This document shows, in pieces, positions 1 through 64,000 of a stretch of DNA of 64,000 bases. The position numbers and the translations under genes are program-made. The notes under the pieces were generated by a model. It worked only from the letters and a program-made list of their open reading frames with translations, did not search any database and was not told the origin of the DNA. Every line of letters begins with the position of its first letter. The first letter of the stretch is position 1. The stretch lies in the NCBI GenBank assembly GCA_016191115.1, contig JACPPG010000044.1, forward strand, positions 124,001 through 188,000, in the 5' to 3' direction. This stretch comes from Planctomycetia bacterium. Lineage in GTDB: Bacteria; Planctomycetota; Planctomycetia; Pirellulales; JACPPG01.

Positions 1-1004
1 TCGGGTGTGATTCGAGCCAATGCCCATTCATGGCCTCGATAGAAATCCAACAAATACAGCAAATCGCGGATTGCGACCAAGATGTCACTCAGCTCATCTG
101 AGTCGACGTCCTCAACCCGTCCATGCACTAATTTGTTGCGAAGCTCAACGCCCTTTTGCAGCGTGGTGATCAACATCTTCGGCGGGCGTCGTACTTGGCC
201 ATCGAACGTCCTTCTTGCCGGCAGCTGCTCCAGATACTCTCTGACCATCAGAGGCAACGACGGGGACGGAAGCTTCTCTAATAACCATGCCACTGCGGGG
301 CTCAGGTCGATTGCTGTTGTCTTGAATCCTGTTTCGGCTGCCGCGACGGCCATGACCAGCAAGCTTCGCCAGTTCGCCTCCTTGTTTTGCCAAGCCTCTC
401 GGAACAGGTCGTGGTGCAAGGGCTCCCGCGATTGAAACTGCAACAAGTTTTCGACCGAGTGTCGACACGTCTCATCGAAAGACACGCGTTGCATTTCCGG
501 CAAGTCTAGGGTGAATACTCCGGCCAACATCTGTCGATTCAAATACCCGTGTTCATCCATGATTTGCTCGCCCTTGCTCGGGTCGTGCCATCTCATGGAC
601 GGCCATTCGCTCGACAACGTCAAGGGACCGCCAAGGATACCCAATCGCCACCGCAAGACGTTGAACACACCGGTTGCCAGTTGATCCATCCGAGCGTGTA
701 GCCCGAGAATGAACTCGCGGCAACTGCGGGGGAATGGGTTTAATCCATCCTGTTTGCCTTTCTGCGTAAGCCAATCAATCTCCATTTCACCTGCGAACAA
801 CCTTTGCGCGTCCTCCGATACAGCGTCACACCGATGGAGCGTTTGAATGAGGATCTGAGATCCCTCGTCCTCACTGATCCGATGCTGGTACGTCATGAAT
901 AACGAGAACCTCTCTTGCGCCAGATCAAACCGGATTGACGCAAAGGGTTCAAGCGGCGGCGTAAATCCCCACGGATCAAGGCGATAATATGTTTGGAATA
1001 GCAT
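1..1004 (-). CDS. Hypothetical protein, C-terminus beyond the window edge
   Basis: The minus strand is open from an ATG at 1004 to the window edge, giving at least 334 residues with no stop. The start reads MLFQTYYRLDPWGF and has a GGGGAA stretch about eight bases upstream. The reading is unmistakably protein-like: mixed hydrophilic and aromatic residues, with balanced composition and no low-complexity runs. Near the visible C-terminal end is RNKLVHGR, which fits the R-x4-H pattern of HEPN-type helical domains, followed by an acidic helix and then LLYLLDFYRGHEW. I do not recognise the family. The protein is not predicted to be secreted, since it has no signal peptide. Codon use is less GC-biased than in its neighbours (for example AAT, ATT and CAA appear often), which may indicate an accessory gene. 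The function is unknown. Confidence 0.75.
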   Translation of the reverse strand, partial: MLFQTYYRLDPWGFTPPLEPFASIRFDLAQERFSLFMTYQHRISEDEGSQILIQTLHRCDAVSEDAQRLFAGEMEIDWLTQKGKQDGLNPFPRSCREFILGLHARMDQLATGVFNVLRWRLGILGGPLTLSSEWPSMRWHDPSKGEQIMDEHGYLNRQMLAGVFTLDLPEMQRVSFDETCRHSVENLLQFQSREPLHHDLFREAWQNKEANWRSLLVMAVAAAETGFKTTAIDLSPAVAWLLEKLPSPSLPLMVREYLEQLPARRTFDGQVRRPPKMLITTLQKGVELRNKLVHGRVEDVDSDELSDILVAIRDLLYLLDFYRGHEWALARITP

Positions 1005-1243
1005 CAGTGCGTTCCCCGGTGATTGTTTGCGGACAATTGAGGACAGCACAAATGTCCCGTGGGTTCGTGCGTCCGAGCGACGCGAGATCAATAGGGTGCA
1101 CGACTGACTGCTGGTGGTTTTCGCCGGTCCGCGGGCCACGTCATTTGTGTTTCCGGCTCCTGCCGGCCCGCAGTCGCTTTGACGTCCGTAGCGGGCCAGC
1201 GTTTCCGATGCACGGTCATCTCGAATGCCCTAATCCCCAATCC

Positions 1244-2158
1244 CTACTTCGGAAAGTCGCGTTCGTAGCGCGCGAGCAGCTTGTCGGGGTCGGCTTCCAT
1301 GATGTAGAGCTTGCCGCGGATCTTTTTCGTCTCGCCGGGCGCCAGGCCGCCGATGCGGAAGTCACTGTGCACGCACGTGACGACGCCCTGGAACAGCTCC
1401 TGGTACGGCTCCCAGGCCGTGGCCAAGAGCATCTTGCCGTCGCTCGAAAAGCAGCCGATCAGGCCGTGCGAGGGAGTCAGCTCCGAGAGTGGCCGCGGGT
1501 TCACGTCGTCGCGGTCCACGCCCGGCCCGCGCCACACCTGGCCCGGTGTGTAGCGGGCCTTCGCGGCCCAGGGCCGGCATGGAAATCGGGCGAGCTTGCC
1601 ATCCAGGAATATGAAGCACTTGTCCAGGTAGTCATCCGGGCCGCGACCGGTGAACGTGCCGACGCGCATGCACGGTTGCGCCCAGTGGGCCTGCGAGGTG
1701 ACGCGGGTGGGATTCGTGGCCAGGAGCGCGAAATCGACGCTGTCATCGCCGGCCGTGACGTCGTGCGTCACTACGGCGCCGTCCGCGAGCGTCGATCGGA
1801 GTCTGAGGCTGCGGCCGTCTTCGTCGGCCGACAGCAATTCCGTGCGATGCCCGATCACCGTCTCGCGCCAATCGCGATCGGTCGAGCCCGGCCGGCAGAA
1901 TGCTTCGAGATAGAGAATCTTGATCGGCCCGCCGGGAATGTGCGCGGCGGAGATCGTGAGAAATTCCTTCTCCCACTCAAGCGAGAGCCGGTGATCGGCC
2001 GCGGCCCTCTGCTCGTGCGCGACAGCCACGGTGGCCCACGACGTCACCGCGCCAACAAGCACGACGGCGACAAGGTGTCGCGACGAAGTAGGCAGGGCCC
2101 TGGGACGCGCGGCTGGGCACCGTGATCTCAAATCGCGAACCAAATCCCCAACCCCCAA
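1244..2158 (-). CDS. Secreted protein of unknown function
   Basis: 304 residues if the first ATG is used. Residues about 27-48 form a hydrophobic signal-like segment (LVAVVLVGAVTSWATVAVA) ahead of a polar mature region, so the product is probably exported. The annotated N-terminus overlaps a CCCCAA-type simple repeat (about 2148-2168), so the true start may lie further in, at a non-ATG codon. The mature part has several cysteines (FCRPG, PCMRVG, KCFIF, FPCRPW, GCFSS, VTCVH) and a beta-rich look, ending in a segment typical of small domains. No catalytic motif is recognised. It follows infC on the same strand by 26 bp, the place where rpmI would often be found. I see a planctomycete-type conserved hypothetical; no function is assigned. 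Confidence 0.75.
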   Translation of the reverse strand: MGVGDLVRDLRSRCPAARPRALPTSSRHLVAVVLVGAVTSWATVAVAHEQRAAADHRLSLEWEKEFLTISAAHIPGGPIKILYLEAFCRPGSTDRDWRETVIGHRTELLSADEDGRSLRLRSTLADGAVVTHDVTAGDDSVDFALLATNPTRVTSQAHWAQPCMRVGTFTGRGPDDYLDKCFIFLDGKLARFPCRPWAAKARYTPGQVWRGPGVDRDDVNPRPLSELTPSHGLIGCFSSDGKMLLATAWEPYQELFQGVVTCVHSDFRIGGLAPGETKKIRGKLYIMEADPDKLLARYERDFPK

Positions 2159-2184
2159 TCCCTAACCCCTGACGCGAAGCATCG

Positions 2185-2685
2185 CTACCTCGGCGCTAGG
2201 ATGCAAGTGATCCGCCGGCCTTGCTGGCTGGGGGGCGATTCGACCTTGCCGATATCGTCCAGGCTCGCCAGAAGCTGCTTGATCACCCGTTGACCTTCCT
2301 CAACGTGCGCCAACTCGCGCCCGCGGAAGACGACCGAGACGATGACCTTGTCCTTGTGGGTGAGAAACTCGCGGGCCCGGTGCACCTTGACGTCGATGTC
2401 GTGATCGCCCGTCTTCGGGCGAACGCGAATCTCCTTGATCTTGCTGTGATGCGCCTGGCTGCGATGCTGCCGCTTCTTTTGTTGATACTTGAATTTGCCG
2501 AAGTCCATGATGCGGCAGACGGGCGGCCGCTCGTTGGGGGCGACCTCGACCAGATCCAGCTCGGCCTCGCGGGCCGCCGCCAATGCCTGGTCGGTGGGCA
2601 TGATCCCCAGTTGTTCTCCCTCGGCAGAAATGACCCGCACCGGTGAAATGCGGATCTGTTCATTCACGCGTTGTGACCGTTCGAT
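2185..2685 (-). CDS. infC: Translation initiation factor IF-3
   Basis: IF-3 binds the 30S subunit, prevents premature joining of 50S and proofreads start-codon and initiator-tRNA pairing. The protein carries the N-domain ([14 protein letters not shown] near residue 6, then DLVEVAP and [14 protein letters not shown]) and the C-domain ([25 protein letters not shown]), and ends with ITCILAPR. The length of 166 residues is normal. The GTG at 2667 would be 25 bases from the ribosome binding site. The ATC at 2685 lies seven bases from a perfect GGAGGAG (2693-2699) and adds IERSQR, which suits the family. Rare non-AUG starts are the known basis of infC autoregulation, so I take ATC as the start. It lies downstream of thrS on the same strand, but rpmI and rplT do not follow. 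Confidence 0.95.
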
Positions 2686-2692
2686 CGTTGTT

Positions 2693-2699
2693 CTCCTCC
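2693..2699 (-). promoter_or_regulatory. Ribosome binding site deciding the infC start
   Basis: GGAGGAG on the minus strand, seven bases upstream of ATC (2685-2683). Its spacing favours the ATC codon over the GTG at 2667. Confidence 0.7.
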
Positions 2700-2822
2700 A
2701 TATCGACTATGTGACTTGAAAACACCGCCCGCCGCACGACCCGCACCCTGTCGACAGGAACGTCCGCGCCACGTCAGTATCACGTACGGCGCGACCGCCA
2801 GTCAACTATCCGAGGGGCCTAT

Positions 2823-2962
2823 CCAGGGCCGTTCACAGATTCAAGCTGGACGGCGGCGCACCGGCGGGCACCGAGACGCAACGTTGGTCTGAAAGGACTT
2901 GCGCTGTTTATGCTCGGAGCCAGTCCCATTTTCCCGCCTCGCCATTTTGAAAAACAGAATGA
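2823..2962 (+). repeat. Dispersed repeat, copy 1 (about 140 bp)
   Basis: One of three copies in the window (others at 5644-5796 minus and 56593-56745 plus). It runs from CCAGGGCC through ATTCAAGCT, ACGTTGGTCTGAAAGGACTT and TTTATGCTCGGAGCCAGTCC to TTTTGAAAAACAGAATG. Compared with the other copies it lacks a roughly 14-base segment (AAGTGGGACAG) after the CGGCGGG. It lies in the thrS-infC gap; no gene or transposase is associated. Confidence 0.85.
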
Positions 2963-3284
2963 CCCTGGGCCCTATCGCGTCGCCCGGCGACTATACCCAT
3001 GCCGCGGCATACCGCATACCCGCGACCCTACAGACGACGCCGGCGGCAACCATTGCCTGGCCGCTGCGACCGCCAATTCTACTCAATCGTAGGTCATGCC
3101 GCTGGGCGACGAAGGGAAAGGCTCATTCTCAAGTTCGGCGTGTGCCACTCGCTTCGCCAGTGCCGCTTTGACCATTTGGGTGCATTGCCAGAGCCAGCAC
3201 ACAACAGGGTCGCCCCGCTCGTTGGGACGGAACCCTCGCTGGCGCTCTCGCGCTTCGGGCTATTGCGGGAGACGCCCTCCGGGC
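2963..3284. other. Intergenic remainder between thrS and infC
   Basis: No gene is seen. It contains one arm of the 'CTCGCTGGCGC..GCGCTTCGGGCTA' palindrome family (about 3233-3262) and a degenerate GCCAGTGCC..GCCAGAGCC element near 3165-3200. No clear terminator with a U-tract follows thrS. Confidence 0.5.
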
Positions 3285-5288
3285 TCAATACTCGTTCGAT
3301 TCGCCGCGTTCCCCCAATCCGGCCGTGGTTTTCACCACCTGCCTGATCGTCTTTGCCGCGACCTCCGCCTTGAGCTTGTCGATGGCCGCCGCCACCGGCA
3401 TCGCCCCCAGGTCTCCTTCCAATCGGTCGCGGACCGAGACAGTGCCGGCGGCCGCGTCCCGCTCCCCGACCACGAACATGTACGGGATCAGCTTCAATTG
3501 GGCGTCGCGGATCTTGGCCCCCAGCTTCTCGGCCCGATAGTCGCCACTTACGCGCAACCCCTCGGCCCGCAGGTTCTGCTCGACGCCCCGGCCGTATTCC
3601 TCGGCCTTCTCGGTCACGGTCAGCACCCGCGCCTGCTCGGGCGCCAGCCACAGCGGGAACGCTCCGGCAAAATGCTCGATCAGCACGCCGATGAACCGCT
3701 CCATTGAGCCAAGCGGCGCCCGGTGGATCATCACCGGCCGGTGCGGCTTGTTGTCCGGGCCGATGTACTCCAGGGCGAACCGGTCCTCGCTCGGCAGGTT
3801 GTAGTCCAACTGCACCGTGCCCAACTGCCACTCCCGGCCGATGCAATCGGTGACGACGAAATCGATCTTCGGCCCATAGAACGCCGCCTCGCCCAATTCG
3901 GGCGTGCAGCCGGGCAGATTCATGTCGCGGGCGACGCGTTCGATGGCCGCCTCGGCCTTGGCCCAACTTTCGGCCTTGCCCACGTACTTATCGCTCGCCG
4001 GATCGCGGAAGCCCAGCCGCACGCGATAGTCGTCCAGCCCCAGCGTGCGGAGCACGAGCTGGGCCATCGCGATGCACTGGCGGAACTCATCGCCCACCTG
4101 CTCCTCGGTGCAGAAGATGTGGGCGTCGTCCTGGGTGAAGCCGCGAACCCGCGTCATGCCTCCCAGCTCGCCCGACTTCTCGTAACGGTACACCGTGCCG
4201 AACTCGGCCAGCCGCACCGGCAGGTCGCGATAGCTGCGCGGCTTCGAGCGGTAGATCATCACGTGGTGCGGGCAGTTCATCGGCTTCAAGAGGTAACGTT
4301 CGCCTTCTTCCATCTCGATCGGCTTGAACTGGCTGTCGGCGTAGTAGGGGTAATGGCCCGAGATCTGGTACAGCTCGACGCGGCCGATATTGGGGGTGTA
4401 GACCGGCTCGTAGCCGCGCTTGATCAGTTCGTCGCGGACGAATGCTTCGAGCTGCCCACGGATGATGGCGCCGCGCGGCAGCCACAGGACGAGCCCCTGC
4501 CCGACCAGCGGACTGACGGTGAACAGCTCGAGCTGTTTGCCCAGCACGCGGTGGTCGCGCCGTTTGGCCTCCTCGATCATCGCCAGATACTTGTCGAGCT
4601 CTTCCTTCGTGAACCAGGCCGTGCCGTAGAGCCGCTGCAACTGCTGCCGGCTGGCGTCGCCCTTCCAGTACGCGCCCGCCACGCTCAATAGCTTAAAGGC
4701 GCCGATCGCGCCGGCGCTCGGGATGTGGCGGCCGCGGCACAGGTCCAAGAACTCACCCTGGCGGTAGAACGACAGCGTGCGCTCGTCGGCCAGGCCCGAA
4801 GCGATGTGCTCGACCTTCAGCGTCTGGGCCAGGTCGCGGCAGATTTTGACGGCCTCGTCGCGCGGCACTTCGATCCGCTCGAACTCCTCGTCGTCGCGGA
4901 CGATTTTGGCCATCTCCGCCTCGATCTTGGGGAAGTCCTCCTCGGACAGCTTGTGCGGCATGTCGAAGTCGTAGTAGAAGCCGTTCTCGATCGTCGGGCC
5001 GAACGCCAGTTGCACGTTGTCGAACAGCCGCATCACGGCCCGCGCCATCACGTGCGCGCAGGAGTGCCGCATGATGCGCAGGGCCTCGGGGTCCTTGCGG
5101 GTCAAGAGCTTGAGCGTCGCTTCGCCGGATTCCGGTAGCGGCGTGACCGAGTCAACCACCTGGCCGTCGACCTCCGCGGCCAGCGTCGCCTTGGCCAGCC
5201 GCGGGCCGATCTCCTCGGCCACGTCGATCGGACGCACGGGACGGGAATATTCGCGCACGCTGCCGTCGGGCAATTTCACCTTGAGCAT
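3285..5288 (-). CDS. thrS: Threonyl-tRNA synthetase
   Basis: Class II aminoacyl-tRNA synthetase that charges tRNA-Thr and edits mischarged Ser; cytoplasmic. The chosen ATG at 5288 ([14 protein letters not shown]) gives 667 residues; a longer frame reaching upstream lacks family similarity. In order: TGS domain (residues 1-62), editing domain with the HSCAHVMA motif (about residue 77) and the CRGRHIPS zinc or editing motif (about 187), then the catalytic core. The core has motif 2 ([30 protein letters not shown]), the MNCPHH zinc-site region and motif 3 ([13 protein letters not shown]), followed by the C-terminal anticodon-binding domain. The zinc ligands Cys (in MNCPHH) and His (in QDDAHIF) are visible. 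It is followed 599 bp downstream by infC, the conserved thrS-infC order. Confidence 0.97.
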
Positions 5289-5860
5289 GGTGTTTGGGGG
5301 CCGCTGCGCGGCGCTGGAACGTGACCCAGAGGCCCCTACCCTTCGGCAGGGATCACCGGATGAAGGCCGCGCGCGTCGCCGATTGGTGGTTCGAGAGCGC
5401 CAGTGCGCGACCGGACGTCGATACAAAGGACGCCTGGAAGGCAGCCGCGCGGCATTGCCGGGCAAAGTATAGGGCCAGCCGGCCATCCAGCAAAGACAAC
5501 CTCGTCGGCGGGCAGGTTCGAGCGACCAGGCCACCGGTTTATCCGCGGATTGCGCAGATTTCGCAGACAGAAGACCAGGGAAGGCGAGGGGCGAGGCTCC
5601 CGCCGAGCCGCCGTCCGAGGATGAGCGATTCGCCCCGCACGGCCGTTCTGTTTTTCAAAATGGCGAGGCGGGAAAATGGGACTGGCTCCGAGCATAAACA
5701 GCGTCAAGCCCTTTCAGACCAACGTTTCGTCTCGGTGCCTGTCCCACTTTCCCGCCGGCGCGCCGCCGGCAAGCTTGAATCTGTGAACGGCCCTGGATTC
5801 GCCCCGGCCGTGGGTTCACCGCGCCGGTGGCAATCTGGTATGATTGCGTGCGACCTACAA
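5289..5860. other. Intergenic region upstream of thrS
   Basis: 572 bp with no convincing gene. It holds half of a GGGCGAGGCTCCCGCCGAGCC palindrome (about 5589-5612) and copy 2 of the dispersed repeat. The thrS promoter must lie here, but I cannot identify it. No strong Shine-Dalgarno precedes the thrS ATG. Confidence 0.5.
5644..5796 (-). repeat. Dispersed repeat, copy 2 (about 150 bp)
   Basis: Same element as 2823-2962 and 56593-56745 but inverted. It contains the AAGTGGGACAGGCACCGAGACG stretch missing from copy 1. It ends 64 bp before the tRNA-Val gene. Confidence 0.85.
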
Positions 5861-5934
5861 GGGCGATTAGCTCAGTTGGTTAGAGCACCAGCTCGACAAG
5901 CTGGGGGTCACAGGTTCGAGCCCTGTATCGCCCA
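5861..5934 (+). tRNA. tRNA-Val (anticodon GAC)
   Basis: A complete 74-base cloverleaf. Acceptor arms GGGCGAT and ATCGCCC pair fully, with A as discriminator. The D-stem is GCTC/GAGC. The anticodon stem CCAGC/GCTGG encloses the loop TCGACAA. The variable loop is five bases, and the T-arm is ACAGG-TTCGAGC-CCTGT. The 3' CCA is not encoded. The anticodon is GAC, reading GUC valine codons. The base before the anticodon (position 33) is C rather than the almost universal U. It is the only plus-strand gene in the first 27 kb. Confidence 0.95.
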
Positions 5935-6214
5935 TTCGATCAAGGATGATTGGGGCAGCAGAAATACAGCAATCCGGGATACTCCCGAAGGGGCTGCATG
6001 CGCATTCCCAAGCTGTACTGTCGTTCGCTATTGAGTGAATACGTGCACGCTACGGATGGCACGCGGCTCGGTAAGTACGGAACTGACCACCCCCCAGTTG
6101 CTGGGCGAACCCGCGTCGGACAGGCAGAGATGGGTGGAGCGGAAGAGAAAACTCGTGAGGACTGACACCTTGCGATCGGCGCCGCCGCCCCCCGACGTCG
6201 CACGCAAGCCCCCC

Positions 6215-7303
6215 TCAACGAAGCTCGGCCATGAAGCGCAAGAAGCGGGCTTCCAGCATGCGGAAGTCTGTGCCGAACACGGACGTGAAGTCCGAGAGCC
6301 GCTGCCCGGCCGGGTAAGGCTCGAACGGAGGGCGCTTGGCCGTCAGCGCCAGGTACTCGCTGTACTTGCGCGGCTGCGTTTCGACGAGGTAGAAGCTTAG
6401 CGCCCACGCCTCGGCATAGGCGGCGGCCGTGTTGCTCGCGAACATGCGGTCCGACCCGATCAGGTCCTGGATCGTGCCCGGCTTGCGGTCCTTGGCCGCA
6501 TACTTGCGGAAGTAGTCGAATCGCCCGCGATTGATGCGGTCCTCGCGTCGCAAAAACGTGCGCGAGTTCCACACGCCCGGCGCCTCGAACATCGTTCCCA
6601 AGCCTTCGACGACCCATTGGGGCGTCTGCCCGAACCGTTGGTGGATGCCGGTGTTGAAGGCGGTCTGATGCGTGGCCTCGTGAATGATGGTGGCCGCCGT
6701 TTCCCGCCAATCGTTGGCGCTGCCGCTACCGTTGCCCAGGTCGTAGAGCATGATGCGGTTACTGATCGGCGAGTAGTAACCCAGCACGTTGGCGCCCGCG
6801 CCCGAGCCGTCGGCATGGGCCGCCCGCAGGAAGCTCTGCTGGTTCGGCCACACGATGGCCACCAGCGGGAATTCGGGGTTCTTCAGGCGGAAGCCGCGGA
6901 CCGAGAAGTACAGCTCGAAGGAACGATACAGCTCCTCGAAGCGATCGGCCCAATTCGTTTTCGCGCCTTCCGGCAGTGCCACCAGGTAATGCCCCGTGCC
7001 GACGACGTGGAACGCGTTGCCCAACTCGGCCTGCAGCCGCTGCCGCATGACCGATTGCGGGTAGCTCTGAAACGAGGAGGAGACCTGTTTGAACTTCTTG
7101 GCATCCTCCGGCCGAAAGCTCCAGATCCGCCCGTCGCGGCTCAATAGCTCGACGGTGGCAATCGACCAGAAGACGGGCATCCCCTCGACGCGCTGCCCTT
7201 GCACCTCGACCTCGATGGTGCGGCGTGGCGGATCGTCGGCCGCGGAGGCAATGGCGCCGGCCAGGAACAGAGCCATCGTGGCGATAGTAACGAGCGCGCG
7301 CAT
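6215..7303 (-). CDS. DUF1570 secreted putative metalloprotease
   Basis: 362 residues with a clear N-terminal signal peptide (MRALVTIATMALFLAGAIASA, cleavage likely before ADD). The C-terminal half holds the zincin motif IIHEATHQ (residues about 198-205, HExxH) and, about 25 residues on, WVVEGLGTMFE, supplying a possible third ligand Glu. This arrangement matches the DUF1570 family, a peptidase-MA-like group very common in Planctomycetes. It probably acts in the periplasm or outside the cell; the substrate is unknown. The start ATG at 7303 is supported by the signal peptide. It is a single gene: 280 bp separate it from the tRNA, and about 300 bp of palindromic repeats lie upstream. Confidence 0.9.
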   Translation of the reverse strand: MRALVTIATMALFLAGAIASAADDPPRRTIEVEVQGQRVEGMPVFWSIATVELLSRDGRIWSFRPEDAKKFKQVSSSFQSYPQSVMRQRLQAELGNAFHVVGTGHYLVALPEGAKTNWADRFEELYRSFELYFSVRGFRLKNPEFPLVAIVWPNQQSFLRAAHADGSGAGANVLGYYSPISNRIMLYDLGNGSGSANDWRETAATIIHEATHQTAFNTGIHQRFGQTPQWVVEGLGTMFEAPGVWNSRTFLRREDRINRGRFDYFRKYAAKDRKPGTIQDLIGSDRMFASNTAAAYAEAWALSFYLVETQPRKYSEYLALTAKRPPFEPYPAGQRLSDFTSVFGTDFRMLEARFLRFMAELR

Positions 7304-7345
7304 GCCAGCGGTGCCTTTCGTGGAGCGGAGGTGCCAGAGCAGGAC

Positions 7346-7419
7346 GGGAGGGCGAGGCCACTGCCGAGCCTGGGGCGGCCGATTTCGACATCGGCTCGGT
7401 CAGGAGCCTCGCTCTCCCC
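7346..7419. repeat. Degenerate palindrome, GGGAGGGCGAGG family
   Basis: Arms CGGGAGGGCGAGG..TGCCGAGCC and GGCTCGGTCAGGAGCCTCGCTCTCCC pair imperfectly. Better-preserved members are at 12522-12589, 34648-34736 and 43636-43704. It lies upstream of the DUF1570 gene, with nothing else in the 7304-7612 gap except the next palindrome. Confidence 0.6.
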
Positions 7420-7466
7420 GGCACAGGAAAAGCTTAGTTCGGTCACACCAGCCCGAAGCGCCAGCC

Positions 7467-7535
7467 ACACCAGCCCGAAGCGCCAGCGAGGGATGTCCCT
7501 CGGGGAGGCACCCTCGCTGGCGCTTCGCGCTAGTG
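7467..7535. repeat. Palindrome, CTAGCCCGAAGCGCCAGCGAGGG family
   Basis: Arms CCCGAAGCGCCAGCGAGGG and CCCTCGCTGGCGCTTCGCGC form a hairpin; the left arm is preceded by a partial direct copy. A second member lies at 43547-43622 and one arm at 3233-3262. Confidence 0.7.
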
Positions 7536-7612
7536 TTTCGCAGCCGCGCGGTTTGGCGGCCTACAGTCGGCGCAAGCGCCACGATCGGCACAACGCTCGC
7601 AAGCGTAGCCGT

Positions 7613-7984
7613 TCAGGTGCCCGGTCGCCGTACCTGGCCCTTGGTGTTCAGGCACTGGTCGGCAATCACCAGGTCGGCGATCACTCGGCCGCCGATGATG
7701 GTCTCGTCGATGATCCGCGGCACGTCCTCTAAGCGCACGCCGCCGTACCAGATTTGCTGCGGATAGATGACCACGGTCGGGCCGTACTCGCACTGGTCGA
7801 GGCAGCCGGATCGGTTCGCCCGCACCAAGGGCCCGAGATTGCGCTTCTTGAGCTCAGCCACGAAACAGTTGCGCAGGGCCTCGCTACCATCGGGATTGCA
7901 GCATCCGCGCGAATGCCCCGGCTCGCGGGTGTTGCAGCAGACAAAGATATGGCTGGTGAAGGCGGGCACGCACCTATGCTCCAT
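7613..7984 (-). CDS. Thioredoxin-like [2Fe-2S] ferredoxin
   Basis: 123 residues from the ATG at 7984 (MEHRCVPAFTSHIFVCC). The fold and cluster ligands follow the thioredoxin-like [2Fe-2S] ferredoxin pattern: FVCCNTREPGHSRGCC near the N-terminus and VRANRSGCLDQCEYGPTVVI later, with the paired cysteines of the CLDxC motif. Such proteins carry single electrons in the cytoplasm; the redox partner is not evident from the neighbours. The upstream 19 codons possible from the longer frame are repeat-derived and rejected. The C-terminus TKGQVRRPGT ends at a palindrome-rich gap. It sits downstream of the seven-gene TPR array on the same strand, separated by a hairpin element, so co-transcription is uncertain. 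Confidence 0.88.
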   Translation of the reverse strand: MEHRCVPAFTSHIFVCCNTREPGHSRGCCNPDGSEALRNCFVAELKKRNLGPLVRANRSGCLDQCEYGPTVVIYPQQIWYGGVRLEDVPRIIDETIIGGRVIADLVIADQCLNTKGQVRRPGT

Positions 7985-8021
7985 GCGCGGCGGGCAAAAC
8001 GCAAGCACACGATTCTTGCCG

Positions 8022-8096
8022 CGGGGGGGTGGGGCATCTTGCCCGCCTTCGGCGTTGGTTGGCGATTCAAAGGCGGGCAGGATGCCCGCCCCCCAT
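8022..8096. repeat. GGCGGGCAAGATGCCCGCC hairpin element
   Basis: Arms GGGGCATCTTGCCCGCCTT and AAGGCGGGCAGGATGCCCGCC enclose a short loop. It belongs to the family also found inside genes at 9037-9110 and 11257-11326 and in gaps at 59581 and 63376. It lies between array gene A and the ferredoxin gene and could act as a terminator, but no U-tract follows. Confidence 0.75.
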
Positions 8097-8101
8097 GAAC
8101 T

Positions 8102-10300
8102 TCACTCGCTCCCTTTTCGCGCCGCCAACTGGCGCGCTCGTTCGAGTCCTGATTTGGCTTCCGCCGAATCGGGCCGCAGGCGCAACGCCTCTTGAAAACG
8201 CACAATCGCCTCGTCCGGCTCGCCGAGTTCCAAAAGCACGGTGCCCAAGGCCACCAGCGCCTCGACGTTCGCCGGCGCAAGGCGCACTACTTCGCCATAG
8301 TGCTTCGCCGCGGGCCGGCGCTTGCCTTGCTGCCGCAGCAGGTCGCCGAGCGTTTGATGGGCCTCGACGAAATCAGGATCGAGCCGAATCGCCTCGGCAA
8401 GGTGATCGGCTGCCCGATCGAGCTCTCCCTTCTTCGCCAGCGCCAGCGCCAGTGCCTGATGAGCGTCGGCATATTCCGGCTTGAGGCGGAGGGCCTCGTC
8501 GAACTGGGCGATCGCCTCGCCCCACTTGCCCTCGCCAAGAAGAACGGTGCCCGATCCGTAGCGCGGGTTGGCGAAACCTGGCCGGAGGCCGCTCGCGTAG
8601 GCAAAATGCTCCTTGGCGTCATGGGGCCGATTCACACGAAGCAGGGCGAAACCGAGGCCGTTCTGGGCTTCGCCGTCGTTAGGATCCAAACTCACGGCCT
8701 TCCGGTAGTGCGCGAGCGCCGCTTGGAGTTGGCCAGGCTGAAATCCGTCGCGATCCCCCAGCTCCAGCAGGATGTGCCCCATGTTGCCCTGAACCGCCGA
8801 GTCGTCCGGTTTGATCGCAAGCGCCGTCTTGAATTGTTCGTAGGCTTCGTCGTAGCGCGACTGGGAATCCAGGAGCGACCCTAAGTTCACCCGCGCGTTC
8901 CAGTTGGCTGGGTTCTTGGCAACGATCGTGCGATAGAAGGTGTCGAGATCGCGGTACGTGCGGGCCTGCTGAAAGGCAAGCGCGCCGAGCGCGACCAACA
9001 GGATTGCCGCCGCACCGACAGCGACGACCGACAGCAACGGGGGGCGGGCATCTTGCCCGCCTTTGACGCGGTTTTTCGGCGCGAAGGCGGGCAAGATGCC
9101 CGCCCCCCGTGAAACGGCAGTCGTCGCCGCGGCCGCCGCCAAAGCGATCAAGGCCACCGCGGCATGATATTGGAAATGATCCGCCACGTAAGAAAAGCGC
9201 GTGAAGTAGACGTTGAAGAAGCCCAACACCGGCGTCAGCACTCCGGCGAAGATCAGCACCGCGGCCAGCGGTCCGCGGCCGATCCGCTCGCGCGCCAGCC
9301 AGAGCGCGGCGATCACGGCGATGCTCGCTATGGGAAAGACATATTGCCACCACGCGCGGGCGTCGACGCTCCAACGCGGGTAGAAAAAGATGATCGGATG
9401 AGGCCAGGCCAGCTTGCCCGCATAAAACCACAGGACGCGCCCGGCGACCAGAATCCGCTCGACCGGGGTGCGATCCCAGTCGTGCCCGCGCGCCACCACG
9501 TGATACTTCTCGACCCACACCGTGACCAGGCCCAAGGTGACGCTGAGCACGAAAAACGGCATGAGCGGCCACACGTCGGCCCAGCCGATCCGCCCGCGCT
9601 TCCACCAGACGATCACCAATAGCACGGCCGGCACAGTGACGACGGCTGTCTTGCTCAAAAGCGCCGCCGCGAACAGCGCCAGCGACAAGGCGTAGAAGGA
9701 CCACCGCCGTCCGGCGGTCGCAGCGGGACCATCGGTCGGCTCCACGGGCGCGAACCGCAGGTAGGCAAGCATCGACAGAAGGGCAAACGCCAGCGAGACG
9801 ACGTTCTTGCGCTCGGTGACCCAGGCAACGCTTTCCACGCACACCGGGTGGACGGCGAAAATCGCCGCCGCCAGCCAGGCGCCCGGCACGCGCAACCGCC
9901 GTAATAACCGCCATACCAGCACCGCGTCGAGCCCGTGTAACAGGACATTGACCAGGTGGTACCCGAACGGTCGGAACCCGTAGAGGTGATACTCCAGCCA
10001 GAACGTCGTGCATACAAGCGGATAGTATTGCGGCAGCGACGTGGGGACGAACCACATGCGGTGCAGGCCGTCGACGGTGCGAAGGGTCGGGTTGCCGGTG
10101 ACGTACGTCTCGTCGTCCCAAACGAATCCGGCCGCCAGCGCCGGCGAGAAGGCGGCGATGACCATCGCCACGAGCAGGCAGCCGGCCAGAATCGATCGCC
10201 ACGGCCCGGTCGATGCCGCGGGTGAGGTCGCCTCGTGCGGGGAAACGCTCTTGTGCGACCTCGGTCGGCCGCGGCCCTCGGTTGCTCTGCGAGACTTCAT
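8102..10300 (-). CDS. TMTC-like membrane protein with TPR domain, array gene A
   Basis: 732 residues from ATG 10300 (MKSRRATEGR), 16 bp after the stop of gene B. A basic cytoplasmic N-terminus precedes about eleven hydrophobic segments (to about residue 445), then a TPR domain to the end. The first external loop has WDDETYV (about residue 59), an acidic pair like that of GT-C glycosyltransferases. HPVCVESVAWVTERKN, LLSKTAV, GRGPLAAVLIFAG and ADHFQYHA are shared by all seven array members. This layout recalls eukaryotic TMTC1-4 (CAZy GT105, dolichyl-phosphate mannose-dependent O-mannosyltransferases). Residues about 397-421 (GILPAFAP..GGQDARPP) are encoded by an inserted palindrome. It is the last gene of the array. 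The function is inferred only; the substrate is unknown. Confidence 0.9.
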   Translation of the reverse strand: MKSRRATEGRGRPRSHKSVSPHEATSPAASTGPWRSILAGCLLVAMVIAAFSPALAAGFVWDDETYVTGNPTLRTVDGLHRMWFVPTSLPQYYPLVCTTFWLEYHLYGFRPFGYHLVNVLLHGLDAVLVWRLLRRLRVPGAWLAAAIFAVHPVCVESVAWVTERKNVVSLAFALLSMLAYLRFAPVEPTDGPAATAGRRWSFYALSLALFAAALLSKTAVVTVPAVLLVIVWWKRGRIGWADVWPLMPFFVLSVTLGLVTVWVEKYHVVARGHDWDRTPVERILVAGRVLWFYAGKLAWPHPIIFFYPRWSVDARAWWQYVFPIASIAVIAALWLARERIGRGPLAAVLIFAGVLTPVLGFFNVYFTRFSYVADHFQYHAAVALIALAAAAATTAVSRGAGILPAFAPKNRVKGGQDARPPLLSVVAVGAAAILLVALGALAFQQARTYRDLDTFYRTIVAKNPANWNARVNLGSLLDSQSRYDEAYEQFKTALAIKPDDSAVQGNMGHILLELGDRDGFQPGQLQAALAHYRKAVSLDPNDGEAQNGLGFALLRVNRPHDAKEHFAYASGLRPGFANPRYGSGTVLLGEGKWGEAIAQFDEALRLKPEYADAHQALALALAKKGELDRAADHLAEAIRLDPDFVEAHQTLGDLLRQQGKRRPAAKHYGEVVRLAPANVEALVALGTVLLELGEPDEAIVRFQEALRLRPDSAEAKSGLERARQLAARKGSE
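9037..9110. repeat. Perfect 27-bp palindrome inside array gene A
   Basis: Arms at 9037-9063 and 9084-9110 are exact inverted complements over 27 bases (core GGCGGGCATCTTGCCCGCC), with a 20-base loop. It is translated in frame as a linker between two membrane segments. It is the same family as 8022-8096. Confidence 0.9.
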
Positions 10301-10316
10301 ACGAGCGACCAGCCGG

Positions 10317-12497
10317 CTAGTTTCGTGGCTTGCGCGATGGCAATCCCAATGCGCGCTGCATGCCATCTTGCGCGGCGCGCGAGTCGGGCTGCACGCGGAG
10401 CGCCTCCTGGAAGTAGTTCATCGCGCGGTCGGCGTCGCCTTGAGCCAGGGCGATCTCGCCCAATTGGACCCAAGGCTCGGCGAACGTCGGCCGCAGCCGG
10501 ATAGCTTCGTTATAGTGCTCGATGGCCTGATCCACTTTTCCCTGGGCCGCCAGCACGCCGCCCAGCAGATAGTGCCCATGCTCGGGCACGCGATCACGCT
10601 TGAGCGACAATTGCAACCGCTCGACCGCCTCGTCGAACCGGCCCTGCTTCGCCAGGGCGATCCCAACGCCCTGCAGGATATCGGGCTCGTTGGGCATGAT
10701 CGCCAATGCGCGGTCGAAGAAGGAGCGTGCCTCCTCGCCGCGTCCCGATTCCGACAGGCACAGGCCAATGCCGTACATCGTCTTGGCGTCGTAGGGGCGG
10801 AGCTCCAACGATCGCGCGAGATGCGTGAAGGCCTCGTCGACCTTGCCGGCCTGCAATAGCGCGAATCCGTAGGCAGTGCGTGCCTGCGGGAAGTTAGGGG
10901 TCATCGTGACCGCCTTCTTCAAACGCGCGAAGGCCTCTTCGGCCTGTCCGGGACGAAATCCCGTTCGCGAGCCGATATTGAGCATGAATGAGCCCGATTC
11001 GCTCAGCACCAAGGTCTCGTTGGGATTGAGGCGCATGGCCTCGTTGTAATACTGTTCGGCCTCGGCATAGCGGCCTTGCTTGTTGCGGATGCCGGCAAGA
11101 TTGAGCCAGCCCGACCAGCTTTGCGGGTTCTTCTTCAGGATGTCGAGCGCCAGGGTCTCGATATCGTGGTGGATCTGCGCCTGGTGAAACGTGAGTGCCC
11201 CCAGCACGGCCAGGAGAATCGCGACTGCGCCTGCGGCGAGGGCGCGGCGGGCCAGCGGGGGGCCGGCATCTTGCCCGCCTTCAGCCCCGGCCGATACGCC
11301 AGAGGCGGGCAGGATGCCGGCCCACCGAGCCACGAGCGCCCAGCCGACCGCCGCAAGCGCTATCAGGGCGATCGCCGCGTGATACTGGAAATGGTCGGCC
11401 ACGAACGCCAGCCGCGTGAAGCTCACCGTGACGAATCCCAGCACCGGCGCGAGCATTCCGGCGAAGATCAAGACGGCCGCCAGCGGTCCGCGCCCGATGC
11501 GGTTTCGCGCCAGCCACAAGCCTATAATCACGCCTACCGCCGCCAACGGGTACAAGTATTGCGAGGGCGCGTGCGCGTCGATCGTCCACTGCGGATAGAA
11601 GAACATGAGCGGGTAGGGCCAGAACACCTTTCCCGCGTAGAACCACAAGGCGCGCCCGGCGATCAGCAGCCGCTCGAGCGGGCCATAGACGCCCACGACC
11701 CACGATCCTTCGAGGTGTTGCCGCTCGACCCACATCGTAATCAAGCCCAGCCCGAGCGCCACGCCGAAGAACGGGAGCAACAGGCCCGCGTCGAACCAGG
11801 GGATGCGGCCGCTCTTCCACCAGTAGATCACCAAGAGTACGGCCGGCATGGGGGCGACGGCCGTCTTGCTCGCCAGCGCCGCGGCAAACAGCACGAGTGC
11901 CAGCGCGTAGTACCAAGGCGAAGGGGGATCGGCATCGTCGGCGCATCCTTCGGGCGGCGCGAACCGCAGGTAGTAGATCATTGACGCGAGCGCCAAGGCC
12001 AGCGACAAGACGTTCTTTCGTTCGGCGACCCAGGCGACGCTCTCGGCGCCCACCGGGTGCACGGCGAAAACGGCCGCCGCCAGCCAGCCGCCCGGCACCT
12101 TCAGCCTCGCCAACAACCGCCACAGGAGAACGGCGCTCATCGCGTGCAGCACGATATTGACGAAGTGGAAGCCCGCCGGCTGCAGCCCCCACAAGTGATA
12201 CTCGATCCAGAACGTAGTGAACGTCAGTGGGTAGTATTGCGGCAACGAGCCGGGGGCGAACCACATCAACCGCAAGCCGTCGAGCGTGCGCAGCGTGACG
12301 TTGTCGCCGATATACATCATGTCGTCGTAGCCGTCGATCTTGGCGGAGAGCGCCGGCAGATACGCCACGAGGGTCATGAGCACCAGCGCGCCGGCCGCCA
12401 CCCATATCGACCGATGGGGCGCGCGATCGCCCGGGTCGCGCGCAGGCGTTGCCGTAGCGGTGGACGACGCTTCTTGGTTTGTCTCGTTCGACGACAT
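10317..12497 (-). CDS. TMTC-like membrane protein with TPR domain, array gene B
   Basis: 726 residues from MSSNETNQEAS. It has the same plan as its neighbours: about eleven membrane segments, then TPRs from about residue 445, including the register KVDQAIEHYNEAIRLRPTFAEPW. The first loop reads GYDDMMYIGDN (about residue 55), keeping both aspartates but with Tyr instead of the Trp seen in A and D-G. It shares YDD, YIGDN and YPLTFT with gene C, which suggests that B and C form a closer pair. The membrane loop at about residues 391-415 (GILPASGVSAGAEGGQDAGPP) is encoded by a palindromic insertion at the position equivalent to that in A. 114 bp containing another palindrome separate it from C, so an internal promoter or attenuation point is possible. 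Confidence 0.9.
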   Translation of the reverse strand: MSSNETNQEASSTATATPARDPGDRAPHRSIWVAAGALVLMTLVAYLPALSAKIDGYDDMMYIGDNVTLRTLDGLRLMWFAPGSLPQYYPLTFTTFWIEYHLWGLQPAGFHFVNIVLHAMSAVLLWRLLARLKVPGGWLAAAVFAVHPVGAESVAWVAERKNVLSLALALASMIYYLRFAPPEGCADDADPPSPWYYALALVLFAAALASKTAVAPMPAVLLVIYWWKSGRIPWFDAGLLLPFFGVALGLGLITMWVERQHLEGSWVVGVYGPLERLLIAGRALWFYAGKVFWPYPLMFFYPQWTIDAHAPSQYLYPLAAVGVIIGLWLARNRIGRGPLAAVLIFAGMLAPVLGFVTVSFTRLAFVADHFQYHAAIALIALAAVGWALVARWAGILPASGVSAGAEGGQDAGPPLARRALAAGAVAILLAVLGALTFHQAQIHHDIETLALDILKKNPQSWSGWLNLAGIRNKQGRYAEAEQYYNEAMRLNPNETLVLSESGSFMLNIGSRTGFRPGQAEEAFARLKKAVTMTPNFPQARTAYGFALLQAGKVDEAFTHLARSLELRPYDAKTMYGIGLCLSESGRGEEARSFFDRALAIMPNEPDILQGVGIALAKQGRFDEAVERLQLSLKRDRVPEHGHYLLGGVLAAQGKVDQAIEHYNEAIRLRPTFAEPWVQLGEIALAQGDADRAMNYFQEALRVQPDSRAAQDGMQRALGLPSRKPRN
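11257..11326. repeat. Palindromic element inside array gene B
   Basis: Arms GGGGGGCCGGCATCTTGCCCG and the complementary GGCGGGCAGGATGCCGGCC flank a 22-base loop. It is an imperfect relative of the element in gene A, read in the same frame and inserted at the equivalent loop. Confidence 0.85.
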
Positions 12498-12521
12498 GGC
12501 TGGAACTTACACGCGGCTATC

Positions 12522-12589
12522 GGGAGGGCGAGGCTCCTGCCGAGTCGGCACCGGGTATTAAACCCGGCTCGGCGGGACCCTCGCCCTCC
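12522..12589. repeat. Palindrome between array genes B and C
   Basis: Arms GGGAGGGCGAGGCTCCTGCCGAG and CTCGGCGGGACCCTCGCCCTCC pair with few mismatches; an inner hairpin ACCGGGTATTAAACCCGG is also present. It is the only sizeable interruption in the array. Confidence 0.8.
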
Positions 12590-12611
12590 GTGTACACGAT
12601 TTCTATTTCTC

Positions 12612-14732
12612 CTACGGGCGCTGCTCCTTCAGTTTTTGGGCCATGGCCTTCTGCATTCCATCTTGTGCGGCGATCGAGCCGGGTTCGATCCGCAGGGCCT
12701 CGTTGAACGAGGCGATCGCCTCATCCACGTGCCCCTGGCTGAGGGCGATCTCGCCCAGGCCGTTGATCGCTTCCACGTAGCGGGGGCGCAGCCGCAGTGC
12801 CTCGGCGTAGCACGACCTTGCGCGATCGAATTGGCCCTGCTTGGCGAGTGCCTTGCCCATCGTGTAGTGGGTTGCGGGCCTTTTGGCGTCGCGGCGCAGG
12901 GCCGTGTCGAGATGGCGCATAGCCTCGTCGAACCACCCGCCGTCGATCAGCACGGCGGCCATCTCCTGGTGAACTGCAGCGTCGGCGGGACTGATCCGCA
13001 GCGCCGCCTCGAAGGTCTTGAGCGCCTCGGCCGGCCGTCCCTCGGCCGCGAGCGCCTGGCCCATCGCGAAGATGGTCGTGGCGTCGTTGGGCTTCAGCTT
13101 GACGGCCATGGCCAGGTGCGGCAGCGCTTCCGCGGCATGCCCCGACCGCAAGAGCGCGAGCCCCAAACCTGTCTGCGCCGGCGCGTAGTTCGGCGACAAC
13201 TCGGCCGCGCGGCGCAGGTTATCCACCATTTCATGCGTTTCGTCGGGCGACAAGGGGGTACGCCGTCCCAGGTTCAACAGAAGAGATCCGATATCCGTCA
13301 GGATCTCCGGATCGTTGGGGTTGTAGCGGCGGGCCTCGCGCAATAGCGCGATCGCCTCGGCCGTTTTGCCCCGCATATTGCGGGCGCCGGCGAGGTTCTG
13401 GTAGGCGGGCCAGCTTTCGGGATTCTTTGCCAATGTGTCGGCCCCGAGCGTCTCGCGATCGTGGTAGATGCGTGCCTGACTGAACGTCAGCGCAGCCAGC
13501 ACCGCCAGGAGGAGGATCATTCCCGCCGCGCAGGCCCATGCCGGGACGTTTAACCGCGATGCCCCCATGGCGCATCCGGCCGCGAACAGCGCCACGAGCG
13601 CGATCGCCGCGTGGTACTGAAAATGGTCAGCCACGAGCGCACAACGCGTGAAGCTCATGTCAAAGAACCCTAGCACCGGCGTCAACATGCCCGCGAAGAT
13701 TAGCACGGCCGCCAATGGCCCGCGCCCGATGCGATGCCGCGCCAGCCACAAGATCACCATAACCACGGCGGCCGCCGCCGGGTACAAATACTGCCACCAG
13801 ACGCGCGCACCAATGGACCATTTCGGGTAGAAAAAAATGAGCGGGTGCGGCCAAACCAGCTTCGCCGCGTAAAACCACACGGCCCGGCCGGCGATCAAAC
13901 CCCGGTGCGCGAGATTGAAGTGCTGTCTGATCCACGGTCCGCTCGCATCCCGGATCTCGACTTGCACCGTGACGACGGCCAGGGCGATCGCCAGGACGAA
14001 AAAGGGGACAAGGGGGCGCGCGCCGCGCCAGGTGACGCGCCCTCGTTTCCACCAATCGATGACCAGGAGCGCCCCGGGCAGCGGCGCCACGGCTGTCTTG
14101 CTCAACAGCGCCGCGGCAAATAGCGCCAAAGATAAGCCGTAGTAGAAAGCCGGCCGCGCGCCGCGCCGCGCCGGCCCATCCTCCTCGTCGGGCGGAGCGA
14201 ACCGCAGGTAGCACAGCATCGACAGGAGCGCCAGGCCCAGCGAGAGGACGTTTTTTCGTTCGGCCGCCCAGGCGACGCTTTCGACGCACACCGGGTGCAG
14301 GGCGAAGACGGCGGACGCGAACCAGGCCCCCGGCACACGCAAACGCAACAAGACCCGCCACACCAGCACGGCATTGGCCGCGTGCAGCAGGATGTTAACC
14401 AGGTGGTAGCCGAACGGGTTGGGCCCCCACAATTGGTATTCGATCCAAAAGCTCGTGAACGTCAGCGGGTAGAACTGCGGCGTCGTGCCTGGGACCCACA
14501 TGCGCAACAAACCGCCGAGCGACCGAAGGGATGCGTTGTCGCCAATGTAGAGATCGTCGTCGTACAGGTGGATGTCGGCCGCGAGCGCCGGCAGATAGGC
14601 CGCCACGACGATGGCCACTAGCGCCGCGGCGGCGGCGATCGCGCGCCCCTGGACGGCGCGCGGCGCGACCCCGGTATCGGCGGAACCGCCGGCCGTCGCC
14701 TGGCCTGTCTCGGATTCGGCAATCACTTTCAT
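12612..14732 (-). CDS. TMTC-like membrane protein with TPR domain, array gene C
   Basis: 706 residues from ATG 14732 (MKVIAESETGQ), seven bases after the stop of D; the longer upstream frame overlaps D and is rejected. The first loop is LYDDDLYIGDN (about residue 57), the variant shared with B. HPVCVESVAWAAERKN, LLSKTAV, GRGPLAAVLIFAGM and ADHFQYHA are present. The loop that carries insertions in A, B and G is short here (ASRLNVPAWA), giving the uninterrupted form. The C-terminal TPR block has about six repeats, for example HVDEAIASFNEALRIEP. The RMWVPGTTPQFYPLTF segment replaces the RMWFxPxSLPQYYPL of most paralogs. The close spacing to D suggests translational coupling. The role is likely membrane-bound glycosyl transfer with TPR-mediated partner binding, by analogy only. 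Confidence 0.9.
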   Translation of the reverse strand: MKVIAESETGQATAGGSADTGVAPRAVQGRAIAAAAALVAIVVAAYLPALAADIHLYDDDLYIGDNASLRSLGGLLRMWVPGTTPQFYPLTFTSFWIEYQLWGPNPFGYHLVNILLHAANAVLVWRVLLRLRVPGAWFASAVFALHPVCVESVAWAAERKNVLSLGLALLSMLCYLRFAPPDEEDGPARRGARPAFYYGLSLALFAAALLSKTAVAPLPGALLVIDWWKRGRVTWRGARPLVPFFVLAIALAVVTVQVEIRDASGPWIRQHFNLAHRGLIAGRAVWFYAAKLVWPHPLIFFYPKWSIGARVWWQYLYPAAAAVVMVILWLARHRIGRGPLAAVLIFAGMLTPVLGFFDMSFTRCALVADHFQYHAAIALVALFAAGCAMGASRLNVPAWACAAGMILLLAVLAALTFSQARIYHDRETLGADTLAKNPESWPAYQNLAGARNMRGKTAEAIALLREARRYNPNDPEILTDIGSLLLNLGRRTPLSPDETHEMVDNLRRAAELSPNYAPAQTGLGLALLRSGHAAEALPHLAMAVKLKPNDATTIFAMGQALAAEGRPAEALKTFEAALRISPADAAVHQEMAAVLIDGGWFDEAMRHLDTALRRDAKRPATHYTMGKALAKQGQFDRARSCYAEALRLRPRYVEAINGLGEIALSQGHVDEAIASFNEALRIEPGSIAAQDGMQKAMAQKLKEQRP

Positions 14733-14739
14733 GATGGCG

Positions 14740-16926
14740 CTACGGACGGTTCTGCCCCGTGGCTTGCAGGGCCCGTTTGAGGTTCTGCTTTGCGACGGCG
14801 TGATCGGGTTGCAAGCGCAGGACCTGCTCAAGGTAGGGGATCGCGCGGTCGGCTTCCTTCAGCTCGATCAACGACGCCGCCAGGTTGTTCAAGGCGTCAA
14901 CATAGTTCGGCCGCAACTGCACGGCACGCGTATACTCGGCCGCAGCCTGGCGGAAATCTCCCTGCCGGAACCGGGTCTGCCCCAGATCGGCGTGAAATTC
15001 CGCCGTGCGCGGCTTAAGTTGCGTCGCCGTAGTCAGGTGCCCGGCGGCCTCGTCCAGACGTCGCAACTGGATGAGCGCCACGCCCAAGGCGTGGTGCGCT
15101 TCCGCGTAGTCCGGGTCGCAGTCGATAGCCTTTTGAAAGTGCTCCGCCGCTTCGTTCCATTGGCCCAGCCCCCCCAAGGTCGTCCCCATGCGAAACAGCG
15201 CATAGGGGCCGTTGGGGCGGACCTCCAGGCTGTGCTGGAAGTATTTGATCGCTTCCTCAGGCTGGTTCGCGTCGACCAACGCAGTGCCCAGGTTGTCGAG
15301 CGCCTCGACGTAGTCGGGATTCAAGCGGAGCGCCTCGCGGTAGTAGTCGATGCCGGTCGCCAGCTCGCTTGGGCCGGGGCGGTACCCGGCCGCTTCGCTG
15401 GCACGTGCGTAGATAATGCCCATGTTGGTCTGAATGCGCGGCTCCTCGGGCTTGATGCGCAGGGCCTCCTTGGCCAGACGGGCCGCCTCCTCGCGCCGGC
15501 CGAGGCCGTGCATGTGCAGGCTGAGATTCAGGTAGGCCGTCCACGAGCCCGGATTGTGCTCGATCACGTGCGTGTACAGGGTTTCGAGGTCGTGATAGAC
15601 GCGGGCTTGCACCATAGTCATCGCCGCAAGGACCACGAGCACCGCCCCTGCCGCAAGCCGCGCGAAGCGGCGGCCATCGGGCTTCAACCGCGCCGCCCAC
15701 GTAGCGGCGCCCGCCGCCACGAGCGCAATAAGTGCGATGCTGGCATGATATTGAAAATGATCGGCCACGAACGAGAACCGCATCGGGTAAACGTCGAAGA
15801 ACCCCAGCGCGGGCATAAGGACGCCGGCGAAGAGGAGCGCTGCCGCCAGCGGGCCCCGCCCGATCCGCCCCCGCGCCAAAAACAGCACGACAAAAGTCGC
15901 CGCCGCGGCCAGCGGAAACAGGTACTGCCACCACGCGTGCCGGTCGATGGTCCAGCGCGGGTAGAAGAACACGAGCGGGTAGGGTAAGACAAGCTTTCCG
16001 GCGTAGAACCACAGCGCGCGACCGGCGATCAGTACGCGGTCCACCGGAGTGAAGCCAAAATCGAGTCCCTTGGCGCCGACGTGGTTTACCTCCAGCGAGA
16101 CGGTAAACAACCCCAATCCCGCCCCCAGCAGAAGAAAGGGCACAAGCGGGACGACGTCGGTTGCCTGAATCCGTCCGCGCTTCCACCAGTAGATCACAAG
16201 CACGACGGCCGGCATCGACGCGACCACCGTCTTGCTCAATAGCGCAGCCGCGAACAGCACTAGCGCCAGCACATACCACGGCCAACCGCCAGACCATCGT
16301 GCGGCCAAAAGCGTCCACGATCCGACGTGGTGGCGCGAGCCCTCGGCGCCGGCCGACGCCTTGTCATCTCCCTCGGGCGGGGCGAAACGAAAGTACGCCA
16401 GCAGCGACGCCAGCGCGAGCACGCCGGCCAATACGTTCTTCCGCTCCGTCGCCCAGGCCACGCTCTCGACGTGGACCGGATGCACGGCGAAGATCGCCGC
16501 GGCGAGCCAGGCGCCGGGCACGCCTAACCGCGAGAGCAACCGCCACAAGAGAATCGCGCTCGTCCCGTGCAGCACGATATTGACCAGGTGATATCCGAGC
16601 GGCGCATCGCCCCACAGGTGATGCTCGATCCAGAACGTCGTGTGGACGAGCGGATAGTACTGCGGCAAGGACCGCGGCTCGAACCACATTCGCTTAAGCC
16701 CCCACAGCGTGCGCAGGGTCGGATTCTCGGTGACGTAGTGCTCGTCGTCCCAGATGAACCCGTTTTCCAGGGCAGGCCAGTACGCGGCCAGCGCCAAGGC
16801 CACGAGCGCGCTGCCCCACAGCGCCGCCCGAGCCAGACCGTCGGCGCCGGTCCGGGCGTTGCGACCGCGGCGGGTCGTCGGCCGCGGCTCTGGTTGCCGG
16901 CGTTCGTTTTTCCTCTGCGTCTTCAT
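14740..16926 (-). CDS. TMTC-like membrane protein with TPR domain, array gene D
   Basis: 728 residues from MKTQRKNERRQ, a strongly basic cytoplasmic tail (TTRRGRNAR) that orients the first membrane segment. The first loop is FIWDDEHYVTENPTL (about residue 58). HPVHVESVAWATERKN is the version closest to the HPxHxExVA signature of eukaryotic TMTC proteins. LLSKTVV, GRGPLAAALLFAGVLMPALGF and ADHFQYHASIALIAL follow. There is no palindromic insertion in the loop near residue 395 (ARLKPDGRRFARL). The TPR block contains clear repeats such as QPEEAIKYFQHSLEVRPNG and YAEAHHALGVAL. The C-terminus ends ALQATGQNRP. Shared PPEGD motifs after the fourth segment link D with G. Confidence 0.9.
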   Translation of the reverse strand: MKTQRKNERRQPEPRPTTRRGRNARTGADGLARAALWGSALVALALAAYWPALENGFIWDDEHYVTENPTLRTLWGLKRMWFEPRSLPQYYPLVHTTFWIEHHLWGDAPLGYHLVNIVLHGTSAILLWRLLSRLGVPGAWLAAAIFAVHPVHVESVAWATERKNVLAGVLALASLLAYFRFAPPEGDDKASAGAEGSRHHVGSWTLLAARWSGGWPWYVLALVLFAAALLSKTVVASMPAVVLVIYWWKRGRIQATDVVPLVPFLLLGAGLGLFTVSLEVNHVGAKGLDFGFTPVDRVLIAGRALWFYAGKLVLPYPLVFFYPRWTIDRHAWWQYLFPLAAAATFVVLFLARGRIGRGPLAAALLFAGVLMPALGFFDVYPMRFSFVADHFQYHASIALIALVAAGAATWAARLKPDGRRFARLAAGAVLVVLAAMTMVQARVYHDLETLYTHVIEHNPGSWTAYLNLSLHMHGLGRREEAARLAKEALRIKPEEPRIQTNMGIIYARASEAAGYRPGPSELATGIDYYREALRLNPDYVEALDNLGTALVDANQPEEAIKYFQHSLEVRPNGPYALFRMGTTLGGLGQWNEAAEHFQKAIDCDPDYAEAHHALGVALIQLRRLDEAAGHLTTATQLKPRTAEFHADLGQTRFRQGDFRQAAAEYTRAVQLRPNYVDALNNLAASLIELKEADRAIPYLEQVLRLQPDHAVAKQNLKRALQATGQNRP

Positions 16927-16971
16927 GGTCCTTGTAGCGCGCGACTGCTTGGTCGCGACGCCTCGGCCGTA

Positions 16972-19119
16972 CTATTTGCCGCGCTCCTCGGCCTGCGCCT
17001 CAAGCGCCCGCGCCAGGTTGGCATTGGCCTCCGCGTAATCGGGTTTCAAGCGCACGGCCTGGCGAAGGTAAGGGATCGCGCGGTTTGTCTGTCCCATTTG
17101 CAAGAGGACCACGGCCAGATTGTGCAGGGCCCTGACATGCGTGGGCTGGACGCGCAGGACCTCGCCATAGCGGTGCGCGGCGGCTTGCGGCTGGCCTTTC
17201 ATCGCCAGGACATTGGCCAGCTCGAATTGCGCCTCGGCAAAATCGGGGTCCAGGCTGGCGGCGGCTTGCAGATGCAAGATCGCCTCGTCCAGCCGCCCCT
17301 GGTGACGCAGCACCATCCCCAGCCCGCAGTGAGCCGCCACGTCGTCGGGATCGTAGTAGAGCGCCAGCTCGAAGCTGTCCTCGGCTTCGGCCCAGCGATT
17401 GCGCTCGCGCATCACGACGCCGATGCCGCAGAGCGCCCGCGGGCGATCGAACGGGTCTTTGGAGTCAATGGAAAGCGCCCGCTCGAACTGTTCCATGGCT
17501 TCCTCCAGCTTGTGGTCCAGCAGGAGCGCGGAGCCGAGTCCGTTGATCGCGGGAACAAAGTTGGGCTGCAGGCGCAAGGCCTCGCGGTAGCACGCCTCGG
17601 CCTCGGCGAGCTGTTCTTCCGGACTGCTGCCGCGGTCGGCCATCTTCACCAAGAGCGATCCCAGGTTCGAGTGGACCGACGGCTCGCGCGGGTTGAGGTG
17701 AACGGCTTGCCGCGCCATCTCGAAGGCTTCTTCTTGGCGGCCGAGCGTTTCGAGGTGTACGCCCAAGTTCGAATAGGCTGTCCAACCACCGGGGTTTTTC
17801 GCGATCGTGTCGCGGTACAGGGTTTCCAGGTCGTGGTAGACGCCGGCCTGGCGGAACGTGAGTCCGCCGAGCGCGACCAGGACAAGCGCCGCCGCCGCCA
17901 GCGCCGCCGGCGCAGGGCTGCGACCGGCGCGTTTCTTGTACGCCACCGTCGCCGCCGCGGCCGCCAGCGTCATCAGGGCGACGCTCGCATGGTACTGAAA
18001 GTGATCCGCGACGAACGAGAATCGAAACGGAAACACGTCGAAGAAGCCGAGCGCCGGCACAAGCACGCCCGCGAAGATGAGCACCGCGGCCAGGGGTCCG
18101 CGGCCGATCCGCGTCCGCGCTAACCACAGCGCGACGATCACCAAAAGCGCCGCCGCGGGGAACAGGTATTGCCACCACGCCGTTGAGTCGATCGCAAAGC
18201 GCGGATAGAAGAACGCCAGCGGGTAGGGCCACGCGAGCTTGCCGGCGTAGAACCACAGCGCCCGTCCCGCGATCAGCACGCGATCCGCGGGGCTCAAGTC
18301 CCAGTCGGCTCCGGCCGCGCCGACGTGATATTTCTCCATCCAGGCGGTCGTCGCGCCCAGCGCGGCCCCCATCGCGAGGAAGGGCGCAAGTGGTAGAACA
18401 TCGGACACGGCGATCCGGCCACGCTTCCACCAGCAAAGCACGAGCATAACAGCCGGCATCGATAAGACGACCGTCTTGGAGAATAGCGCGGCGGCGAAGA
18501 GCACGAACGATGCGGCGTACCAGGCCCACGGTCGTGGCGAGGGAACAGCCGGTTGGCCAGTGTCGTCGTCCAGCGGCGCGAAGCGCAGATAGCACAGCAT
18601 CGAAGCCAGCGCCAGCGACAGCGACAGCGCGTTCTTGCGCTCGGTGACCCAGGCCACGCTCTCGACGCACACCGGGTGTACGGCGAAAATGGCCGCGGCC
18701 AGCCAGGCGCCAGGCACCTTCAACCGCGCGAGCAGCCGCCACAAGAGCACCGCGCTTGTGGCGTGCAGAAGCACGTTAACCAGGTGATAGCCCACCGGCG
18801 CCAGGCCCCACAGGTGATACTCGAGCCAGAACGTGGTGTGCACCAGCGGATAGTATTGGGGCAAAGAGAACGGCTGGAACCACATCCGCCGCAGACCCTC
18901 GGCGGAGCGGAGCGTAGGGTTGTGCGTCACGTAGAAGTCGTCGTCCCAGATGAACCCCGCGCCAAGCGCCGGCGCGTAGGCCAGCACCGCCGCCGCGACC
19001 AGAACCGCCCCGGCCAAGACAGGTCGCCACGCCCTGTGCTCGCGCGCCGCTTTGCCGCGCAGCTTCGTGCGGCTGGGCCGCGGCGCGGGGCGTGACGGCT
19101 GTGTCTTGGAAGCTTTCAT
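16972..19119 (-). CDS. TMTC-like membrane protein with TPR domain, array gene E
   Basis: 715 residues from MKASKTQPSRPAP, with a Pro/Arg-rich basic N-terminus. The first loop is FIWDDDFYVTHNPTL (about residue 57). HPVCVESVAWVTERKN, LFSKTVV, GRGPLAAVLIFAGVLVPALGF and ADHFQYHASVAL are all present. E resembles F most closely (LCYLRFAPLDD, MPAVxLVLCWWKRGRI), suggesting a recent duplication. The loop near residue 395 (YKKRAGRSPAPAAL) has no repeat insertion. The TPR block includes RWAEAEDSFELALYYDPDDVAAH and ends LARALEAQAEERGK. Gaps of 45 bp to D and 61 bp to F are consistent with one transcript. There is no signal for independent regulation. Confidence 0.9.
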   Translation of the reverse strand: MKASKTQPSRPAPRPSRTKLRGKAAREHRAWRPVLAGAVLVAAAVLAYAPALGAGFIWDDDFYVTHNPTLRSAEGLRRMWFQPFSLPQYYPLVHTTFWLEYHLWGLAPVGYHLVNVLLHATSAVLLWRLLARLKVPGAWLAAAIFAVHPVCVESVAWVTERKNALSLSLALASMLCYLRFAPLDDDTGQPAVPSPRPWAWYAASFVLFAAALFSKTVVLSMPAVMLVLCWWKRGRIAVSDVLPLAPFLAMGAALGATTAWMEKYHVGAAGADWDLSPADRVLIAGRALWFYAGKLAWPYPLAFFYPRFAIDSTAWWQYLFPAAALLVIVALWLARTRIGRGPLAAVLIFAGVLVPALGFFDVFPFRFSFVADHFQYHASVALMTLAAAAATVAYKKRAGRSPAPAALAAAALVLVALGGLTFRQAGVYHDLETLYRDTIAKNPGGWTAYSNLGVHLETLGRQEEAFEMARQAVHLNPREPSVHSNLGSLLVKMADRGSSPEEQLAEAEACYREALRLQPNFVPAINGLGSALLLDHKLEEAMEQFERALSIDSKDPFDRPRALCGIGVVMRERNRWAEAEDSFELALYYDPDDVAAHCGLGMVLRHQGRLDEAILHLQAAASLDPDFAEAQFELANVLAMKGQPQAAAHRYGEVLRVQPTHVRALHNLAVVLLQMGQTNRAIPYLRQAVRLKPDYAEANANLARALEAQAEERGK

Positions 19120-19180
19120 CGGTGCTTTGGCGGCGATTTCGTGCTCGGTGTGGCCAACCGTCGCTCGCTGGTTGGAACTG

Positions 19181-21331
19181 TCACTTGCGCCCTTTTAGTT
19201 GCGACTCAAGCGCCCGTTCAAGGGCTTGTTGTGCCTCGACGTCATCGGGCTGCAAGGCCAATAACTGGTTGAGCTGCTGGACAGCGCGATCGACCTGTCC
19301 CAGTTGCAAGAGGACGTTGGCCATGCCTTTTTGCGCGCGGAAGTATTTGGGGCGTCTCCGCACGACCTGCGCATACGCGTCAAGGGCCTGCTCCGGCCGT
19401 CCCTCGCGGGCAAGCAGGTCGGCCGAGTGACAAAGCGCGTCGAGTCGCGCCGGATTCAGCACTAACGTCTCCCGCAACTGCCCAAGCGCTTCCTCTAACC
19501 GTCCCCGCTCCCAGAGCAGGATGGCCCGCGCGTGGCGCCCCTCCGCGGAAGTCGGCGTGAGCTCGATCGTTTTTGCAAGGTGTGGCAGGGCTTCGCTTTT
19601 TCGGCCCGCTTCCCACAGCAGTATGCCCATGCCATGTTGCGAGAAAGCATAGTTGGGGAACCGCTCCAGAACGGTCGCAAAGTGCTCCATCGCCTCCGCC
19701 GGGCGATTATCCTCGATCAGCATCAGGGCCATGTTGTTGTGCGCGTCGTGATACTCGGGCATCAGACGGATCGCCTCGCGGTAGTGGTCGATCGCCTCCT
19801 CGCGCTGGCCCGGGCGGAATCCGCCCCGTTCACCCACTTCGATCAGCAAGCTCGCGAGGTTGTTATGGATCAACGGGTCGGCGGGGTTGAGCTCAAGAGC
19901 CTTCCGGGCGAGCTCCAGTGCCTCGTCGGGCCGGCGACGCTCCTGCAAGTAGACGCTCAAATTGGAATAGGCCGTCCATCCGCCTGGATTCTTGGCGATC
20001 GTGTCGCGATAGAGGGTTTCCAGGTTGTGGTAGACACGCGCCTGCTGGAAGGCCAGCGCGCCGAGAACAAGAAGCAGCCCGGCCGGTACGGCTATTCGTA
20101 CTGCGTTGCGAAGTAAGGACGCCAGTTGCGCCACAATCCCGGTGGCGGCAGCGACCGCCAGCGCCAGAAGCGATATGCTTGCGTGATACTGAAAGTGGTC
20201 GGCCACATAGGAAAACCGGAACGGATAAACGTTGAAGAAGCCCATCGCCGGGACGAGCACGCCTCCGAAGATCAGCGCCGCGGCCAGCGGACCGCGACCG
20301 ATCCGTTTCCGCGAGAGCCACAATCCCACGATCAGGGCAACCGCCGCCACAGGAAACAAGTACTGCCACCAGGCTCCCGGGTCGATCGTCCAGCGAGGAT
20401 AGAAAAATGCCAACGGATACGGCCAGAACACCTTGCCCGCGTAGAACCACACCACCCGCCCGGCAAGTAGGACCCGCGCTAGCGGGCTCATGTCCCATTC
20501 GGCGCCGCGCGCGGAGACGTGCTCGACCTCCATCCACGCGGTGAGCGATCCCATGGCCACGCCCAGGACGAAGAATGGCGCCAAGGGAAGCAAATCACGC
20601 CAACCAATCCGCCCGCGCTTCCACCAGCAAAGCACCAACAGCACGGCCGGCATCGAGAACACGACCGTCTTGGCAAACAGCGCCAGTGCGAAGAGCACAA
20701 GCGCCGGGCCATACCACCGCCACCGCCGCGGCGACGGCGCCGCGGTTTCGCCCGCTTCGTCATCGAGCGGCGCGAAGCGAAGATAACAAAGCATTGATGA
20801 AAGCGCGAGCGCGAGCGACAGCACGTTCTTGCGCTCCGTAACCCAGGCCACGCTCTCGACGCATATCGGGTGGACGGCGAAGATCGCCGCGGCGAGCCAG
20901 GCGCCGGGCACTTTCAGCCGCGCCAGCAACCGCCACACAAGGACCGCGTTGACCGCCTGCAACGCCACGTTCACGACGTGATAGCCCAAGGGCGCCAGGC
21001 CCCACAGGTGATACTCGAACCAGAACGCGGTGTGCACGAGCGGGTAGTACTGGGGGGTCGCGCCCAGGTGGAACCAGATGCGCCGCAATCCGTCGAGCGA
21101 GCGCAGATGGGGATTATTGATGATGTACGTCTCGTCGTCCCAAATGAAGTCGGCCGCCAGCGCCGGCAAATACACCGCCACCGTCATCGCGATCAAAAGC
21201 CCGACGGCTGCCGTGGGTGGCAATCCCTTGGCGCCCCCCGGGCGTCCGGCCGCGCTCGTATGCGGCGTCCCGATGGCAACCGATTCGGTCGGCGCCTGAT
21301 CTAACGCGCTTTGTCGTTCGACGTCGGACAT
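19181..21331 (-). CDS. TMTC-like membrane protein with TPR domain, array gene F
   Basis: 716 residues from MSDVERQSALDQ. The first loop is FIWDDETYIINNPHL (about residue 62). HPICVESVAWVTERKN, LFAKTVV (Ala in place of Ser), GRGPLAAALIFGGVLVPAMGF and ADHFQYHASISLLAL are seen. The loop between the last two membrane segments (QLASLLRNAVRIAV) has no palindromic insertion. The TPR region, from about residue 445, contains NPADPLIHNNLASLL and YHDAHNNMALMLIEDNRPAEAMEHF. The end, AQQALERALESQLKGRK, parallels E. It is 20 bp downstream of G. E and F look like the youngest duplicate pair. As with its paralogs, the enzymatic role is inferred from TMTC-like architecture. Confidence 0.9.
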   Translation of the reverse strand: MSDVERQSALDQAPTESVAIGTPHTSAAGRPGGAKGLPPTAAVGLLIAMTVAVYLPALAADFIWDDETYIINNPHLRSLDGLRRIWFHLGATPQYYPLVHTAFWFEYHLWGLAPLGYHVVNVALQAVNAVLVWRLLARLKVPGAWLAAAIFAVHPICVESVAWVTERKNVLSLALALSSMLCYLRFAPLDDEAGETAAPSPRRWRWYGPALVLFALALFAKTVVFSMPAVLLVLCWWKRGRIGWRDLLPLAPFFVLGVAMGSLTAWMEVEHVSARGAEWDMSPLARVLLAGRVVWFYAGKVFWPYPLAFFYPRWTIDPGAWWQYLFPVAAVALIVGLWLSRKRIGRGPLAAALIFGGVLVPAMGFFNVYPFRFSYVADHFQYHASISLLALAVAAATGIVAQLASLLRNAVRIAVPAGLLLVLGALAFQQARVYHNLETLYRDTIAKNPGGWTAYSNLSVYLQERRRPDEALELARKALELNPADPLIHNNLASLLIEVGERGGFRPGQREEAIDHYREAIRLMPEYHDAHNNMALMLIEDNRPAEAMEHFATVLERFPNYAFSQHGMGILLWEAGRKSEALPHLAKTIELTPTSAEGRHARAILLWERGRLEEALGQLRETLVLNPARLDALCHSADLLAREGRPEQALDAYAQVVRRRPKYFRAQKGMANVLLQLGQVDRAVQQLNQLLALQPDDVEAQQALERALESQLKGRK

Positions 21332-21351
21332 ATCGATGATTGGCCGCTGGT

Positions 21352-23577
21352 TCAGGGCGCTGTGGGCAATTCCAGGGAATCGCGCGCTCGTTCGAGGTTC
21401 GCGCGCGCCTCTTCGTAATCGGGTTTGACGCGGAGCGCTTGCTCAAGGTAGGGGATCGCGCGGTCGGTCCGACCCATCTTCAAAAGCGTCACCGCCAGAT
21501 TGTTGAGCGCTTGGAAATCACTCGGGCGGCGATCGATCACTTGCCTGTAGTAGTCCACGGCCTCCTCCAACCGTTCTTGACCCACAAGCGCGTTGGCCAG
21601 ACCGAGATAGGCATCCGTGAGGGTAGGATCGATGCGCAGCGCTTCCCGGAAGTGCTCGCTGGCCTCGTCGACCCGTCCTTGCCGGATGAGCACCAACGCC
21701 AGGCCATAGTGGAATTCGCCGTGCTCTCGGTTGAGCTCGATCGTGCGGCGCAAGTAGGACTCGGCCTCGGGCAAGCGACCCACGGCGCCCAAGACGGACC
21801 CCAAATGATAGAGCGCATAGGGATCGCCGGGGAGCAGCTCGACCGCGCGCCGAGAGTGCGCGAGCGCCTCGTCTGACCGATTCTTGCGCACTAGGGCGGT
21901 GCCGAGACTGCCGTGGGCATTGGCGTAGTCGGGATCGAGCCGCAACGCCTCCTTGAACTCCGCCACCGCCTCGTCGAACTCCCCGTCGCGAAACCCGTCG
22001 CGGTTGCCTAAGCGCATCAGGACGGCGCCCAGGTTGTAGTGCAGGACCGCATCGTCGGGGCGCAAGGCGAGCGCCTGGCGGGCCAATTGAATCGTTTCAT
22101 CGCGGCGGCCCAGCGATTCCAAGTACACGCTCAAGTTCGTGTACGCGACCCAACTGGTCGGGCTTTTGGCGATCACGTGGCGAAAGAGCGTCTCGCGGTC
22201 GTGGTACACCTGCGCCTGCCGGAACGAGAGGAATCCCAACGCGGCCAGAACGACGGTCGCAAGGACGGCCGACGGCCATGGGGTGGTGGAAAGTGGGTCA
22301 ACCAATCCGCTTTGCGAAGCCCACGGGTTGCCACCCCTGGGCTTGGCTGCCGCCTGATATTCGGGTTCCTTTGGCGTCGAGGCGGGCGAGATGCCGACCC
22401 TCCGAAACACGAGCGCGGCGCCTGCGCCGGCCAGCGCGATCAATGCCAGGTTAGCGTGGTACTGGAAATGGTCGGCGACAAACGAAAAGCGGAAGGGATA
22501 CACGTTGAGGAACCCGAGCGCGGGCGCGAGCACGCCGGCAAAAATGAGTGCTGCCGCCAGCGGGCCGCGGCCGATTCGTTTCCGCGCCAGCCACAGCGCC
22601 ACAAACGTCGCAAGTGCCGCGGCCGGAAACAAGTATTGCCACCACACCCCGGCGTCGATATCCCACCGCCGATAGTGGAAGACCAGCGGATAGGGCCAGA
22701 TCAGCTTGCCGACGTAGAAGCACAAGGCCCTGCCCGCCACCAGCACGCGGTCCACGGCCGAGAGTTCCCAATCGGCGCCGTGGGCCCCTACGAAGTCCTT
22801 TTCCAGCCATGCCGTGGCGACGCCCATCGCACCACCCACCGCAAAGAATGGCACAAGCGCGAGCACGTCCGCCCACCGCAGGCGCCCTCGCTTCCACCAC
22901 TCAGCGACGAGGATGACCGCCGGCAGCGAGGCGACCACCGTTTTGCTCGCCAGCGCCCCCACGAACAACGCGAGCGAAAGTGCATACCACCCCCAGCGGC
23001 TGTGAGGGCGGGCAGATCGGTAGTCGCCCTCCGGCGGCGCGAAGCGATACCACGCCAAGAGCGACGAGAGCGCCAGCACACAAGAGAGCACGTTCTTGCG
23101 TTCGGTAATCCACGCCACGCTCTCCACCTCGACGGGGTGCAGGGCAAAAATGGCCGCCGCAAACCAGGCTCCCGGCACGCTCAGCCGCGTCAAAACCTGC
23201 CAGAACAGCACCGCCGACAATCCGTGCAGCAGAATGTTGTCCAGGTGGTAGCCGCGCGGGCGGTCGCCCCAAAGGTGATACTCCACCCAGAAGGTCGTAT
23301 GGACCAAGGGATAGTACTGTGGGAGCGAATGGGGCTCGAACCACATCTGACGCAGCCCCTCCAGCGACCGCAACGTCCGATTCTCGACGACGTAGAAGTC
23401 GTCGTCCCAGATGAACCCGTTCCGCAGCGCCGGCAGGTACGTCACGAGCGTCATCGCCACAAGCGCGGCGGCGGCCACCAGGCTCGGCACGCGCCGGCCC
23501 GCGACGCGCCTTGCATCTTCGTTCGCGGGCGTTCGTCGTGCAGCGGCAGGCGGCGGTGAGACTTTGTGGGAGATCAT
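21352..23577 (-). CDS. TMTC-like membrane protein with TPR domain, array gene G
   Basis: 741 residues, the longest and first-transcribed member. Its ATG overlaps the uvrA stop in an ATGA arrangement, pointing to translational coupling. The first loop is FIWDDDFYVVENRTL (about residue 56). HPVEVESVAWITERKN, LASKTVV, GRGPLAAALIFAGVLAPALGF and ADHFQYHANLALIAL follow. Residues about 393-435 form an expanded loop (GISPASTPKEPEYQAAA, then GGNPWASQSGLVD) made from two repeat elements. One is a decayed relative of the GILPA element; the other resembles the CCAAGCCCAGGGGTGGCA element at 42058. The TPR block ends AIPYLEQALRVKPDYEEAR. It is grouped with D by PPEGD. The function is inferred as for the rest of the array. 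Confidence 0.9.
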   Translation of the reverse strand: MISHKVSPPPAAARRTPANEDARRVAGRRVPSLVAAAALVAMTLVTYLPALRNGFIWDDDFYVVENRTLRSLEGLRQMWFEPHSLPQYYPLVHTTFWVEYHLWGDRPRGYHLDNILLHGLSAVLFWQVLTRLSVPGAWFAAAIFALHPVEVESVAWITERKNVLSCVLALSSLLAWYRFAPPEGDYRSARPHSRWGWYALSLALFVGALASKTVVASLPAVILVAEWWKRGRLRWADVLALVPFFAVGGAMGVATAWLEKDFVGAHGADWELSAVDRVLVAGRALCFYVGKLIWPYPLVFHYRRWDIDAGVWWQYLFPAAALATFVALWLARKRIGRGPLAAALIFAGVLAPALGFLNVYPFRFSFVADHFQYHANLALIALAGAGAALVFRRVGISPASTPKEPEYQAAAKPRGGNPWASQSGLVDPLSTTPWPSAVLATVVLAALGFLSFRQAQVYHDRETLFRHVIAKSPTSWVAYTNLSVYLESLGRRDETIQLARQALALRPDDAVLHYNLGAVLMRLGNRDGFRDGEFDEAVAEFKEALRLDPDYANAHGSLGTALVRKNRSDEALAHSRRAVELLPGDPYALYHLGSVLGAVGRLPEAESYLRRTIELNREHGEFHYGLALVLIRQGRVDEASEHFREALRIDPTLTDAYLGLANALVGQERLEEAVDYYRQVIDRRPSDFQALNNLAVTLLKMGRTDRAIPYLEQALRVKPDYEEARANLERARDSLELPTAP
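22270..22400. repeat. Compound repeat insertion inside array gene G
   Basis: Bases near 22375-22400 (GGCGTCGAGGCGGGCGAGATGCCGACCC) are a decayed form of the GGCGGGCAAGATGCCCGCC element. Bases near 22315-22352 (CCACGGGTTGCCACCCCTGGGC) match the type of element at 42058-42090. Both are read in frame and enlarge the loop at the position of the insertions in A and B. Confidence 0.65.
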
Positions 23578-26489
23578 CGCGTGCGGTTGGCCAGTGACTG
23601 GCGCGACGGCGTCACTGACGCTTCGTCATGGGCCCCGTTGGTCTGATGGATTCCGGCGAGCACCGGCCGCAGATACTGGCTCGTGTGGTTGTCGTCGAGC
23701 GCCGCGACTTCTTCGGGCGTACCGGTAGCGACGGCGTAGCCGCCCGCCTCGCCCCCCTCGGGCCCCAAGTCGATGATCCAATCGGCCGACTTGATGACGT
23801 CCAGGTGATGCTCGATCACCACGACCGTGTTTCCCTGGTCCACCAGCCGGCCGAGCACGTCGAGCAGCCGGCGAATGTCGTCGAAGTGCAGGCCGGTCGT
23901 CGGCTCGTCGAGCACGTACAAGGTGCTACCCGTGTCGACGCGTGCCAGTTCCGTGGCCAGCTTGATGCGTTGGGCCTCTCCGCCGGAAAGCGTGGTCGAG
24001 GACTGGCCCAGCGGCAAGTAGCCCAGCCCCACGTCGCGGAGGGCTTCGAGCACGCGGCGAATGAGCGGAACGTTCTCGAAGAACTGTAGCGCCGCCTCGA
24101 CGCTCATCGCCAGCACCTCCGCGATCGATCGCCCCCGGTAGTGCACTTCCAGCGTCGCGCGATTCAAACGCGCTCCGTGGCACTGCGGGCAAGGGACGTA
24201 TAGATCGGGGAGGAAATTCATTTCGATCTTCTGCAGGCCCTGCCCCTGGCAATGCTCGCAGCGGCCGCCCTTGACGTTGAAGCTGAAGCGGCTGGCTTTG
24301 TAGCCGCGGACCTGGGCCTCGCGCGTGCCGGCGAACACCTTGCGGATCTCGTCGAAGACGCCGGTATACGTCGCCGGGTTGCTGCGCGGCGTGCGGCCGA
24401 TCGGCGTTTGATCGATCTCGACGAGCTTGTCGATCTGGCTCGCGCCGGTGAGCCGGCGGTGGGGACCCGGCTTGAGGCCCGTTCCGCTCAGCCGCCGGAC
24501 AAGCGCGCGGACCAGCGTTTCATTCACCAGCGAGCTCTTGCCCGATCCGCTGACGCCCGTGACGCACACCAGCGCCGAAAGCGGGACGGCGACCGAGATA
24601 TCTTTCAGGTTGTTGGTGGTGACTCCCTCGATGCTTAGCACCCGGCGGAGGCTTACCTTGCGGCGGCGGGGCACGGGAATCGTCAGTTGCCCTGCCAGGT
24701 AGCGGCCCGTGACCGACCCCGAATCGCGGCACACCTCGGCGGGCGTCCCTTGGGCCACGAGCCGCCCGCCTTCGACGCCCGCGCCCGGCCCCAGGTCGAT
24801 CAAATGGTCGGCCGCGCGCATGATCGCTTCGTCGTGCTCGACCACCAGCACGCTGTTGCCCTGCTGTTCGAGCGCCCTGAGCGCGCCGATCAACCGAGCG
24901 TTGTCGCGCGGGTGCAGGCCGATCGAGGGCTCGTCCAGCACGTAGCACACGCCCACCAGGCCCGACCCGATGCTGCTGGCCAGGCGGATGCGCTGCAGTT
25001 CGCCGCCGCTCAAGGAATCGGCAGCGCGATCGAGCGTGAGGTAGGCCAGCCCGACGTTGGCGAGAAAATCGAGGCGGACCTTGATTTGCGCCACAAGCGG
25101 CGCGGCCACGGCCGAGGCTTCCGCCGGGAATTCAAGCGCCGAGAAGAACTCCCGCGCGTGCTCGACCGTGAGCGCGGTCACTTCATGGATCGCGCGGCCG
25201 GCAATCTTGACGCTGCGGGCCTCGGGCCGGAGCCGCGTGCCGCCGCATTCCGGACATGCTAAGACGCCGCGAAACCGCTCCCATCGCTCGAGCGCCGCCG
25301 CACTGGTGGCGCCGGCATACTCCCGATCGAGAATCCCCAGCACGCCCACGACGCTGTCGTCGTCGCCCTGAAAGAGCGCATCGAGGACTTTTGGCTTGAG
25401 TTGCTCCAGCGGCTGCTTCCACCGCACGCCGTGCTCGGACAAGAGCGGCGCCAACTCGCGTCGATGCCGCGCCGTGATCGGCGCGGTTGCGCCGCGCCAG
25501 GGCGCCACCGCCCCCTCGGCCAGTGACAGCGATCGGTCCGGGGCCACCAGGTCGGGGTCGAACCCCACCCGCGAGCCCAACCCGTCGCACGCGCGGCAAG
25601 CCCCGTAAGGGCTGTTGAAGCTAAATGTCCGCGGCTCCAACTCCTCGTAACTCAACCCACATTGCGGACAGGCATGCTCCGTGCTGAACACAAGGTCCTG
25701 CCAGGCGTCGGGCTCTTTGACCGCTCCCGGCGCGAGCACGGCCGCGACGACCAGGCCCGGGCTGTGACGCAGCGCGAGCTGGATGCTTTCGGCCACGCGT
25801 GGCCGCACCCCCTCGCGGATCACCACCCGGTCGACGACCGCCTCGATGGCATGGCGGCGCTGCTTGGCCAAAGGGGGCACGGCTTCCAGCTCATACACGA
25901 CGCCGTCGACCCGCACCCGGTTGAAGCCGGCCTTGCGGATCGTCTCGAGCACGTCCTGATGCAGCCCCTTGCGCCCCCGGACCAGCGGGGCGAGCAACAT
26001 GGCCTTGGTGCCGGTCGAGAGCCCGACCAAGGTGTCGACGATTTGCTCGGGCGTCTGCTGCTTGATCGCGGCTCCGCAGCGGTAGCAATAGGCGTCTCCT
26101 GCGCGTGCGAAAAGGAGCCGCAGATAGTCATAGATCTCGGTCACCGTGGCGACCGTGCTGCGCGGGTTTTGACTGCCGGCCTGCTGATCGATGGAAACGG
26201 TCGGCTGCAATTGGTCGATCAGGTCGACGTCCGGGCGTTCCAGTTGGTGGAGGAACTGCCGGGCGTAGACCGAGAGGCTTTCGATGTACTGACGCTGCCC
26301 CTCGGCAAAGAGGGTATCGAAAGCCAGCGAACTTTTGCCGGAGCCGCTGGGTCCAGTGATGACGACCAGGCGGTCGCGGGGGATGTCCAGGTCGAGGTTG
26401 CGGAGGTTGTGGACGCGCACGCCCCGGACGCGAATGAATTCGCCGTCGCGGGTGGCGGCCGTCGTGCCCTCGGACACCGCGGGACCCAT
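23574..26489 (-). CDS. uvrA: Excinuclease ABC subunit A
   Basis: UvrA is the damage-recognition ATPase of nucleotide excision repair; as a dimer it loads UvrB. The 971-residue length is typical. Walker A motifs GPSGSGKSS (about residue 46) and GVSGSGKSS, ABC signatures LSGGELQRI and LSGGEAQRI, and Walker B VLDEP segments show both ABC modules. Zinc sites are CPQCGLSYEELEPRTFSFNS..CRACDGLG and CEHCQGQG..CPQCHGARL. An extra CYRCG lies near residue 136. The ATG at 26489 gives a short nonconserved leader before FIRVRGVRVHNL, as usual. The gene ends in an ATGA overlap with array gene G, so the repair gene and the array probably share a transcript. No LexA-like operator was recognised upstream. Confidence 0.97.
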   Translation of the reverse strand: MGPAVSEGTTAATRDGEFIRVRGVRVHNLRNLDLDIPRDRLVVITGPSGSGKSSLAFDTLFAEGQRQYIESLSVYARQFLHQLERPDVDLIDQLQPTVSIDQQAGSQNPRSTVATVTEIYDYLRLLFARAGDAYCYRCGAAIKQQTPEQIVDTLVGLSTGTKAMLLAPLVRGRKGLHQDVLETIRKAGFNRVRVDGVVYELEAVPPLAKQRRHAIEAVVDRVVIREGVRPRVAESIQLALRHSPGLVVAAVLAPGAVKEPDAWQDLVFSTEHACPQCGLSYEELEPRTFSFNSPYGACRACDGLGSRVGFDPDLVAPDRSLSLAEGAVAPWRGATAPITARHRRELAPLLSEHGVRWKQPLEQLKPKVLDALFQGDDDSVVGVLGILDREYAGATSAAALERWERFRGVLACPECGGTRLRPEARSVKIAGRAIHEVTALTVEHAREFFSALEFPAEASAVAAPLVAQIKVRLDFLANVGLAYLTLDRAADSLSGGELQRIRLASSIGSGLVGVCYVLDEPSIGLHPRDNARLIGALRALEQQGNSVLVVEHDEAIMRAADHLIDLGPGAGVEGGRLVAQGTPAEVCRDSGSVTGRYLAGQLTIPVPRRRKVSLRRVLSIEGVTTNNLKDISVAVPLSALVCVTGVSGSGKSSLVNETLVRALVRRLSGTGLKPGPHRRLTGASQIDKLVEIDQTPIGRTPRSNPATYTGVFDEIRKVFAGTREAQVRGYKASRFSFNVKGGRCEHCQGQGLQKIEMNFLPDLYVPCPQCHGARLNRATLEVHYRGRSIAEVLAMSVEAALQFFENVPLIRRVLEALRDVGLGYLPLGQSSTTLSGGEAQRIKLATELARVDTGSTLYVLDEPTTGLHFDDIRRLLDVLGRLVDQGNTVVVIEHHLDVIKSADWIIDLGPEGGEAGGYAVATGTPEEVAALDDNHTSQYLRPVLAGIHQTNGAHDEASVTPSRQSLANRTR

Positions 26490-26654
26490 GGTGTTCCCAG
26501 TCGAGGCGGAAGATATGACCCCAAACTTTCGAGGCTACCAGAGGCCGCGCCGGGCGGCAACCGGCGCAGCGGACAGCTCAATCGAGCGCAGCCCCAAATA
26601 GGGCAGAAAGTGGCGAAATAGGGATAGCGGGCGGCAGCTACTGTGGCCGCGGCG

Positions 26655-27100
26655 TCAATCGCCGCGCCGATTTAGCATCCGCGTGCGTGGATACTTTGGA
26701 AGAATCGGCTGGTGCGTTTCTTTCAGTTTGGCTTCGTTCGCCTCAAGGCCGCGAGTGTATTCCTTGATATTCGGCTGAAAGTCCTCGGGGGGCTCGTTAA
26801 GCCTGGGTCGCCGATACGCCAGTCCACGCTCCACGAATTCAAGCTGGTGCCGCAAACTGCATGCAATTCCGACACGCCATCCGCACGTCATCCGCACGCC
26901 GAAAAACTGCCCGCACGGCGGCGGCGGGTGACACGCCCGGCCGCAGGTCAGCGTTCGCATCAAAGTAGGCGGCGGGAAACTTCGGCAGCTTGCCGCTCAA
27001 GAAGTTGAACCCGTACGAGCAAAGCGGGCCGCCGCCGCCAGCGTCTTGACAGCGTTTTGCAGTTCTTCCAGCGAATTATAGTGCAGGCTCGCTCGCCAAC
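26655..27100 (-). pseudogene. Decayed coding fragments, possibly a class V aminotransferase end
   Basis: Three minus-strand stretches in different frames look protein-like. 27100-26997 reads ASLHYNSLEELQNAVKTLAA, resembling the end of cysteine-desulfurase-type aminotransferases (RASLHYYNT..EE). About 26990-26840 reads LPKFPAAYFDANADLRPG. 26963-26655 can encode LEFVERGLAYRRPRLNEPPE. They are separated by frameshifts or stops. I interpret this as gene decay. No intact gene is supported between uvrA and ilvN, a span of 1155 bp. Confidence 0.3.
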
Positions 27101-27193
27101 ATGCTCTCGAGGACTGACTGCTGTAGCTCCTTGCCAGTCGCGTCCCATGCGTGCTCCCGGATTACGACGCACGCAACACCTCTCTTTCCGCGC

Positions 27194-27251
27194 AACAAAA
27201 AAAGAGCCCGTAGCGGCTTGCGCGAACAGCGCGAAACGGCAACGGGCTCTT
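27194..27251 (-). terminator. Rho-independent terminator reading on the minus strand
   Basis: On the minus strand AAGAGCCCGT pairs with ACGGGCTCTT around a second small hairpin (GCGCTGTTCGCGC) and is followed at once by TTTTTTTGTTG. No intact minus-strand gene lies directly upstream; it may end a small RNA or a lost gene. Confidence 0.7.
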
Positions 27252-27452
27252 CGGATACTCGACGCTCGAACGTCGGGCTCGCTCGGATACCCACGGATCA
27301 GGCACGGCGAACCCTCCGTCCGCCAGGCTGTCTCTCAGACGGAGCGTAGCAAACGCGGCGGCCTAATTTCCAGCCAGCTTTTTGCCATGCGCTGGGGGCT
27401 TTGAGCGTTATTCCCCAAAGGGGTTGCCACCAGCGAAAGCCGCCGATACGCA

Positions 27453-27572
27453 GGAGAACTGCAAAGTCCGGGGTCTGGCTCATTTTTCGGCGCACGCGGT
27501 TCTCAATTCTTCCGAAGGACCGTCGGCCGAAAAATGTGCCTGACCCCCTCTCCCAGGACTTTGCAGTTCTCC
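27453..27572. repeat. 120-bp imperfect palindrome upstream of ilvN
   Basis: Terminal arms GGAGAACTGCAAAGTCC (27453-27469) and its exact complement GGACTTTGCAGTTCTCC (27556-27572) are followed inward by GGGTCTGGCTCATTTTTCGG, matching GCCGAAAAATGTGCCTGACC with three differences. The outer end lies 72 bp before the ilvN start. The structure could be a miniature mobile element or a leader hairpin. Confidence 0.85.
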
Positions 27573-27644
27573 TCCGCCGCGACGGCCGCTTGCCCGGCTG
27601 TGAACGCGGAGTTATCATCAGTTGCTTTTCAAGGGTTTGTCAGC

Positions 27645-28193
27645 ATGCGTCACGTGATTTCCGCCCTGGTGCAGAACGTGCCGGGCGTGCTGGCGCATAT
27701 CTCCGGGATGCTCGCCTCGCGCGGGTACAACATCGATAGCCTCGCCGTCGGCGAGACCGAGGACCCGCACCTGTCCCGTATGACCTTCGTCGTCATGGGC
27801 GACGACAGCGTATTGGCGCAGGTCCGCAAACAACTGGAAAAAATCGTCACCGTCGTCCGGGTCGACGACATCAGCTCGAAGAACTTCGTCGAGCGGGACC
27901 TGATGCTCATCAAGGTCACCGCCGCCACCGGCCCGCAGCGGAGCCAAATCCGCGAGCTGGCCGAGGTCTTCCGCGGGCGGATCGTCGACGTGGCGGCCGA
28001 GGCCGTAGTGGTCGAGATTTCCGGTCAGGAGCGCAAGATCGAAGCCTTCGTCGAGCTGATGCGCCCTTTCGGCATCCGCGAGTTGGTGCGCACCGGCCGG
28101 ATCGCCATGGTCCGCAGCAACGCGACCAGCCATGAAGACCGCCGGTCGCCAACCGGACGAACGTTCGAGGCCACCCCGTCGGACTTCGCCTGA
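27645..28193 (+). CDS. ilvN: Acetolactate synthase small (regulatory) subunit
   Basis: Regulatory subunit that confers activity and valine feedback control on acetolactate synthase, the first common step of branched-chain amino acid synthesis. 182 residues from ATG 27645 (MRHVISALVQNVPGVLAHIS), preceded by AAGGG. The N-terminal ACT domain is clear (NVPGVLAHISGMLASRGYNIDSLAVGETEDPHLSRMTFVV), followed by the C-terminal domain RDLMLIKVTA..IVDVAAEAVVVEISG..FGIRELVRTGRIAM. The C-terminal 20 residues (DRRSPTGRTFEATPSDFA) are an extension of unknown use. The large subunit gene ilvB is not adjacent. ilvC follows after 60 bp on the same strand, so the two probably form an operon. Confidence 0.95.
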   Translation: MRHVISALVQNVPGVLAHISGMLASRGYNIDSLAVGETEDPHLSRMTFVVMGDDSVLAQVRKQLEKIVTVVRVDDISSKNFVERDLMLIKVTAATGPQRSQIRELAEVFRGRIVDVAAEAVVVEISGQERKIEAFVELMRPFGIRELVRTGRIAMVRSNATSHEDRRSPTGRTFEATPSDFA

Positions 28194-28253
28194 AGGGCCT
28201 TCGTCCGCCCCTATTGCTCACACCGCCCGCCGCATCCGCAGGAAACTCCTCAC

Positions 28254-29258
28254 ATGCCCGCCAAGATCTACTACGACAAAGACGCCGACCTGTCGCTGCT
28301 GAAGAACAAAACGATCGCCATCCTCGGCTACGGGTCGCAGGGGCACGCGCACGCCCAGAACCTCCGCGACAGCGGCTGCCAGGTGATCGTCGGGCAACGG
28401 CCGGGCAGCCCGAACTACGACCTGGCCAAGAGCCACGGCTTCGAGCCGCTGTCGGTCGACGACGCCACCAAGCGCGGCGACATGATCAATATGCTCCTGC
28501 CCGACGAGGTGCAGGGAGACATCTACCGCAACCACGTGCGGCCGAACTTGCAGCCGGGCAACATCCTCATGTGCTCGCACGGATTCAACGTGCACTTCGG
28601 CCAGGTCGAGGCGCCGCCGGGCGTCGACACCCTGCTGGTGGCGCCGAAGGGACCGGGGCACCTGGTCCGCAGCGAGTTCGAGCGCGGCGGCGGAGTGCCC
28701 TGCCTGATCGCCACCAACGAAGGCGCCAGCGACGAGACGCGGCGGTTGGGGCTGGCCTACGCCAAGGGGATCGGCGGCACGCGCGGGGGCGTGATCGAAA
28801 CCACTTTCGCCGAAGAGACCGAGACCGACCTGTTTGGCGAGCAGGTCGTGCTTTGCGGCGGCGCAAGCGCCCTGGTGAAAGCCGCCTTCGAGACCCTCGT
28901 CGAGGCCGGCTATCAGCCCGAGATGGCCTACTTCGAGTGCATGCACGAGCTGAAGCTGATCGTGGACTTGTTCTACCAGGGCGGGTTGAACTACATGCGC
29001 TATAGCGTGTCGAACACCGCCGAGTACGGCGACTACACCCGCGGACCACGCATCGTCACCGACGAGACCCGCGCGGAAATGAAAAAGATCCTCAAGGAAA
29101 TTCAATCGGGTCAGTTCGCCCGCGAGTGGATCCTGGAAAACCGCGCCAACGCCCCGGCCTTCAAGGCCATGCGCCGCCGCGAGCGTAACCATCCGGTCGA
29201 GATCGTGGGCCGCCAATTGCGCCGGCTGATGAGCTGGATCAACGCCAAGGAGGTGTAG
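28254..29258 (+). CDS. ilvC: Ketol-acid reductoisomerase
   Basis: Converts acetolactate or acetohydroxybutyrate to the dihydroxy acid by Mg-dependent isomerisation and NAD(P)H reduction, in valine, leucine and isoleucine synthesis. 334 residues is the class I length. The Rossmann motif [17 protein letters not shown] is at about residue 25. The beta2 loop QRPGSPNYD contains Arg and Ser positions that usually favour NADPH. The catalytic core holds [12 protein letters not shown] (Mg-binding Asp and Glu), [17 protein letters not shown] and [14 protein letters not shown]. Start: ATG 28254, with GGAAACTCC upstream. It is the second gene of the ilvN-ilvC pair. A 16-bp perfect hairpin follows 34 bp after the stop. 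Confidence 0.97.
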
Positions 29259-29291
29259 CGGCCGGGCTGCGTGCCACTGGCTTTGCCAGTC

Positions 29292-29383
29292 GTAGGTCAG
29301 GCACTCCCGTACCTGACGCCCTCCAACGATCGAGAGTGAAGCGCCTAGCCGTTTCAGGTCAGGCACAGGAGTGCCTGACCTAC
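29292..29383. repeat. Hairpin with GTAGGTCAGGCACTCC arms after ilvC
   Basis: GTAGGTCAGGCACTCC (29292-29307) is exactly complementary to GGAGTGCCTGACCTAC (29368-29383). Just before it a GCCACTGGCTTTGCCAGT element occurs. It may act as a transcription barrier after ilvC, but no T-run follows. Confidence 0.8.
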
Positions 29384-29445
29384 CAGCTTGCCACTTTTCG
29401 AGCGCCCTCCGAGAATAGAGACGGCTTCCCTTGGAAGGAGCGACG

Positions 29446-29739
29446 ATGCGATCCGAGCCCACGACCGAGACGACCGACATCACCACGCGCGAGGCCGTCA
29501 ATCGTTTGCGGCCGGGCGATCGCGTCGAGGTGATCCATGAAGTCAAGGTTGGCATGCGCACCTGGACCACGAAGACCGTGGGCGAGGTGGTCAGTTGCGA
29601 GCGACGCCGCCACGGGCTGCATTTTCGCCGCAACCCGGACGACAAGGTGTACAGCGACCTCATCGTGTTGAAGCTCGACGACGGCTCGCTGACGACCGTC
29701 GCGATCGACGAGTTCTCGCAATTGCGACACGTGAAGTGA
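29446..29739 (+). CDS. Small conserved hypothetical protein
   Basis: 97 residues from ATG 29446 (MRSEPTTETTDITTREAV); a good GGAAGGAG ribosome site (29433-29440) sits five bases upstream and decides this start. The sequence RLRPGDRVEVIHEVKVGMRTWTTKTVGEVV..KVYSDLIVLKLDDGSLTTVAIDEFSQLRHVK suggests a small all-beta, SH3-like or translation-factor-like barrel. It has no membrane segment, metal site or catalytic motif that I can see. It stands alone between ilvC and the radical SAM gene, with hairpins on both sides. The function is unknown; a nucleic-acid-binding or regulatory role would be a guess. Confidence 0.75.
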   Translation: MRSEPTTETTDITTREAVNRLRPGDRVEVIHEVKVGMRTWTTKTVGEVVSCERRRHGLHFRRNPDDKVYSDLIVLKLDDGSLTTVAIDEFSQLRHVK

Positions 29740-29747
29740 GGCGTTCG

Positions 29748-29820
29748 GAAGGGCGAGGCTCCCGCCGAGCCGCGGCGCCCGCGCTCGACTGAAATGCTCG
29801 GCAGGCGCCTCGCCCTCCCG
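29748..29820. repeat. Palindrome, GGGCGAGGCTCCCGCCGAGC family
   Basis: Arms GGAAGGGCGAGGCTCCCGCCGAGC and GCTCGGCAGGCGCCTCGCCCTCCC. It sits between the small protein and the radical SAM gene; the first codons of the longer radical SAM frame read through it. Confidence 0.75.
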
Positions 29821-29832
29821 AATACGGCATTG

Positions 29833-30729
29833 ATGAATCCCGGCACGAACCAACCCACCGACGACCCGACCAGGCTCTTTGCCCGGCATCCCCGGTCATT
29901 CGAGGCGAATCGCTTCGTCTATCCGGTGGTGAGCCGGCGGTCGGGCGGTGTCTCGGTCGGCGTGAATCTCAACCCCGACAAGGTCTGCAACTTCGATTGC
30001 ATCTACTGCCAGGTCGACCGCGTGAGCACGAGCGAGACGCGGTTCGTCGGAACGGAGCAGCTTCTGGCCGAGCTCGACGCGATGCTTTCGCTGGTCACCT
30101 CCGGCGAGCTTTTCGCCCATCCGCGGTTCCGCGACACGCCCCAGGCATTGCGGCGGCTCAATGACATTGCTTTCAGCGGCGACGGAGAGCCGACCACTTA
30201 CCGCGATTTCGACCGGATCGTCGCCGCTTGCGCGGACGTGAAGCGACGGCACGGCCTCGACGGCGTGAGGATGATCCTGATCACCAACGCCAGCATGTTC
30301 CACCGGCCCGTGGTGCGCCGCGGCCTGGCCGTCCTGGACGAGAACCAGGGGGAAATCTGGGCCAAGCTCGAAGCGGGCAGCGAAGAGTACTACAAGCTTG
30401 TCGAACGCACGACGATCCCGTTTCGCCAGATTCTTGACAACATTGCCGAGGCGGCGCGGGTAAGGCCACTCGTGATCCAGGCCCTGTTCATGCGGATCGA
30501 CGGCGCGCCGCCAAGCCAGGCCGAGTGCGAGGCGTTCTGCGATCGGTTGAGCGAGATCACGACGGCCGGCGGCAAGCTCCGCTTGGTGCAAATCTACACC
30601 GTCGCCCGCCCACCCGCCGAGCGGTCGGTCACGCCGCTATCGAACGCGGAAGTTGACGCGCTGGTGGCACTGGTGCAGCATCGCACCGGCTTGCCGGCGC
30701 GCGGCTACTATGGCTCGCTCGACGTTTGA
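29833..30729 (+). CDS. Radical SAM protein, COG0731-like
   Basis: 298 residues from ATG 29833 (MNPGTNQPTDDPTRLF); an upstream in-frame ATG lies in the palindrome and is rejected. The radical SAM cluster motif is CNFDCIYC (CxxxCxxC, about residue 53), preceded by SVGVNLNPDKV. SGDGEPTTY (about residue 113) is the GGE-like SAM-binding region. LITNASMF, WAKLEAG and QALFMRIDG mark the remaining barrel strands. The overall pattern matches the COG0731 group of Fe-S oxidoreductases related to wybutosine enzymes, though the true reaction in bacteria is unknown. The end reads RTGLPARGYYGSLDV. It is separated by 100 bp or more from neighbours on both sides, so it is probably monocistronic. Confidence 0.9.
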   Translation: MNPGTNQPTDDPTRLFARHPRSFEANRFVYPVVSRRSGGVSVGVNLNPDKVCNFDCIYCQVDRVSTSETRFVGTEQLLAELDAMLSLVTSGELFAHPRFRDTPQALRRLNDIAFSGDGEPTTYRDFDRIVAACADVKRRHGLDGVRMILITNASMFHRPVVRRGLAVLDENQGEIWAKLEAGSEEYYKLVERTTIPFRQILDNIAEAARVRPLVIQALFMRIDGAPPSQAECEAFCDRLSEITTAGGKLRLVQIYTVARPPAERSVTPLSNAEVDALVALVQHRTGLPARGYYGSLDV

Positions 30730-30896
30730 TGCCGCGGGTGTCATGGCCACGAAGGTACCCCGACGTGGCCATGCCTCATCACCCCTCAGCATGTCGAGCG
30801 AGCGAAACACTGGTGCGCCGCCACCAGTGTGAATATATGAACGGCCCTGTGACGAGGGGGCCGACATCTAAACCGCCATGGTGAGACCGGCTCACT

Positions 30897-31673
30897 TCAT
30901 AGCTTCTCTTGCAGGGTGGACCGCGCAGCCACGCCGCCCGCGGCGTGGGCCGGGGGCGCGGACGCGGCCGCCTGGGCGCATGCGCTCAGAAAACCGTTCA
31001 CGAGCGGGTGCGGGGCATTGGGCGTCGAGCGGTATTGAGGCAGGAATAGCGTGGCCAGAAAGAAGGGATGCCCGGCCAGCTCGACGACGCGCACCTCTCC
31101 CTCGGCGTCGGAGCCAACCGCGCGGAGCGACCCGGCGGTGAGTGCCACGACGTGCTCGGGATTGACGCCGAACTGGCAATAGTACTGCTCGGTAAAATGC
31201 GTCTGACCGTAGATCGCGGCCGCCTGCGAGCCCGCGCGCAGCGTGATGGGTAGCGCCCTGCCGACGAGCGAGCATTCCAGCTTCGCGATAAACAAGAGCG
31301 ACGCGTTGGGGTCGTACTCGGCGTGCTGCGCGTCCTCGAAACCCAGCACGTTGCGAGCGTATTCGAGGATCACGTGCTGAAAGCCGGCGCAGGTGCCCAA
31401 TAGCGGCCGCGACTGCTCGCGGGCAACGCGGATGGCCGATAGCGCGCCGTCCAGGCTCTTGTAAGGGCTGCCCGGTGCGATGAAAACGCCATGCACGTCG
31501 GCGAGCCGTCGCGCGACAGTCTCCCGGCTGAGCTCTTCCGTGCCGATCCACAACGTCTCGACCGCCAGGCGGATCGCCGCCGCCGAGTGCGCTAGCGCTT
31601 CGTCGGTGGCGGCGTGGGGACGAAAGCCCGGATCGTGATCGGCGACAATGGCAATCTTCAATCGCTCGGCCAT
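30897..31673 (-). CDS. CTP-synthase C-terminal-region-related amidotransferase-like protein
   Basis: 258 residues from ATG 31673 (MAERLKIAIVADHDPGF). It matches a standalone class I glutamine-amidotransferase-like family named after the CTP synthase C-terminal region, some members of which have selenocysteine. Here the nucleophile elbow is GTCAGFQH with a normal TGC cysteine. The family features PGSPYKSLDGALSAIRVARE, LEYARNVLGFEDAQHAEYDP and GSDAEGEVRVVEL are all present. The usual HPE catalytic end is HPFFLATLFLPQYRS, so the Glu of the triad is absent, as I recall for this family. True glutaminase activity is therefore doubtful. Without a synthetase domain it cannot make CTP. It precedes the nitroreductase gene on the map but is transcribed after it. 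Confidence 0.85.
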   Translation of the reverse strand: MAERLKIAIVADHDPGFRPHAATDEALAHSAAAIRLAVETLWIGTEELSRETVARRLADVHGVFIAPGSPYKSLDGALSAIRVAREQSRPLLGTCAGFQHVILEYARNVLGFEDAQHAEYDPNASLLFIAKLECSLVGRALPITLRAGSQAAAIYGQTHFTEQYYCQFGVNPEHVVALTAGSLRAVGSDAEGEVRVVELAGHPFFLATLFLPQYRSTPNAPHPLVNGFLSACAQAAASAPPAHAAGGVAARSTLQEKL

Positions 31674-31712
31674 GCGTGCCCTCCCAAGATCAAGGTTGGA
31701 ACCGTGCGCTTC

Positions 31713-31750
31713 CCCCCTCACGCCGGCCCTCTCCCGCGAGGGGAGAGGGG
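31713..31750. repeat. CCCTCACGCCGGCCCTCTCCC hairpin
   Basis: CCCCTCACGCCGGCCCTCTCCC folds on GGGGAGAGGGGG. A similar element is at 61526-61564. It lies between the nitroreductase and amidotransferase-like genes. Confidence 0.65.
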
Positions 31751-31775
31751 GTTTGCTCCTTTCATTTCGCGATCA

Positions 31776-32441
31776 CTATTCGTCGACAAAGGTCACGTTG
31801 GTCTCGATCGGCTCGCGCGTTTGACGGGAGCGGTTCGCCGGGACCGATGGGTCTTCGTAGCCGAACGAAATGCCGCACAGAAGGCGCAGGTTGTCGGGGA
31901 TCGCCAGTTCCCGGCGGATGATGCCGGGATAGGTGCTCAGGCTGGCTTGCGCGCACGAAGCGATGCCGCGCGACCACAGGGCCAACAGCAACGTCTGCAA
32001 GTACGCCCCCACGTCGAGCGCCACGCGCACGCCGTATTTCTTCTCCATGCACAGGATAGCCACGTGCGGCGCGTCGAAGAGCTCGAAATTGCGGGCCGTG
32101 GCCTTCATGCGGCCGGCGTAGTCGTCGCGGGCGATGCCCATCTCGCTATAGAGCGCGACGGCGCACTCGACTTGCAGGCGGCGATAGACTCCCTCGAACC
32201 CATCGAGCGAGTCTTCAGCGTCGGGGAATTGCCCGGCCGCGATGGCGCCGCACAGGGCCGCGCGCAGCCGGTCGCGGGCAGGGCCGCTGGCGATAAACAA
32301 TCGCCACGGCTGCACGTTGCAGTTGGAGGGGGCCCGCTGCGCCAGCTCGACCACTTCGCGCAGTACATCGCGCGGCACGGGCCGATCCGAGAAATAGCCG
32401 CGGACGCTGCGGCGCTCGCGAATGGTTTGATCGAGGTTCAT
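31776..32441 (-). CDS. Nitroreductase-family FMN oxidoreductase
   Basis: 221 residues beginning MNLDQTIRERRSVRGYFSDR. The RRSVRGY FMN-phosphate motif at the start, APSNCNVQPWRLFI (residues about 37-50) and the later helix LGAYLQTLLLALWSRGIASC are family hallmarks of flavin-dependent NAD(P)H oxidoreductases that act as dimers on nitro compounds, quinones or flavins. The later segment GISFGYEDPSVPANRSRQTREP is the normal FMN-binding end. Substrate specificity cannot be read from the sequence. The start is supported by the motif position. It lies alone on the minus strand between the asparagine synthetase gene and a palindrome; no ribosome site stronger than AGAAG is seen upstream. Confidence 0.92.
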   Translation of the reverse strand: MNLDQTIRERRSVRGYFSDRPVPRDVLREVVELAQRAPSNCNVQPWRLFIASGPARDRLRAALCGAIAAGQFPDAEDSLDGFEGVYRRLQVECAVALYSEMGIARDDYAGRMKATARNFELFDAPHVAILCMEKKYGVRVALDVGAYLQTLLLALWSRGIASCAQASLSTYPGIIRRELAIPDNLRLLCGISFGYEDPSVPANRSRQTREPIETNVTFVDE

Positions 32442-32607
32442 GGAAGAAGCGACTAGCGATTAGCAACCAGCAACTAGCCGGAGCTGAAGCCCGCGTTGGG
32501 CACCCTGCCTGCCGTGCCGAGTTCCATTCATCATTCCGCATTGATCATTCATCATTTGCGACTGGCGTCAGCTCCGGCTAATTGCTAGTTGCTCATCGCT
32601 AAATAGC

Positions 32608-34530
32608 TTAAAGCCCGTACCGTTGGTGCAACACGCAGGCGCTCAGCACGTACGTCAGGATGTAGCTTGCGCCGGCGCGTTTTTGTTCGTCGAGCGACGG
32701 CATTCGGTCCAAGAGCCCTATGACCGCCTTCGGCTCGAAGAACGGCTGCGACTGCATGATCGGCCCTCGCAACGTGTCTTCCATCAACTGGCTCAGCCGG
32801 CCCGTCTGCTCCAGGCCCGACGGGGGCGCCAGGAACGGGTGCTTCTGCCGGCGGTAGATAGTGTCGGTGACGAAGGGGCGGGCCGCCTCGCGAAGCACGT
32901 ATTTCTCGGTCATGCCGCGGATTTTCATGGCCACCGGCATGTCGCGCACCAGCTCCACCACCTTGTGATCCAGAAACGGCACCCGCCCCTCGATCGAATG
33001 GGCCATCTCCATGCGGTCGCCCAGCATGTTCAACAGGTAGTTGGCCAGCATCGTCTTGGTCCACAGGTACAGCGACTGGTTGACCGGCTGCCGGCCAGTG
33101 AGCTGGCCGTCGATGTCGAAGCGGTTGAGGAACACGCGGAACGGGTCGCGGTCGGCGAATGCGGCCATGAACTCCGGCCGGAAGAGCCGCCGGTAGCGCA
33201 TGCTGTTGGCCGACCGCACCTCGAGCCACGAGGGAACAAAGCCCAGCGCCCGGCGGACGCTGTCCATCGGCAGCGGCTCGCCGCTCGGCAGGAGCACGCC
33301 GCGCGAGACTTCGTTCGTGTCCGCCAGCTCGGTCAGCAGCCGCTCGACCTCCTTGGGGTCCTGCCCGGAGGAGCCGTACAGGAGCATGTCGCGGCGGAAA
33401 TGGGCGTAGCCGCCGAGGATTTCGTCCGACCCTTCGCCGGTGAGCACGACCTTGAAGCCGTGGTCGCGGACCTTTTCCGACAGCAGGAACTTGGCGACGC
33501 CGTGCGCGTTGGCGGCCAGCGTTTCGCTGTGCCAGATGCAATCGAAGAAGTTGTCGGCCAGCTCGGTCTGCGTGATCGGCAGCGGGTGGAAGTTGGCCCG
33601 CGCGTGGGCGGCCATCTCCTTGGCGACCAACTCTTCGTTATAGGGCTCGACGTCGAAGCACAGGGTGAAGGCCTCGATCGGGTCGCTGCGGTGGACCGCG
33701 GCCATGCCCAAGAGTGCGCAGCTATCGAGCCCGCCGCTCAAGTAGCAGCCGACCGGCACGTCGGCCCGCAGGCGGATGCGGACGGCCTCGTCGAGGGTGT
33801 GGCGCATCCGCTCGACGTGCTCGTGGTCGCTGAGATTGTCCGCCGGGGCGTCGGCCCGCGGGTAGTCGAAGTCCCAGTAGCGGACGATCTGCGCGTGCTC
33901 GCGCGTGGCCAACAGGTAGCAGCCGGGCGGAACCTGCCGGACGCCGGCAAAGAGCGACCGATCCTGGTCGAAGTAGACGTGCGCGATCTGGAAGAACGAT
34001 TCGTGGTCCCAGCGGGCCGGCACGCCGGCGGCAAAGAGCGCCTTGGCCTCGGACGCCAGGTACAGCGTATCGCCGAGTTGGGCGTAGTAGAGCGGCTTCA
34101 CGCCGAAGCGGTCGCGGACGGCCAAGAGCATGCCACTGGGCTCGTCCCACAGGACGATCGCGAACTCGCCGCGCAGCTCGCGCAGGGCGTGGGCGCCGTA
34201 GTCCTCGTACAAGTGCAGCGCGATCTCGCTATCGGACTGGGTCCGCAGCCGGTGGCCGCGGGCGACCAGCTCGCGCTGGATCCGCTCGTAGTCGTAGAAC
34301 TCGCCGTTGACGATGACGTGCAGTCGCTCGTTCTCGTTGGCGATCGGCTGGTCGCCGGTCACCAGGTCGATGATCGACAGCCGCGTGTGGCCGAGCGCCA
34401 CGCGGCCGTGCGGGGCGACCCAGTGGCGTTGCCCGTCGGGCCCGCGATGGACGAGCGACTGCATGCCGCGCTTGAGGGCGTCGGTGTCGACCGGTCCGTT
34501 CCGCGAGAACATGGCCACGATGCCGCACAT
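32608..34530 (-). CDS. asnB: Asparagine synthetase, glutamine-hydrolysing
   Basis: 640 residues. Makes Asn (or an amidated product) from Asp, ATP and glutamine. The N-terminal Ntn glutaminase begins MCGIVAMF with catalytic Cys2, followed by HRGPDG, RLSIIDL, NGEFYDYERI and SDSEI. The C-terminal synthetase domain has the PP-loop SGGLDSCALLGMAA (about residue 268) and VLTGEGSDEILGGY (about residue 368). The late signature EGRVPFLDHKVVELV and KYVLREAARPFV are typical. This resembles the AsnB type often found near polysaccharide or peptide-modification genes, but no such cluster is visible here. The start is fixed by the required Cys2. A perfect palindrome lies upstream, between it and the MFS gene. 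Confidence 0.95.
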   Translation of the reverse strand: MCGIVAMFSRNGPVDTDALKRGMQSLVHRGPDGQRHWVAPHGRVALGHTRLSIIDLVTGDQPIANENERLHVIVNGEFYDYERIQRELVARGHRLRTQSDSEIALHLYEDYGAHALRELRGEFAIVLWDEPSGMLLAVRDRFGVKPLYYAQLGDTLYLASEAKALFAAGVPARWDHESFFQIAHVYFDQDRSLFAGVRQVPPGCYLLATREHAQIVRYWDFDYPRADAPADNLSDHEHVERMRHTLDEAVRIRLRADVPVGCYLSGGLDSCALLGMAAVHRSDPIEAFTLCFDVEPYNEELVAKEMAAHARANFHPLPITQTELADNFFDCIWHSETLAANAHGVAKFLLSEKVRDHGFKVVLTGEGSDEILGGYAHFRRDMLLYGSSGQDPKEVERLLTELADTNEVSRGVLLPSGEPLPMDSVRRALGFVPSWLEVRSANSMRYRRLFRPEFMAAFADRDPFRVFLNRFDIDGQLTGRQPVNQSLYLWTKTMLANYLLNMLGDRMEMAHSIEGRVPFLDHKVVELVRDMPVAMKIRGMTEKYVLREAARPFVTDTIYRRQKHPFLAPPSGLEQTGRLSQLMEDTLRGPIMQSQPFFEPKAVIGLLDRMPSLDEQKRAGASYILTYVLSACVLHQRYGL

Positions 34531-34647
34531 ACGAAGTTGACCTTTCCGCTATGTTCTCGTCTTTGGGGCGATTGACGCTTCGGAGATATTCCGGTCGAGT
34601 TGAATCGAGGGCGCCGGCGGCGTCAAGCCGGGCGGCGAGTGTGCGTC

Positions 34648-34736
34648 GGGAGGGCGAGGCTCCCGCCGAGCCGTATCGCCCAGTAATCGCGAGACTTTGT
34701 CGCAGCGCACCGGCTCGGCGGGAGCCTCGCCCTCCC
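34648..34736. repeat. Perfect 26-bp palindrome between asnB and the MFS gene
   Basis: GGGAGGGCGAGGCTCCCGCC and the rest of the arm (34648-34673) exactly complement 34711-34736 over 26 bases, with a 37-base loop. It is the best-preserved member of the family. It lies four bases past the MFS stop and may serve as a terminator-like barrier. Confidence 0.85.
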
Positions 34737-34740
34737 GAAT

Positions 34741-36051
34741 TCATGCGGTAGCCGCCGTGCGGCGCACGTCCCGCGGCGCGAAGAACAAGGCCGCGATCAG
34801 CAGCAATGTTCCCATCGACAGGTAGATGAACGCGGTCGCCGCCATGGCTTGTCCGAGCGTGAAGTGCCCCTTGTCGACGGCCCAGCCGATGACCGGGGGC
34901 CCGGCCGCCGCGCCGCCCCAGCCGACGAAATTCGCCAGGCCCACGACCGTGCTGCGCCGGGCGGCGGGTATGACGTCGTACATCGCGGCCCAGATGTTGG
35001 AATCGTACACGCCTTTGAACAGTCCGAACAGCAGCATGGCTAGCATCAACACGCCCTCATCGCGCGTGGTTCCACAGACGAAGATCATGCCGGTGCCCAG
35101 GAGCAGTCCCAGGGCCTGCGTCGCGATGCGGCCCCCAAAGGCTCGCATCCGCCATTGATCGGCCAGCACGCCCCCCGAGAGGGCTCCGAGCATGCTGCCC
35201 GCCTGGATGAACGCCGTTCCGCTTAGGCCGCCTTTGGCAATCGACATGCCGAAGCTTTCGTGGAGATACGTCGGCATCCAAGTGATGATGACCCAGGCGA
35301 CGAAGTTCACACACGGGAAGACAATCAACAAGAGAAGGGCGGTGGGCGTCAGTGCCAGGTGACGCAAAAAGGCCAAAAAGCCCATCGCTTCGGGTTGGTG
35401 CGCGTCGGGTTGAGCGGCGGACCGTTCCAGGATTTCGGCTTCGTTGCGGTGTGGCTCTCGGATGAACGTGCCCAGCACGAGCCCGAGAAGGATGCCGGCA
35501 GTGCCGAGGAAAACGAACGGAGTCCACCAGCCGAAGTTCTGTCCCATCCAGCCGGCCAGGCCACCGCCGAGGATGGTGCCGGCATAGACGCTCGTCTGGT
35601 GCAGGGACATGGCGCGGCTCCGCGTGGCGCGGCCATGGTAATCGCTGATGAGCGACATCGAGGCCGGGAAGTAGAACGTCTCACCCAGCCCTTCCGAGGC
35701 CCGCACCGCGACGAACTGCCAGAACTTCGAGCACAGCGCCGTGAACCCGGTGATGGCGCTCCACACGTACAGCCCGGCGAGGATGACGATCTTCCGTGAG
35801 GCGCGATCGCCCACGGGACCGGCGATGGGGGCCGAGAGGGCGTAGACCACCATGAACGCCGAGGTGATCCAGCCCTGTTCGTATTTGCTGAAATGGAACT
35901 CTTCCTGCAGCAGCGGCAACGCGGCTGAGATCGCCTGCCGGTCGGCGTAGTTGAACAGGCAGATGAACCACAGCATCCCGACGACCGCCCACTTGTACCC
36001 GCCCGAGACGGTCGTGGCCGCGGGGGCGGTTTCAAGCGGCGCGTGCGTCAC
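34741..36051 (-). CDS. MFS transporter
   Basis: 436 residues with about twelve hydrophobic membrane segments, so an inner-membrane permease. The early loop has LFNYADRQAISAALPLLQEEF, a pattern of anion/cation symporters (ACS, including hexuronate-type carriers). The following loop GPVGDRASRKIVILAG is the conserved cytoplasmic MFS motif between segments 2 and 3. GLGETFYFPASMSLISDYHG and RSRAMSLHQTSVYAGTILGG lie in segments 4 and 5. The central cytoplasmic loop is charged (EPHRNEAEILERSAAQPDAHQPEA). The substrate cannot be assigned: sugars, uronates or other organic anions are possible. The gene is alone on the minus strand; the start ATG at 36051 leads into a short polar N-terminus. Confidence 0.88.
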   Translation of the reverse strand: MTHAPLETAPAATTVSGGYKWAVVGMLWFICLFNYADRQAISAALPLLQEEFHFSKYEQGWITSAFMVVYALSAPIAGPVGDRASRKIVILAGLYVWSAITGFTALCSKFWQFVAVRASEGLGETFYFPASMSLISDYHGRATRSRAMSLHQTSVYAGTILGGGLAGWMGQNFGWWTPFVFLGTAGILLGLVLGTFIREPHRNEAEILERSAAQPDAHQPEAMGFLAFLRHLALTPTALLLLIVFPCVNFVAWVIITWMPTYLHESFGMSIAKGGLSGTAFIQAGSMLGALSGGVLADQWRMRAFGGRIATQALGLLLGTGMIFVCGTTRDEGVLMLAMLLFGLFKGVYDSNIWAAMYDVIPAARRSTVVGLANFVGWGGAAAGPPVIGWAVDKGHFTLGQAMAATAFIYLSMGTLLLIAALFFAPRDVRRTAATA

Positions 36052-36149
36052 GGGCGTCTTCTCGTGCGAGGCTGGGCGTTTTGGATGGTCAGGCGAGGGA
36101 ACTTACGGAGAAACGGAAGCCCCATCGTAAGACACGGGCGGGGGAAAAG

Positions 36150-37571
36150 CTATTGCCGCTTCGAGGGCGCCCGCGAGGGGCCAGGGCGCCCGGGCTTTGG
36201 CAGTTGTTGTCGCGTCTTGCCCCCACGCGCGATGAGCAGCCGGCGGGCCTCGACGTACTTCGGCGTGGCCGCGGCATAGTCGAGCGCTGTCCAACCGCTA
36301 TAATCCTTGGCATTCACGTTCGCGCCTGCGTCGAGCAAGCGACGAATCACATCCGCGTGGCCATAAAGGGCCGCCCAAATCAAGGACGTGCGCTCGTTCT
36401 GGTCGCGGGCGCCGACCTCGGCGCCCCGCTCGAGTAGGAGCTGCACTATCTCCCCGTGGCCCTTCGTCGCGGCATACTGCAATGGCGTGCCGCGCAATTC
36501 CTTTCCATGGGCATCCACCCACATGCCGTCGTCGAGCAGCTCGCGGACGCGCGCCGTGTCGCCTGCCATGGCCGCCTGCTGAAGTGGCGACAGGTCGGCT
36601 AGTGTGGACCGATTTACCGCGACCGCCTGGACCGGCACCGGCCTTGCACGGACTGGCGGACCTGAAAGAGTCTGGGGCGCCACTCGCACGTCGCCCAACT
36701 CGATCCTGTCGCGCTCGATCCTGAGGGTGAACCGCCCGTCGGGAAAGCGATCGCTCCCTAGCCATCCGGCCCGCTCGTGCCACATGACGAACTCCCATTT
36801 GCCTTGCGGCAAAGTCGGGATTTCGAACCGGCCGTCTTCGTCCGTGACGGCGAAGTAGGGATGCCCGATTGGCAGCAGATAAGCCCTCATCCACGGTTGA
36901 AGTTGGCTGGTGAGCGGCACCGGAATCGACTGTTGCCTCGCATCGCCGTAGACATACTGGCCGCGCTCGTGCGCTTGGATGAGCGGGTTCACGCCCGGAG
37001 CGCCGAGCGGTTCCCACTTGAAGGTCGTTGCCTCGTCCATCTCGTTGACCCACTCCACGCGCCGGACGCTCCAGAATGCCCGCGCATGCGGCTCGAAGCG
37101 GCCGGGAAGGGCCAGGATCCGAACGGGCGGCAGAAGCTTGGGCGGAGTGACCGGCGGCAGCCAGCGGCTGCGCAGCCAGACAAAGACGTTGGCGATGCCG
37201 CCGTCGGCGGCGACGACGAGCGACTCATCTTTGAGCCCCAGCTCGGCCACGCCCCGCGCCGCGGGCCACTTGACCTCGCGCAAGCCTCCGCGCCCGTCAT
37301 GCACTTGCCGGGTTAGCGACGTGATCAGCGGCGGCCGCTCGGGCGGCGGGCCATCGTAGAGAACGCGGCCCACCAGGCTGGCGGAGCGAGCGGTCTGTTC
37401 GCCCACAGCGCGAGGGGCGGCTTCCGGCGTGCGGCGCGACCGCTCTGCTTCACTCGCAGCCGAGGACTCCGACGGCGCGGCCGTGGGCTTCTGGCCGAAA
37501 GCATGAAGTCCGATCGAACCAACGATCACTACAGCGGCGCTCGTCCATCTCGTCAACCAGACACGAGGCAT
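36150..37571 (-). CDS. Secreted ankyrin-repeat protein with a carboxypeptidase-regulatory-like domain
   Basis: 473 residues. A signal peptide (residues 1-26, SAAVVIVGSIGLHAFG) leads to a Ser/Ala-rich linker. Residues about 70-290 are beta-rich; DEDGRFEIPTLPQGKWEFVMWHE (about 250) fits a carboxypeptidase-regulatory-like Ig fold. The C-terminal third has at least three ankyrin repeats: SPLQQAAMAGDTARVRELLDDG, TPLQYAATKGHGEIVQLLLERG and TSLIWAALYGHADVIRRLLDAGANVNAKDYSGW. Such a combination suggests a binding role in the periplasm. The final part is basic and Pro-rich (QQLPKPGRPGPSRAPSKRQ). No catalytic site is apparent. A simple CCCCAA repeat and a GCCGGGATAAACCCGGC hairpin lie upstream. Confidence 0.85.
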   Translation of the reverse strand: MPRVWLTRWTSAAVVIVGSIGLHAFGQKPTAAPSESSAASEAERSRRTPEAAPRAVGEQTARSASLVGRVLYDGPPPERPPLITSLTRQVHDGRGGLREVKWPAARGVAELGLKDESLVVAADGGIANVFVWLRSRWLPPVTPPKLLPPVRILALPGRFEPHARAFWSVRRVEWVNEMDEATTFKWEPLGAPGVNPLIQAHERGQYVYGDARQQSIPVPLTSQLQPWMRAYLLPIGHPYFAVTDEDGRFEIPTLPQGKWEFVMWHERAGWLGSDRFPDGRFTLRIERDRIELGDVRVAPQTLSGPPVRARPVPVQAVAVNRSTLADLSPLQQAAMAGDTARVRELLDDGMWVDAHGKELRGTPLQYAATKGHGEIVQLLLERGAEVGARDQNERTSLIWAALYGHADVIRRLLDAGANVNAKDYSGWTALDYAAATPKYVEARRLLIARGGKTRQQLPKPGRPGPSRAPSKRQ

Positions 37572-37686
37572 TCGAGGGGCCCCCGATCAAGCGCTATGCC
37601 CGGGCACACCCCATCGTAAGGCACCGCTGGGGGAAAAGCTACGACGCGCTCGCGGCCGGAAAACATTGACGCGGTCCCGCGCAAGG

Positions 37687-37714
37687 ACCGCCGGGATAAA
37701 CCCGGCGGCTCACA
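37687..37714. repeat. GACCGCCGGGATAAACCCGGCGGCTC hairpin
   Basis: Short hairpin with loop ATAAA; relatives at 39641, 59632, 63500 and 63570. It is followed by TTTCAGATTTCAGAT and a CCCCCAA simple repeat (to 37782), a mixture that recurs at 39433-39478. The gap 37572-37779 holds nothing else. Confidence 0.7.
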
Positions 37715-37779
37715 CGGTGGATCTCAAATTTCAGATTTCAGATGTCTTTCCCTAACCCCCAACCCCCAATCCCCAACCC

Positions 37780-39432
37780 CTACTCAATCAGCCGGTGGTA
37801 CCGGCCCATCCAGTACGGCAGAAGGATGAACGTGCCGTCGTCGCGCTCGCGGCCCTCGGAGCCGCCGTCGAATTCGTAGGGATCGCCGTTCCACTTCATC
37901 ACGCGGCGCTCCGAGATGGGCAGCACCGAGAGGCCGCGGGCCTGGCGGAACCGATTCGTGGCCACGCCGCCCAGGTCCTGGCGACCGCTATTCTTCACCG
38001 TCCACACGGTGGTGTCCTGCGGCACGTCGCGGAAGTATTCGACGCACTCGTCGCGGTCGTAGCTGGCCGGCTCGACGAGCGCCGCGTCCGGCCGCTTCGA
38101 CGGGTCGCTCCACGTGTTGGCTTGCAACGCCGCACCGTAGATGAAATTCAAAAACGGGCTGTGCTCCGGCCGCTCGATCCGCCACGACCGGCGAATGCTC
38201 GCCATGTACACCTTGCGCAGCGCCGGATCGCGCTCGTAGATCACCAGCGGATAGTAGGCCAGGAACGCCAGCTCGTCGTCGCTGTGGTTCACCGCTTCCG
38301 GCGGCCAGACGAGCTTCTGCTCGACCGTGTTGATCTCGTAGCTGTGCTTCTCGATCAGGTCCTTGGCCGCCTGGGCGTAGCGGGGATTGCCGACGATGTG
38401 CTCGGCGGCCTTCAGGTGCGAGAGGATTTCCAGCGAGTTCAGCCCACGGTCGCCGAGCCACTGGAGGTCGTGGTTCAGCTTCTCCGGCGCCCACACGCCC
38501 CAGGTGGTCGGCTTGCCCGGCGGCCCGACGTAGTACAGGCCGTGATCGAGGATGTGATCGGTGATGCGGGCGACGTACTGGGCGATTTCCTTTTTCTCGG
38601 CGTCGTCGGCCGCCAGGTCGTAGTAGACCGCGTAGGCGAAGTAGTGGCCGTCCAATTCGTCGCTCGACGTGTCCCCCTTCCACCACCACTTGTTATCAGC
38701 CGAACGGTGCCACTCGCCGCCGTGCTTGGGCGTCTGCTCGTCCTCGATCGGCACGATGCTGCGGGCAACGAAGCCGGGGATGCCGCTGACCCGCTCGAGG
38801 AACATGAGCGCGTCGAGCGACCGGCGGGCGTTCTTCTTGGCCGCGGGGTCGTGCGTGGTGCCGTAACGGAACGCCTCGGCCGCGACGTACATGCTGGTCC
38901 AGAGGCCGTCATTGTCGCTCGAGCCCTGGACGTGCCCGGCGGCGAGGTTGCCCGGCTCCTTCATGTTGATTTCGCCGACCAGGCCGAAGCGGACGTGGTG
39001 CTTCTGCAGGGTATCGTCGATCGCGGCCATTTTGCGGTCGAGCGTCATCGCCTCCTGCCGTACAGACGCGAAGCCGGCCGGCGTCTGGACGATGCAGGCC
39101 CCCTTTTCGGTGATCGCCAGGTTTTGCACGTCATCGCTGGGGAGCCACATCCGCGAATGGAACAGCCGCCACCGGCTCGCGCCGGGCGCCAGGTACATAA
39201 GGCCCCGCTTCGAGCCGGCCCACACGGCGCCGTCCTTGGTCCGCACGGCGACGGTGGCATCGTCATAGGGCATGACGGGGCTGCCTTTGGCCAGCGCCGC
39301 CAGGTCGGTGGCCGAAAGTCGCTCGCCGGCCGAAGCGGGAAGGACCTTCACATCGGCCAGGCCGGAGACCCAGGCCTGGTACTTTTCGTCGCCGACGGCC
39401 AGAAGTGCCAGAGTGCAGAGCAATGCGTGCAT
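37780..39432 (-). CDS. Secreted protein of unknown function, planctomycete type
   Basis: 550 residues from ATG 39432 (MHALLCTLALLAVGDEKY), where the short hydrophobic signal peptide supports this start; a far longer frame runs into the oppositely oriented aldo/keto reductase gene and is rejected. Residues about 60-125 (TKDGAVWAGSKRGLMYLAPG..NLAITEKGACIVQTPAG) resemble propeller-type repeats. The middle and C-terminal parts (SSDNDGLWTSMYVAAEAFRYG, GHYFAYAVYYDLAADDAEKKE, YGAALQANTWSDPS) are alpha-helical and look like an alpha/alpha toroid of carbohydrate-active or glycosyl-hydrolase-like proteins. No catalytic residues can be assigned. It ends WMGRYHRLIE. Exported; function unknown. Confidence 0.82.
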   Translation of the reverse strand: MHALLCTLALLAVGDEKYQAWVSGLADVKVLPASAGERLSATDLAALAKGSPVMPYDDATVAVRTKDGAVWAGSKRGLMYLAPGASRWRLFHSRMWLPSDDVQNLAITEKGACIVQTPAGFASVRQEAMTLDRKMAAIDDTLQKHHVRFGLVGEINMKEPGNLAAGHVQGSSDNDGLWTSMYVAAEAFRYGTTHDPAAKKNARRSLDALMFLERVSGIPGFVARSIVPIEDEQTPKHGGEWHRSADNKWWWKGDTSSDELDGHYFAYAVYYDLAADDAEKKEIAQYVARITDHILDHGLYYVGPPGKPTTWGVWAPEKLNHDLQWLGDRGLNSLEILSHLKAAEHIVGNPRYAQAAKDLIEKHSYEINTVEQKLVWPPEAVNHSDDELAFLAYYPLVIYERDPALRKVYMASIRRSWRIERPEHSPFLNFIYGAALQANTWSDPSKRPDAALVEPASYDRDECVEYFRDVPQDTTVWTVKNSGRQDLGGVATNRFRQARGLSVLPISERRVMKWNGDPYEFDGGSEGRERDDGTFILLPYWMGRYHRLIE

Positions 39433-39717
39433 GGGGAGTAGGGGCTGGGGGTTAGGGATTGGGGGTTGGGGGCGGGAGGACGGCAGGAGGGCGATTCCAT
39501 AAGTAGCCCGGCGCGCGCCGCGCCGCAAGCCACCGGCGCGAAAAGATTGGCTTTCTCGGAGGCCAAGTCTTATCATCAACGAGCGGTTTGCTCGCCGGCC
39601 GCCACGCATTTCCGCGGATCGGGCGGCGACGAGCGAGCCGCCGGGTTTATCCCGGCGGTCCGCTTTGCGGTCCCTTCTTGCAGATTCACTCACCGGCTTT
39701 CTCCGGAGGTCTCGACC

Positions 39718-40776
39718 ATGCGCGACGAACCGAACGGCCTTGAGCGGCGCGAATTCCTCAAGACGGGGCTTTTGGCGGCGGCCAGCACGGCCGTGTTGGG
39801 CGAGCGGATCGCCACGGCGGCGGCGCCCGCGGACAAGAAAATCGCACCGAGCGCCGCCGGCATTCCGGTGCGCCCCTTCGGCAAGACCGGCCACAACCTG
39901 CCGATCCTGGGCATGGGGGGCTCGGCCATGGTGCAGATGTTCATCCGCGCCTACGGCACCGATCTCTTGTCGATGGACGATCGCGTCGCCATGGTCCGCC
40001 ACGCCTACGATGGCGGCATCCGCTACTTCGACACAGCCCGCGTCTACGGCGAGAGCGAGTCGATCGTGGGGCGCGGGCTCAAGGGAGTCCGCGACAACGT
40101 CTACGTGGCCACCAAGTGCCATATGACCGAGCCGGGCCAGGTCCGCCAATCGGTCGAGACCTCGCTCAAGCAGCTCGACATGGACTACGTCGACTGCGTG
40201 CAGGTGCACAGCCCGGCGATCGAACGCGTCGGCTTCGAGGGGGCGATGAAGCTGCACGCCGAGCTGGTGAAGCTGCGCGACGAAAAGATGCTGCGGTTCA
40301 TCGGCCTGACGACGCACGTCGCCTTCGAGACCGTCTTGCAGATGATCGAGACCGGCGGCTTCGACCAGGTGCTGTTGGCGTACGGCTATTTCCGCAAGGG
40401 CATGGACACGATGCTCTCCAATCAAAAGGTCGAGTATCGCGACATGTGCCTGGTGAAGGCGGCCGAGCGCAATATGGGCATCGTGGCGATGAAGGTGATG
40501 GGGGCGAACATCTTCAGCCACAACGCCAAGAACATCGTGGCCGACGCCGAGCCGGCGATGCTCGAGCGGCTGCCGGCGGCCGCCATCCGCTGGGTGCTGC
40601 AAGACGACCGCGTGTCGATGCTCAATATCGGCGCGTCGATGCCCGCCGACATCGACAAAAACGTGAAGACGCTCACCGGCAACCTGACGTTCACGAACGA
40701 AGACCGGCGGCTCTTGGCCGATTTCTGCACGAAGGCCTACGAGGCCGAGCCGGTGAAGGCGATGAAGATTACGTGA
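39718..40776 (+). CDS. Tat-exported aldo/keto reductase
   Basis: 352 residues from ATG 39718 (MRDEPNGLERREFLKTGLLAAAS), with a CGGAGG ribosome site nine bases upstream. RREFLK followed by a hydrophobic stretch is a twin-arginine signal, so the enzyme is exported folded. The NADPH-dependent aldo/keto reductase barrel shows YFDTARVYGESE (catalytic Asp and Tyr, about residue 103), ATKCH (Lys) and VQVHSP (His). FIGLTTHVAFETVLQ and LRMLNIGAS-like strands follow. Periplasmic oxidoreductases of this type in Planctomycetes often act on sugars or their derivatives, but the substrate is not visible here. It is a single gene, head to head with the secreted protein at 37780-39432. Confidence 0.92.
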   Translation: MRDEPNGLERREFLKTGLLAAASTAVLGERIATAAAPADKKIAPSAAGIPVRPFGKTGHNLPILGMGGSAMVQMFIRAYGTDLLSMDDRVAMVRHAYDGGIRYFDTARVYGESESIVGRGLKGVRDNVYVATKCHMTEPGQVRQSVETSLKQLDMDYVDCVQVHSPAIERVGFEGAMKLHAELVKLRDEKMLRFIGLTTHVAFETVLQMIETGGFDQVLLAYGYFRKGMDTMLSNQKVEYRDMCLVKAAERNMGIVAMKVMGANIFSHNAKNIVADAEPAMLERLPAAAIRWVLQDDRVSMLNIGASMPADIDKNVKTLTGNLTFTNEDRRLLADFCTKAYEAEPVKAMKIT

Positions 40777-40869
40777 GGCCGTTCGCTTGCAGATGGACCA
40801 TGACGTTCAGACGCACTTTGGCCGCACGTGCGCGGGGCCAGAATGGCACGGATCGTTTTTGGCACTATA

Positions 40870-41187
40870 ACCCGGCTTAAGCCGACGACACACCACGGAC
40901 AATTTCATTGTCCGGAGTGCGGTGTCTCGTCAACGTACGCCGAAGTTCGCGTGAAGAAGTAGTTCCACGTGTTCTTTGTTCCCCTTTTTCCGCTCGCCGA
41001 CGACCCCGGCGGATTCCAATGCTGCAATTGCAGGAGCACCTTTGACGAAGACACGCTTTTGCACGGGGTGGATCGACCGATTGCAACATGGAACTGCCCA
41101 AGCTGCGGCCGAAGGTGGCCTCAGACGAACATTCGTTGTCCAATGTGCAAGGTGCGACTCGACGGTTCATCCACTGATGCCCGTTGA
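40870..41187 (+). pseudogene. Zinc-ribbon protein interrupted by an in-frame TAG
   Basis: One frame reads FHCPECGVSSTYAEVRVKK (40903-40959), then TAG (40960-40962), then FHVFFVPLFPLADDPGGF, QCCNCRST, WNCPSCGRRW and IRCPMCKV to a stop at 41187. CPxCG followed by a basic segment, FHVFFVPLFPL and a second CxxC is the layout of small zinc-ribbon proteins, so both halves belong to one gene. No ATG, GTG or TTG precedes the first half after the stop at 40867. A shorter protein of 72 residues from GTG 40969 could still be made but would lack the first zinc knuckle. CACGGACAATT-type direct repeats flank the gene (about 40892 and 41201). I regard it as decayed or specially decoded. Confidence 0.55.
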
Positions 41188-41259
41188 CCCACGGGCCACG
41201 CCGCGGACAATTGGTTGTCGTTAAGGGGTTAGCGACTCCATTGGTATTGAGGGCTGACC

Positions 41260-42000
41260 GTGGCCAAGTTTGCCGTCATCTTGCCGGCCGCTGGAAAAAG
41301 CAGCCGCTTCAGCGACCAGCACTACAAGAAGCCCTTTGCGCCGATGGCGGATCGGGCCGTGTGGCTGCACTCGGCCGAGCGGTTCCTGCACCGCAACGAC
41401 GTGGTGCAGGTGATCGTGGTGATCTCGCCCGAGGATCGCGAGTATTTCGACTTCAAGTTCTCGTCGAACGTCGCCATCCTGGGGATTGACGTCGTGCTGG
41501 GCGGGAAGGAACGGGCCGACTCGGTCGAGAACGCCTTGGCCAAGCTCAAGCCGGAGGCCGAATACATCGCCGTACACGACGCGGCCCGCCCGTGCCTGGC
41601 CGACGAGTGGATCACCAAGGTGTTCGAGGCGGCCGAAAAGAGCGGAGCGGCGATCCTGGCCCTGCCGGTGAGCGGCACCTTGAAGCGCGTGAAGGACGGC
41701 TCGAAGATCGAGGAGACGGTGTCGCGCGAGGGGCTGTGGGAGGCCCAGACCCCGCAGGTCTTCCGTCGGGCGATCCTGCTCGAAGCCTACGGCCGCCGGG
41801 CCGGATTCAACGCCACCGACGACGCGCAGCTCGTCGAGCGGCTGGGCAAGCCGGTCACGGTCGTCCGCGGCTCGCCGATCAACATCAAGATCGGCACCAA
41901 GGAAGACCTCCGCCTGGCCGAGCACGCGCTAAAGGCCCTGCCGAAGCCGAAATTCCAGGGTCCCGCCCACCCGTTCGCCGGCGACGACATGTGGCGGTGA
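41260..42000 (+). CDS. ispD: 2-C-methyl-D-erythritol 4-phosphate cytidylyltransferase
   Basis: Third enzyme of the non-mevalonate isoprenoid pathway; joins CTP to methylerythritol phosphate. 246 residues from GTG 41260, with GAGGG six bases upstream. The nucleotide-binding start is VILPAAGKSSRFSD (Arg of the GxGxR-like turn present, the second Gly replaced by Ser). LGGKERADSVENAL (about residue 80), VHDAARPCL (about 106) and EAQTPQVFRRAILLEAY (about 161) are family signatures, and NIKIGTKEDLRLAEHAL closes the domain. A Pro-rich tail follows. tyrS lies 212 bp downstream on the same strand, across a repeat-containing gap, so joint transcription is possible but unproven. Confidence 0.95.
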   Translation: MAKFAVILPAAGKSSRFSDQHYKKPFAPMADRAVWLHSAERFLHRNDVVQVIVVISPEDREYFDFKFSSNVAILGIDVVLGGKERADSVENALAKLKPEAEYIAVHDAARPCLADEWITKVFEAAEKSGAAILALPVSGTLKRVKDGSKIEETVSREGLWEAQTPQVFRRAILLEAYGRRAGFNATDDAQLVERLGKPVTVVRGSPINIKIGTKEDLRLAEHALKALPKPKFQGPAHPFAGDDMWR

Positions 42001-42212
42001 GGGGGAGCCGGCAGCGGGCGGCAGGCAGCCGGCAGCAGAAGCATCAGGTCACGCGGCAGCCAAGCCCAGGGGTGGCAGCCCCTGGGAGTTCTTCGCGCGC
42101 TCCCGGTACGCCGGATTTCCCCTACCGCGGGCGGCCTGGCGCCGTGTACGATTCCGTCGCTGCCGTTGGCGCCCTCCGCCCATCGGCGACAGCCCTGTGA
42201 GGCAACGAAAGC

Positions 42213-43496
42213 GTGCAAGACATCATCGCCGAACTCGCGTGGCGCGGCCTCATTCATCAAACGACCGACGAGCAGCAACTGCGTCGCCGGCTGACCGAAG
42301 GCCCGCGCGTGCTGTACGCCGGCTTCGACCCCACGGCCGACAGCCTGCACGTCGGCCACTTGATGCCGCTACTGATGCTGCGGCGGTTTCAGCGGTTCGG
42401 GCATCGGCCGATCGTGCTCGTGGGGGGTGCGACCGGCATGATCGGCGATCCCAGCGGCAAGAGTGAGGAGCGCAACCTGCTGTCGGTCGAGACGCTAGCG
42501 CACAACGTCGAGTCGATGCAGGCGCAGATGCGGGCGTTCCTCGACTTCGGCTCCGGCGCCGGCCAGGCGGTGCTCGCCAACAACTACGACTGGATGCACC
42601 GCTTTGGCGTATTGGACTTCCTGCGCGATATCGGCAAGAACTTCCCCGTGAACGTCATGCTCGCCAAGGACTCGGTCCGCAGCCGGCTGGAGCGCACCGA
42701 CGCGGGCCTGAGCTTTACCGAGTTCAGTTACATGCTCCTGCAGGCGTATGACTTCGTCCATCTGCACAAAGAATTCGGCTGCGAGCTGCAGATCGGCGCG
42801 AGCGACCAGTGGGGCAACATCACCGCCGGGATCGATCTCGCGCGGCGGATGCACGGCGTGCAACTCTACGGCCTGACCTGTCCGCTCTTGACCAAGAGCG
42901 ACGGCAGCAAGATGGGGAAGACCGAGTCGGGGGCGTTGTGGCTAGCGCCGGAGCGAACCAGTCCCTACAAGTTCTATCAATACTGGATCAACGTCGAGGA
43001 TGCGGACGTGGTGAAGTGCCTGCGGTACTTCACCGATCTGGCGCGCGAGGAGATCGAAGCGCTCGACGCGGCCCGCGCCGCCGATCCGGGGCGGCGCGAA
43101 AGCCAGCGGCGGCTGGCCGAGGAGTTCACCCGATTGGTGCACGGCGAAGGGGGACTCGCCAAGGCGCGGCGGGCCAGCGACATTCTCTTCGGCGCCGAGA
43201 TCGCGGCCCTTTCCGACGCCGAGCTGGGCGAAATCTTCGCCGACGTCCCCAGCCACGAGATGGAGATGCAATCACTGACGGCGGGCTTGAACGTGGTCGA
43301 CGCGTTTGCCGCCGCCGGCCTGGCCAAGAGCAAAGGGGACGCGCGCCGCACGATCACGCAAGGCGGCGGGTACGTAAACAACCGCCGCGTCGCCGCCGCC
43401 GATACGACGCTCACCGCGAGCGACCTGGCCAGCGAATCGGTGATGGTCCTGCGGTCCGGCAAGAAGAACTATGCGCTACTGCGATTTCGCCGCTGA
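42213..43496 (+). CDS. tyrS: Tyrosyl-tRNA synthetase
   Basis: Charges tRNA-Tyr; class I enzyme, cytoplasmic dimer. 427 residues from GTG 42213 (QDIIAELAWRGLIHQ). The HIGH-like motif is SLHVGHLMPL (about residue 44). GGATGMIGDPSGKSEER (about 70) and LQIGASDQWGNITAGIDL (about 192) form the tyrosine pocket. The second signature is KMGKTESG, with G in place of the S in KMSKS. The C-terminal S4 RNA-binding domain is at about 360-427 (LAKSKGDARRTITQGGGYVNNRRV). The start is chosen because it keeps the conserved N-terminal helix. It is followed by 346 bp holding two palindromes. Confidence 0.96.
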   Translation: MQDIIAELAWRGLIHQTTDEQQLRRRLTEGPRVLYAGFDPTADSLHVGHLMPLLMLRRFQRFGHRPIVLVGGATGMIGDPSGKSEERNLLSVETLAHNVESMQAQMRAFLDFGSGAGQAVLANNYDWMHRFGVLDFLRDIGKNFPVNVMLAKDSVRSRLERTDAGLSFTEFSYMLLQAYDFVHLHKEFGCELQIGASDQWGNITAGIDLARRMHGVQLYGLTCPLLTKSDGSKMGKTESGALWLAPERTSPYKFYQYWINVEDADVVKCLRYFTDLAREEIEALDAARAADPGRRESQRRLAEEFTRLVHGEGGLAKARRASDILFGAEIAALSDAELGEIFADVPSHEMEMQSLTAGLNVVDAFAAAGLAKSKGDARRTITQGGGYVNNRRVAAADTTLTASDLASESVMVLRSGKKNYALLRFRR

Positions 43497-43546
43497 CAGC
43501 ACCGCCAGCGAGCCGAGAGCCCGCTGCGAGGGCCGCAAGGATAGCC

Positions 43547-43704
43547 ACACTAGCCCGAAGCGCCAGCGAGGGATCTTCGTGGCACGCGTCGGAACCCTCG
43601 CTGCCGCTTCGGGGCTAGTTTTTAGACGCGCGCTTGGGAGGGCGAGGCTCCTGCCGAGCCGTGGTTCAACGGCCCAGACGGCTCAGCGGGCGCTTCGCCC
43701 TCCC
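43547..43704. repeat. Two adjacent palindromes after tyrS
   Basis: 43547-43622 is a CTAGCCCGAAGCGCCAGCGAGGG hairpin (compare 7467-7535). 43636-43704 is a GGGAGGGCGAGGCTCCTGCCG hairpin (compare 12522 and 34648). They fill most of the 43497-43842 gap; no gene is seen in it. Confidence 0.8.
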
Positions 43705-43842
43705 CGGTGCGCGTCCGCCTGCGTTGACGCGGGGCGTGAAGTCGCATTGACGCATCCGCGCCGGCGAGCCTACTATCGCCGGCAATTTTTCCCCTCTTCG
43801 ACGTCCGCGCGGTGCACGGCAGCGCCTGCATCCCTCATTTGT

Positions 43843-44595
43843 ATGCGCAACAGAGTCAAGATCGCCGGCTTCATTTTGGGTTCCGCGGCGACCGTGGTCG
43901 TCCTAGTGGCCGGATCGCTCTTGCTGGCCGCGCGGCACGTGCCCGCGTTCTACGCCGAAGCGCTTTGCGCGCTCCCCGAGGTTCAGCACCAGGCCAGCGA
44001 CGAGCTGCTCGCCGGCGCCACGGCGCTGTCGAGCAGCGCCCGCCGCCGCGGACCGTGGTACGCGCTGTTTACCGAGGAGCAGATCAACGGCTGGCTGGCC
44101 GTCGACCTGGTGCGCAACCACGCCGAGCTACTGCCCGAGGGCTTTGTCGACCCGCGGGTCCGCATCGAGGCGGGGCGGGCCAGGATCGCCTGCGGGTATC
44201 GCCAGGCGGCGGTGTCGACCGTCCTTTCGATCAGCGTCGACTTGTATTTGGCCGAGCCCAATTGCGTCGCCCTGCGTTTCGAGGGGGCGCGGGCGGGGGC
44301 GCTGCCGGTGCCCATGACCACGCTTGTCGAAGGCGTGGCCCACGCGGCCGAGCGATTGAACCTGCGCGTGCGATGGCGGCAGGCCGGCGGCGACCCGGTG
44401 GCGCTGGTCAGCCTTCCGACGGCACACGACGAGAAGAACGTCCTGAAGCTGGATGCCCTGCGGCTTCGCGATCGGGAGTTGTACCTGGCGGGCCGTACTG
44501 AACCGGTCGCGCCGGTGGAATCGCCGAGCGCGACCCCCGATACTCCTCAACCGGCCGTTGCCGAGCGGCCGGCGACGAACGTGACGGTCCAATGA
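43843..44595 (+). CDS. Membrane-anchored hypothetical protein
   Basis: 250 residues from ATG 43843 (MRNRVKIAGFILGSAATVVVL). A single N-terminal transmembrane segment (residues 7-30) follows a basic start, so the rest probably faces outward. The soluble part (YALFTEEQINGWLAVDLVRNHAELLPEGFVDPRVRIEAGRARIACGYR) looks like a lipid-binding or LEA-like beta domain, with repeated R-V/I-R-I strands. The C-terminal 40 residues are Pro/Ala/Thr-rich and disordered. A longer upstream frame through two palindromes is rejected. The 3' end overlaps the convergent phosphoesterase-like gene by 49 bases. The family is unrecognised; a role at the membrane surface is inferred only from topology. Confidence 0.75.
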   Translation: MRNRVKIAGFILGSAATVVVLVAGSLLLAARHVPAFYAEALCALPEVQHQASDELLAGATALSSSARRRGPWYALFTEEQINGWLAVDLVRNHAELLPEGFVDPRVRIEAGRARIACGYRQAAVSTVLSISVDLYLAEPNCVALRFEGARAGALPVPMTTLVEGVAHAAERLNLRVRWRQAGGDPVALVSLPTAHDEKNVLKLDALRLRDRELYLAGRTEPVAPVESPSATPDTPQPAVAERPATNVTVQ

Positions 44596-44951
44596 CCCGC
44601 CGCGGGCGAGCGGGCCAAGTGCACTTGCCCGCATAGGCGTTGACCGGCAACATCGACACGGATCTCATTCGCCTCCCATCGCACGATGTGGCACGTCCCG
44701 CGATCCCACCGCGCGACGACGCCGCGGCCACCTGAAATAGGTCCCTCATAGTCAAGATAGGCAAGGCGGTGGTCAGCCAGCGGTTCGGCGCGAACTATCA
44801 GCCCGTCGGCCGGTTCCCGGTCGAGTGCCCAGGTTCGTAGCGTGCCTTCGACTTCGAGCATGAAGTCCCAGTGAAGGGCGCGGGGGTTGCCCGGCGGCAG
44901 CTCGTGCCGGAGGACGACGAACCGGGTCGGTGACTGTGGCGTGGCGTTCAT
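44547..44951 (-). CDS. Standalone LigD 3'-phosphoesterase-like protein
   Basis: 134 residues. The sequence follows the phosphoesterase (PE) domain that heads multidomain LigD ligases: FVVLRHELPP..LHWDFMLEVEGTLRTWALDREP (first His, second His and Asp metal ligands) and then YLDYEGPISGGRGVVARWDRGTC. In LigD this domain trims 3'-ribonucleotides and phosphates at DNA ends in non-homologous end joining. Here it is alone, with no ligase, polymerase or Ku gene nearby, so the substrate is uncertain. Start ATG 44951 places the conserved RH motif at about residue 15. The 3' end overlaps the convergent membrane protein by 49 bases. Confidence 0.82.
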   Translation of the reverse strand: MNATPQSPTRFVVLRHELPPGNPRALHWDFMLEVEGTLRTWALDREPADGLIVRAEPLADHRLAYLDYEGPISGGRGVVARWDRGTCHIVRWEANEIRVDVAGQRLCGQVHLARSPAAGHWTVTFVAGRSATAG

Positions 44952-45101
44952 GGAAATCAGCCCTCCCCGCTGATCGAGGTTTTTCGCAAGAATTTTCTTG
45001 GCAACGGGTCCGACTTTCGCTATTCTATCCCCCGGTCTGCGGGCCGGTCCGCAGTCGGCAGTCGTGTTATGTTCGTCAGGCGCTCAAATAAGGAAACGCC
45101 A

Positions 45102-45761
45102 ATGAAGGCATATGGATTCGCGTGTTGCACGGCAGCAGCCGCCTGCTTTTCTCTCGTGGCGCAAACGTCTCAAGCCACGATCACGACCTATACGGTCTCG
45201 GCCGACTACTTCGCGGCGCTGGGCAGCCCGCCCACCTTCCTGGAAGACTACGAAGCCGATCCCCCCAACACGACGTTCGGCGACGGCCTTTACCACGGGC
45301 TAACGTATGTCTTCCCGGCTGAAGTGCTGGGCCGGATTGACGACAACTTCAACAGGATCGACTTTCAAAGCCTGGCTGCCGAGCGCGGCGGCGGCCCGAG
45401 CAATCCGGGCTTTTTCTTCGCGGAAGAGAGCATCTTCGTCACGTTTCCCGAGCCCGTGCTGGCGGCCGGCGTTTTCATCAATGCCGACGAAGGGAGTGAC
45501 GAGTATTTCCTTGGCGTGGCCTCGCTCTCGGCGGCCGTCGCGACAAGCGGCACCTTCGACCCCGACTTCGGGCTGTACTTCGTCGGCCTGATTTCGGACA
45601 CGCCCTTTACGACGATCGAGATCGGGGCGGGCGTCGATGCGCCGAGCGGCTGGAACATCGACAACCTCACGTATCAAGGCGTTCCCGAGCCGGCGACGTG
45701 CGGATTGCTCGTGCTGGGGGCCCTGTGCCTGGCGGCGGGTCGTCGCTGGCGCCGCGCGTAG
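45102..45761 (+). CDS. PEP-CTERM sorting-domain protein
   Basis: 219 residues from ATG 45102 (MKAYGFACCTAAAACFSLVA), with AAGGA seven bases upstream; an earlier ATG lies before the ribosome site. An N-terminal signal peptide (to about ATA) and a C-terminal VPEPATCGLLVLGALCLAAG followed by RRWRRA are the two halves of a PEP-CTERM export signal. Exosortase processes this tail and moves the protein to the surface or extracellular matrix. The mature part is acidic, rich in Gly and aromatic residues, with beta-sandwich-like strands (YFLGVASLSAAVATSGTF, GWNIDNLTY). No catalytic motif. The gene is alone; no exosortase gene is in the window. Confidence 0.92.
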   Translation: MKAYGFACCTAAAACFSLVAQTSQATITTYTVSADYFAALGSPPTFLEDYEADPPNTTFGDGLYHGLTYVFPAEVLGRIDDNFNRIDFQSLAAERGGGPSNPGFFFAEESIFVTFPEPVLAAGVFINADEGSDEYFLGVASLSAAVATSGTFDPDFGLYFVGLISDTPFTTIEIGAGVDAPSGWNIDNLTYQGVPEPATCGLLVLGALCLAAGRRWRRA

Positions 45762-45833
45762 AGTGCGCGGGGCGAATAACCGCAGCTTCGCGTTCGGTGC
45801 GCTGCTGGCTCGCCCCGCAGTGCGCCTGCTGTG

Positions 45834-48326
45834 CTATTCCGCGAACACCGTGGTCGATTCCTGTTGCGTAGTGCCCGCGGGCAGGCCTGCGCTTGTTGCT
45901 TGGGCGGTGAACGTCAATTGCCCCGGCCGATCGGCCCGCGCGCGGATTTGATACGTGAGCGTCTCGCCGGGCTTGAGTTCCGCTACTGGGTCGAAGCGAA
46001 TCGTTTTTCCCGCGATCTGGCCGCGCGACGGCCCGGACGTGCCGACGACCGAGGGCGTCATCTCGGCTGGCACCGTGGCCACAAGCGCCACCTGCCGATC
46101 GGGAGCCGCGCCGGCGTTCGTGATTTTGACTTCATACGTCGTCTCGCGGCCGACGCTTACCGGGTCGCCAATGTCGGCGATGGTCATGCCGAGCCGCGCG
46201 GCGGCCGCGGGCGGCGGCGGTGCGGCTGCCGCGTCGGGGACGATCTCAAGGCACGCGTCGGAACTGTTGCGTGCGCCCTCGGCGGTGGCGATGGTTGCGC
46301 GAACGCATGCGCGGGCGGCCGCGGCAACGCAGCGACATTGGACGCGGAACGTGACATTCTGTCCGGCCGGCAACGACCCCACGACCCACACGAGATCCTC
46401 GCCCACCCACTCGTAGCCTTGGTCCGCGTTGGCCGGTTCAAGTCCTCGATCGAAGCGGCACGCCAGCCGGAGCTGCGTGACCGGGGCCCGGCCGGTGTTG
46501 GTGATCTGGACGGCGAAATCGGCCATCCGTCCGACGGTCGCGCGGGTCGGCCCGGACGTTTTGACGGCAACGGCCGCGGCGGCACCCGCCGCTGCGCCCG
46601 GCGGCGGCGTAGCCGTGCTCGGCGGCGCGGGCGCGGCGGGCGCGCCTGGCACTACCGCCCCCGGGGCGCCGGCAGCGGTCGCCACGACGCAGGCCGTTGC
46701 CCGCGCCTGGACGACCCCGCCGCTGACGATCTCGATGTTGTTGCACAATTGGCCGGCCCGGGTCACCCGCAAGGGCGCGATGATGTCGCGCGATTCGCCG
46801 GCGGCAAGGGGCGGGTCGATGTCGCGCTCGATGTGGTCGGCGCCGGTTGTGTGTTCGAGCCCCGCGTCAAATCGATCGACGATCACCAGGCCCGAGGCGG
46901 GCGCGGTCCCGCGGTTGGTGACGGTGGCCACGAACTCGATGTCCTGGCCCACGACGGCGGTCCGCGGCCCCGTCATGGTCAGCGTCAACGACTGCGTGGG
47001 CACGGCCGTGCCGGTGACCGTGGTCGTCGCGCACGATTGCGCCGAGACGCCGTCGGCCGCCGTTAGCGTAGCGCAATTGCTGATCGTGGCCGCACGGTCG
47101 GCGCGGAAGTCGATCGTGATCGCTTGCGCTTGTCCTGCCCCGATGTCGCCCAGGCGATACTCGAGCCGGCCGCCTTGCGCCTGGGCGGGCGGATTGCTGC
47201 TGATAAAGGTCAACCCCGCTGGCACCGGATTGGTTACCGCGACCTGGCGGGCCGAGAGCGCCCCGACGTTGGCGACTTCGACGCGATACTCGACCGTCGA
47301 GCCGACCGTGGCCTGCACGGGGCCCGTCGTGCGCAGCGTCAGGCTGCCGGCCGTGCTCCACGTTTTTTGCGTAGTGCCGTTGGCGACGGTCAATCGCTGT
47401 CCGTAGCTGCCGCTCAAGTCGGCAGGCCGGATAATCTGGATGGCGATATTATTCGTGCCGGGCGCCGGCTGCTGCTCGAAGATCTCGGCGCTGGCCTGCC
47501 CCAGGGCGTTGGTGGGCACCTCGACGACCGACCCGCCGTCTGGGGCGAACCCGGCTGCCGGTCCGCCGGTGATCTCATAGCGGACGATCCAGCCCACGAG
47601 CGGCGTGCCATCGCTGCGCCGGGTCATCGTGGTGGTGAACACGTGCCGGCCGCCGACCGGGTTATTGGCCGGCGGCGGGAAGGCCCATTGCGCGTCGACC
47701 CAGTAGATCGTGGCTGTCTGCTGCCGCTTGCCCCATTCGTAGACGCTGGGTGCGTAGGCGGTCACGTGGCTTGTTCCCTCGACCGGCGAAGTCACGCTGA
47801 CCCACGCCTGTCCGCGTTGCACCGGGACGTCATCGGTCGGCGTGGGCGTGCCGCGCGTCAGCGCCACGTAGCGCGTCGAAGTGGCGCCAACGACGTACGA
47901 GTTGTCGACCTTATGCGGCGCCTCGCGGGGGCGGATCACGGCGTCGAGAACGCCGCGGCGTTCCACGGTGACGAACTGTCCGACGCCACCGGGCGCGAGC
48001 ATCCATTCGACGCGCTCGTTGGCCCACATGTTGCCGTCCGGTCCGCAGACCGTGCCGACGAGCACGACCTCGGCGCCGACCGGCGCGATGACCTTGGCGG
48101 GGGCAACCGCAACGCACATCATGTTCTTGTGCGTCGGACAGCCGGGATCCGGTTTGAGCGGGGGATTGCGGGGCGGATCGCAAATTAGAACGTGGCGGCC
48201 CGTGGGGTCGATCCGCGGGATCGTGCAGTACGCGCAGCCGGCGGCGCTTGCGGCGCAAAGCGCTAGCGCCGCCAGAAGTCGCCACGGTGCCGGGGCGTAT
48301 CGATGCACGACGGAGGTGTCCTCCAT
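45834..48326 (-). CDS. DUF11-repeat lipoprotein
   Basis: 830 residues from ATG 48326 (MEDTSVVHRYAPAPWRLL). A lipoprotein signal (LLAALALCAASAAGC, Cys at about residue 31) anchors it in the envelope. Residues about 55-300 form Ig-like beta domains (VAVAPAKVIAPVGAEVVLVG). Four DUF11 repeats follow at roughly 329, 445, 585 and 712, each with the pattern TVGxxxEYxVxVxNxG followed by a VPAGL-type turn, for example GSTVEYRVEVANVGALSARQVAVTNPVP. Repeats 2 and 3 are joined by a Pro/Ala/Thr-rich linker (PAAPAPPSTATPPPGAAAG). DUF11 stretches are common in large planctomycete cell-surface proteins; they likely act as spacers or adhesive modules. It is preceded by a 342-bp gap containing a terminator. 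Confidence 0.9.
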   Translation of the reverse strand: MEDTSVVHRYAPAPWRLLAALALCAASAAGCAYCTIPRIDPTGRHVLICDPPRNPPLKPDPGCPTHKNMMCVAVAPAKVIAPVGAEVVLVGTVCGPDGNMWANERVEWMLAPGGVGQFVTVERRGVLDAVIRPREAPHKVDNSYVVGATSTRYVALTRGTPTPTDDVPVQRGQAWVSVTSPVEGTSHVTAYAPSVYEWGKRQQTATIYWVDAQWAFPPPANNPVGGRHVFTTTMTRRSDGTPLVGWIVRYEITGGPAAGFAPDGGSVVEVPTNALGQASAEIFEQQPAPGTNNIAIQIIRPADLSGSYGQRLTVANGTTQKTWSTAGSLTLRTTGPVQATVGSTVEYRVEVANVGALSARQVAVTNPVPAGLTFISSNPPAQAQGGRLEYRLGDIGAGQAQAITIDFRADRAATISNCATLTAADGVSAQSCATTTVTGTAVPTQSLTLTMTGPRTAVVGQDIEFVATVTNRGTAPASGLVIVDRFDAGLEHTTGADHIERDIDPPLAAGESRDIIAPLRVTRAGQLCNNIEIVSGGVVQARATACVVATAAGAPGAVVPGAPAAPAPPSTATPPPGAAAGAAAAVAVKTSGPTRATVGRMADFAVQITNTGRAPVTQLRLACRFDRGLEPANADQGYEWVGEDLVWVVGSLPAGQNVTFRVQCRCVAAAARACVRATIATAEGARNSSDACLEIVPDAAAAPPPPAAAARLGMTIADIGDPVSVGRETTYEVKITNAGAAPDRQVALVATVPAEMTPSVVGTSGPSRGQIAGKTIRFDPVAELKPGETLTYQIRARADRPGQLTFTAQATSAGLPAGTTQQESTTVFAE

Positions 48327-48564
48327 GGCGCGCCTGCCGCGAGCGGTATGGCGGTCGCGAAAGCGCGTGCGGCCGAGCGTCTGTAAAAAGAACCGGCCTG
48401 GATAAAACGTAGCATGCGAAATGGCAACATGGGGTCTTTCTTCAACGTATGCCGTTGACGAATAGCAACGCCTCAGGACGATCGTTACGACCGGTGCGAA
48501 CGGAAGAACGAAGGGCTGGAGATGGTCTGAAATGGTGTGCCAGTGGGACTCCACGCGAATGAAA

Positions 48565-48619
48565 GAGCCCTCGATCGAGACACCAACCGCGCTGGCGGTT
48601 GTCGCTCGCTCGAGGGCTC
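48565..48619 (-). terminator. Strong hairpin terminator of the 48669-49577 gene
   Basis: On the minus strand GAGCCCTCGAGCGAGCGACA pairs across a CAGC loop with the complementary arm ending GATCGAGGGCTC, then TTTC. It lies 50 bases past the stop of the thioredoxin-like gene. The rest of the 48327-48668 gap, which also holds the DUF11 gene promoter, contains no gene. Confidence 0.75.
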
Positions 48620-48668
48620 GGCGCTGGCTCGTTTTTCCTGTGGCAGCCGGATTGCGACGTACGGCGCT

Positions 48669-49577
48669 TCAATACCGGTTGCCGAAGATTCCCGTAGCAT
48701 ACCAGATGCCGTTCGCGCCGCGCTCGATGTCGTACGCAAACCGTGGCTGGGAACTTTTGACCGCCCCCCAATGGCCGGGGGACTGGCGCCAGCTATGCAC
48801 GCAGTCGACCGCCGCGTCCATGAGGTTCTCCTGCGGCCAGCTCTCGGCCACGACCTCCTGCGCCCGCAACCCGAACGGCAGCAGCCGACCGATCCTGTGG
48901 AAACGGTACTCCCAATGGTGGTGGCCCTGCAACCGTATGCGGGCCTGGTACCGGGAATGCTGCTTCGCTTCCTGCACCAAATGGGGGTCCAGATCCCCCT
49001 TAGTGCTGGCCGGCGCTTCCGGATGGATTCGCACGGCAAAAACCATCGCGCGCTGTGTGAGCGTGCCGGGGGGGAGGTCGAGCACAACCGCCAGGTGTTC
49101 AGGCCGGTAACGATAGTACTTGCCGCTTGCAAACGGCAGCGTTGTGACGACGTATCCGTATTGCTCCGCTCCTACGCTGGCGAAGTCGATCATCACGATT
49201 CCTTCGTGCTTTTCCATCTCAGCAAACGCCGGGTGGTCCAACAGTGGCATCTCTTGACCCTCGGCTGTGCTCCGCGCGTCGAGCGGCAGGCGCAATAAGA
49301 CAAACTCCGCCAGGCGACTGTCGAGTCCACGTTCGGCGATTTCGCGATCGAGTCGCTGTGTCTCCCGCGGGCGGCCCGGATCGTGGAAATGGATGAGCAG
49401 CATCCGTTCCTGTTCCTTTGCCTGGCGCATGCCCTCGCCGTAGTTGGCTTGCCACACGAGCTGCGCGGCGGATGCGGCGCCAGCGCTGGGCGGCGTCTCC
49501 GCTTTCTCACCGGCCGCGGCGCACGAAACGTAAAGCAAAGCAACGAGCCCCACGGACTGAACAAACAAACGCGTCAT
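48669..49577 (-). CDS. Secreted protein with a thioredoxin-like N-terminal half
   Basis: 302 residues from ATG 49577 (MTRLFVQSVGLVALLYVSC), with GGAGGGAACC just upstream; a longer frame upstream is rejected. Residues 1-22 are a signal peptide, cleaved near AAAGEK. The mature part begins QANYGEGMRQAKEQERMLLIHFHDPGRPRE, the pattern of thioredoxin-like domains, but the CxxC pair is absent and reads HDPGRP. The second half (YVVTTLPFASGKYYRYRPEHLAVVLDLP, HWEYRFHRIGRLLPFG) is of unknown fold. Enzymatic disulfide chemistry is unlikely. It is divergent from the next gene across 383 bp. A planctomycete-type hypothetical; a strong terminator ends it. Confidence 0.8.
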   Translation of the reverse strand: MTRLFVQSVGLVALLYVSCAAAGEKAETPPSAGAASAAQLVWQANYGEGMRQAKEQERMLLIHFHDPGRPRETQRLDREIAERGLDSRLAEFVLLRLPLDARSTAEGQEMPLLDHPAFAEMEKHEGIVMIDFASVGAEQYGYVVTTLPFASGKYYRYRPEHLAVVLDLPPGTLTQRAMVFAVRIHPEAPASTKGDLDPHLVQEAKQHSRYQARIRLQGHHHWEYRFHRIGRLLPFGLRAQEVVAESWPQENLMDAAVDCVHSWRQSPGHWGAVKSSQPRFAYDIERGANGIWYATGIFGNRY

Positions 49578-49960
49578 GGGTTCCCTCCTGGCTGGCCGAT
49601 CGAGGTGACTTGCTTCGGCCCGGTTAGCACTCACTGCTAGCGGTTTGGCGAAGCGACAAGGGTTTCTCCGGCCGGGTGTGTCCGGCTCTTTCGTGAGCGG
49701 GGGGGGGCGTGCGAGCTCGGCGCGAAACAAGCGGCCGCCGAGTGCGCTCTTAGGTGGGTACCAACCGCCAGAACCGGCTGTATCGATTGCGCGGTCTGGG
49801 ATTAACTGGTGTATCAGGTCGACTGCGCAGAATCAACCGTCTGCGAAAGAGAATCCTCAGATCGACGCAACTTGTTTGGGTGGCTTTATTTCGCGCTTCC
49901 TGGTATTACAGCGTTATTGTTTTCCAGGTCGAAAGCGCGCCAAAAAAGGCGAGGTGTCTC
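49578..49960. other. Divergent intergenic region
   Basis: 383 bp between two divergently transcribed exported-protein genes. It must hold both promoters, but none can be identified. It includes a G-run (GGGGGGGGCG near 49700). No repeat family or gene was seen. Confidence 0.4.
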
Positions 49961-51928
49961 ATGCTGCACGCCGTCGTACGGACTGCGCCCTGGATTGCTC
50001 CGGTAATTCTTTTGACATCAACGTGTTATGCCCAGAAAGACCAGGGCAGCGGCGCCCCGCGTCCGGCCCCGGCTTCACAAGAAGGCGTGCAGCAGTCCGC
50101 ATCGCTTGAGCAGTTGCCGGCACTGGCCGTGCAGGCGAAGGGCCAATTCCGCGCGATGACCGCGGCCGACGTCCAATCGGCCCGGGGCAGGCTTGAGCAA
50201 GCCCGCGCGAAGCTGGAACGCTTCCTGGGACGCGGCGCCGCGGCAAAGGGGTGGCGGCGCTATCTCGATCTGGATTCGCTCGACGCACAATTGAAGGCGG
50301 GCAGCGAAGCGGCGGAAGCGCCCCTGGTCGCGACCCTGCGGCAATTTCGCACCGATCAGGCCGGTCTGGAGCGCGCGGAATTCACGAAGGTCGCCGCGGT
50401 GCTGGCTGACTACCTGGCCACGCTGGGGCAAGCCCGCGATCCAAATGCCAAGGCGTCCTACGACGCGCGGTTGGACCAACTATCCACGAGCCTCGCGGCG
50501 TACGCGAAAACGCCGTCGAGCGAGGAGCTGAAGAAGATCGGCGCGGAACTCGACTGGCTCGACGTGCGGCACCAGGCGCAGCCGCTCGTGGAATCGATCA
50601 AGAGCCAGTTGTCGCAGCCGAACTTGATCGTCACAGCGCGCGGCGACTTCCTGGCCACGGGGCTCAACCGCCATGTTGACGACTCCGATCCGGTGCGCGA
50701 CACCATCCTGGGAACTAGCATCCGCGGAACGGGGCGCACCCAGGCCAAGGTGTCTTTTCGTTTGATCCCGAACTCGGAACGGGCCCTGCTCGAAGCCACG
50801 CTGTCGGGTGTGAATCGCGCGCGGACCACGGGTTACAACGGTCCGGCCATCATTCATTCGGTCGGCACGACGCGGCTCACCGCCTCGCAGCGGCTGGCGA
50901 TCGACGACGACGGTCTGCACGGGCTGGCGACCACGGTCGACGCCGACACCGACTCCTCGATCACCGGCATCGGCTCGTCGAAGCGCGGGTTCGTCGGGTG
51001 CATCGTCAAGAAGGTGGCCAGCCAACGTGCCTCGCAGCAGCAGGGGCAGGCCGAGTCGATCGCATCCCAGCATGCGGAGAAGCGTCTCCGCACGCAGTTT
51101 GAGAAACAGATCGGCGCCGAGCTGGCCAAGGGCAATCGACAGTTTCAGGACCGCTTCCGCGGACCGCTCGTGCGGCGCGGCCAGCTTCCGATCCTGAAGT
51201 TCAGCACCACCGACCAGGAATTGCGGCTCGTCGCTCTGCAAGCCAAGGGCGCGCAACTGGGAGCCCAGGGGCCGGCGCCGCAAGCCTCCGGGAAATCGCA
51301 AATCTTGCTCCGCCTGCACGAATCGATGGCCAACAACTTTGCCGGCGGGACGCTCGCCGGGCAGACGATTGGCCAGAAGGAACTGGAAAAGTTCGCCATG
51401 GACTTCATGGGCGAAGTGCCCGAGAGGCTGAAGGACGATCCCGATAGAGAGCCTTGGTCGATTACCTTCGACGATGCCGAGCCGGTGACGTTCACCGTCG
51501 CCGAAGGCGGCTTTGCGTTGACCGGCCGCGGCAAGAAATACACTTCGGGCGACCGCTCCTATCCGGCCATGAACTTCACCGTACGATACAAAGTCGAGCC
51601 CTTGGGCAAAGGCGTCAAGGGGACGCGGATCGGCGACATCGAGATCTTCCCACCCGGGTTTGTGCCGGGTAGCGGCCGCTCGCTGTCGCTGCGGCACACG
51701 ACGCTGCGGCGGCTGATGATGCGCCGGCTGAGCAAGATTTTCGAGCCCGAGATCGTCAAGGACGAGGCCACGGAGCTGAAGGGGGAGTGGAAAACGGCCG
51801 GTCCGCTGGCGGTCACCGAGATCGCGGCCGATCGCGGCTGGCTGACGGTGGGCTGGAGCCAGGATCGCTCGTCATCTACGCTGGCGAAGGCACCCGTGCA
51901 GGCTCCCGAAGCGAAAGCGCCTCGCTAA
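49961..51928 (+). CDS. Secreted protein of unknown function
   Basis: 655 residues from ATG 49961 (MLHAVVRTAPWIAPVILL), with GAGG eight bases upstream. Residues 1-25 are a signal peptide. Residues about 60-210 are predicted alpha-helical with heptad-like Ala/Leu/Glu patterns (ADVQSARGRLEQARAKLERFL, LDAQLKAGSEAAEA). Residues about 215-370 are beta-rich (SQPNLIVTARGDFLATGLNR, VSFRLIPNSERALLEATLSG). The C-terminal part contains DAEPVTFTVAEGGFALTGRG and a cluster of basic residues, RRLMMRRLSKIF. No known enzyme motif is recognised. The repeated R-V-x-F-R-L strands suggest a beta-barrel-like or lipid-interacting portion. It is followed by a CACTGGC hairpin. The function is unknown. Confidence 0.8.
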   Translation: MLHAVVRTAPWIAPVILLTSTCYAQKDQGSGAPRPAPASQEGVQQSASLEQLPALAVQAKGQFRAMTAADVQSARGRLEQARAKLERFLGRGAAAKGWRRYLDLDSLDAQLKAGSEAAEAPLVATLRQFRTDQAGLERAEFTKVAAVLADYLATLGQARDPNAKASYDARLDQLSTSLAAYAKTPSSEELKKIGAELDWLDVRHQAQPLVESIKSQLSQPNLIVTARGDFLATGLNRHVDDSDPVRDTILGTSIRGTGRTQAKVSFRLIPNSERALLEATLSGVNRARTTGYNGPAIIHSVGTTRLTASQRLAIDDDGLHGLATTVDADTDSSITGIGSSKRGFVGCIVKKVASQRASQQQGQAESIASQHAEKRLRTQFEKQIGAELAKGNRQFQDRFRGPLVRRGQLPILKFSTTDQELRLVALQAKGAQLGAQGPAPQASGKSQILLRLHESMANNFAGGTLAGQTIGQKELEKFAMDFMGEVPERLKDDPDREPWSITFDDAEPVTFTVAEGGFALTGRGKKYTSGDRSYPAMNFTVRYKVEPLGKGVKGTRIGDIEIFPPGFVPGSGRSLSLRHTTLRRLMMRRLSKIFEPEIVKDEATELKGEWKTAGPLAVTEIAADRGWLTVGWSQDRSSSTLAKAPVQAPEAKAPR

Positions 51929-51952
51929 AATGGGAGCGCCTGAGAACTCACT

Positions 51953-52010
51953 GTGCCACTGGCTTCCCCAGTGCGCCGCAAAATCAGAACACTGGCGGAG
52001 CCAGTGGCAC
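51953..52010. repeat. GTGCCACTGGC..GCCAGTGGCAC hairpin
   Basis: GTGCCACTGGCTTCCCCAGTG (51953-51973) and CACTGGCGGAGCCAGTGGCAC (51990-52010) pair nearly perfectly. It belongs to the GCCACTGGCTTTGCCAGT family also seen after ilvC. It lies between two plus-strand genes and could reduce read-through. Confidence 0.7.
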
Positions 52011-52062
52011 ACAGAATCAGCCGCCTTTCCAAGACATTGACCGACGCCTTGATTGCCGCACC

Positions 52063-52539
52063 ATGACTCGCTACGTCGACATCGCCTTCGATTGCCTGCC
52101 GTTGCGGTCCGTCGGCCGGATGGACATCCCGATCGACGCCTCGCCGAAGTTTCGCGCCCGCTGCGAGCGGATCAAGCAGGCGCTGGCCAAGCACGGCTTT
52201 CACAACGCGTATTTTCTCTATAACGCCGCGTGTACGTTCCACCTGACGAATCAGGCGGACTTCGGCGCGATCGAATTCCGCTTCGAGGGGACGGCGCTCA
52301 CCGACGAAACGGACCAGAAGACCGTCCGCTGCGACCTGGAAGTGGAACTGCTGCGCGAGACGTGCGACTGGCTCACCGAGCCGGTCGTGGCCTGGTTCGC
52401 CGACAGCGTCCCGGTGGCCGTGCAAACGGAGTTCGATCGCTACATCGCCGCCGGCGATCTGAAGCAAACCATCGAGCGCGTCCAGCGCATCCAGGCGGAA
52501 AGCGATCAGCACGGCGGCTTCGTGGGCATGTACCTCTAG
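52063..52539 (+). CDS. Conserved hypothetical protein
   Basis: 158 residues from ATG 52063 (MTRYVDIAFDCLPLRSVGRM). The sequence is soluble with no signal peptide. It contains DIPIDASPKFRARCERIKQALAKHGFHNAYFLYNAACTFHLT and EIEFRFEGTALTDETDQ-type strands, giving an alpha/beta look. The C-terminal helix is TEFDRYIAAGDLKQTIERVQRI. Longer frames beginning in the preceding repeat are rejected because they cross it. The product probably is a small cytoplasmic protein; I do not recognise a family with a known role. It has a GC-rich third-position pattern like its neighbours, supporting real coding. It is convergent with the small gene at 52590. Confidence 0.75.
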   Translation: MTRYVDIAFDCLPLRSVGRMDIPIDASPKFRARCERIKQALAKHGFHNAYFLYNAACTFHLTNQADFGAIEFRFEGTALTDETDQKTVRCDLEVELLRETCDWLTEPVVAWFADSVPVAVQTEFDRYIAAGDLKQTIERVQRIQAESDQHGGFVGMYL

Positions 52540-52589
52540 GGCCGCGGCGTCGAGTCGTCAGGCGCGGGCCTGCTCGTCCCACGGTCCGA

Positions 52590-52877
52590 TCAGAAGAAGC
52601 CCCCGATCATGAGACCGATGTTCGACCCGCCCCCCGTGTCGGGAAAGTAGTCGCGGGCGGGCGTGATGCCGGTTCCCGGACGGCCAGTAGCGCGCCCCGA
52701 TTGCGCTTGGCCCAGCGCCTGGCTTCGCGCTTGTTGTCTCTCGGTCAACTTCGCCTTGTCGCGGTCGATCTGCCGCTGCCGCGAATCGCCAAGCTTTGAC
52801 TGAACCTTCTCGTTCGAGGCCCGGCGGGCCGCCAACGACGCCAGCCGTTGATTGAGTTGAGCCGGCGTCGTCAGCAT
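52590..52877 (-). CDS. Small hypothetical protein, possibly a frameshifted lipoprotein
   Basis: 95 residues from ATG 52877 (MLTTPAQLNQRLASLAARR), Gln/Arg-rich and helical, ending in a Gly-rich tail TGGGSNIGLMIGGFF. Just upstream, on the same strand, ATG 52939 opens MHDRLLILRLLAVAAILGC, a textbook lipoprotein signal, which then ends at a stop after CPTC because its frame is off by one. A single-base deletion near 52878 would rejoin the two as one lipoprotein gene. Whether the present sequence holds a true frameshift or a sequencing error cannot be told here. Otherwise the cytoplasmic version alone would be unusual. Confidence 0.45.
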   Translation of the reverse strand: MLTTPAQLNQRLASLAARRASNEKVQSKLGDSRQRQIDRDKAKLTERQQARSQALGQAQSGRATGRPGTGITPARDYFPDTGGGSNIGLMIGGFF

Positions 52878-52939
52878 GTTGGGCAGCCTAGGATCGCGGC
52901 GACTGCTAGCAGCCGGAGGATGAGCAGACGGTCGTGCAT

Positions 52940-53295
52940 GGAAGACTCTCGGGAAAGTGATTTTCGCCCGGAGTGAAAGGCCAGCATCATCCCCCCCAAC
53001 ATCGGATCAGCCATGCTGGCTGCTGGCGCCTCGAATGGCATCCTGGTCCGACGGTTTGCTGGCTGAGAACTGAGATGAGCGGGGTGCCCTGGGGAGTCTC
53101 CGAAGAGGTTTCTGATTGTATGGATTCACGCAAGTTTGACGGTTATGCCGCCGATATTTGGTCTGACGATGGCTACGCCCTGGGGGGCTGCGCTCACATT
53201 ACTGGCCAATGAATCAGCCGCGAGCGGTTACGGGCGAGGACGATCGGCAGCGTCGCTTGGTTGGGAAGCCTCGTCATGCCAGGAACTTTGAATTC
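52940..53295. other. Gap before the TolC-like gene
   Basis: 356 bp without a gene I can support. A short plus-strand frame (52973-53212) is not convincing. The promoter of the TolC-like gene should lie here, but no box was recognised. Confidence 0.4.
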
Positions 53296-55596
53296 ATGAG
53301 CCTGCGAGACGCCAAATTCTGGGCCGTGCTCACCGCCGTGGTGGTGCTGGTCACGGGTTGCCAGCCCGCTCGCCCGTTCTACTTCTTTGAGGACGGCGAC
53401 CTTTCGCACTATCGCGGCGTGGCGACCGAAGTCGAGTACCCGGACGTCAATGCCGACACGATCGCCGACGTGAGCCAATCGGCCCCGCCGTTGACGCTGG
53501 ACAACCCGGAGCCGACGAGCTTCTGGCCCTTGCACCTCGAAGAGGCGATTCGCAACACGCTCTCCAACAGCAAAGTGATGCGCACGATCGGCGGCCAGGT
53601 CCTTCGCCCGCCCACGCAGGTCACACAGGTGCCGACGTCCGTGCAGACGGTCTATAACCCAGCCGTCGTCGAGAGCGATCCGCGTTTCGGCGTCGAAGGC
53701 ACGCTGTCGCAATTCGACACGCAATGGAGCACCAACGTTTTCTGGCAGAAGAACGACCACCCGGTCAACCTGAACCTGGGCGGCCTGGTGGCGGGCGTCC
53801 TCAACCAGGACGCCGCGCAGTTCCAGACGCAGTTGCAGAAAACGACGGCCACGGGCGACCGCGTCTTCATCCGCAACAACACGTCCTACGACCAGAACAA
53901 CAACCCGTCCAACCTGTTCCCCAGCGTCTGGAACACGAACTTCGAGGCCGAATTCCGCCATCCGTTCCTGCAAGGCGCCGGCCTGCAATTCAACCGCATC
54001 GCCGGCCCCAGCGGCATCCCCGGCGTGTCGGGCTTTGCCAACATCCCCGGCGTGTACAACGGCGTGGCGATCGCCCGGATTCAGACCGACATCGCCATCG
54101 CCGACTTCGAGTCGGACGTGCGCGATGTCGTGGCGGAGACGGAGCTGGCCTACTGGGAGCTGTACTTCGCCTACCGCAACCTGGACGCCTTGGTCGTGGG
54201 ACGCGATAGCGCCCTGTCGACGTGGCGAAAAGTGAAGGCCCTGTACGATGCCGGGGCCCGCGGCGGCGAGGCGGAAAAAGAGGCCCAGGCCCGCGAGCAG
54301 TATTTCCTGTTCCGCGGCCAGGTCGAGAACGCCGTCAGCAACGTGTACGAGGTGGAGAACCGGCTGCGGTACATGATGGGTCTCACGGCCACCGACGGGC
54401 GGCTGATCCGGCCGGCCGACGATCCGCCGACGGCGAAAGTGGATTTCGAGTGGCAGTCGATCCTGGTCGAGAGCCTGGCCCGCACCCCCGAGCTGCGCCG
54501 GCAGAAGTGGGTCGTCAAGCAGCAAGAGCTGCAGTTGATCGCCTCGAAGAACTTCCTCCTGCCGCGCATCGACGCGACGGGGATTTACCGCTGGGTGGGC
54601 TTCGGCAACGACCTGTGGTATGCCCATCGCACGCCTGACTTCGACACGGCGATGAGCGTTCTGACGGGCGGCCGCTTCCAGGAATGGCAATTGGGCTTGC
54701 AAGCGAACGTGCCGATCGGTTTCCGCGCGCAGTTGTCCGGCGTCCGCAACGCGCAGCTTCAGTTGGCCCGTGCCCGCGCGATCCTGCAGGACCAGGAGCT
54801 GGAGCAGACGCACCAGTTGGCCGCCGCGGTCCGCGACCTCGAACGCGCTTACAAGTTGACGGAAACGAACTTCAACCGCCGCATCGCCGCCGAGGTGAAC
54901 GTGCGGGCCGTCCGCGCGGCGTACGAGACCGACACCGTCACGCTCGACTTGCTGTTGGACGCCCAGCGCCGGCTGGCCGTGGCCGAGAGCGACTACTTCC
55001 GTTCGCTCGTCGACTACGCGATCGCCATCCGCACCGTACACCTGCGGAAGAACTCGCTGTTGGAATATAACAACGTCTACCTGGCCGAGGGTCCGTGGCC
55101 CGGCAAGGCCTACTTCGACGCCCGCAAGCGTGGCCGCGAGCGCGATGCCGGCTTCTTCGTCAACTACGGCTTCTTCCAGCCGAACGTGTTCAGCCGAGGT
55201 CCGATCAACCAGAAGGTCAACGACGACAACATGATCTTCCCGGGCGATGGGGCGCCGTCACAGCCGCAGCCCGAGAGCGTGCCCACGCCGGCGCCAAGGG
55301 GCGTAGGGTCGCCTTCGGACGCTATGTCGCGGAATTTCGGCGCCCCGGCCGGGCTTCCGGCGGGCGGGGCCGCCGACGCGCCCCGCCGGCTGCCGGCAGC
55401 AAGCCGCGACACTTTGTCGTACGATTGGGGGTCGATCAACCGTGCTGCCGAGGCACCGGCGTCGCCCGCGAGCCCGGCCGTTCGGCAAACTACGTACAAC
55501 GCGTCTCCGCGGGGGGCAAACAGAAGCTATGAATCTGGCGCGGATTACACGACTGCTGGAGCTGATCGGCCTGTTGCAGTTCGGCCGGGGCCATAA
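53296..55596 (+). CDS. TolC-family outer-membrane efflux lipoprotein
   Basis: 766 residues from ATG 53296 (MSLRDAKFWAVLTAVVVLVTGC); the Cys at residue 22 in VTGC is a lipobox. The mature part has repeated helical and strand segments of the TolC/OprM family: TELAYWELYFAYRNLDALVVGRD, GQVENAVSNVYEVENRLRYMMG, QLQLARARAILQDQELEQTHQLAAAVRDLERAYKLTE and LLLDAQRRLAVAESDYFRSLVDYAIA. It is longer than typical TolC (about 470) because of a long N-terminal beta section and a disordered Pro/Ala/Ser tail. It would form the outer channel of an efflux or secretion system; partner inner-membrane genes are not in the window. Its last 68 bases overlap the WYL regulator gene. Confidence 0.92.
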   Translation: MSLRDAKFWAVLTAVVVLVTGCQPARPFYFFEDGDLSHYRGVATEVEYPDVNADTIADVSQSAPPLTLDNPEPTSFWPLHLEEAIRNTLSNSKVMRTIGGQVLRPPTQVTQVPTSVQTVYNPAVVESDPRFGVEGTLSQFDTQWSTNVFWQKNDHPVNLNLGGLVAGVLNQDAAQFQTQLQKTTATGDRVFIRNNTSYDQNNNPSNLFPSVWNTNFEAEFRHPFLQGAGLQFNRIAGPSGIPGVSGFANIPGVYNGVAIARIQTDIAIADFESDVRDVVAETELAYWELYFAYRNLDALVVGRDSALSTWRKVKALYDAGARGGEAEKEAQAREQYFLFRGQVENAVSNVYEVENRLRYMMGLTATDGRLIRPADDPPTAKVDFEWQSILVESLARTPELRRQKWVVKQQELQLIASKNFLLPRIDATGIYRWVGFGNDLWYAHRTPDFDTAMSVLTGGRFQEWQLGLQANVPIGFRAQLSGVRNAQLQLARARAILQDQELEQTHQLAAAVRDLERAYKLTETNFNRRIAAEVNVRAVRAAYETDTVTLDLLLDAQRRLAVAESDYFRSLVDYAIAIRTVHLRKNSLLEYNNVYLAEGPWPGKAYFDARKRGRERDAGFFVNYGFFQPNVFSRGPINQKVNDDNMIFPGDGAPSQPQPESVPTPAPRGVGSPSDAMSRNFGAPAGLPAGGAADAPRRLPAASRDTLSYDWGSINRAAEAPASPASPAVRQTTYNASPRGANRSYESGADYTTAGADRPVAVRPGP

Positions 55597-56572
55597 CGCT
55601 CACTCACTGGCGCAAGAGTGCGGCGTCAGTCGGCGAACCATCTTTCGCGATCTCGACCTGCTGCGATTCTCCGGCGTTCCGCTGGCGTTCGACGAGGAGC
55701 AGCAGGAATACCGCATTCCGGGCATGAACTTCCTCCCGCCTACGGATTTCACTCCGGAGGAAGTCCTGTCGCTATTGGCACTGTGCTACGATCTAGGCGG
55801 ACGTGGCGTGCCATTGTACAAGCCCGCGCGTACCGCGGCGCTCAAGCTGGAGAGCGCGCTCCCGGAACGGCTGCGCGAGTACGTGCGCGAAGTGGGCACC
55901 GCGGTCCACCTGCGGTTGGAGCCCACGGCGCCCTTGGACAAAGCCGCGCCGATCTACCAGCAACTGATCGACGCCATCAGCCGCCGCCGTTGCGTGCGGA
56001 TCAAGTACGACAGTTTCAGCGAGCGCGAGAAGATCATCACCAAGCTCAGCCCGTACCGGCTGCTTTTCAGCCGCCGAAGCTGGTACGTGGTGGGGCGTTC
56101 GTCGATGCACCGCGAGACGCGGACGTTCCACGTGGGCCGGATCCTGCGATTGCAGCCGCTCGACGACACGTTCCGTTTTCCGCGCGGATTCTCCATCGCG
56201 CGGTACCTGCGGAACGCCTGGCACATGATCCCCGAGCCAGGGCCCGACTCGGAAGTGATCGTGCGCTTCGACAAGCTGGTGGCCAAGAACGTGGCCGAGG
56301 TCGCCTGGCATAAAACGCAGAAGCTCAAACGGCTCCCTGGCGGGCGCCTCGAGTTCCGCGTCACGGTTTCAGGAATTCAGGAGATTTCCTGGTGGATCAT
56401 GGGCTACGGCGACCAGGCGGAAGTGATCGCGCCGCCGGCACTGCGCGACCTGGTGGCCCGCCGCTGCCGGGGCATGCTGGGGCGGTACGACGCGGCGGGC
56501 GCGTCCGACTCCGCCATCGCGCGGCCGAGCCCGCCGCGAAAACGCGCTTCCGGCCGTGGCCGCGACAAGTAG
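55529..56572 (+). CDS. WYL-domain transcriptional regulator
   Basis: 347 residues from ATG 55529 (MNLARITRLLELIGLLQFG). An N-terminal winged HTH (ARITRLLELIGLLQFGRGHNAHSLAQECGVSRRTIFRDLDLL, about residues 4-45) is followed by a WYL domain (residues about 150-250: CVRIKYDSFSEREKIITKLSPYRLLFSRRSWYVVGRS) and a WCX-like C-terminal part (TVSGIQEISWWIMGYGDQAEVIAPPALRDLV). WYL proteins respond to nucleotide-like ligands and often control stress or defence functions. The start is inside the TolC-like gene by 68 bases, which implies coupled expression. It ends in a basic tail (RKRASGRGRDK). A copy of the dispersed repeat follows. Confidence 0.93.
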   Translation: MNLARITRLLELIGLLQFGRGHNAHSLAQECGVSRRTIFRDLDLLRFSGVPLAFDEEQQEYRIPGMNFLPPTDFTPEEVLSLLALCYDLGGRGVPLYKPARTAALKLESALPERLREYVREVGTAVHLRLEPTAPLDKAAPIYQQLIDAISRRRCVRIKYDSFSEREKIITKLSPYRLLFSRRSWYVVGRSSMHRETRTFHVGRILRLQPLDDTFRFPRGFSIARYLRNAWHMIPEPGPDSEVIVRFDKLVAKNVAEVAWHKTQKLKRLPGGRLEFRVTVSGIQEISWWIMGYGDQAEVIAPPALRDLVARRCRGMLGRYDAAGASDSAIARPSPPRKRASGRGRDK

Positions 56573-56592
56573 TTCGCTGGGACGGCGAACCA

Positions 56593-56745
56593 CCCAGGGC
56601 CTTTCACAGATTCAAGCTTGCCGGCGGCGCACCGGCGGGAAAGTGGGACAGGCACCGAGACGAAACGTTGGTCTGAAAGGACTTGCGCTGTTTATGCTCG
56701 GAGCCAGTCCCATTTTCCCGCCTCGCCATTTGAAAAACAGAATGG
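56593..56745 (+). repeat. Dispersed repeat, copy 3 (about 150 bp)
   Basis: Full-length version matching copy 2 nearly base for base (in the opposite orientation) and copy 1 apart from the short deletion. It lies between the WYL gene and tmk. Confidence 0.88.
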
Positions 56746-56850
56746 CCCTGGCGAACTACCGCAGCTCCTTCGCACTCAGGAGATCGATTGCCTAAAATGG
56801 GCTGGCTTTGATGGACGCGGTCCACGCTGCTGGCCTGACGGGCAAAAGTC

Positions 56851-57474
56851 ATGTTCATCTCACTCGACGGCATCGACGGCGTTGGAAAGAGCACGCAGGT
56901 GGCGCTCGTGGTCGAGTGGCTCCGCGCGGCTGGTCGCGATGTCGTCGCGTGCCGCGACCCAGGCAGCACGAAGCTGGGCGAGGCGATCCGCGCGATACTG
57001 CTGGAAACGCGCGGGACGGCGATCGATCGCACTGCCGAGATGCTTTTGTACATGGCGGCGCGGGCCCAGTTGGTGGCCGAGATCATCCGTCCGGCCCTGG
57101 CTGCCGGCAAGACTGTGGTCTCCGATCGCTACCTTCTGGCCAACGTCGTCTACCAGGGGCATGCCGGCGGGCTGGCGGTCGACGAACTGTGGCGGATCGG
57201 CCGCGCGGCGACCGGCGGGCTTGCGCCGGAAGTCACCGTCGTGCTGGACATGCCCCCCGAGGCGGCAGATACGCGGCTTTCCCGGCCGCTCGACCGCATG
57301 GAGCGGCAAGGCGGCGAATTCCGCCGCCGCCTGCGGCAGGGCTTCCTGGCCGAAGCCGCGCGGCAGCCCGACCGCATCGTGGTGGTCGACGCGGCCCGGC
57401 CGATTGACGACGTGCAGGCGGACATCCGCCGGGCGATCGAGCCATTCTTGGACGCCCCGCGGCGCCTCCTCTAA
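56851..57474 (+). CDS. tmk: Thymidylate kinase
   Basis: Phosphorylates dTMP to dTDP for DNA synthesis. 207 residues from ATG 56851 (MFISLDGIDGVGKST), the P-loop at residues 7-15. The usual REPGGT substrate loop reads CRDPGSTKLGEAIR (Asp for Glu, Ser for Gly), a departure that still keeps an acidic residue and the GT-like turn. SDRYLLANVVYQGHAGG (about residue 91) is the DRY(x)xxxxYQG motif. VVLDMPPEAADTRLSRPLDRMERQGGEFRRRLRQGF is the LID with Arg residues. Length is normal. The gene is alone: the dispersed repeat lies upstream and a gene-poor 1 kb downstream. There is no holB-like partner gene. Confidence 0.94.
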   Translation: MFISLDGIDGVGKSTQVALVVEWLRAAGRDVVACRDPGSTKLGEAIRAILLETRGTAIDRTAEMLLYMAARAQLVAEIIRPALAAGKTVVSDRYLLANVVYQGHAGGLAVDELWRIGRAATGGLAPEVTVVLDMPPEAADTRLSRPLDRMERQGGEFRRRLRQGFLAEAARQPDRIVVVDAARPIDDVQADIRRAIEPFLDAPRRLL

Positions 57475-58541
57475 GGGCCGGACAAGGCTGCACAGCGGGC
57501 CCGGGCCGGCGGCCGTAGGGCACTCGTCCGGGTTGCAGCCATCTTTGACGGGGTGGGGTATTCACATCCCCCCACCGTACGGCACCGCAGTTGCTTACCT
57601 CACTTGCGGCACTGCGCGCGCACGGAGCGCTTGTGCGCACCGAGCGTGTGCGGGAAGCCCGAAATGCCGGCCAACAGAGCGGCCGGGATGGGCGTGCGCG
57701 CTAACGGAGCGCACGCACGGTTGTTTTGACCGTGCGCAAGTTCCCGGTGCGTGCGCCAACGTCGAGGGACACGACGTGCGCCTGGGGGGCGCGCGCGGCT
57801 TTCGACAGCGTTTGTCGTCGGGAACTGAGAACCACAACTTGAAGGCCAGAAAGCACATGCGGTCCGACTGCGCACATGTGCGCCAGCGGTGATCGAGCAC
57901 GGGTTGCGCGTGCGCAAAACGCGTCGAAGGCACCACCGCCGGTTGAGCCGTTGTGCGCAAGTAGACTTCGGGCATGCGCGCCGGGGATCGGCGTAGGCAC
58001 GATGGCCCGTGGCTGGTGTTGTCCGCGCTTGGTGACGCTCGATTCTGCGCCGCCGAGGGCCGCTCGCGGCGGCCGTCGGGATGGTCGCCGTGTTTCACCA
58101 TTTTGGTGAAACGTTCCACCACCTCTGTGAGAGCGGCTAAGCCCTGTTCCGGTCGCGATTTAGGCCGATCGAGTCCGCCAGACCACGGCGTCGGCACTCC
58201 AAAACGGCGGCCTCGATTCCTTGCTAAAGCTCGAAGCGGCAATGGGCTACGGCGCGGGGACTATCGCGCGTCACCAGATCGGTTGAGCGATCGCGCTTTC
58301 GCGCTGAGCGCTTCTTACGTCGGGCGAAAAAACTTCGGTCTGTTTCCGCGGACATTGTCGCCTTTTACGCCACCGGACGAAGGGCGCAATCGCCGTTGGC
58401 ACGCCCCTTGCCAAAAACGGGGGCGACCTCACTCTGCGCAGACGCCCCACGGCGCGCGCAGGACGGGTTGCGGCGCCGGCCAGGCGGTCTGACCGGCCCA
58501 GAGGGAGATTGATCCGCGTCACGAAGAAAAGGAGTCGCCAA
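57475..58541. other. Gene-poor 1 kb with clustered TGCGC motifs
   Basis: No convincing gene in 1067 bp. Between 57613 and 57980 TGCGCA, TGCGCG or TGCGCC occurs about twelve times, at least five being the palindrome TGCGCA (57634, 57733, 57869, 57911, 57954). A GTTTCACCATTTTGGTGAAAC palindrome follows at 58092. The stretch ends at the small gene at 58542. The function is unknown; protein-binding sites or a decayed gene are both possible. Confidence 0.5.
58092..58112. promoter_or_regulatory. Perfect 9-bp palindrome, possible operator
   Basis: GTTTCACCA (58092-58100) and its exact complement TGGTGAAAC (58104-58112) around TTT. The form resembles a dimeric repressor site, but no adjacent promoter or regulator is recognised. 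Confidence 0.35.
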
Positions 58542-58721
58542 ATGCCCATCGACCCGACGGAACTCGAACCCGATGAGGACCAGGAACGCAACGCCCCCAA
58601 GCGCTTGCGGACTGAGTTCCAACAGCGGCGACGGCCCGTTGCGGCTCGTTCGAGCTCGCACAACACGCCGAAGCGGAACGCGGGGTTGCACCGCCGGCGC
58701 AATCGCCACTACGGGCTCTAA
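58542..58721 (+). CDS. Small basic hypothetical protein
   Basis: 59 residues from ATG 58542 (MPIDPTELEPDEDQERNAPK), with AAGGAG (58529-58534) seven bases upstream, an excellent ribosome site. The N-terminal third is acidic, the rest basic: [20 protein letters not shown] and then RNAGLHRRRNRHYGL. No domain is recognised. The acidic-basic split and the good ribosome site support a real small protein, perhaps nucleic-acid-binding, but compositional bias alone could produce it. The coding frame is not interrupted and has no homolog I can name. It stands alone in a gene-poor area. Confidence 0.45.
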   Translation: MPIDPTELEPDEDQERNAPKRLRTEFQQRRRPVAARSSSHNTPKRNAGLHRRRNRHYGL

Positions 58722-58888
58722 GACCCCGCGGTGGAAGAAGTAGTACAAAGCTGCCCAGTGGGACACGGCCACGCGCGGTAGCGCTGTTTTGAGTTCCCGC
58801 ACGGCGGGCAGCGCCATCTGGTGTGCGCTCGCCGGGCGTAGTACGGCGCGCCCTTGGTGCTGGGCGATCCGGTGCTCGTGGGACAGAT

Positions 58889-58997
58889 AGCAGCCCGTTG
58901 ACGATCGCCTGACGGAGGCCGGCCGGTGGTGCTGGTGGCCGTCAACCGTCACGCCGCTATTGAAGCGGCGACGCACGGACATCGTCAACGGGCTGCT
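58889..58997. repeat. 17-bp inverted repeat around a 75-bp loop
   Basis: AGCAGCCCGTTGACGAT (58889-58905) is exactly complementary to 58981-58997. The spacer contains a smaller GACGG/CCGTC pair. No gene overlaps it convincingly; the rest of 58722-59052 holds nothing I can name. It may be the edge pair of a small element. Confidence 0.7.
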
Positions 58998-59052
58998 TCT
59001 ATCTAGCGATGCACGGCACGCTGGCCCCGCACTCGTCCTGGGTCGAAGGGCC

Positions 59053-59499
59053 TCAACTGTACATCCCGTCGATGCCGGCCGACTCGAAGGCGTTCTTGAA
59101 GTGCTCAATCCGGGGCGTTCGTGCGCCGGCGGGCCAGGTCACGGCCACCACGTCGAAACGGGCCGGGCATTCGAGCAAGTCGTGGCGCCGCAGATACGCG
59201 AGCGCCAACCGGCTGAGGCGCCGTTGCTTGTCCGTGTCCACCGCGTCGCTGGGATGGCCGGCGTCGTGCGACTCGCGCGTTTTCACCTCGACGAAGACCA
59301 CGGTGCGGCCGTCGACCGCCACCAAGTCCAATTCGCCGAGCACGGCGCGGTCGCTGTGGGCCACGATATGATAACCCCGGCGGCGGAGGTACCGGGCCGC
59401 GGCCGCCTCGCCCCGCTGGCCCAGGGATCGCTCGGGCCAGAATCGCTTCAGCCACGAAGTGAAACGGCTCGGCAAGCTGAAAGGCATCGCAGATCCCAA
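59053..59499 (-). CDS. YraN family (UPF0102) nuclease-like protein
   Basis: 148 residues; the start may be ATG 59499 or ATG 59487 (MPFSLPSRFTSWLKRF), the latter nearer family length. The family core is RGEAAAARYLRRRGYHIVAH, then LGELDLVAVDGRTVVFVEVKTRES, with Glu..Asp and ExK residues resembling a PD-(D/E)xK nuclease-type site, and DKQRRLSRLALAYL. The C-terminus RFDVVAVTWPAGA is typical. The biological role of YraN is still unclear; genome context often places it near rplS and rnhB, which matches its position here, just past rplS on the same strand. No rnhB is seen between. Confidence 0.92.
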   Translation of the reverse strand: MGSAMPFSLPSRFTSWLKRFWPERSLGQRGEAAAARYLRRRGYHIVAHSDRAVLGELDLVAVDGRTVVFVEVKTRESHDAGHPSDAVDTDKQRRLSRLALAYLRRHDLLECPARFDVVAVTWPAGARTPRIEHFKNAFESAGIDGMYS

Positions 59500-59580
59500 A
59501 TCCCAGATCTCAGATTGCCTCGGCCGCCATCCCAGATCTCAAATCTCAGATTGCTTCGGCCACCTCCAGCCTCAGACCAA

Positions 59581-59657
59581 GGCGGGCAGGATGCCCGCCC
59601 CCCAACCACTCATCGTTCATCATTGGCCGAAGACCGCCGGGCTAAACCCGGCGGCTC
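59581..59657. repeat. Two hairpin elements between rplS and yraN
   Basis: GGCGGGCAGGATGCCCGCC (59581-59599) and ACCGCCGGGCTAAACCCGGCGG (59632-59657). Both are single members of families found elsewhere in the window. Just before, CCCAGATCTCAGATT repeats (59496-59552) occur. Confidence 0.75.
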
Positions 59658-59699
59658 GCCGAACTGTCTCTCGTCCAGCCTCTAGCCTCGGGCCTCGTC

Positions 59700-60098
59700 T
59701 CAAGCCTTGGCCGCCACCTCTTCGCCCTGGATGACTTCGACCTTCTGGCCGCCGCGCTTTTCGCGCAGCCGCACGGCCTTGCCGACGCGGTCGCGGAGGA
59801 AGTACAGCTTGGCGCGGCGGACGACGCCGGAGCGCTTGACCTCGATCTTGGAGATCCGCGGCGAGTGCAGCGGGAACTTCCGCTCCACCCCTTCGCCCTG
59901 AACGATGCGCCGCACCACGAACATCTCGCGCGTGCCCGACCCGCTGCGGGCGATCACCACGCCGTTAAAGATCTGTATCCGCTCCTTGTCCCCTTCCAGG
60001 ATCCGCGTGTGCACGTCGACGGTGTCGCCGACGCGAAACTCAGGGATTTGATCGCGGAGATTTCCCTTCTCCACCTTGGCAAGCAATTGCTGGCTCAT
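59700..60098 (-). CDS. rplS: 50S ribosomal protein L19
   Basis: 132 residues from [22 protein letters not shown]19 sits at the 30S-50S interface (bridge B8). The core [61 protein letters not shown] is complete, followed by [28 protein letters not shown]. The C-terminal [17 protein letters not shown] is a short extension. It follows trmD by 96 bases on the same strand in the classical order; yraN follows after about 200 bases containing repeats. AAAGGAAAACCGTC upstream supplies the ribosome site. Confidence 0.97.
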
Positions 60099-60194
60099 GA
60101 CGGTTTTCCTTTCTATTGATTGGTTCGGTACGGGGACCGACCACTTTGGACGCCGGTCCCGATTCTGTTGTCCTTCGGTGCTCGCCGCAGCACC

Positions 60195-60926
60195 CTACGG
60201 CTGCGCCGCGTGGCCGCGGCGGCTAACCGTTTCGTCCTCCGCTATGTCGCTCTCGCCGGCTCGTCGCTCGCGCGTCCGCGCGGCGCGCTCTTGCTCGCGC
60301 CAGCGGGCGATCGCCTGATGGTCGCCGCTAAGGAGGATTTCCGGCACTTCGTGGCCGCGGAAACCGCGCGGCCGGGTGTATTGCGAAAACTCGAGCAGTC
60401 TCCCTTCGCCCGCGAACGAATCCTGCCGGCTGCTCTCCTCGTCCCCCAGCACTCCCGGCACCAGCCGAATCGTGGCGTCGATCACGACCATCGCCGCCAC
60501 TTCGCCGCCATTGAGCACGTAGTCGCCGACCGAAATCTCATCGGGCTTAAGGATCTGCCGCACGCGCTCGTCGAAGCCTTCATAGCGACCGCACAAAAGG
60601 ATCAGCCGCGGCTTGCCCCCCAACTCCTCGACGACCGCTTGCGTCAGCCGCCGCCCCTGCGGCGTGAGCATCACCAGGTGCCCGGGATCGTCGGCCTGGC
60701 GGCGCACGGCCTCGACGCACGCGACCACCGGCTCGACCTTCAGCACCATTCCGGGTCCACCGCCGAACGGCCGGTCGTCCACGCAGCGATGAGGTCCCTG
60801 CGCCCAGTCGCGGATGTTGTGCAAGCGCACGTCGACCAGCCCGCGCTCGATGGCGAGTTTCAGCAGGCTTTGTCCCAGGTAGCCCGGGAACATCTCGGGA
60901 AATAAGGTGAGAACGTCGAATCGCAT
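60195..60926 (-). CDS. trmD: tRNA (guanine-N1)-methyltransferase
   Basis: Methylates G37 of tRNAs next to the anticodon, preventing +1 frameshifting; SPOUT-fold dimer. 243 residues from ATG 60926 ([20 protein letters not shown]). [13 protein letters not shown] (about residue 53), [26 protein letters not shown] (about 109) and [19 protein letters not shown] (about 131) form the knotted SAM site; [21 protein letters not shown] (about 183) is the G37 site. The C-terminal part is rich in Arg and Glu. rimM, usually between rpsP and trmD, is absent: only 74 bases separate them. It is transcribed between rpsP and rplS. Confidence 0.97.
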
Positions 60927-61000
60927 GGCACAAGGGCTTGTTAGTCATTCGCGCCGGCTGCAAAGACAGGACGGGAACTCTCGCGCGCCCCATCCGCCGC

Positions 61001-61480
61001 TCACTCCGGCGCCGCTTCGGTCACCGCCTGCTCGGCGGCAGGAGCTTCGGTCTGTGTACCGCCGTTAGTGGCCGCGGCCGGCTCCTCGGCCTTCGCTTCG
61101 GCACGGGGTGCTTCGGCACGGGGCGCTTCGGCCGGCTTGGGCTGCGGGATGAACACCGGCTCGGGGGCGGGCGGAACCACCTTCGGTAGCGCCAGCCGCT
61201 CGCGGGCCGCCTTTTGCGCCTCGAGGTGCGTCCCCTGCGCCCCGTACTTCTTGATCAACACGTTGACGTTGACGCTCGGCTTGGCCCCGACGCCCAGCCA
61301 GTAGCTCACCCGTTCGGTGTTCAATAGCACGCGCGCGTCGACGTCGGGCACGAGCGGGTCGTACGTCCCCAGCTCCTCGATCACGCTGCCGTCGCGCGGG
61401 TTGCGCGAGTCGACGGCACAGATGCGAAAGAACGGCCTGTGCTTGCGCCCCATCATCTTCATTCGAATTCTGACAGCCAC
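61001..61480 (-). CDS. rpsP: 30S ribosomal protein S16, with long tail
   Basis: 159 residues, against the usual 80-90. The first 84 residues are a normal S16: MAVRIRMKMMGRKHRPFFRI, DPLVPDVDARVLLNTERVSYWLGVGAKPSVNVNVLIKKYG. From about residue 95 there is a tail PAPEPVFIPQPKPAEAPRAE with PRAEA repeats and a run of acidic and Ala residues (EEPAAATNGGTQTEAPAAEQ). It is likely disordered and outside the ribosome core. Such extensions occur in some phyla. It is the first ribosomal gene after ffh on this strand, in the order ffh-rpsP-trmD-rplS. The start is set by the conserved AVRIR end. Confidence 0.96.
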   Translation of the reverse strand: MAVRIRMKMMGRKHRPFFRICAVDSRNPRDGSVIEELGTYDPLVPDVDARVLLNTERVSYWLGVGAKPSVNVNVLIKKYGAQGTHLEAQKAARERLALPKVVPPAPEPVFIPQPKPAEAPRAEAPRAEAKAEEPAAATNGGTQTEAPAAEQAVTEAAPE

Positions 61481-61525
61481 TCAAAACCTCCTGAGTTATC
61501 GTGTTGAACGCGGTGTTCTGTGATT

Positions 61526-61564
61526 TCCCCCTCACCCCGGCCCTCTCCTACCAGGGGAGAGGGA
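61526..61564. repeat. CCCTCACCCCGGCCCTCTCC hairpin
   Basis: CCCCTCACCCCGGCCCTCTCC folds back on GGGGAGAGGGAG; compare 31713-31750. It lies between ffh and rpsP, so it may lower read-through within the cluster. Confidence 0.65.
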
Positions 61565-61616
61565 GTTTTCTTCGTCGACCCTCTGCCGCGAGGGGCGAGG
61601 GATTCCTTTCCGTGCG

Positions 61617-63146
61617 TCACGATTTGCGCGGGTCGCCGTTGTGTCGTGGATCGCTATGGTCGTCTCCCCGTTGCCGTTTTTCCTCGCGCTTCCGGCGGCG
61701 CATTTCCTTTTCGCGCTGCCTTTTCAATTCGGTGCGCTCGCCGGCCGACAGCCGCTTGCCGGTCCCCTTCTTCTGCTTCGTCAGCGTGGCGCCCGGATCG
61801 AGGAACCCGCCACGCTGCAGCTCCTGCACTTTCCGCATGCGGTCGCGCATGCCCATGCCCGCCATCTGCTTCATGACGTCGGCCATGCCGTCGAACTGCT
61901 TGACCAGTTGGCTGACCTCGTGGGGCTCGACGCCGGCCCCCTCGGCAATCCGCCGCCGCCGGCTCTGGTCGATGACCTTCGAGGGGTTGCGGCGCTCGTC
62001 AGCCGTCATCGAGTCGATGATGCCCACCAGACGCCGCATGTCCCCTTCGGCGTCCACGTCCCCCATCATCTTCGACAGACCGCCCATGCCCGGGATCATG
62101 CCCATGATCTTGTTCAAGGGGCCCAGCCGTCCGATCTGGCTGAGTTGCTTGCGGAAGTCGTCGAGCGTGAACTCGCCGCGGCGGAGGCGCTCTTCCTGCT
62201 GCCGCATCTCGTCCTGGTCGAACTTCTGCTGCGCCTGCTCGACCAAGGTCAGCACGTCTCCCATGCCCAGGATACGGCCGGCCATCCGCTCCGGGTGGAA
62301 CTCCTCGAGCGCGTCCAGGTGCTCGCCGGTGCCGATGAACTTGAGCGGCACGCCGGTCACCGCCTTGACGCTGAGGGCGGCGCCGCCGCGGGCGTCGCCG
62401 TCGAGCTTGGTCATGATGCAGCCGTCGAGCTCCAAGGCCTCGTTGAAAGCCTTGGCGCTGTTCACGGCGTCCTGGCCCGTCATCGCGTCGACGACCAGGT
62501 ATACCTGGTCAGGCGTGACGCGGCGGTCGATCCGCTCCAACTGCTGCATCAGCTCTTGGTCGATGTGCAGCCGACCGGCCGTGTCGAGGATCACGACTTG
62601 CGCGCCGGTCGTCCGGGCGTGCTTGACGGCGTTCTGACAGAGCGCGACGGGGTCGCTCGCGCCTTCCTCGGAATAGACCGGCACGCCGATCTGCTCGCCG
62701 ATCACGTGCAACTGGTGCACGGCCGCGGGTCGCTGCAAGTCGGCTGCGACCAGGAGCGGTTTGCGGCCCCGCTCCAGGATCATCCGCGCGAGCTTGCCGC
62801 AGGTGGTCGTCTTGCCCGAGCCTTGCAGGCCGCACATCATCAGCACGGTGACGTCGGGACGGAGGTGAAGCGAGTGGTCGACCGGCCCCATCAGGTTCAC
62901 CAGCTCGCGGTGGACGATGCCCACAACTTGCTGGTCGGGTCGCAAGCTCTTGAGCACCTGCTCGCCGACGGCCTCCTCTGTGACGCGGGCCATGAAGTCC
63001 TTCACGACCGGAAAGCTGACGTCGGCCTCCAAGAGCGACTGCTGCACGAGCTGCAAGCCCTCGCGCATATTGGCTTCGGTCAGCCGGGCTTTGCCGCTCA
63101 GCGTCCGCAGCGCGGAACTCAGGCCTTCTTGCAACGACTCGAACAT
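61617..63146 (-). CDS. ffh: Signal recognition particle protein Ffh
   Basis: GTPase of SRP54 type; with 4.5S RNA it delivers nascent membrane proteins to the FtsY receptor. 509 residues from ATG 63146 ([19 protein letters not shown]); a longer frame adds unconserved residues. The N domain (residues 1-85) is followed by the G domain: [15 protein letters not shown] (about residue 107), [20 protein letters not shown] (about 190), [13 protein letters not shown] (about 248). The methionine-rich M domain (about 330-450) includes [13 protein letters not shown] and [12 protein letters not shown]. The tail is highly charged ([20 protein letters not shown]). The rpsP-trmD-rplS genes follow in order. 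Confidence 0.96.
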
Positions 63147-63635
63147 GCGCGCACTCAGGGTTACATTGCGCAGTCGCCCATGGCTCTTGGCGGCCGCCAA
63201 GAGTGGGGAGCGAGCGCAGCCGTGCCACCAGCGAATTATTCACAGTGTGGCCGGCCCAGTCGGAAACCGACGATTCTAGCCCATCCGAGGGGCGATTGGC
63301 AATCCTCGTTGGCGCGTCCCAGGCGCGCCCCGCACGCGGCCTAGAGCCGGTCCGGCAAAGAGCTTGCGGCGAAGCGGGGGGCGGGCATCCTGCCCGCCTT
63401 CGGGCCAATGATGAGTGATGAATGCGGAATGATAAATGAGGGGGAGACACGGTTGTTAAGCCAGGGACCTCCGCAAACCGCCACCGACTTCCCAGCGCGC
63501 CGCTGGGTTTATCCCGGCGGTCCTCTGTCTTTCCCATTCATCATTCCGCATTCATCATTATTGGCCGGCAGACCGCCGGGATAAACTCGGCCGCTCGCTT
63601 AGATTGGTGACGTGCGAGCTTGGTAAAATGCGTCG
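63147..63635. other. Intergenic region upstream of ffh
   Basis: 489 bp without a gene I can support. It includes GGGGGGCGGGCATCCTGCCCGCC (63376-63402), GGGTTTATCCCGGCGGTCC (about 63507-63525) and ACCGCCGGGATAAACTCGGC (63571-63592), members of two hairpin families. No promoter could be assigned. Confidence 0.45.
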
Positions 63636-63977
63636 ATGACCGCTGATCGCCGGCCGCGCCGCCGCTGGTTCCAGTTCGGGCTGGGAACGATGTTCCTGCT
63701 GGTGACCCTCTTCGCGCTGTGGCTGGCGTGGGAGCTGAACTTCATCCACGAGCGGCAGGCGTTTCTCGCGTGGGTCGATCGCAAGAACGCAGAGGTGACC
63801 AACGCCTGGTTCATGGTTAACCCGCCGCGTGTTCCCCCTGCCACGATTCCTTTTTGGCGACGGTGGCTCGGCGATACGGCGGTAGACACGGTTGAGCTGC
63901 CGCCGAATTCCACCGCCGCGGACCGCGATCGCGCGAAGGCCTTGTTCCCCGAGGCAGACGTCACGTCCGAAGACTGA
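63636..63977 (+). CDS. Small membrane protein
   Basis: 113 residues from ATG 63636 (MTADRRPRRRWFQFGLGTMF). A basic start (RRPRRRWFQF) precedes one hydrophobic transmembrane segment (residues 14-32, GLGTMFLLVTLFALWLAWEL) and a soluble part (RKNAEVTNAWFMVNPPRVPP, DTVELPPNSTAADRDRAKAL). The RRWFQFGLGTMFLLVTL start is a pattern I associate with planctomycete inner-membrane proteins, but the function is not known. It ends 23 bases before the window edge. No strong ribosome site is seen. The gene is in the orientation opposite to ffh. Confidence 0.7.
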   Translation: MTADRRPRRRWFQFGLGTMFLLVTLFALWLAWELNFIHERQAFLAWVDRKNAEVTNAWFMVNPPRVPPATIPFWRRWLGDTAVDTVELPPNSTAADRDRAKALFPEADVTSED

Positions 63978-64000
63978 CCGGATAGATCAAAGTGCCAATC

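Follow-up and report, generated by a model that had tools for sequence, protein, structure and literature searches.

The window, a stretch of 64,000 nucleotides of planctomycete DNA, contains a single tRNA gene called by ARAGORN, tRNA-Val(GAC), at 5861–5934 on the plus strand. Rfam RF00005 matches the same bases over the full length at 69.2 bits, in agreement with the original prediction, and the cloverleaf is complete, with the CCA end unencoded. The divergent neighbour is thrS (3285–5288, minus strand), encoding a threonyl-tRNA synthetase with the Pfam domains tRNA-synt_2b, HGTP_anticodon, tRNA_SAD and TGS, which provided the sequences for the tree and the reference point for synteny. A scan found one sigma-70-like site against 0.1 expected (TTCACC-18-TATGAT, the second hexamer preceded by TG; 5815–5844, plus strand), 16 bases upstream of the tRNA; it is a putative site by consensus match only. 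Further along, 8102–16926 holds a tandem family of four similar, successive minus-strand genes of about 730–750 amino acids each, whose products have a membrane-like N-terminus followed by TPR repeats.

The tRNA departs from its family at one base. Its anticodon arm (5888–5904, plus strand) is built from the stem strands CCAGC (5888–5892) and GCTGG (5900–5904), positions 30–31 being GC, and from the loop TCGACAA (positions 32–38; 5893–5899), which also occurs in relatives. Read directly, position 32 is T5893, position 33 is C5894, the anticodon GAC occupies 5895–5897 and A38 is base 5899. The C at position 33 had been recognized earlier, with its base number given as 5893, one short of the true position. 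Every stem is fully paired, so that the earlier description of an otherwise perfect cloverleaf holds. The identity bases of tRNA-Val in E. coli are A35, C36 and A73, and all three are present. Cloverleaf and anticodon, as called by ARAGORN and Rfam, are those of an elongator tRNA-Val, while the U33 of the family as usually drawn is replaced by C, making the gene a variant of that family. Its anticodon is GAC, without the CAU anticodon and body of an initiator tRNA, and it displays none of the marks of a tRNA pseudogene: broken pairs, a low score, lack of conservation or redundancy with an intact copy. At the gene level it belongs to a C33 elongator isoacceptor conserved within a clade.

The assembly from which the window is taken (6.03 Mb in 93 contigs, 94% complete) yields 57 Rfam tRNA matches, all of which were reread by ARAGORN, giving 58 distinct calls. 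T33 is found in 56 of these; C33 is confined to two, tRNA-Val(GAC) and a Thr(CGT) that belongs to a tRNA array of contig C80. The valine tRNAs are three, GAC with C33 and TAC and CAC with T33. A canonical GAC copy elsewhere had been named as a possible objection to the gene, and no second GAC tRNA was found in the 94%-complete assembly by Rfam and ARAGORN. The array on C80 (L060, G000:C80:36500-38474) is a dense run of low-scoring, unusual tRNA genes beside the normal set, in which the Thr(CGT) is accompanied by two Pro(TGG), Lys, Gln and Ile; it probably lies on a mobile element or prophage. Another unusual call (L063:86-177; G000:C9:32237-32326, minus strand) has a long variable arm, a Leu-like body and the anticodon GTC (Asp), and adjoins an oddly shaped Ile(TAT) call.

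Searching 57 related genomes with BLAST recovered the identical 74 bases in the genome itself and in three others, from three other families, together with matches of 93–99% in many more. The GAC tRNAs from this search that were reread by ARAGORN carry either U33 or C33, the latter with stems that covary so as to remain paired (CCAGC/GCTGG, CTAGC/GCTAG, CAAGC/GCTTG). An exact tRNA-Val(GAC) pattern admitting C or T at position 33 matched 147 of 196 genomes of the order: 117 have C33 only, 29 have U33 only and one (G018) has both, placing C33 in 118 of the 147 genomes. The same C occurs in 119 of the 150 matches, which argues against the sequencing error at this base that had been envisaged. The exact pattern overstates the share of C33, because re-searching the 49 unmatched genomes with one mismatch allowed adds U33 genomes: among the matches listed from that search, which cover 26 genomes, 17 have a U33 tRNA-Val(GAC) with A53 and nine have none.

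Two phyla were sampled, Planctomycetota and Verrucomicrobiota. The exact pattern has a match in 284 of 392 Planctomycetota genomes. A draw of 119 genomes from this phylum, with contigs and coordinates identical to those in the 392-genome set, gave 88 matches in 84 genomes, with C33 in 53 and U33 in 32, one of these having both. In Verrucomicrobiota, C33 was found in one of 69 matching genomes (115 searched). Cultured carriers of C33 include Bythopirellula polymerisocia and Lacipirellula limnantheis. The record L160 (WYBR01000109.1), titled Vicinamibacteraceae, draws a Planctomycetota set when taken as centre, and its title looks wrong. A pattern for C33 in tRNAs of this shape with any anticodon, applied to the same 196 order genomes, yields 119 Val CGAC matches, six tRNA-like genes with odd anticodons and two non-tRNA matches; by this measure C33 appears nearly specific to Val(GAC) among tRNAs of this shape in the order. 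The six tRNA-like genes (L533-L538; Rfam tRNA 46–52 bits) come from six order genomes and are related, sharing C33 and a near-identical arm, CCAGA-CC-NNN-A, with the anticodons ATG, GTG, AAG and GAT; two of them lie near another tRNA.

The state of position 33 has changed repeatedly. On a tree of 78 ThrRS sequences (LG+G4, quick search), in which 75 rows have a known state, 17 changes are needed at position 33, compared with 25.4 for shuffled labels, and well-supported branches force at least 11 switches. These figures are a count and not a rate, because the genomes were picked to contain both states, and ThrRS may have a history of its own. Position 38 follows position 33, U33 going with U38 and C33 with A38 or C38. 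Within the order, A38 accompanies C33 in every one of 119 matches, and T38 accompanies U33 in 30 of 31. The phylum draw has A or C at 38 in 53 of its 55 C33 matches and T38 in 25 of its 33 U33 matches, with C33 beside T38 (2 of 55) and U33 beside C38 (6 of 33) as exceptions; the latter combination is found in 7 of 69 in Verrucomicrobiota. Eleven independent contrasts could be drawn on the ThrRS tree, and position 38 switches together with 33 in nine or ten of them and in none in the opposite direction (sign test p ~0.002). The stem bases 30–31 = GC track C33 in eight or nine of the 11 (L107, L112 and L129 being entered as non-GC for this trait). From such comparisons C33 is best described as an inherited, reversible state of one isoacceptor in Planctomycetota, neither a mutated copy nor an error. 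Of the two readings allowed by the original prediction, true variant and mutated copy, the former is upheld by conservation across many genera and families and by the compensated stems, and the latter falls.

Genes of either state can have thrS as their neighbour, those with C33 in the window, G017, G409, G570, G226, L102 and L144, and those with U33 in G015, G035, G063, L107, L111, L112, L127, L129, L135 and L136; in many other genomes this adjacency is missing. The presence of both states beside thrS favours change in place, and mobile replacement of the gene, considered because viral contigs carry C33 copies, was rejected as a candidate. Block conversion of the anticodon arm may have occurred.

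C33 tRNA-Val(GAC) is present in viral contigs also, where ARAGORN confirms 68 of 73 pattern matches. The coupling of 33 with 38 is weaker there but present (Fisher p 4e-12 among the matches listed): 59 distinct C33 sequences have A or C at 38 in 43 cases and T in 16, and the 61 U33 sequences tabulated have C38 in seven and T38 in 54, with 12 G38 sequences left out. Phage tRNAs outside the search target have C33 in 47 of 1935 cases among the matches listed, some probably mis-called. Five viral contigs (L254, L292, L223, L273 and L274) carry a C33 tRNA-Val(GAC) with a planctomycete-like body, and two of these have 31 tRNAs in the piece examined; they are possible phages of planctomycetes.

GUC, the codon of this tRNA, is the commonest valine codon, making up 44% of valine codons in the window. 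Codons were counted in the longest non-overlapping ORFs, not in annotated genes. The C33 set had 21 samples, namely the window plus 20 pieces no longer than 20 kb, and the U33 set had 20. The GUC share of valine codons is 39.9% in the former and 41.2% in the latter, and GUC/(GUC+GUU), set against other C/T-ending codons, gives no clear difference between them (Mann–Whitney p = 0.09). Avoidance of GUC, which would point to a poor tRNA, is not clearly seen in the C33 samples. At a given GC3, the C33 samples have a GUC share of valine 6.1 ± 2.3 points below that of the U33 samples, kinship being uncorrected. The evidence is weak because all U33 samples come from one family (f16), but the difference could represent a mild cost of C33. 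Since the gene is conserved, orthologous and the only GAC copy found, and since its codon is the commonest for valine, it is almost certainly a working chromosomal elongator tRNA and the sole GAC tRNA of its genome. Its anticodon predicts that it reads GUC, and GUU by wobble.

A reason for the coupling may lie in the shape of the loop. In unmodified E. coli tRNA-Phe the loop collapses through U32-A38 and U33-A37 pairs, which A37 modification prevents in the cell, according to a portion of PMC5485724, and part of PMC11199890 describes A37 beside C36 as usually unmodified in E. coli. If A37 were unmodified here, the pairs U32-A38 and U33-A37 could form in a loop U32-U33-G-A-C-A37-A38 and reduce it to three bases. 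One way out would be to keep U33 and place U at 38; the other would be to keep A38 and place C at 33, which would hold the loop open because C33 cannot pair with A37. The ribosome would then decode without the U-turn contact from U33 N3-H to phosphate, a loss perhaps tolerable because two of the three codon pairs are G-C. Folding with ViennaRNA gives a 33–37 pairing probability of 0.67 for UUGACAA, which closes to a triloop, as against 0.00 for UCGACAA and 0.01 for UUGACAU; a U32-A38 pair is also predicted in the C33 arm. The combination predicted to close is rarely seen, T32-T33-A37-A38 occurring in none of the 31 U33 tRNA-Val(GAC) of the order, in 1 of 33 in the phylum draw and in none of 69 in Verrucomicrobiota. 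Among the matches listed, distinct phage tRNAs with T32-T33-A37 have A38 in 0 of 72 cases with the GAC anticodon versus 303 of 506 with other anticodons. Several observations, the U32-A38 pair predicted in the C33 arm among them, count against this reason. Among the matches listed, tRNA-Gly(GCC), which also has C36, combines U33 with A38 in 38 of its 44 phage members. Many C33 tRNAs carry C38, with which folding predicts no U33-A37 closure; such cases would fall outside the closure reason, and their C33 may be a remnant or a case of tuning. We infer, with a confidence just short of even, that C33/A38 and U33/U38 are two ways to keep an unmodified loop open. The explanation taken as a whole, a working sole GAC tRNA with an inherited and reversible C33 and a position 38 coupled to it so as to keep the loop open, may be right or wrong with equal probability.

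It is conceivable, if rather unlikely, that decoding strength is being tuned instead, C33 weakening a strong codon–anticodon pairing and position 38 being adjusted to a common affinity, with no loop closure involved. This would cover the coupling for C38 also, and would explain why the exceptional anticodon is one that forms two G-C pairs. Uhlenbeck and others have reportedly worked on uniform ribosome binding, which would count in the same direction. In favour, too, is the 32-38 pair, cited as a decoding modulator in parts of PMC9023292 and PMC11199890. Tuning alone, however, leaves unexplained why U32-U33-A38 is nearly absent from Val(GAC) and common elsewhere. Near-neutral drift, in which U33 is dispensable for a strong codon and the association with 38 and the stem arises partly from shared history or block gene conversion, is less likely again. 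The 11 or more switches at position 33 fit such drift, and the tracking of C33 by the stem bases is as expected from block exchange, but the strict conservation in large clades, with A38 invariant beside C33 in the order, and the near confinement of C33 to one isoacceptor speak against it. Editing of C33 to U in the transcript, restoring a canonical mature tRNA, has as its sole support that C-to-U tRNA editing occurs in other organisms; it is very improbable, since it would make the repeated lineage switches to a genomic U33, with change at 38, unnecessary. The chance of a mutated, unexpressed copy or a sequencing error is negligible, given an identical gene, over its full length, in each of three genomes from other families, the compensated stems and the lack of another GAC tRNA in the searches of the genome, with no supporting evidence found.

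C33 elongators are already known. In the Sulfolobales, as set out in part of PMC7668247, C33 is fixed across the clade in one elongator isoacceptor, tRNA-Cys(GCA), and to that extent the two cases are alike. The Sulfolobales tRNA is archaeal, however, and its C33 is said in the same portion to accompany G27oU43, whereas the planctomycete tRNA is a bacterial Val(GAC) with its stem pairs intact, coupled to position 38 and switched many times. The eukaryotic initiator tRNA-Met, intact and functional, likewise has C instead of U33, as given in part of PMC9023262, but it enters the P site, whereas the planctomycete tRNA has an elongator body and a valine anticodon. The bacterial tRNA-Val(GAC) with the loop TTGACAT (Akkermansia, L219) is the same isoacceptor with the same general body; it combines U33 with U38 where the gene in the window combines C33 with A38, and planctomycetes show both states beside thrS. 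In yeast, U33C in tRNA-Gln leads to a pseudohyphal phenotype, which a portion of PMC3664417 interprets as poor decoding. A search by title and abstract, with most subscription journals outside its reach, found no report of C33 in planctomycete or bacterial tRNA-Val.

Elongator tRNAs are regarded as having U33 almost without exception, and many genomes of one phylum appear to decode their top valine codon with C33. Tentatively, and with somewhat more doubt than attaches to the loop reading, the U-turn base may be switchable within one phylum, in at least 11 swaps mostly made together with position 38, with C33 acting as a genome-encoded substitute for the modification of A37. For annotation there is a warning that C33 tRNAs should not be dropped as pseudogenes. 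Related species that differ naturally in having U33 or C33, some of them cultured and with closed genomes, offer a ready experiment on the role of U33. If the proposal is true, the ribosomes of many planctomycetes would decode the valine codon they use most with no U33 in its tRNA.

Follow-up and report, generated by a model that had tools for sequence, protein, structure and literature searches.

We consider it highly probable that the palindrome translated within two neighbouring membrane-protein genes of this planctomycete is a REPIN-like element, which would be mobilised by a REP-associated tyrosine transposase (RAYT) and would survive inside genes at tolerant loops and linkers when the reading frame is kept. 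The computed basis for this reading comprises the structure of the element, its copy number, the orientation rule of its units, in-frame insertions, empty sites, and linkage to RAYT genes. Counting against it, the GGGG tag of the units departs from GTAG, the tag with measured RAYT activity in the main text of PMC8266576. The window, i.e. the whole stretch of DNA analysed, spans 64,000 nucleotides (C47:124001-188000) of a 6.03-Mb assembly of 93 contigs with a completeness of about 94%, and contains the following features.

8025..8094, no strand: extragenic dimer just 3' of the gene A stop codon, 70 bp, the same length as the A and B dimers (from inverted repeat and fold)
8102..10366, minus strand: gene A, 754 aa, membrane protein whose C-terminal part carries TPR repeats, insertion host
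9037..9110, no strand: REPIN-like inverted unit pair in gene A, in-frame reading RGAGILPAFAPKNRVKGGQDARPP (minus strand), coding signal on both sides
9039..9063, plus strand: unit 1 of the gene A dimer, GGGG tag outermost
9084..9108, minus strand: unit 2 of the gene A dimer
10317..12497, minus strand: gene B, paralog of A, 726 aa, insertion host
11257..11326, no strand: degenerate dimer in gene B, in-frame reading RWAGILPASGVSAGAEGGQDAGPP
12612..14831, minus strand: gene C, element-free sister of B (empty site)
21352..23577, minus strand: gene G, paralog with a relic insertion
22309..22340, minus strand: second palindromic repeat in the gene G loop, CCCAGGGGTGGCAACCCGTGGGCTTCGC, elsewhere found within the spacer of unit dimers
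22381..22403, minus strand: unit relic of gene G, sharing its codon position with the A and B inserts, GGAGGGTCGGCATCTCGCCCGCC, 4/23 mismatches (codon alignment)
59579..59603, minus strand: extragenic single unit (pattern match)
63376..63400, plus strand: extragenic single unit (pattern match)

Seven paralogous membrane/TPR proteins are encoded in tandem between positions 8102 and 23577, and gene A has about 22 matches in the genome. The element in gene A contains a perfect 27-bp inverted repeat (9037-9063/9084-9110; fold z = -11.5 against dinucleotide shuffles), just as an earlier note on this DNA had described it, and the imperfect relative reported for gene B is a 25-bp pair with 92% complementarity (11256-11280/11303-11327; fold z = -5.6 against dinucleotide shuffles). 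The in-frame translations given for both genes are likewise present, as GAGILPA...GGQDARPP in A and WAGILPA...GGQDAGPP in B; they start at residues 421 and 392, respectively, rather than near residue 395 in both. Placement between the last two membrane segments was borne out, the gene A insert lying between hydrophobic segments 401-419 and 447-465, with the TPR region after it. The earlier note was right about A and B, and incomplete in treating them as a pair, as it overlooked that paralog G has a degenerate unit at this codon as well.

Alignment of 100 copies defines a unit of 25 nt with sharp edges: a GGGG tag, present in nearly all units, followed by GGCGGGCA-TC(C/T)-TGCCCGCC, the arms of which form an 8-bp stem around a 3-nt loop, and a terminal TT. 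DNA folding against dinucleotide shuffles supports a hairpin fold for the unit dimers. Read off the sequence, all six reading frames of the unit are open and free of stop codons, giving the peptides GGRASCPP, GGGHPARL, GAGILPA, EGGQDARP, KAGRMPAP, and RRAGCPPP. In the first set of regions and among the matches listed, 28 of the 29 neighbouring unit pairs are arranged + then -, with their GGGG tags facing outward, one is ++, and none is -/+. An inverted pair with outward GGGG tags is the REPIN layout.

The sequence upstream of the GGGG tag displays only a mild pyrimidine preference, and a strong target sequence as determinant of the insertion site was dropped for this reason. We also dropped the idea that dimers move with conserved spacers, since the ATGATGAATG repeat and the second palindrome account for most of the spacer words common to dimers in the genome, the remainder being short and chance-like. 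Among the matches listed, the three window dimers (8025, 9039, and 11257) are the three shortest of 28, each measuring 70 bp; this common length of the dimers near A and B, noticed post hoc, suggests some local relation.

Within the window, a 15-nt core of the unit has 14 sites at up to two mismatches, compared to a mean of 1.95 and a largest value of 7 in shuffles. The exact core occurs in 114 copies in the 6.03-Mb genome, and a reversed (uncomplemented) control pattern gave none. Regions read around these copies contain at least 125 units at up to four mismatches, forming at least 96 elements, of which at least 29 are inverted pairs. The family is mostly extragenic, as is typical of REP/REPIN: among the matches listed, 11 of the 96 elements are intragenic and in frame, whereas coding sequence covers roughly 80% of the same regions, which argues that genes are mostly avoided or purged. 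Copies of the family had already been reported from non-coding gaps of the window, and these are real (at 8025, given as 8022, and at 59581 and 63376). The exact unit is present in six of 297 genomes of the order, the present one included; it was not found in four congeners, and one congener carries a variant form.

Other repeats accompany the units. A second palindromic repeat, CCACGGGT(T/G)GC(C/A)ACCCGTGG, has 12 exact sites in the genome and is often nested in the spacers of GGGG-unit dimers, with five of the 12 exact sites lying within such dimers. Stretches of the AATGATGAATG type adjoin many units (window 59540-59640 and 63384-63440; L064:2669, L041, L076), and in the ImuB-like gene of L064 one is translated beside the unit as SSFIIHHSS. 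Sites of the second palindromic repeat are:

Window 22309-22340; L061:11604; L072:2745; L075:3112; L079:3008; L086:12826; L089:2995

At least 11 intragenic elements are in frame, in several reading frames. Coding was called from a simple codon-usage score on both sides of the element together with Pfam matches, not by an established gene finder. The hosts are:

Gene A (first host)
Gene B (second host)
ALO/FAD oxidase, with a dimer inside the ALO domain
LigD-type ligase, in a linker
Molybdopterin oxidoreductase
ImuB-like Y-family polymerase
Amidohydrolase with a CBM9-like domain, with a dimer
GH57/AmyA protein
PfkB kinase
UbiX-like flavoprotein
NTP_transf_4 protein

DNA-repair genes are among these hosts (LigD in L047, the ImuB-like gene in L064), as they are for other REP families in the main text of PMC3733652. 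Comparison with homologs identifies the intragenic elements as insertions. The 13-residue insert of PfkB is missing from its orthologs in three congeners, and the congener orthologs of ALO lack the insert too, their loop being much shorter. When 48 loops homologous to that of gene A were aligned, allowing R/Y at variable positions, the unit was present in A, B, and G at 0, 1, and 3 mismatches out of 23; it was not found in the other 45, each of which has at least seven mismatches. Thus, the claim of an insertion stands, given that in orthologs and paralogs the loop is short or free of the element. An ordinary ancestral linker that is palindromic by chance has next to no probability: loop length does vary, and some homologs have 15-20 extra residues and no element, but at least 96 elements of the same DNA exist, mostly outside genes, their frames differ between genes, and the empty sites in orthologs and paralogs rule it out. 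Because the reading frame of the unit differs from gene to gene, no particular peptide is conserved, and no sign of a role for the added peptide was seen. The earlier description of a hairpin that makes protein is overstated, as other genes use other frames.

The mobiliser is very probably a RAYT, judged from the genomic setting of the units. The assembly contains three Y1 transposase genes, one of which is bracketed by two unit pairs; no such units were found near the other two (C42:150641 and C68:18625).

L061:4260-4906 (= C42:95.2-95.9 kb): the genome's own RAYT relic, between two unit pairs

Two defects break this gene, a frameshifting 11-nt tandem duplication and an in-frame TGA, and no intact unit-linked RAYT was seen in the assembly, which is about 94% complete. 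A congener (G004) carries an intact RAYT of 195 aa (L190:2665-3252), 62% identical over the 110-aa C-terminal half, which passes the NCBIfam model NF047646 REP_Tyr_transpos (84 bits, cut-off 80). Near-identical dimers of a variant unit, GGGG-GGCGGGCG-TCC-CGCCCGCC, lie on both sides of it. The innermost stem pair of this variant is G-C where the present genome has A-T, i.e. a compensatory change, and an exact-pattern search of G004 yields 19 variant units but no copy of the form seen here. Both the bracketing of the broken RAYT by units and the flanking of the congener RAYT by dimers with a compensatory change support a RAYT as mobiliser of the present family.

A scan of named genomes covering twelve RAYT relatives points in the same direction. 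The relatives are flanked by GGGG-tagged hairpins in Planctomycetota and a Methylococcaceae MAG, by GGAG-tagged hairpins in a Gallionellaceae and an Akkermansia MAG, and by GTGG-tagged hairpins in two Acidobacteria/Terriglobia. Nearly all of these hairpins have stems of 7 to 9 bp and loops of 3 nt (4 nt in L200); the pattern was not clear in three of the twelve (L205, L207, and L209).

In the mechanism we propose, two copies of the REP unit, inverted and with their tags outward, would make up the element. A RAYT, being a single-strand HuH/tyrosine transposase, would recognise the tagged hairpin in its single-stranded form and, like the RAYTs that have been characterised, may cut beside it and join it elsewhere, either copying or moving it, with the tag presumably helping to select the cut site, as in the main text of PMC8266576. 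In that study, exchanging GTAG for GTGG led to cleavage at CC. The majority of copies would survive intergenically and a minority would land in genes, to be retained if they hit a flexible loop or linker and add a net length that preserves the frame; a unit lacking stops in all frames would aid such survival. For A, B, and G, the tolerated place would be the short loop that joins the last two membrane segments. That the only unit-linked RAYT in the assembly is broken counts against this reading as regards present activity. The transposition chemistry, the expression of the lengthened proteins, and neutrality are points that we infer.

The earlier note had likened the element to Rickettsia palindromic elements. 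A mobile-type hairpin inserted in frame was indeed found, and the outcome is the same, given that Rickettsia elements are in-frame palindromes in many unrelated proteins (PMC3733652, main text). The proposed kinship did not hold: where tagged (RPE-4, RPE-6), Rickettsia elements carry CGTC and have no RAYT link, whereas GGGG is the tag in nearly all units here and these lie on either side of RAYT genes; CGTC repeats, according to the main text of PMC3733652, do not. We therefore rejected a CGTC-tagged element without known transposase as a very unlikely identity, and on tag and RAYT linkage a REPIN/RAYT system is the right comparison.

The REP tags given in the main texts of PMC3733652 and PMC6006769 are GTAG, GTGG, and CGTC, and class 3 structures have CnGA. 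The REP of Stenotrophomonas maltophilia is a 23-nt unit with a 4-nt 5' tag, a perfect 8-bp stem, and a 3-nt loop (PMC8266576, main text), and its GTAG REP/REPIN and RAYT system resembles ours in the size of the tagged hairpin, outward inverted pairs, high copy number, mostly extragenic location, and flanking of a RAYT. The differences are the GGGG tag in place of GTAG/GTGG, the planctomycete host, and the broken RAYT. Given that tags vary within the RAYT clade (GTGG, GGAG, GGGG), we class the element as a REP with a variant tag and keep it apart from the GTAG family. TIRYT, described in the main text of PMC3733652, also has a GGGG-starting motif beside Y1 transposase genes; there GGGG belongs to terminal inverted repeats (GGGGWSAS), by description long repeats and not REP hairpins, whereas GGCGGGC follows GGGG here.

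In-frame REPs are already known. The main text of PMC3733652 reports them in unrelated proteins, including two recB genes of Xanthomonas with REPs at about the same site, and the intragenic GTAG REPs of Opitutus terrae and others are, like ours, in-frame singles and dimers in unrelated proteins with DNA-repair hosts (here LigD and the ImuB-like polymerase). Tag and species differ, and here one codon is hit in three paralogs of a single tandem array. REPs also occur in frame within RAYT genes (PMC6006769, main text), where those in subclass 2.4 tnpA_REP genes share the peripheral loop location; the hosts here are ordinary genes instead. In the passages of PMC3733652, PMC6006769, and PMC8266576 picked out by keyword, no GGGG-tagged REP was seen. 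Provisionally, we regard the GGGG tag and the recurrence of the element at one site in neighbouring paralogs as the new details.

How A, B, and G came to share this site is a sub-question of the main explanation. In the codon alignment, the G relic starts at the same CGG codon as the A and B inserts, and among 881,600 positions tested in codon-shuffled versions of gene G, none matched the strict unit pattern as well as the relic. Our first choice, held tentatively, is that a tolerant or preferred loop was hit several times. Gene C, the sister of B (support 1.0), has a normal short loop without the element, A and G fall in other parts of an otherwise poorly resolved tree, and the G insert (a unit plus a second hairpin, about 40 aa) is built unlike the 70-bp dimers of A and B. 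The copies also look as if they differ in age, A being perfect, B having four mismatches, and G being degenerate. However, three independent hits on one codon of one tandem array are a strong demand, and a mild pyrimidine preference offers no strong-target explanation for identical nucleotides.

Spread of one insertion among the tandem paralogs by gene conversion is our second choice, possible but rather unlikely. It would suit the tandem arrangement, the exact same nucleotide, and the shared minimal length of the three window dimers among the matches listed. Yet A-B identity does not exceed B-C identity in the flanks (0.73 vs 0.75 over the upstream 60 codons, 0.53 vs 0.64 downstream), so that a recent long A-B conversion was dropped, and no 10-mer is common to the spacer interiors of A and B. 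A single insertion before duplication of the array, followed by loss from C to F and others, comes third, and we consider it improbable. The same nucleotide in three paralogs and the presence of RAYT and units in a congener would agree with it, but it requires several losses, the arms of A are perfect despite a protein identity of only about 50% between the paralogs, and all of the 45 other loops are at least seven mismatches away from the unit. Doubtful, too, is a wider conjecture that couples repeated hits to tag evolution: across phyla, the guide tetranucleotide of the RAYT clade would have shifted from GTGG to GGGG/GGAG together with a matching cleavage site (GGGG predicting CC), and in this genome the element would have been delivered repeatedly to one exact codon of the membrane-protein array as an intragenic hotspot.

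For annotation of this genome, GILPA/GGQDARPP, KAGRMPAP, GGGHPARL, and GGRASCPP should be taken as repeat translations and not as protein motifs. The in-frame insertions (at least 11, two with empty sites in congeners), together with three paralogs carrying the element at one codon, provide material on the tolerance of proteins to mobile hairpins. The elements described here would add a GGGG tag, in Planctomycetota, to the REP/RAYT system, and a RAYT clade with GTGG, GGGG, and GGAG tags may offer a natural series for how the tag guides cleavage.
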